Shown here: piece after piece, positions 1 through 10,429 of the stretch | Position numbering within the stretch: position 1 is the first letter of the stretch | Layout of the letters: the number at the start of each line of letters is the position of its first letter | From: Acidobacteriaceae bacterium | GTDB lineage: Bacteria; Acidobacteriota; Terriglobia; Terriglobales; Acidobacteriaceae | Length of the DNA stretch: 10,429 bases | Assembly: GCA_030044455.1 (NCBI GenBank) | Contig: JASHVU010000244.1 | Location: 1 to 10,429 of the forward strand | Direction of reading: 5' to 3' | The notes under the pieces: model-generated | Told to the model about the DNA's origin: nothing | Databases searched by the model: none | The model's input: only the letters and a program-made list of their open reading frames with translations | Made by a program: the position numbers and the translations under genes

Positions 1-250
1 TGAGTTTGTCGCCTAGCAAGAAGCAAGTGAAGTTGAGCAGTGTATAAATCGGGGTAACACGATTGGAGCGGTACATTGAGCAACTAACAGACATTCCCTG
101 TTGCCAAACCAAATCCCGGAGTCTATGTTTCTCGCTCTGCGAGAGGTCAAATCGACCAAAGAACTCCTCGCCGTCCGCTCGAACTTCCAAGCACGAAGCA
201 GGAGATGCCACCAACTCAGAGAGCGCGTGTTGGAATGCTCGTAACGTCAA
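1..250 (-). CDS. Probable MNIO partner protein, N-terminal part (cut by left window edge)
   Basis: An open frame begins just before the end of the MNIO gene and stays open to the window edge, giving 83 visible residues from a TTG codon at 248-250. The N-terminus reads MTLRAFQHALSELVASP, then comes an acidic stretch, a Ser-Gln-Ser-Glu-Lys-His-Arg-Leu helix start (about residues 37-44), and a conserved-looking GMSVSC...YRSNR...P segment (52-67) with LLGDKL at 79-83. This general pattern (FQ-A-L-x-x-L-V near the start, YRxNR later, LG-x-x-L) resembles the small partner proteins encoded beside DUF692 enzymes, which bind the precursor peptide and present it to the oxidase; that role is inferred. 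It overlaps the MNIO gene by 35 bases in another frame, so the two are probably translationally coupled. The start is uncertain: no good Shine-Dalgarno lies before the TTG, and TTG/GTG codons at 209-214, right after the MNIO stop, are alternatives, but they would cut off the FQ-A-L motif. The C-terminal part lies outside the window. Confidence 0.6.
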   Translation of the reverse strand, partial: MTLRAFQHALSELVASPASCLEVRADGEEFFGRFDLSQSEKHRLRDLVWQQGMSVSCSMYRSNRVTPIYTLLNFTCFLLGDKL

Positions 251-1148
251 GGGAGGGCTTATGGTCCTGTGAGAAGATACTTCGAGCACGTGCCAACTGC
301 TCTCGAATTCCCTGATGCCCAAGGAAGTGGAAATAGGAATCGTGAAATTCAAAAGTTATCGCGCGGAGACTTGGGGCCTGGGGCACAAGATACTCTAACA
401 GGCGCCAGACAGGTTCCGGGCAAGGGCCGGAATGTGCGTCTGTGTACATTCCGGCGAATTCCGAGCCACCCGCGATATGCGCTTCGACCACTTTCTCCAG
501 GTCAAGCTCGCGCATATATTCAATCGCATCGAACCGGTGATTTCGCGCATTGGCATACAGGTTGTGAATGTCGAGAAGGATTCCGCAGCCGGTTCGCGCG
601 GTTAGCTCGTTAAAGAATTGCGGCTCAGTCATTTCCTGTTCGGGATAAACAACGAAGTAAACACCGTTCTCGAGAAGAAATGGCACCGGCACGATTTCTT
701 GAACGATATCGACCCGTTCGACAATCATGTTGAGGGCTTCGCGATCGAGGGGCACCGGCAGAGCTACCCCCGCGTTGTGGGTCTGGCCGTCGGAACTCGT
801 AACCTCAGCGAACGACAAGTGATCACTGTGCCACGGAAAGTGATAGCGCTCATGCCAACTCGCGATGTGCCTGACGTAATCCTGATCGAACCGGCCCGCA
901 TTACCAATCGAGAGTCCGATGTTATGTGCCAAAACCGGACGACGCTCAACAACCCAGTCGAGCACTTCTATCCAGGATTCCAGTTCTTCATATTGGTTTG
1001 CACTTCCCGGTCCGTGGTTGGTCCAGAACATGTCAGGTGTGATCTCAAGGAAGTCCAAAGCGTCGAGTTCCGCGCGTAAGAACTCGGGCAGGCTCGGGTT
1101 ATACATCACCCCGACACCTAACATCGGGAGAGCACTCAGCCGATCCAT
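216..1148 (-). CDS. DUF692 / MNIO family multinuclear non-heme iron oxidase
   Basis: 310 aa, a normal length for the family, a TIM-barrel enzyme that uses two or three iron ions and O2 to modify residues, usually cysteines, in ribosomally made peptides (MbnB, TglH and BufB are named members). The metal-binding residues expected of the family are all visible: H75 in AHNIGLS, H107/D109/H110 in HSDHLSF, E160 in LLENGVYF, D193/H195/N196 in LLDIHNLYANA, H224 in VEAHIAGG, D237/H239 in TDAHSG, and E267 in FEFHD. I see no substitution that would inactivate it. The ATG at 1146-1148 is preceded by GAGG at a suitable distance. It sits 77 bp downstream of the small precursor-like gene and overlaps the probable partner gene, so the three form one minus-strand operon. 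The exact modification cannot be read from sequence. Likely cytoplasmic: no signal peptide or membrane segment. Confidence 0.95.
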   Translation of the reverse strand: MDRLSALPMLGVGVMYNPSLPEFLRAELDALDFLEITPDMFWTNHGPGSANQYEELESWIEVLDWVVERRPVLAHNIGLSIGNAGRFDQDYVRHIASWHERYHFPWHSDHLSFAEVTSSDGQTHNAGVALPVPLDREALNMIVERVDIVQEIVPVPFLLENGVYFVVYPEQEMTEPQFFNELTARTGCGILLDIHNLYANARNHRFDAIEYMRELDLEKVVEAHIAGGSEFAGMYTDAHSGPCPEPVWRLLEYLVPQAPSLRAITFEFHDSYFHFLGHQGIREQLARARSIFSQDHKPSLDVTSIPTRAL

Positions 1149-1183
1149 GAGTTACCTCAGAACATCAAATGACAGCAGAGTGC

Positions 1184-1201
1184 AGACCCCCGAAAGGGCC
1201 T
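1184..1201 (-). promoter_or_regulatory. Stem-loop between precursor gene and MNIO gene
   Basis: Read on the minus strand, AGGCCCT, a TTCG loop and GGGGTCT can pair as a 7-bp stem with two G-U pairs (AGGCCCT-TTCG-GGGGTCT). It lies in the 77-bp gap after the precursor stop codon. No T-run follows, so it is not a classical terminator. Hairpins in this place often stabilise or attenuate the message so that precursor is made in excess over enzyme; that role is inferred here. Confidence 0.35.
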
Positions 1202-1225
1202 CGCTATTCCGCGATAATGAGTCAC

Positions 1226-1471
1226 CTACTTTACGGCCGCAAACGTGTTGAGATCGACATTGATGACTTCATCGAGTTGTTCCCGGATGTACCAGTGATC
1301 TCCCGAAGTGCACGTGTTGCACCCGCGCGGGAGCCTTCCGATGATTCCGCCATTAATCAAGCCGCCGATGATGGCGGGTATTTCGGTCGTCTTTGTACCA
1401 TTTGGAACAACGACCTCGATTGTCTTTTTTGCTTTGGAGTACCCTACTCCCGCGACTTTCTCGTTTGCCAT
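1226..1471 (-). CDS. Precursor-like small protein with CxxC core, putative MNIO substrate
   Basis: 81 aa. The ATG at 1469-1471 follows AGGAG at 6-7 nt, a strong ribosome binding site. Three parts are visible: a basic/polar N-terminus (residues 1-30, containing GYSKAKKTIEVVVPNGTKT), a Gly/Ile-rich hydrophobic middle (31-46, IPAIIGGLINGGIIGR), and a C-terminal part with the only two cysteines, C51 and C54, in RGCNTCTSGDHWYIRE, then LDEVINVDL. It is first in the operon with an MNIO enzyme directly downstream, the usual arrangement for a RiPP substrate; the two cysteines and neighbouring H59/W60/Y61 are the likely modified region. Against a bufferin-like product: there is no N-terminal signal peptide and there are only two cysteines. 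I do not recognise a named peptide class. It could also be a small structural or regulatory protein, but its gene position makes the substrate role more likely. Confidence 0.7.
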   Translation of the reverse strand: MANEKVAGVGYSKAKKTIEVVVPNGTKTTEIPAIIGGLINGGIIGRLPRGCNTCTSGDHWYIREQLDEVINVDLNTFAAVK

Positions 1472-1677
1472 ATGTTTCTCCTCTAGGTGCCCGAGGTTGG
1501 GTAGTTCGATTCCGGGTAACCCTTTGTCGCAAACTTCCCAGCCGTTCCGGAGCGAGTTTGGGATGACCAGACGCTAATGTGCGTATTTTGGGGATCGGAG
1601 GCTGACGAGCCTGTTTGGGGCGACCTTAAGCTAACCGGCTGACTGCAGGGGAACCGAAGGTTGCCTAAAGCTGACCA

Positions 1678-1707
1678 AGAATAGGCGCCCTTTTCCGGGG
1701 ATGTCAA
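1678..1707 (-). promoter_or_regulatory. Sigma70-like promoter for the precursor-MNIO operon
   Basis: On the minus strand TTGACA (1702-1707, perfect -35) is followed after 18 bp by TATTCT (1678-1683, 4 of 6 matches to the -10). Transcription would start near 1671, leaving a leader of about 200 nt before the precursor ATG. Found by eye only. Confidence 0.4.
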
Positions 1708-1738
1708 GAAATAATATAGTCAATTGAGAAACAAGGTT

Positions 1739-1753
1739 CGGGCAGCGAGCCCG
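1739..1753 (-). terminator. Weak terminator-like hairpin upstream of the MNIO promoter
   Basis: CGGGC (1739-1743) pairs with GCCCG (1749-1753) over a 5-nt loop. On the minus strand it is followed by AACCTTGTTT, a poor T-run. It lies downstream of the tRNA gene and just before the operon promoter, so it could separate the two transcripts, but the stem is short. Confidence 0.25.
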
Positions 1754-2010
1754 GCAAAATCTGTGCTGGTAGGAATGAGAGAGACCGATGTGGTTGAAGG
1801 GTTCAAAGCGGGGTACTCAACAAAACCTCCCACAACCGCAAGGAATCACAATGCCACCAGCATAATCTCATCTGACCATGGAAAATTTCGTGCCAATCGC
1901 TGCATCCACACTCTCAACGAATACTCGAATAAGACGCACCTTCCACCACTCGAGCACCTGGGCTGATCCAAAGGGGTCGGAAACACTGGTCTTTAAGCTA
2001 TTGAAAACAT

Positions 2011-2087
<77 letters not shown>

Positions 2088-2508
2088 AACATGGATGCGA
2101 GCGTATCGAAAAGGCGCGGCCTGGCGCGTTCCTCCCCTCGTTACGCTCACTCAAGTGTAACAGAGTCCTGCTGCTAAAAGCGGGCGGCTGGGTTCAAAGA
2201 GCAGCCGCCAAAAGTGAAACAACCGGCACAGCGCCAAATTGACCCTGTTTGATCTGGTTTCTTATACTCGCTGCATGCGGTTGGTATGCCCATGTTGTTG
2301 TCGCTCCTCGCGGTTCTAGCCTGCCGAGACGAGCGCCGTGGCAGGGCAGCGTGTTTGAAATCCGGCGCACCTTCCCCGCTCTCGTCAAGCCAGCGCTCTC
2401 TCGTCAGGTTACGATTTCTGGTCCGTGTCGAATGAATCTTCATGTGTTCAAAGGCACGTCATTCACTCGACGCTATCAGTAAGGAGAGTGCGGCGGTTGC
2501 CCACCTGA
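2088..2508. other. Gene-poor region between tRNA-Pro and cysM
   Basis: About 420 bp without a convincing gene. It holds one strong hairpin (2183-2209, listed separately) and, at the right end, the cysM translation start region with AAGGAG at 2481-2486. No clear promoter with both boxes was found by eye for either the tRNA or cysM. Confidence 0.5.
2183..2209. repeat. Perfect 8-bp inverted repeat (hairpin)
   Basis: GGCGGCTG (2183-2190) and CAGCCGCC (2202-2209) are perfect reverse complements over an 11-nt loop. Short A or T runs flank it (AAAAG on both sides) but no proper T-tract follows in either direction. It may be a weak bidirectional terminator or a scattered palindromic element; neither can be decided from this window. 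Confidence 0.45.
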
Positions 2509-3444
2509 ATGGAATGCAAAGATTTCCAGTTCGGTTCTGGTCTGCTCGATAGGATCGGCAACACTCCGCTGATTCGCCTCGACACCATTGTGGATGAACT
2601 TGACGGCGTGACCCTGCTGGCCAAAGCCGAATGGAACAATCCCGGCGGCAGCGTAAAAGACCGCGCCGCAGCAGCCATGATTCGCGCCGCCCGCGAACAA
2701 GGCAAGCTCATCCCGGGTAAAACCATCCTCGATGCCACCAGCGGTAACACAGGCATCGCGTTGGCAATGCTTGGCGCGGCGCAGGGCTTTCCTGTTCAAT
2801 TGGTGATGCCTTCCAATGTCTCTCCCGAGCGCCGGCGGATCCTGAAAGCTTATGGCGCTCAAATCGAGTGGACCGACCCAGACCTGAGCTCCGACGGCGC
2901 CATTCTTCGCGCACGAGAGATGGCCGCAAACGATCCTGGCCGTTTTTGCTATATCGACCAATACTCGAACGAAGCCAATTGGCGCGCGCACTACAATGCA
3001 ACGGGACCGGAAATCTGGCGCCAGACCGATGGCCGGGTCACGCATTTTGTCGCCGGCATTGGAACGAGCGGCACTTTTACCGGAACCACTCGCCGTCTCA
3101 AGGAACTCAACCCAGCCATCAAGTGCATCAGCATGCAACCCGGCTCGCCTTTTCACGGACTCGAAGGACTCAAATACCTGGCCACCACGATTGCGCCGGC
3201 CATCTACGATCCCAGGCTGGCCGACCGCAACATCGAAGTGGAGACCGAAGCTGCTTATTCCATGGCCCGGCAGCTTGCGCGCGAGAGTGGCCTGCTGGTC
3301 GGTATCTCAGCGGCAGCCGCAGTAACGGCAAGTCTGCAGGTCGCCCGCGAAGAATCTTCAGCAGGCCGCACCGCCGTCATCGTCACCGTGCTGCCTGACT
3401 CCGCAGACAAATATCTTAGCGACCGCTTTTGGGAAGAGGCATGA
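2509..3444 (+). CDS. cysM: PLP-dependent cysteine synthase, CysM type
   Basis: 311 aa, fold-type II PLP enzyme that makes cysteine by replacing the leaving group of an activated serine with sulfide or a sulfur-carrier thiocarboxylate. Visible motifs: LLDRIGNTPLIRL (12-24), the PLP lysine K50 in NNPGGSVKDR, the substrate loop TSGNTG (78-83), the phosphate-binding GIGTSGTFTG (183-192), and LPDSADKYLSDRFW near the C-terminus, where families have a Ser/Asp contacting the PLP pyridine nitrogen. The P-x-x-YDP stretch at about 230-235 recalls mycobacterial CysM, which uses O-phosphoserine and the CysO carrier, and the next gene is a Mec-like peptidase, which supports that route; substrate choice is still an inference. 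The start is fixed by an in-frame TGA directly before the ATG (2506-2508). The AAGGAG at 2481-2486 is 22 nt away, too far for an ordinary ribosome site. Confidence 0.95.
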   Translation: MECKDFQFGSGLLDRIGNTPLIRLDTIVDELDGVTLLAKAEWNNPGGSVKDRAAAAMIRAAREQGKLIPGKTILDATSGNTGIALAMLGAAQGFPVQLVMPSNVSPERRRILKAYGAQIEWTDPDLSSDGAILRAREMAANDPGRFCYIDQYSNEANWRAHYNATGPEIWRQTDGRVTHFVAGIGTSGTFTGTTRRLKELNPAIKCISMQPGSPFHGLEGLKYLATTIAPAIYDPRLADRNIEVETEAAYSMARQLARESGLLVGISAAAAVTASLQVAREESSAGRTAVIVTVLPDSADKYLSDRFWEEA

Positions 3445-3887
3445 GCGTACTCGGCATCTTCGCCCCGGTCTTCGAGGCGATCCGTGCGCACGGCGAAGAA
3501 ACCTATCCGCATGAGTGCTGCGGCGTGCTGCTTGGCCACGAATCACCCCAAGGGTGGCGCATTCATGCGTCCATCAGGGCCGGCAACATCCGCACTGATT
3601 CGGCCCACAATCGCTACAGCATTTCGCCTGCAGAACTCATCGGCATCGAGCGCGAAGCTCGCCGTCAGGAACTGAGCATCGCCGGCTTCTATCACTCGCA
3701 TCCCGATCACCCCGCACAGTGGTCGTTCACCGACTTCACCGAAGCCCACTGGATTGGCTGTTCCTACGTCATCACTTCCGTGGCTCAGGGCAAGTCGACG
3801 GTCACCAATTCATTCCTGCTGGCCGGCGCCACCGAAGAAGACAAACGCTTCGAGCAGGAAACGATCGAAGTCATCGAAGCCATCTGA
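3441..3887 (+). CDS. JAMM/MPN+ zinc metallopeptidase, Mec-like
   Basis: 148 aa counted from the ATG at 3441, which overlaps the cysM stop as ATGA. An ATG 12 bp upstream is in frame but would overlap cysM more and adds only MGRG. The JAMM zinc motif is complete: catalytic E25 in HECCGVLLG, and H85-x-H87-x7-S95-x2-D98 in GFYHSHPDHPAQWSFTD. Family members cut isopeptide or peptide bonds after ubiquitin-like folds. In Mycobacterium the homologue Mec releases cysteine from the CysO-cysteine adduct made by CysM. The tight coupling with cysM supports that role here. No ThiS/MoaD-like carrier gene is in the window, so the partner must be encoded elsewhere if the pathway operates. Cytoplasmic; no signal peptide. 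No convincing terminator follows. Confidence 0.92.
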   Translation: MSVLGIFAPVFEAIRAHGEETYPHECCGVLLGHESPQGWRIHASIRAGNIRTDSAHNRYSISPAELIGIEREARRQELSIAGFYHSHPDHPAQWSFTDFTEAHWIGCSYVITSVAQGKSTVTNSFLLAGATEEDKRFEQETIEVIEAI

Positions 3888-3919
3888 TCGATTCTTTTTC
3901 ATCTCCTTTGCGCATAGCG

Positions 3920-3962
3920 TTGTCAATCCACCGCGATTGACCTTCAATTACTGTGCTATGAT
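3920..3962 (+). promoter_or_regulatory. Candidate promoter(s) of the creatininase-family gene
   Basis: TTGTCA (3920-3925) and TTCAAT (3943-3948) are spaced by 17 bp. A better -10, TATGAT (3957-3962), has TTGACC (3937-3942) only 14 bp upstream, which is short. One of these probably drives the gene at 4000; sequence alone does not decide. Confidence 0.3.
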
Positions 3963-3999
3963 TCCGGTGCTCTTCACGTCAACTCAGGAGTACTGACCT

Positions 4000-4881
4000 A
4001 TGATGCGAGTTCGTTTAATCGCCCTGCCCATCGTTTTGCTCGTGATTTCAACTTCGGTCGTCCTGGCTCAATCCACTCTTTCTCCAAAATGGGAGGAACT
4101 GACCGGACCAGACTTCATTCAGGCCATTCACCAAGCGCAAGGGGTCTGCGTCTTGCCCTTCGGCATCCTTGAAAAACACGGTCCGCATCTGCCCATAGGT
4201 ACCGACCTCCTGGACGTGCGCTTCGCCGTAATGAACGCGGTAAAGCAGGAGTACGCTGTTGTCTTTCCCGAATACTACTTCGGCCAGATCTTCGAGGCGA
4301 AACAGCAACCGGGAACGGTGGCCTACAGTCTTGCGACGCAACTCACTCTGTTGCAGGAGACGGCCGATGAGATGGCGCGCAACGGCTGCAAGAAGGTGGT
4401 AATTGTAAATGGCCACGGCGGCAACAACTATCTGCTGCCGCTCTTTGCCCAAGCACAGATGGCATCGCCACACGACTACGTCGTCTACGTCATTGGGCTG
4501 ATCAATTTCGCCGGCCCCGACCGTCCCAAGTTAAAGACCAAAGTTGACGGTCACGCCGGCGAACAAGAGACTTCGCTGATGCAGGTAGCCCGCCCCGACC
4601 TGGTGCACATGGATCGCGCTCAACAGGAGTCGGGCGCGGATCTCAACCGCGACCCGCTGCCCGGCACCGTCTATACCGGCATATGGTGGTATGCCCGCTT
4701 CCCCAATCACTACGCAGGCCAGGGTGAAGCAGGCAACAAGGAACTGGGCGAGTACGACCAAAAGCAATGGTCGCAAAAGATCGCCGAGGCTCTCAAGGCC
4801 ATCAAGGCAGACGACGAGAGCCTGAAACTTCAAGACCAGTTTTACCGGGACTCACAGCACCCGCTCGATACCAAACAGTAG
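4000..4881 (+). CDS. Creatininase-family metal-dependent amidohydrolase, exported
   Basis: 293 aa. The family (PF02633) hydrolyses amide bonds with two metal ions; members include creatinine amidohydrolase, FAPy deformylase-like and mycofactocin MftE-type peptidases, so the substrate here is unknown. Ligand motifs are intact: E58, H60 and D69 in LEKHGPHLPIGTD, H139 in NGHGGN, and E188 in HAGEQETS. The first 23 residues form a classical Sec signal peptide: MMRVR, a hydrophobic core (IALPIVLLVISTSVV), then a LAQ-S cleavage region. This predicts a periplasmic enzyme, unlike most cytoplasmic family members. AGGAG lies 9 nt before the first of two tandem ATG codons (4000, 4003). It is a single gene: 112 bp from the previous plus-strand gene, and convergent with the next one. 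It does not look like part of an obvious pathway in this window. Confidence 0.93.
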   Translation: MMRVRLIALPIVLLVISTSVVLAQSTLSPKWEELTGPDFIQAIHQAQGVCVLPFGILEKHGPHLPIGTDLLDVRFAVMNAVKQEYAVVFPEYYFGQIFEAKQQPGTVAYSLATQLTLLQETADEMARNGCKKVVIVNGHGGNNYLLPLFAQAQMASPHDYVVYVIGLINFAGPDRPKLKTKVDGHAGEQETSLMQVARPDLVHMDRAQQESGADLNRDPLPGTVYTGIWWYARFPNHYAGQGEAGNKELGEYDQKQWSQKIAEALKAIKADDESLKLQDQFYRDSQHPLDTKQ

Positions 4882-4970
4882 TCTCGCCGTCTTTGATCAA
4901 AACAGCCGTCTCTGCGCTTCTAACTGCGGAGTCAGCCGTCGTTGCGCGTTCGCATCGCAGCGCGAGAGGA

Positions 4971-5495
4971 CTAACTCGTTTCTGCGGTATGCCCCTCGCA
5001 CTTGACCAATGCCACCGTGACTGCCACCAGAGACCAAATCGCTGCGCAGTCGCCCAGAGTTCCAACCAATGCACGAAATGAATCCCAACGATAAAAGCCA
5101 TCGAACGCCTTCTGCAGAAACGCCGGATTCGTGTTTCCGTGCAGCAGGCCCAGCATGACCGGCGCCGCCTGCGTTGTCAGCAGCATAACGCCGATGTCCA
5201 TGAGTGCCGCTCCATAGACGGGAATTGCCGCCCACATTGGTCTTCTCGGACTGAAGCGAAAAGCAACTGCCGCGGCAAGAGTCAGGAGCGTTCCTCCGAT
5301 TCCTGAAATGGGATAAAGTATCCTTCCATTTCCGAGATCCGCCAGCCGGCTGAATGCGGCCCAGGCTTCAGGTCCCAGTTGCCGCCAGGCAGGCATTTCA
5401 ACGAGAGTCCTGTTTAAGTCCACTGCGATTGATCCCAAAAGGAACGAAGCTATGATCAGCCAAAGTGCGATTCGCAACGGCTTCCGCTCATCCAT
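4971..5495 (-). CDS. Four-helix membrane protein, probable PadR-regulated gene
   Basis: 174 aa. Four hydrophobic segments are visible at about 7-25, 58-80, 88-107 and 142-164. A soluble stretch between the first two contains VEMPAWRQLGPEAWAAFSRL, and between the last two NPAFLQKAFDGFYRWDSFRA. The layout loosely recalls DUF1772/anthrone-oxygenase-like proteins, but I do not recognise it firmly and give no function. The ATG at 5493-5495 follows GGGAGGAT at good spacing. Its promoter at 5521-5550 contains a perfect inverted repeat between the -35 and -10 boxes, and a padR gene lies divergently 145 bp beyond it, so repression by that PadR is likely. It converges on the creatininase-family gene with an 89-bp gap that holds no clear terminator. 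Confidence 0.78.
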   Translation of the reverse strand: MDERKPLRIALWLIIASFLLGSIAVDLNRTLVEMPAWRQLGPEAWAAFSRLADLGNGRILYPISGIGGTLLTLAAAVAFRFSPRRPMWAAIPVYGAALMDIGVMLLTTQAAPVMLGLLHGNTNPAFLQKAFDGFYRWDSFRALVGTLGDCAAIWSLVAVTVALVKCEGHTAETS

Positions 5496-5520
5496 CAGCT
5501 ATCCTCCCTTTCATTTTTTC

Positions 5521-5550
5521 CTTATACATCGTTATACGATGTATGGTCAA
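5521..5550 (-). promoter_or_regulatory. Promoter of the four-helix membrane protein gene
   Basis: On the minus strand TTGACC (5545-5550) and TATAAG (5521-5526) are spaced by 18 bp, with transcription expected to start about 5514, 18-20 nt before the start codon. The spacer is filled by the inverted repeat at 5524-5544. Confidence 0.6.
5524..5544. promoter_or_regulatory. Candidate PadR operator, perfect 8-5-8 inverted repeat
   Basis: ATACATCG (5524-5531), spacer TTATA, CGATGTAT (5537-5544): both arms match perfectly. PadR-family repressors typically bind ACAT/ATGT-type dyads, and this repeat carries ACAT...ATGT. It lies exactly between the -35 and -10 of the minus-strand gene, where bound repressor would block RNA polymerase, and upstream of padR itself, so it could also allow autoregulation. 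Which regulator binds is an inference from proximity. Confidence 0.65.
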
Positions 5551-5689
5551 CCTCACTTTCAAAAGCGCGCGGGAATGAACTGAACGCTTGTTTCGTCTGA
5601 CAAACACGCCACCCTTTCCAATCACTTCCAGATCATCTAAACTTTGACCTTGTAGTCCGAGGTATGTTGCAGGATTTGGAGAACCGGAA

Positions 5690-6025
5690 ATGCCCTTCAA
5701 TCGGGAATTGCTCAAAGGCAGCATTGCTCTGTTGTTACTGAGGCTCCTATCTGAACGAGATATGTACGGGTACGAGATCATTCAGGAAGCTGCTCGCCGC
5801 AGCGAAGATGTCTTCGAGTTCAAGGAGGGGACGCTTTACCCGGCCCTTCACCAGTTGCACAAACGCGGCTATCTGCGCTCGGAGTGGCGCCTGGGTGCAA
5901 GCGGCAAGCAAAGGAAATACTACGGATTGACCGCCGCAGGCCGAAAGCAGGCGCAGCGCGGCGAGAGAGACTGGCACTTGTTCACGCAAACCGTGAACGC
6001 CATCCTAACGAGGACAAAAACATGA
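5690..6025 (+). CDS. PadR-family transcriptional regulator
   Basis: 111 aa, the usual size of a short (subfamily 2-type) PadR: a winged-helix DNA-binding domain plus a single C-terminal dimerisation helix. The family signatures are all present: KGSIALLLLRLL (9-20), YGYEI (27-31), EGTLYPALHQLHKRGYL (46-62, recognition helix region), and GKQRKYYGLTAAG (72-84, the wing). The ATG at 5690 has GGAG 8 nt upstream. Its stop overlaps the next start as ATGA, so it is co-translated with the HAAS-domain membrane protein, a common pairing in Acidobacteriota and Firmicutes. The inverted repeat at 5524-5544 in the divergent promoter is its most likely target. The inducer is unknown. Confidence 0.97.
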   Translation: MPFNRELLKGSIALLLLRLLSERDMYGYEIIQEAARRSEDVFEFKEGTLYPALHQLHKRGYLRSEWRLGASGKQRKYYGLTAAGRKQAQRGERDWHLFTQTVNAILTRTKT

Positions 6026-6798
6026 CTAGGCATTACCCAGTGATTCAACAGATTATTGCTCTCGCCAAGCTTCCTCATGCCCGGTACCGCCTCGATATCG
6101 AAAGAGAGCTGCGCGACCACCTGGAAGACCTGGAAGACGAAGCGCGTTCGCAGGGCCATGACGAGGCAATGATCGAGCGGATCACCGCAATGCGCCTCGG
6201 AAACCCGCAGGAAATTGCGGCGGCCTTTGCATCGGTTTACGCATTTGATAAGTGGATGCGCCGCGCCGTCGCCTGCACCATTCTCCTTCTCGTATCCATC
6301 GCTGCAGTTTCCCTTGTCGTTGGAACTGTGCAGTCGATTGCCGCGCTTTTGATCCGTATCCCGTTTGCCGATGTCTCCGATGGGTTTTATTGGGAAGTTC
6401 TAGGGCTTGTCGCAGTCACTCTCGGCTATTGCAGCGCGTACCTGGCAGAACGCGTCTTTCCAACGTCGTTTGCCAAAGCCGCTTCGCTCAGTTTCAGCTT
6501 GACGATTTGCGTTGCAGCGGGACTTTTTTCCGCGATCCAAGTTCATGCAATCTTGCCTTGCATAGCATTCGCCGACGCCGCCTTCGCCAGGCTCCTCCAA
6601 CGTGTTCATCTCCCAATCGTATGGCTGGCTGGAACGGTCGGGCTAATCACGATGATGGCACTCGCTTTACGCCCCCTGTTGGCAGGGCAGGGACCGCCAC
6701 CATGGCTGCTCTGGCTTGGCCTGACCGTCTCATGTGCGGTGCTGAGAAGAATCGTCGATCTGTTCGAGAAGTTGACTCTGGGCCGGATAGTCGCATAG
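6022..6798 (+). CDS. HAAS-domain multi-pass membrane protein, PadR partner
   Basis: 258 aa from the ATG at 6022, which overlaps the padR stop (ATGA) and has GAGG upstream; the frame is open further upstream but only inside padR. Residues 1-80 form the HAAS/permease-prefix type helical domain, with its mark DIERELRDHLEDLEDEA (25-41) and a conserved LGNPQEIAAAF (59-69). About five hydrophobic segments follow (84-101, 124-142, 155-173, 197-218, 227-244). HAAS proteins are regularly encoded directly after PadR regulators and are thought to connect membrane signals with regulation. No enzymatic motif is visible, and the protein lacks the MacB/FtsX permease domain that often follows this prefix in acidobacteria. 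Function beyond that is unknown. Confidence 0.88.
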   Translation: MTRHYPVIQQIIALAKLPHARYRLDIERELRDHLEDLEDEARSQGHDEAMIERITAMRLGNPQEIAAAFASVYAFDKWMRRAVACTILLLVSIAAVSLVVGTVQSIAALLIRIPFADVSDGFYWEVLGLVAVTLGYCSAYLAERVFPTSFAKAASLSFSLTICVAAGLFSAIQVHAILPCIAFADAAFARLLQRVHLPIVWLAGTVGLITMMALALRPLLAGQGPPPWLLWLGLTVSCAVLRRIVDLFEKLTLGRIVA

Positions 6799-7452
6799 AA
6801 ATAAACTGCAAGCCCGACATCCGCAGCGTCTACAACTCCGCGCCTGAAATTCTGATGCGACGTTCGCGTTCCGAGTCATGTCGAGGAAGGAGTGTGGCGG
6901 CGCTCCACGCAGACCGCAGTAGCTGATCGTCCTCTTGTGAACGTTAAACCCTCTGTAACACATGTCGTCTCGAAGAGCCTCCCCGGTTGTTCTCTGAATC
7001 AGAGTTGCCGCTGAGTTCAGCTTATGCAGCACCTCGTGCTCCTCAACGAATTAGCATTCAAACAATCCACCCGGAACTTGCAAAACCGGGCCGAGTTGGT
7101 GCTGGAATCGTAAATCTGGCGTTTGGCGATGGTTGACAATGCTGCCCGGCAGGATCGGTGAGCCTTTGAGGACAGTTCCTTGCTTTTCCGTATGAATACA
7201 CCACTTTCAATGCGCAAAGCTTAGCCATCCCATGCCGTCTGAAGGTAAGGCCGAGTGCGAACGTTGCCGCTTTTCGCGTTGAGATTCCAGGCAGGCCAGA
7301 GCCAGAATTAGCGGTGCGGCTCGCTGGTCTGCCGTTCCAGGTTGTGTTTGGCCTAAATCGCAGGTGGCTGGAGGCAGAGTTTTTCCTATACAATTCGATG
7401 CCATCGGGCAGGGAGGTCGCAATCTGCGAATCTCTCTGCCTTGGAGGGATTT
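6799..7452. other. Long intergenic region before the sdh operon
   Basis: About 650 bp with no gene I can support on either strand. The frames that are open here either run antisense through sdhC or the HAAS gene or lack recognisable content. A -10-like TACAAT (7389-7394) lies 58 bp before the sdhC start, but no good -35 stands at the right distance, so the sdh promoter is not fixed. The region could hold a decayed gene; I see no matching protein motif. Confidence 0.45.
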
Positions 7453-8238
7453 GTGTCGGCTCCCGACGTAGTCTGGAAGAACGGCAAGTTTGGCCAAACT
7501 TCACGGCGCGATTCCTGGTGGCTTTCCCCGACCGGGGTCTTTCTGGGTTTCGGCGCGTTTCTTGTCTATGCCAACTGGGCCGCATTCCAAAACAGCCATT
7601 ACACTTTCGGGCCCTATATCTCGCCGTTTTATTCACCGGAGCTTTTCGGCAGTTCCCCGTACGCATTATTTGGCCCAAAACCAAGCTGGTATCCGAGCTT
7701 CTTGCCCTTTTCTCCGGCCCTGCTCATTCTCTGGATCCCCGGCCTCTTCCGCTTGACCTGTTACTACTACCGTGGCGCTTACTACAAGTCGTTCTGGGCC
7801 GACCCACCGGCATGCGCGGTGAGCGAGCCCCGCAAGACGTATCTGGGAGAGCGAAGCTTTCCGCTCATCCTGCAGAATTTTCATCGCTACTTTCTTCGGC
7901 TTTCGTACATTATCTGGGGCTTTCTCGTCTACGACGCCGTGAGGGCATTCTTTTTTCCGGATGGATTCGGAATCGGGATTGGAACTCTGGTGCTGGTCGT
8001 GAATGTTGTGCTTCTTGCCGGATATATCTTCGGGTGTCATGCGTTCCGGCACATGATCGGCGGAACATTCGACCAGATATCGAGGCACCCGGTCCGGCAC
8101 AGAATCTACGATTGTGTGAGCTGCCTGAACGCAGCACACAAGAGGTGGGCCTGGGCGAGCCTGCTTTGGGTTGCGTTTGCCGATATCTACGTGCGCTTGT
8201 GTTCGATGGGCGTCTGGCATGACTGGAGAATCCTCTAG
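7453..8238 (+). CDS. sdhC: Succinate dehydrogenase membrane subunit, Sdh1-like
   Basis: 261 aa from the GTG at 7453, which has GGAGG at 5-6 nt; the in-frame TTG at 7441 sits on that ribosome site and is unlikely. Five hydrophobic segments: about 27-44, 84-102, 148-166, 174-195, 231-249. It resembles the single large anchor subunit of mycobacterial Sdh1 (about 270 aa) rather than the small SdhC/SdhD pair. Characteristic pieces are FRLTCYYYRGAYYKSFW (99-115), PPACAV (118-123), LILQNFHRYF (138-147), GCHAFRH (194-200) and CVSCLNAAH (221-229). The Cys and His residues (C103, C121, H144, C195, H196, H200, C221, C224, H229) could bind heme or an iron-sulfur cluster in the membrane. Its stop directly abuts the sdhA start. 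It anchors the complex and passes electrons to quinone. Confidence 0.88.
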   Translation: MSAPDVVWKNGKFGQTSRRDSWWLSPTGVFLGFGAFLVYANWAAFQNSHYTFGPYISPFYSPELFGSSPYALFGPKPSWYPSFLPFSPALLILWIPGLFRLTCYYYRGAYYKSFWADPPACAVSEPRKTYLGERSFPLILQNFHRYFLRLSYIIWGFLVYDAVRAFFFPDGFGIGIGTLVLVVNVVLLAGYIFGCHAFRHMIGGTFDQISRHPVRHRIYDCVSCLNAAHKRWAWASLLWVAFADIYVRLCSMGVWHDWRIL

Positions 8239-10053
8239 ATGCCAGAATTCCAACGGTTCTCTTACGATGTACTGGTGATCGGAGCAGGCGGAGCAGGCCT
8301 GCGCGCCGCCATCGAAGCCGGAGCCGCGGGCGCCAAGGTGGGAGTGGTCTGCAAGTCGCTGCTCGGCAAAGCACATACGGTGATGGCTGAGGGTGGCATT
8401 GCGGCTGCGCTGGCCAATGTCGATGATCGCGATAATTGGCGCGTCCATTTTTCCGATACGATGCGCGGCGGCCAGTATCTGAATAACTGGCGCATGGCTG
8501 AGCTGCACGCCAGAGAAGCGCCCGAATGTGTACGCGAACTCGAGGCATGGGGAGCGCTATTCGACCGCACTGCGGACGGCAGAATTCTGCAACGCAACTT
8601 CGGCGGCCATCGGTACCCCAGGCTGGCTCACGTCGGCGACCGCACTGGGCTGGAGATGATTCGCACACTCCAGGACCATGGCATTCACACGGGAATGGAA
8701 GTCCATATGGAGTGCACGGTGCTCAGCCTGCTCCTCGATGGAGGCCGAATCGCTGGAGCATGCGGATACGACCGCGAGAAGGGCCGCTTCCAACTGTGGC
8801 AGGCGAAGGCAGTGGTGGTGGCCACCGGCGGAATCGGGCGTGCCTTCAAGGTGACCAGCAACAGTTGGGAATACACGGGCGACGGCCTTGCATTGGCGTA
8901 TCGCGCCGGAGCCGAACTCCAGGACATGGAGTTCGTTCAGTTTCATCCCACCGGCATGGTCTGGCCCATCAGTGTGCGCGGCATTCTCGTCACAGAGGGT
9001 GTACGCGGAGAGGGCGGAGTGCTGCGCAACAGCGAGGGCCGCCGTTTCATGTTCGACGATATTCCCGACCTATATAAAGAGCAGACTGCGGACACTGAAG
9101 AGGAGGGCTGGCGGTATACGCAGGGCGACAAGAATGCAAGGCGTCCACCTGAACTGCTCACCAGAGATCACGTTGCGCGGTGCATCAATCGCGAAGTCAA
9201 GGCAGGGCGAGGCTCGCCGCACGGTGGCGTCTTTCTCGATATTGCATGGATCAAGGAGCGCATGCCAAAATCGGCCGAGCACATCAAGCGCAAGCTGCCC
9301 AGCATGTACCACCAGTTCAAGCAACTCGCCGACCTTGACATCACAAAGGAGCCCATGGAGGTAGGTCCCACGACTCACTACATGATGGGCGGTATTCGCG
9401 TCGACGGCGAATCGCAAATGTCCACTGTACCGGGGCTCTTCGCAGCCGGTGAAGCCGCCGCGGGACTGCATGGCGCGAATCGGCTGGGTGGAAACTCGCT
9501 GTCCGATCTGATCGTCTTCGGGCGTCGCGCAGGACGCCATGCTGCCGAGTTCGCCAGTGCCAATGGACCGGCGAAAGTCGACGAGGCCGAGCTTCAGGAC
9601 ACGGCGATCGCGGCGCTCGCACCCTTCGACCGCGGCCCCTCCGGCGAAAACCCCTATCAAATCCAATACGACCTGCAGGAGACCATGCAGAACCTCGTCG
9701 GCATCGTGCGAGTCGAAATTGAAATGCAAGAGGCGCTCAACACAATCGGGCAATTGCGCGCGCGGGTAGAGCGTGCCGGTATCGCTGGCAATCGCGAGTA
9801 CAACAATGGCTGGCACACCACCATCGATCTTGAAAACATGATGATCGTATCTGAAGCAATTACCCGTGCGGCACTGCTGCGAGAGGAAAGCCGCGGCGCG
9901 CAGTTCCGCGAAGACTTCCCCGGCAAAGATCCGGAGTGGGGAAAACACAACATTGTCATCCGGCGCGGCGCAGATGGAGAAATGCAAGTCGAGAAGCGTG
10001 TACTTCCGCCAATCCCGGACGAGTTGAAGGCAGTGATCGAGGAGATGAAGTAG
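8239..10053 (+). CDS. sdhA: Succinate dehydrogenase flavoprotein subunit
   Basis: 604 aa, normal for SdhA. It oxidises succinate to fumarate and passes electrons to FAD, then to SdhB. Visible: Rossmann FAD motif DVLVIGAGGAGLRAA (10-24), the covalent-FAD histidine H46 in KAHTVMAEGGI, H236 in QFHPTG, E258 in TEGVRGEGG, the R309/R314 region (TRDHVAR), H380 in TTHYMMGGI, and R415 in HGANRLGGNSLSD. The C-terminal helical domain carries EYNNGWHTTIDLENM typical of this family. All catalytic residues of succinate/fumarate-type oxidoreductases are present. The ATG directly follows the sdhC stop, with GGAG upstream. Long open frames on the opposite strand are shadows of its codon usage. Direction of catalysis (succinate oxidation or fumarate reduction) cannot be read from this subunit; the membrane subunit type favours an aerobic complex II. 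Confidence 0.97.
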   Translation: MPEFQRFSYDVLVIGAGGAGLRAAIEAGAAGAKVGVVCKSLLGKAHTVMAEGGIAAALANVDDRDNWRVHFSDTMRGGQYLNNWRMAELHAREAPECVRELEAWGALFDRTADGRILQRNFGGHRYPRLAHVGDRTGLEMIRTLQDHGIHTGMEVHMECTVLSLLLDGGRIAGACGYDREKGRFQLWQAKAVVVATGGIGRAFKVTSNSWEYTGDGLALAYRAGAELQDMEFVQFHPTGMVWPISVRGILVTEGVRGEGGVLRNSEGRRFMFDDIPDLYKEQTADTEEEGWRYTQGDKNARRPPELLTRDHVARCINREVKAGRGSPHGGVFLDIAWIKERMPKSAEHIKRKLPSMYHQFKQLADLDITKEPMEVGPTTHYMMGGIRVDGESQMSTVPGLFAAGEAAAGLHGANRLGGNSLSDLIVFGRRAGRHAAEFASANGPAKVDEAELQDTAIAALAPFDRGPSGENPYQIQYDLQETMQNLVGIVRVEIEMQEALNTIGQLRARVERAGIAGNREYNNGWHTTIDLENMMIVSEAITRAALLREESRGAQFREDFPGKDPEWGKHNIVIRRGADGEMQVEKRVLPPIPDELKAVIEEMK

Positions 10054-10069
10054 CGAGGAGACGAAACAA

Positions 10070-10429
10070 ATGGCCACACCAGCGACGTTTCGCATCTGGC
10101 GCGGAGATCCTGCAGGCGGCGCGTTTCAGGATTACTCAACCGGCGTTGAAGAAGGAATGGTCGTTCTGGACGCCGTGCATCGCATTCAGGCGCATCAGGC
10201 AACCGACCTGGCGGTGAGATGGAACTGCAAGGCTGGAAAGTGCGGATCGTGTTCTGCCGAGATCAACGGCATGCCCAGGCTCATGTGCATGACCCGGTTA
10301 AGTGACATCGACCTGAGTATGCCCGTCATCCTGGAGCCGATGCACACGTTTCCGGTCATCCGCGATTTGGTCACCGATGTTTCCTGGAATTTCCGCGCCA
10401 AGAAAACCATCAAGCAATTCAAGCCCCGC
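10070..10429 (+). CDS. sdhB: Succinate dehydrogenase iron-sulfur subunit, N-terminal part (cut by right edge)
   Basis: The first 120 residues are visible; the family is about 240-250 aa, so the C-terminal [4Fe-4S]/[3Fe-4S] domain lies outside. The plant-ferredoxin-type [2Fe-2S] ligands are complete: C53, C58, C61 and C73 in WNCKAGKCGSCSAEINGM and LMC. The stretch MHTFPVIRDLVTD (about 90-102) is the usual link to the second domain. The ATG at 10070 has GAGGAG 9 nt upstream and lies 16 bp after the sdhA stop, so it is the third gene of sdhC-sdhA-sdhB, the order seen in Sdh1-type operons. It carries electrons from FAD to the membrane subunit. Confidence 0.95.
   Translation, partial: MATPATFRIWRGDPAGGAFQDYSTGVEEGMVVLDAVHRIQAHQATDLAVRWNCKAGKCGSCSAEINGMPRLMCMTRLSDIDLSMPVILEPMHTFPVIRDLVTDVSWNFRAKKTIKQFKPR

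Follow-up and report, generated by a model that had tools for sequence, protein, structure and literature searches.

A real, conserved, putative MNIO-RiPP family with a four-residue signature is represented by a compact gene cassette at one end of the DNA analyzed here (the window, 10,429 bases, which is the entire contig G000:C496 of a fragmented genome in 813 contigs that is 76.5% complete). The cassette lies on the minus strand, runs from position 1471 to the contig edge, and consists of a gene for an 81-aa peptide, an MNIO gene and a partial partner gene (Table 1). The MNIO-RiPP reading of this cassette is well supported; gene set, gene order, motif conservation, the modeled partner fold and co-occurrence were established directly, and the best explanation, which is probably correct, is that this is a minimal RiPP-type modification cassette with a cysteine-centered oxidation. 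The initial annotation had described a compact precursor-MNIO-partner cassette from the window alone; the cassette is real, and its gene order is kept in all ten loci in which it could be read.

Table 1. Features of the cassette and its upstream region (window positions)
Feature	Position	Strand	Basis
Precursor peptide gene, 81 aa	1226..1471	-	ATG at 1471, stop at 1226-1228; same-motif homologs beside MNIO genes
CNTCTSG, the CxxCxSG motif (peptide residues 51-57)	1301..1321	-	Conservation across homologs
MNIO (DUF692, PF05114) oxidase gene, 310 aa	216..1148	-	PF05114 match
Partner gene, first 83 codons, TTG start	2..250	-	Homology; fold of L007 homolog
Shine-Dalgarno-like GAGGAG ahead of peptide gene	1478..1483	-	Sequence
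Sigma70-like promoter, TTGACA-N18-TATTCT	1678..1707	-	Consensus match only
Imperfect 28-29 bp direct repeats (about GGTCnCCCAAAATACGCTCGTCAGnnTCA) in the promoter-to-peptide-gene interval	1551..1625	-	Alignment with L007

The 81-aa peptide is almost certainly the substrate of the MNIO. It has only two cysteines, C51 and C54, both internal (at least 27 residues from the end), and no hydrophobic N-terminus was found in it (best 12-residue mean 0.18, versus 2.03 in a bufferin-like ORF that this genome also encodes), in agreement with its earlier description as a signal-less two-cysteine precursor. A search with the peptide found 17 proteins, itself included, and a 91% identical peptide among the protein matches carries an Acidobacteriaceae name. 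A profile built from nine diverse precursors, in whose alignment (A7) C, C, S and G are the sole invariant positions, found 174 proteins at E ≤ 0.01. In a family set of 124 proteins (107 new ones from the best 120 of the 174 profile matches and the first 17 peptide matches), CxxCxSG is present in 122 and exactly two cysteines are present in 118; the other two members have HxxCYSG, in which histidine replaces the first cysteine. The second cysteine is found in all 124, as are the motif serine and glycine, so the second cysteine is the best candidate site, and Cys54 is quite likely the modified residue. The subtypes include CNTCTSGDH, CxxCKSGLD, CLACRSGFN, CGGCYSGLD and CAPCLSGLD, with Asp or Asn one or two residues past SG but not at a fixed place. 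The window peptide is 78% identical to that of L007, a cassette from a genome of the same genus (dN/dS 0.43); RLPRGCNTCTSGDHWYI is unchanged between the two and the N-terminal half is variable. The precursor is predicted to be partly folded, with the cysteine loop modeled at low confidence; as judged from alignment and model, a conservation peak in that loop and a drifting body form the usual core/leader pattern.

The cassette recurs as a unit. A small cysteine-containing peptide, an MNIO and a partner, conserved across species, are present in the order peptide-MNIO-partner in ten of ten loci with readable context, a sample outside which most of the 174 family proteins fall. The initial annotation had proposed a check for peptide homologs that lack a DUF692 neighbor, and an MNIO adjoins the peptide gene in all ten of these loci. 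The count is biased, because seven of the ten were first reached through the partner (the searches were mostly partner-led); G020/L007 and L008 were reached by peptide search alone. When ORFs of 60 or more codons in all six frames were taken from 93.8 kb of these ten loci, C..C.SG was matched 12 times, and ten of the matches are precursors directly upstream of an MNIO gene on the same strand, with the qualification that the motif had been defined on most of the ten loci (L029 and L030 were met only afterwards). Five control MNIO loci had no match; in one of them (L025) hardly any upstream sequence is present. This placement argues that the pairing of motif and MNIO is not due to chance.

Members of the family occur sporadically in acidobacteria and in a small number of other bacteria; names among the matches listed are Acidobacteria, Pyrinomonadaceae, Xanthobacteraceae and Candidatus Accumulibacter. 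Complete cassettes are found in L007, the nearest to that of the window (an Acidobacteriaceae MAG, JASHOC010000158.1), and L008 (an Acetobacteraceae MAG), and the window peptide was matched in two of 60 relatives (two of 36 same-genus genomes), its own genome included. The L007 partner found 54 proteins and had matches in six of 399 class genomes; each of the five besides the window has an upstream CxxCxSG small ORF and an MNIO, at 39–49% identity. A partner profile had five matches in 297 Acidobacteriota genomes: the window's, two strong ones (L029 and L030), which are the same cassette, and two weak ones, with E values of 1.5e-5 and 6.3e-5, which adjoin a distant MNIO without the motif. The precursor profile had three matches in 396 Acidobacteriota genomes, all in cassettes (that of the window plus the two strong cases), and only the third is independent, the window and G633 precursors being rows P0001 and P0073 of the profile. 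It found only the L008 precursor, also a profile row, in 299 Pseudomonadota genomes. So few matches indicate that the cassette is rare and patchy.

No recurrent family was found among 18 neighboring ORFs of eight loci, and no dedicated peptidase or exporter was seen among them; this absence is unusual for a secreted RiPP. Single loci have a MacB-type permease gene downstream (L016), a cobalt-type ABC transporter (CbiMQO) divergent from the cassette (L015), or, immediately ahead of the precursor, a Met/His/Cys-rich protein whose start is signal-like (L017), and the neighbors in L015 and L017 weakly suggest metal handling. The L029 cassette lies (1541-4673) between dCTP deaminase-like and dUTPase-like genes, as identified by eye from their translations. 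A DDE_3 transposase fragment lies just downstream of the L007 cassette (3808-3996, minus strand; 23.5 bits, under the cut-off of 28.6), consistent with a cassette that is mobile and patchily distributed.

The partner likely starts at TTG 250 (LTLRAFQ) and overlaps the MNIO gene by 35 nt; since the window is a whole contig, the frame is cut by the contig edge, at base 2, and not through mutation. The complete L007 partner (2767-3567) is 93% identical to the visible window part (dN/dS 0.05 for that part), and its model, a predicted helical domain plus an RRE-like domain, resembles TglI and NGO1945; the earlier call of an overlapping partner-like gene is confirmed. Scanned against Pfam at E ≤ 1, the partners of L007 and L008 gave no match, DUF2063 included. 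By its model the partner fits the "PME-type 2" of a survey of about 14,000 MNIOs (Antoine et al. 2025; PMC12452194), described in its text as lacking the DUF2063 signature while having DUF2063-like helices and an RRE-type fold. Signal-less precursors compared in that text pair with PME-type 2 partners and Sec-exported bufferin-type precursors are linked to DUF2063 partners (PMC12452194); the window-type cassette, with a signal-less precursor and a PME-type 2 partner, obeys this pairing.

The oxidase is identified as an MNIO by a PF05114 match above the cut-off (202 bits, E = 1.3e-59) and by conserved H/E/D/H/D/H residues. Its best match of solved structure by sequence is TglH (101 bits), with which it shares H75, H110, E160, D193, H224, D237, H239 and the Glu of "TFEF"; these shared residues are ones that we take to bind the metal (iron), the initial annotation having credited the oxidase with all metal ligands. 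The seven numbered residues are invariant in nine aligned MNIOs and the "TFEF" Glu is not. The window and L007 MNIOs are 92% identical (dN/dS 0.08). The window enzyme joins an Acetobacteraceae MNIO before the MNIOs of other acidobacterial families (support 88/90), a grouping that hints at transfer, and the lower G+C content at the cassette end of the contig (52.5–52.8% in window 1-2000, versus 54–60% beyond) fits transfer weakly. A second MNIO, 28% identical to that of the window, is encoded elsewhere in this genome (L006, G000:C68, 1357-2221), and upstream of it lies an ORF whose N-terminus is signal-like and which carries CKGKNDC/CKGQGGC-type repeats; L006 is probably a bufferin/oxazolin-type locus.

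On the model of TglHI, the 81-aa precursor would be held at its N-terminal part by the partner and presented to the MNIO, which, with O2 and two or three irons, would carry out a four-electron oxidation at the second cysteine of the flexible CxxCxSG loop. Once modified, the small protein would remain in the cytosol or depend on general machinery for its handling. The modified cysteine, together with the neighboring cysteine (or histidine), may coordinate a soft metal, although the chance that the product binds metal seems somewhat under even.

Comparison with characterized systems suggests candidate products of the oxidation. An oxazolone-thioamide or 5-thiooxazole on one or both cysteines, in the style of methanobactin, HvfA or the bufferins, would yield a cytosolic copper buffer, and we regard this outcome as possible but not probable. 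The window MNIO scores highest against the NCBIfam BufB and HvfB models (163.5 and 148.2 bits, followed by ApyH at 118.2 and ChrH at 66.4), all under cut-off and far below the equivalog thresholds; the gene order is also that of BufABC and HvfABC, and of the five Cys-acting MNIOs that PMC12636315 lists in its text, three form one of these groups. On the other hand, bufferins and oxazolins are described as having Sec signals, four or more cysteines or EGKCG motifs, and DUF2063 partners (PMC12452194). The window precursor has no EGKCG-type motif, and its partner, without a DUF2063 match, is of the kind that goes with signal-less precursors.

A chemistry like that of ChrH and DybH, in which the second cysteine is oxidized, its beta-carbon is attacked by the first so that a thioether macrocycle forms, and the backbone becomes a hydantoin, is rather unlikely; it would produce a shift of -4 Da, as in DybA, and the loss of one alkylatable thiol. 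The CxxCxxG spacing equals the CPxCGxG of ChrA and DybA, and the second cysteine is invariant and the first nearly so, which recalls ChrA: there the chemistry is proposed to begin at the second cysteine, whose replacement abolishes activity, and replacement of the first still yields a shunt product (PMC10214503, PMC12636315, as given in their text). The ChrA motif is C-terminal, however, and CxxCxSG is internal; the MNIO, far closer to BufB than to ChrH, is not of the ChrH subfamily; ChrI, as described, belongs to the DUF1772 membrane proteins and DybH acts without a partner, whereas the window-type partner is TglI-like; and the histidine that replaces the first cysteine in two of 124 family members would give no thioether. 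A more ambitious proposal, that this is a new MNIO family which builds a ChrH-like or novel ring on the CxxCxSG loop inside a mini-protein that is folded and cytosolic, so that the product is an encoded metal or redox center and not a secreted peptide, is unlikely.

Modification of a non-cysteine residue (Asp, Asn or Ser near SG), with CxxC serving only in metal binding or a disulfide, is improbable. Ser56 and Gly57 equal Cys54 in invariance, histidine is tolerated in place of the first cysteine, and the other four MNIOs listed in the text of PMC12636315 act on Asp, Asn or Phe, which together with the Asp or Asn near SG is a point against the cysteine-centered explanation; but the distance of that Asp or Asn varies (SGDH, SGLD, SGFN). 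It is very improbable that the peptide is a small regulator or an accessory subunit of an MNIO complex and no substrate, for although it is predicted to be partly folded, lacks a signal and has no export gene common to the scanned neighbors, conservation peaks in its low-confidence cysteine loop while the body drifts, as core and leader do, and a precursor gene ahead of the MNIO gene is described as the rule in bufferin clusters (PMC12452194).

The precursor differs in motif from bufferins, methanobactins and TglA, and to that extent the earlier statement that it fits no named class stands; it is weakened by adjamnio-7, the signal-less CxxC precursors in MNIO gene clusters (for example Novilysobacter spongiicola WP_078758616; PMC12452194), which may be the same family. 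The CxxC motif and the lack of a signal are common to both, compared by description only, and the odds that they are one family appear about even; Acidobacteria are not named in the main text of that survey, nor is CxxCxSG described in the text consulted (PMC12452194). A search of the accessible papers found no reported product for the CxxCxSG motif. The TglHI/TglA (pearlin) system has the nearest solved MNIO and a similar partner model, but TglH is described as acting on the C-terminal cysteine of its scaffold (PMC12636315) and the cysteine pair of the window peptide, which has no such C-terminal cysteine, is internal; no further pathway gene was seen among the scanned neighbors. Besides pearlin, three class assignments were rejected: chryseobasin (ChrA/DybA), on the internal CxxCxSG motif and a ChrH score of 66 bits versus a cut-off of 600; bufferin (Sec signal, 4, 6 or 12 cysteines, DUF2063), on two cysteines, no hydrophobic N-terminus and no DUF2063 match; and methanobactin, on an MbnB score of 25 bits versus a cut-off of 325.

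The promoter-like site upstream of the peptide gene is found at the same place in L007, as TTGACA-N18-TATCCT; it is weak evidence alone, since one such site was found versus 0.6 and 0.4 in shuffled sequences. The 28–29 bp repeats, possibly operators or leader RNA, are present as 3.2 clean copies in L007 (1365-1456), and those of the window are fewer, decayed and under the TRF threshold. RTCCCCAAAATACGC has three exact matches across both genomes, all inside the repeats, and three one-mismatch sites elsewhere. A tRNA-Pro(CGG) gene lies at 2011-2087 (minus strand), roughly 540 bases upstream of the precursor gene; a tRNA search of nine other cassette stretches found none. Farther along the contig, a cysteine synthase-like gene (best match CysM, 356 bits versus a cut-off of 394) is followed directly by a JAMM/Prok-JAB protease gene (2509-3887), a pair known from thiocarboxylate-dependent cysteine synthesis, with no sulfur-carrier gene between them. 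A creatininase-family protein with a signal-like N-terminus is encoded at 4000-4881; among NCBIfam models it best matches that of the mycofactocin peptidase MftE (83.5 bits versus a cut-off of 172).

These findings define a family by its 174 proteins, its four-residue signature and a three-gene set that has no further shared neighbor among those scanned. The complete L007 and L008 copies are small enough for direct testing, and the natural His-for-Cys variants are built-in controls for which cysteine reacts.
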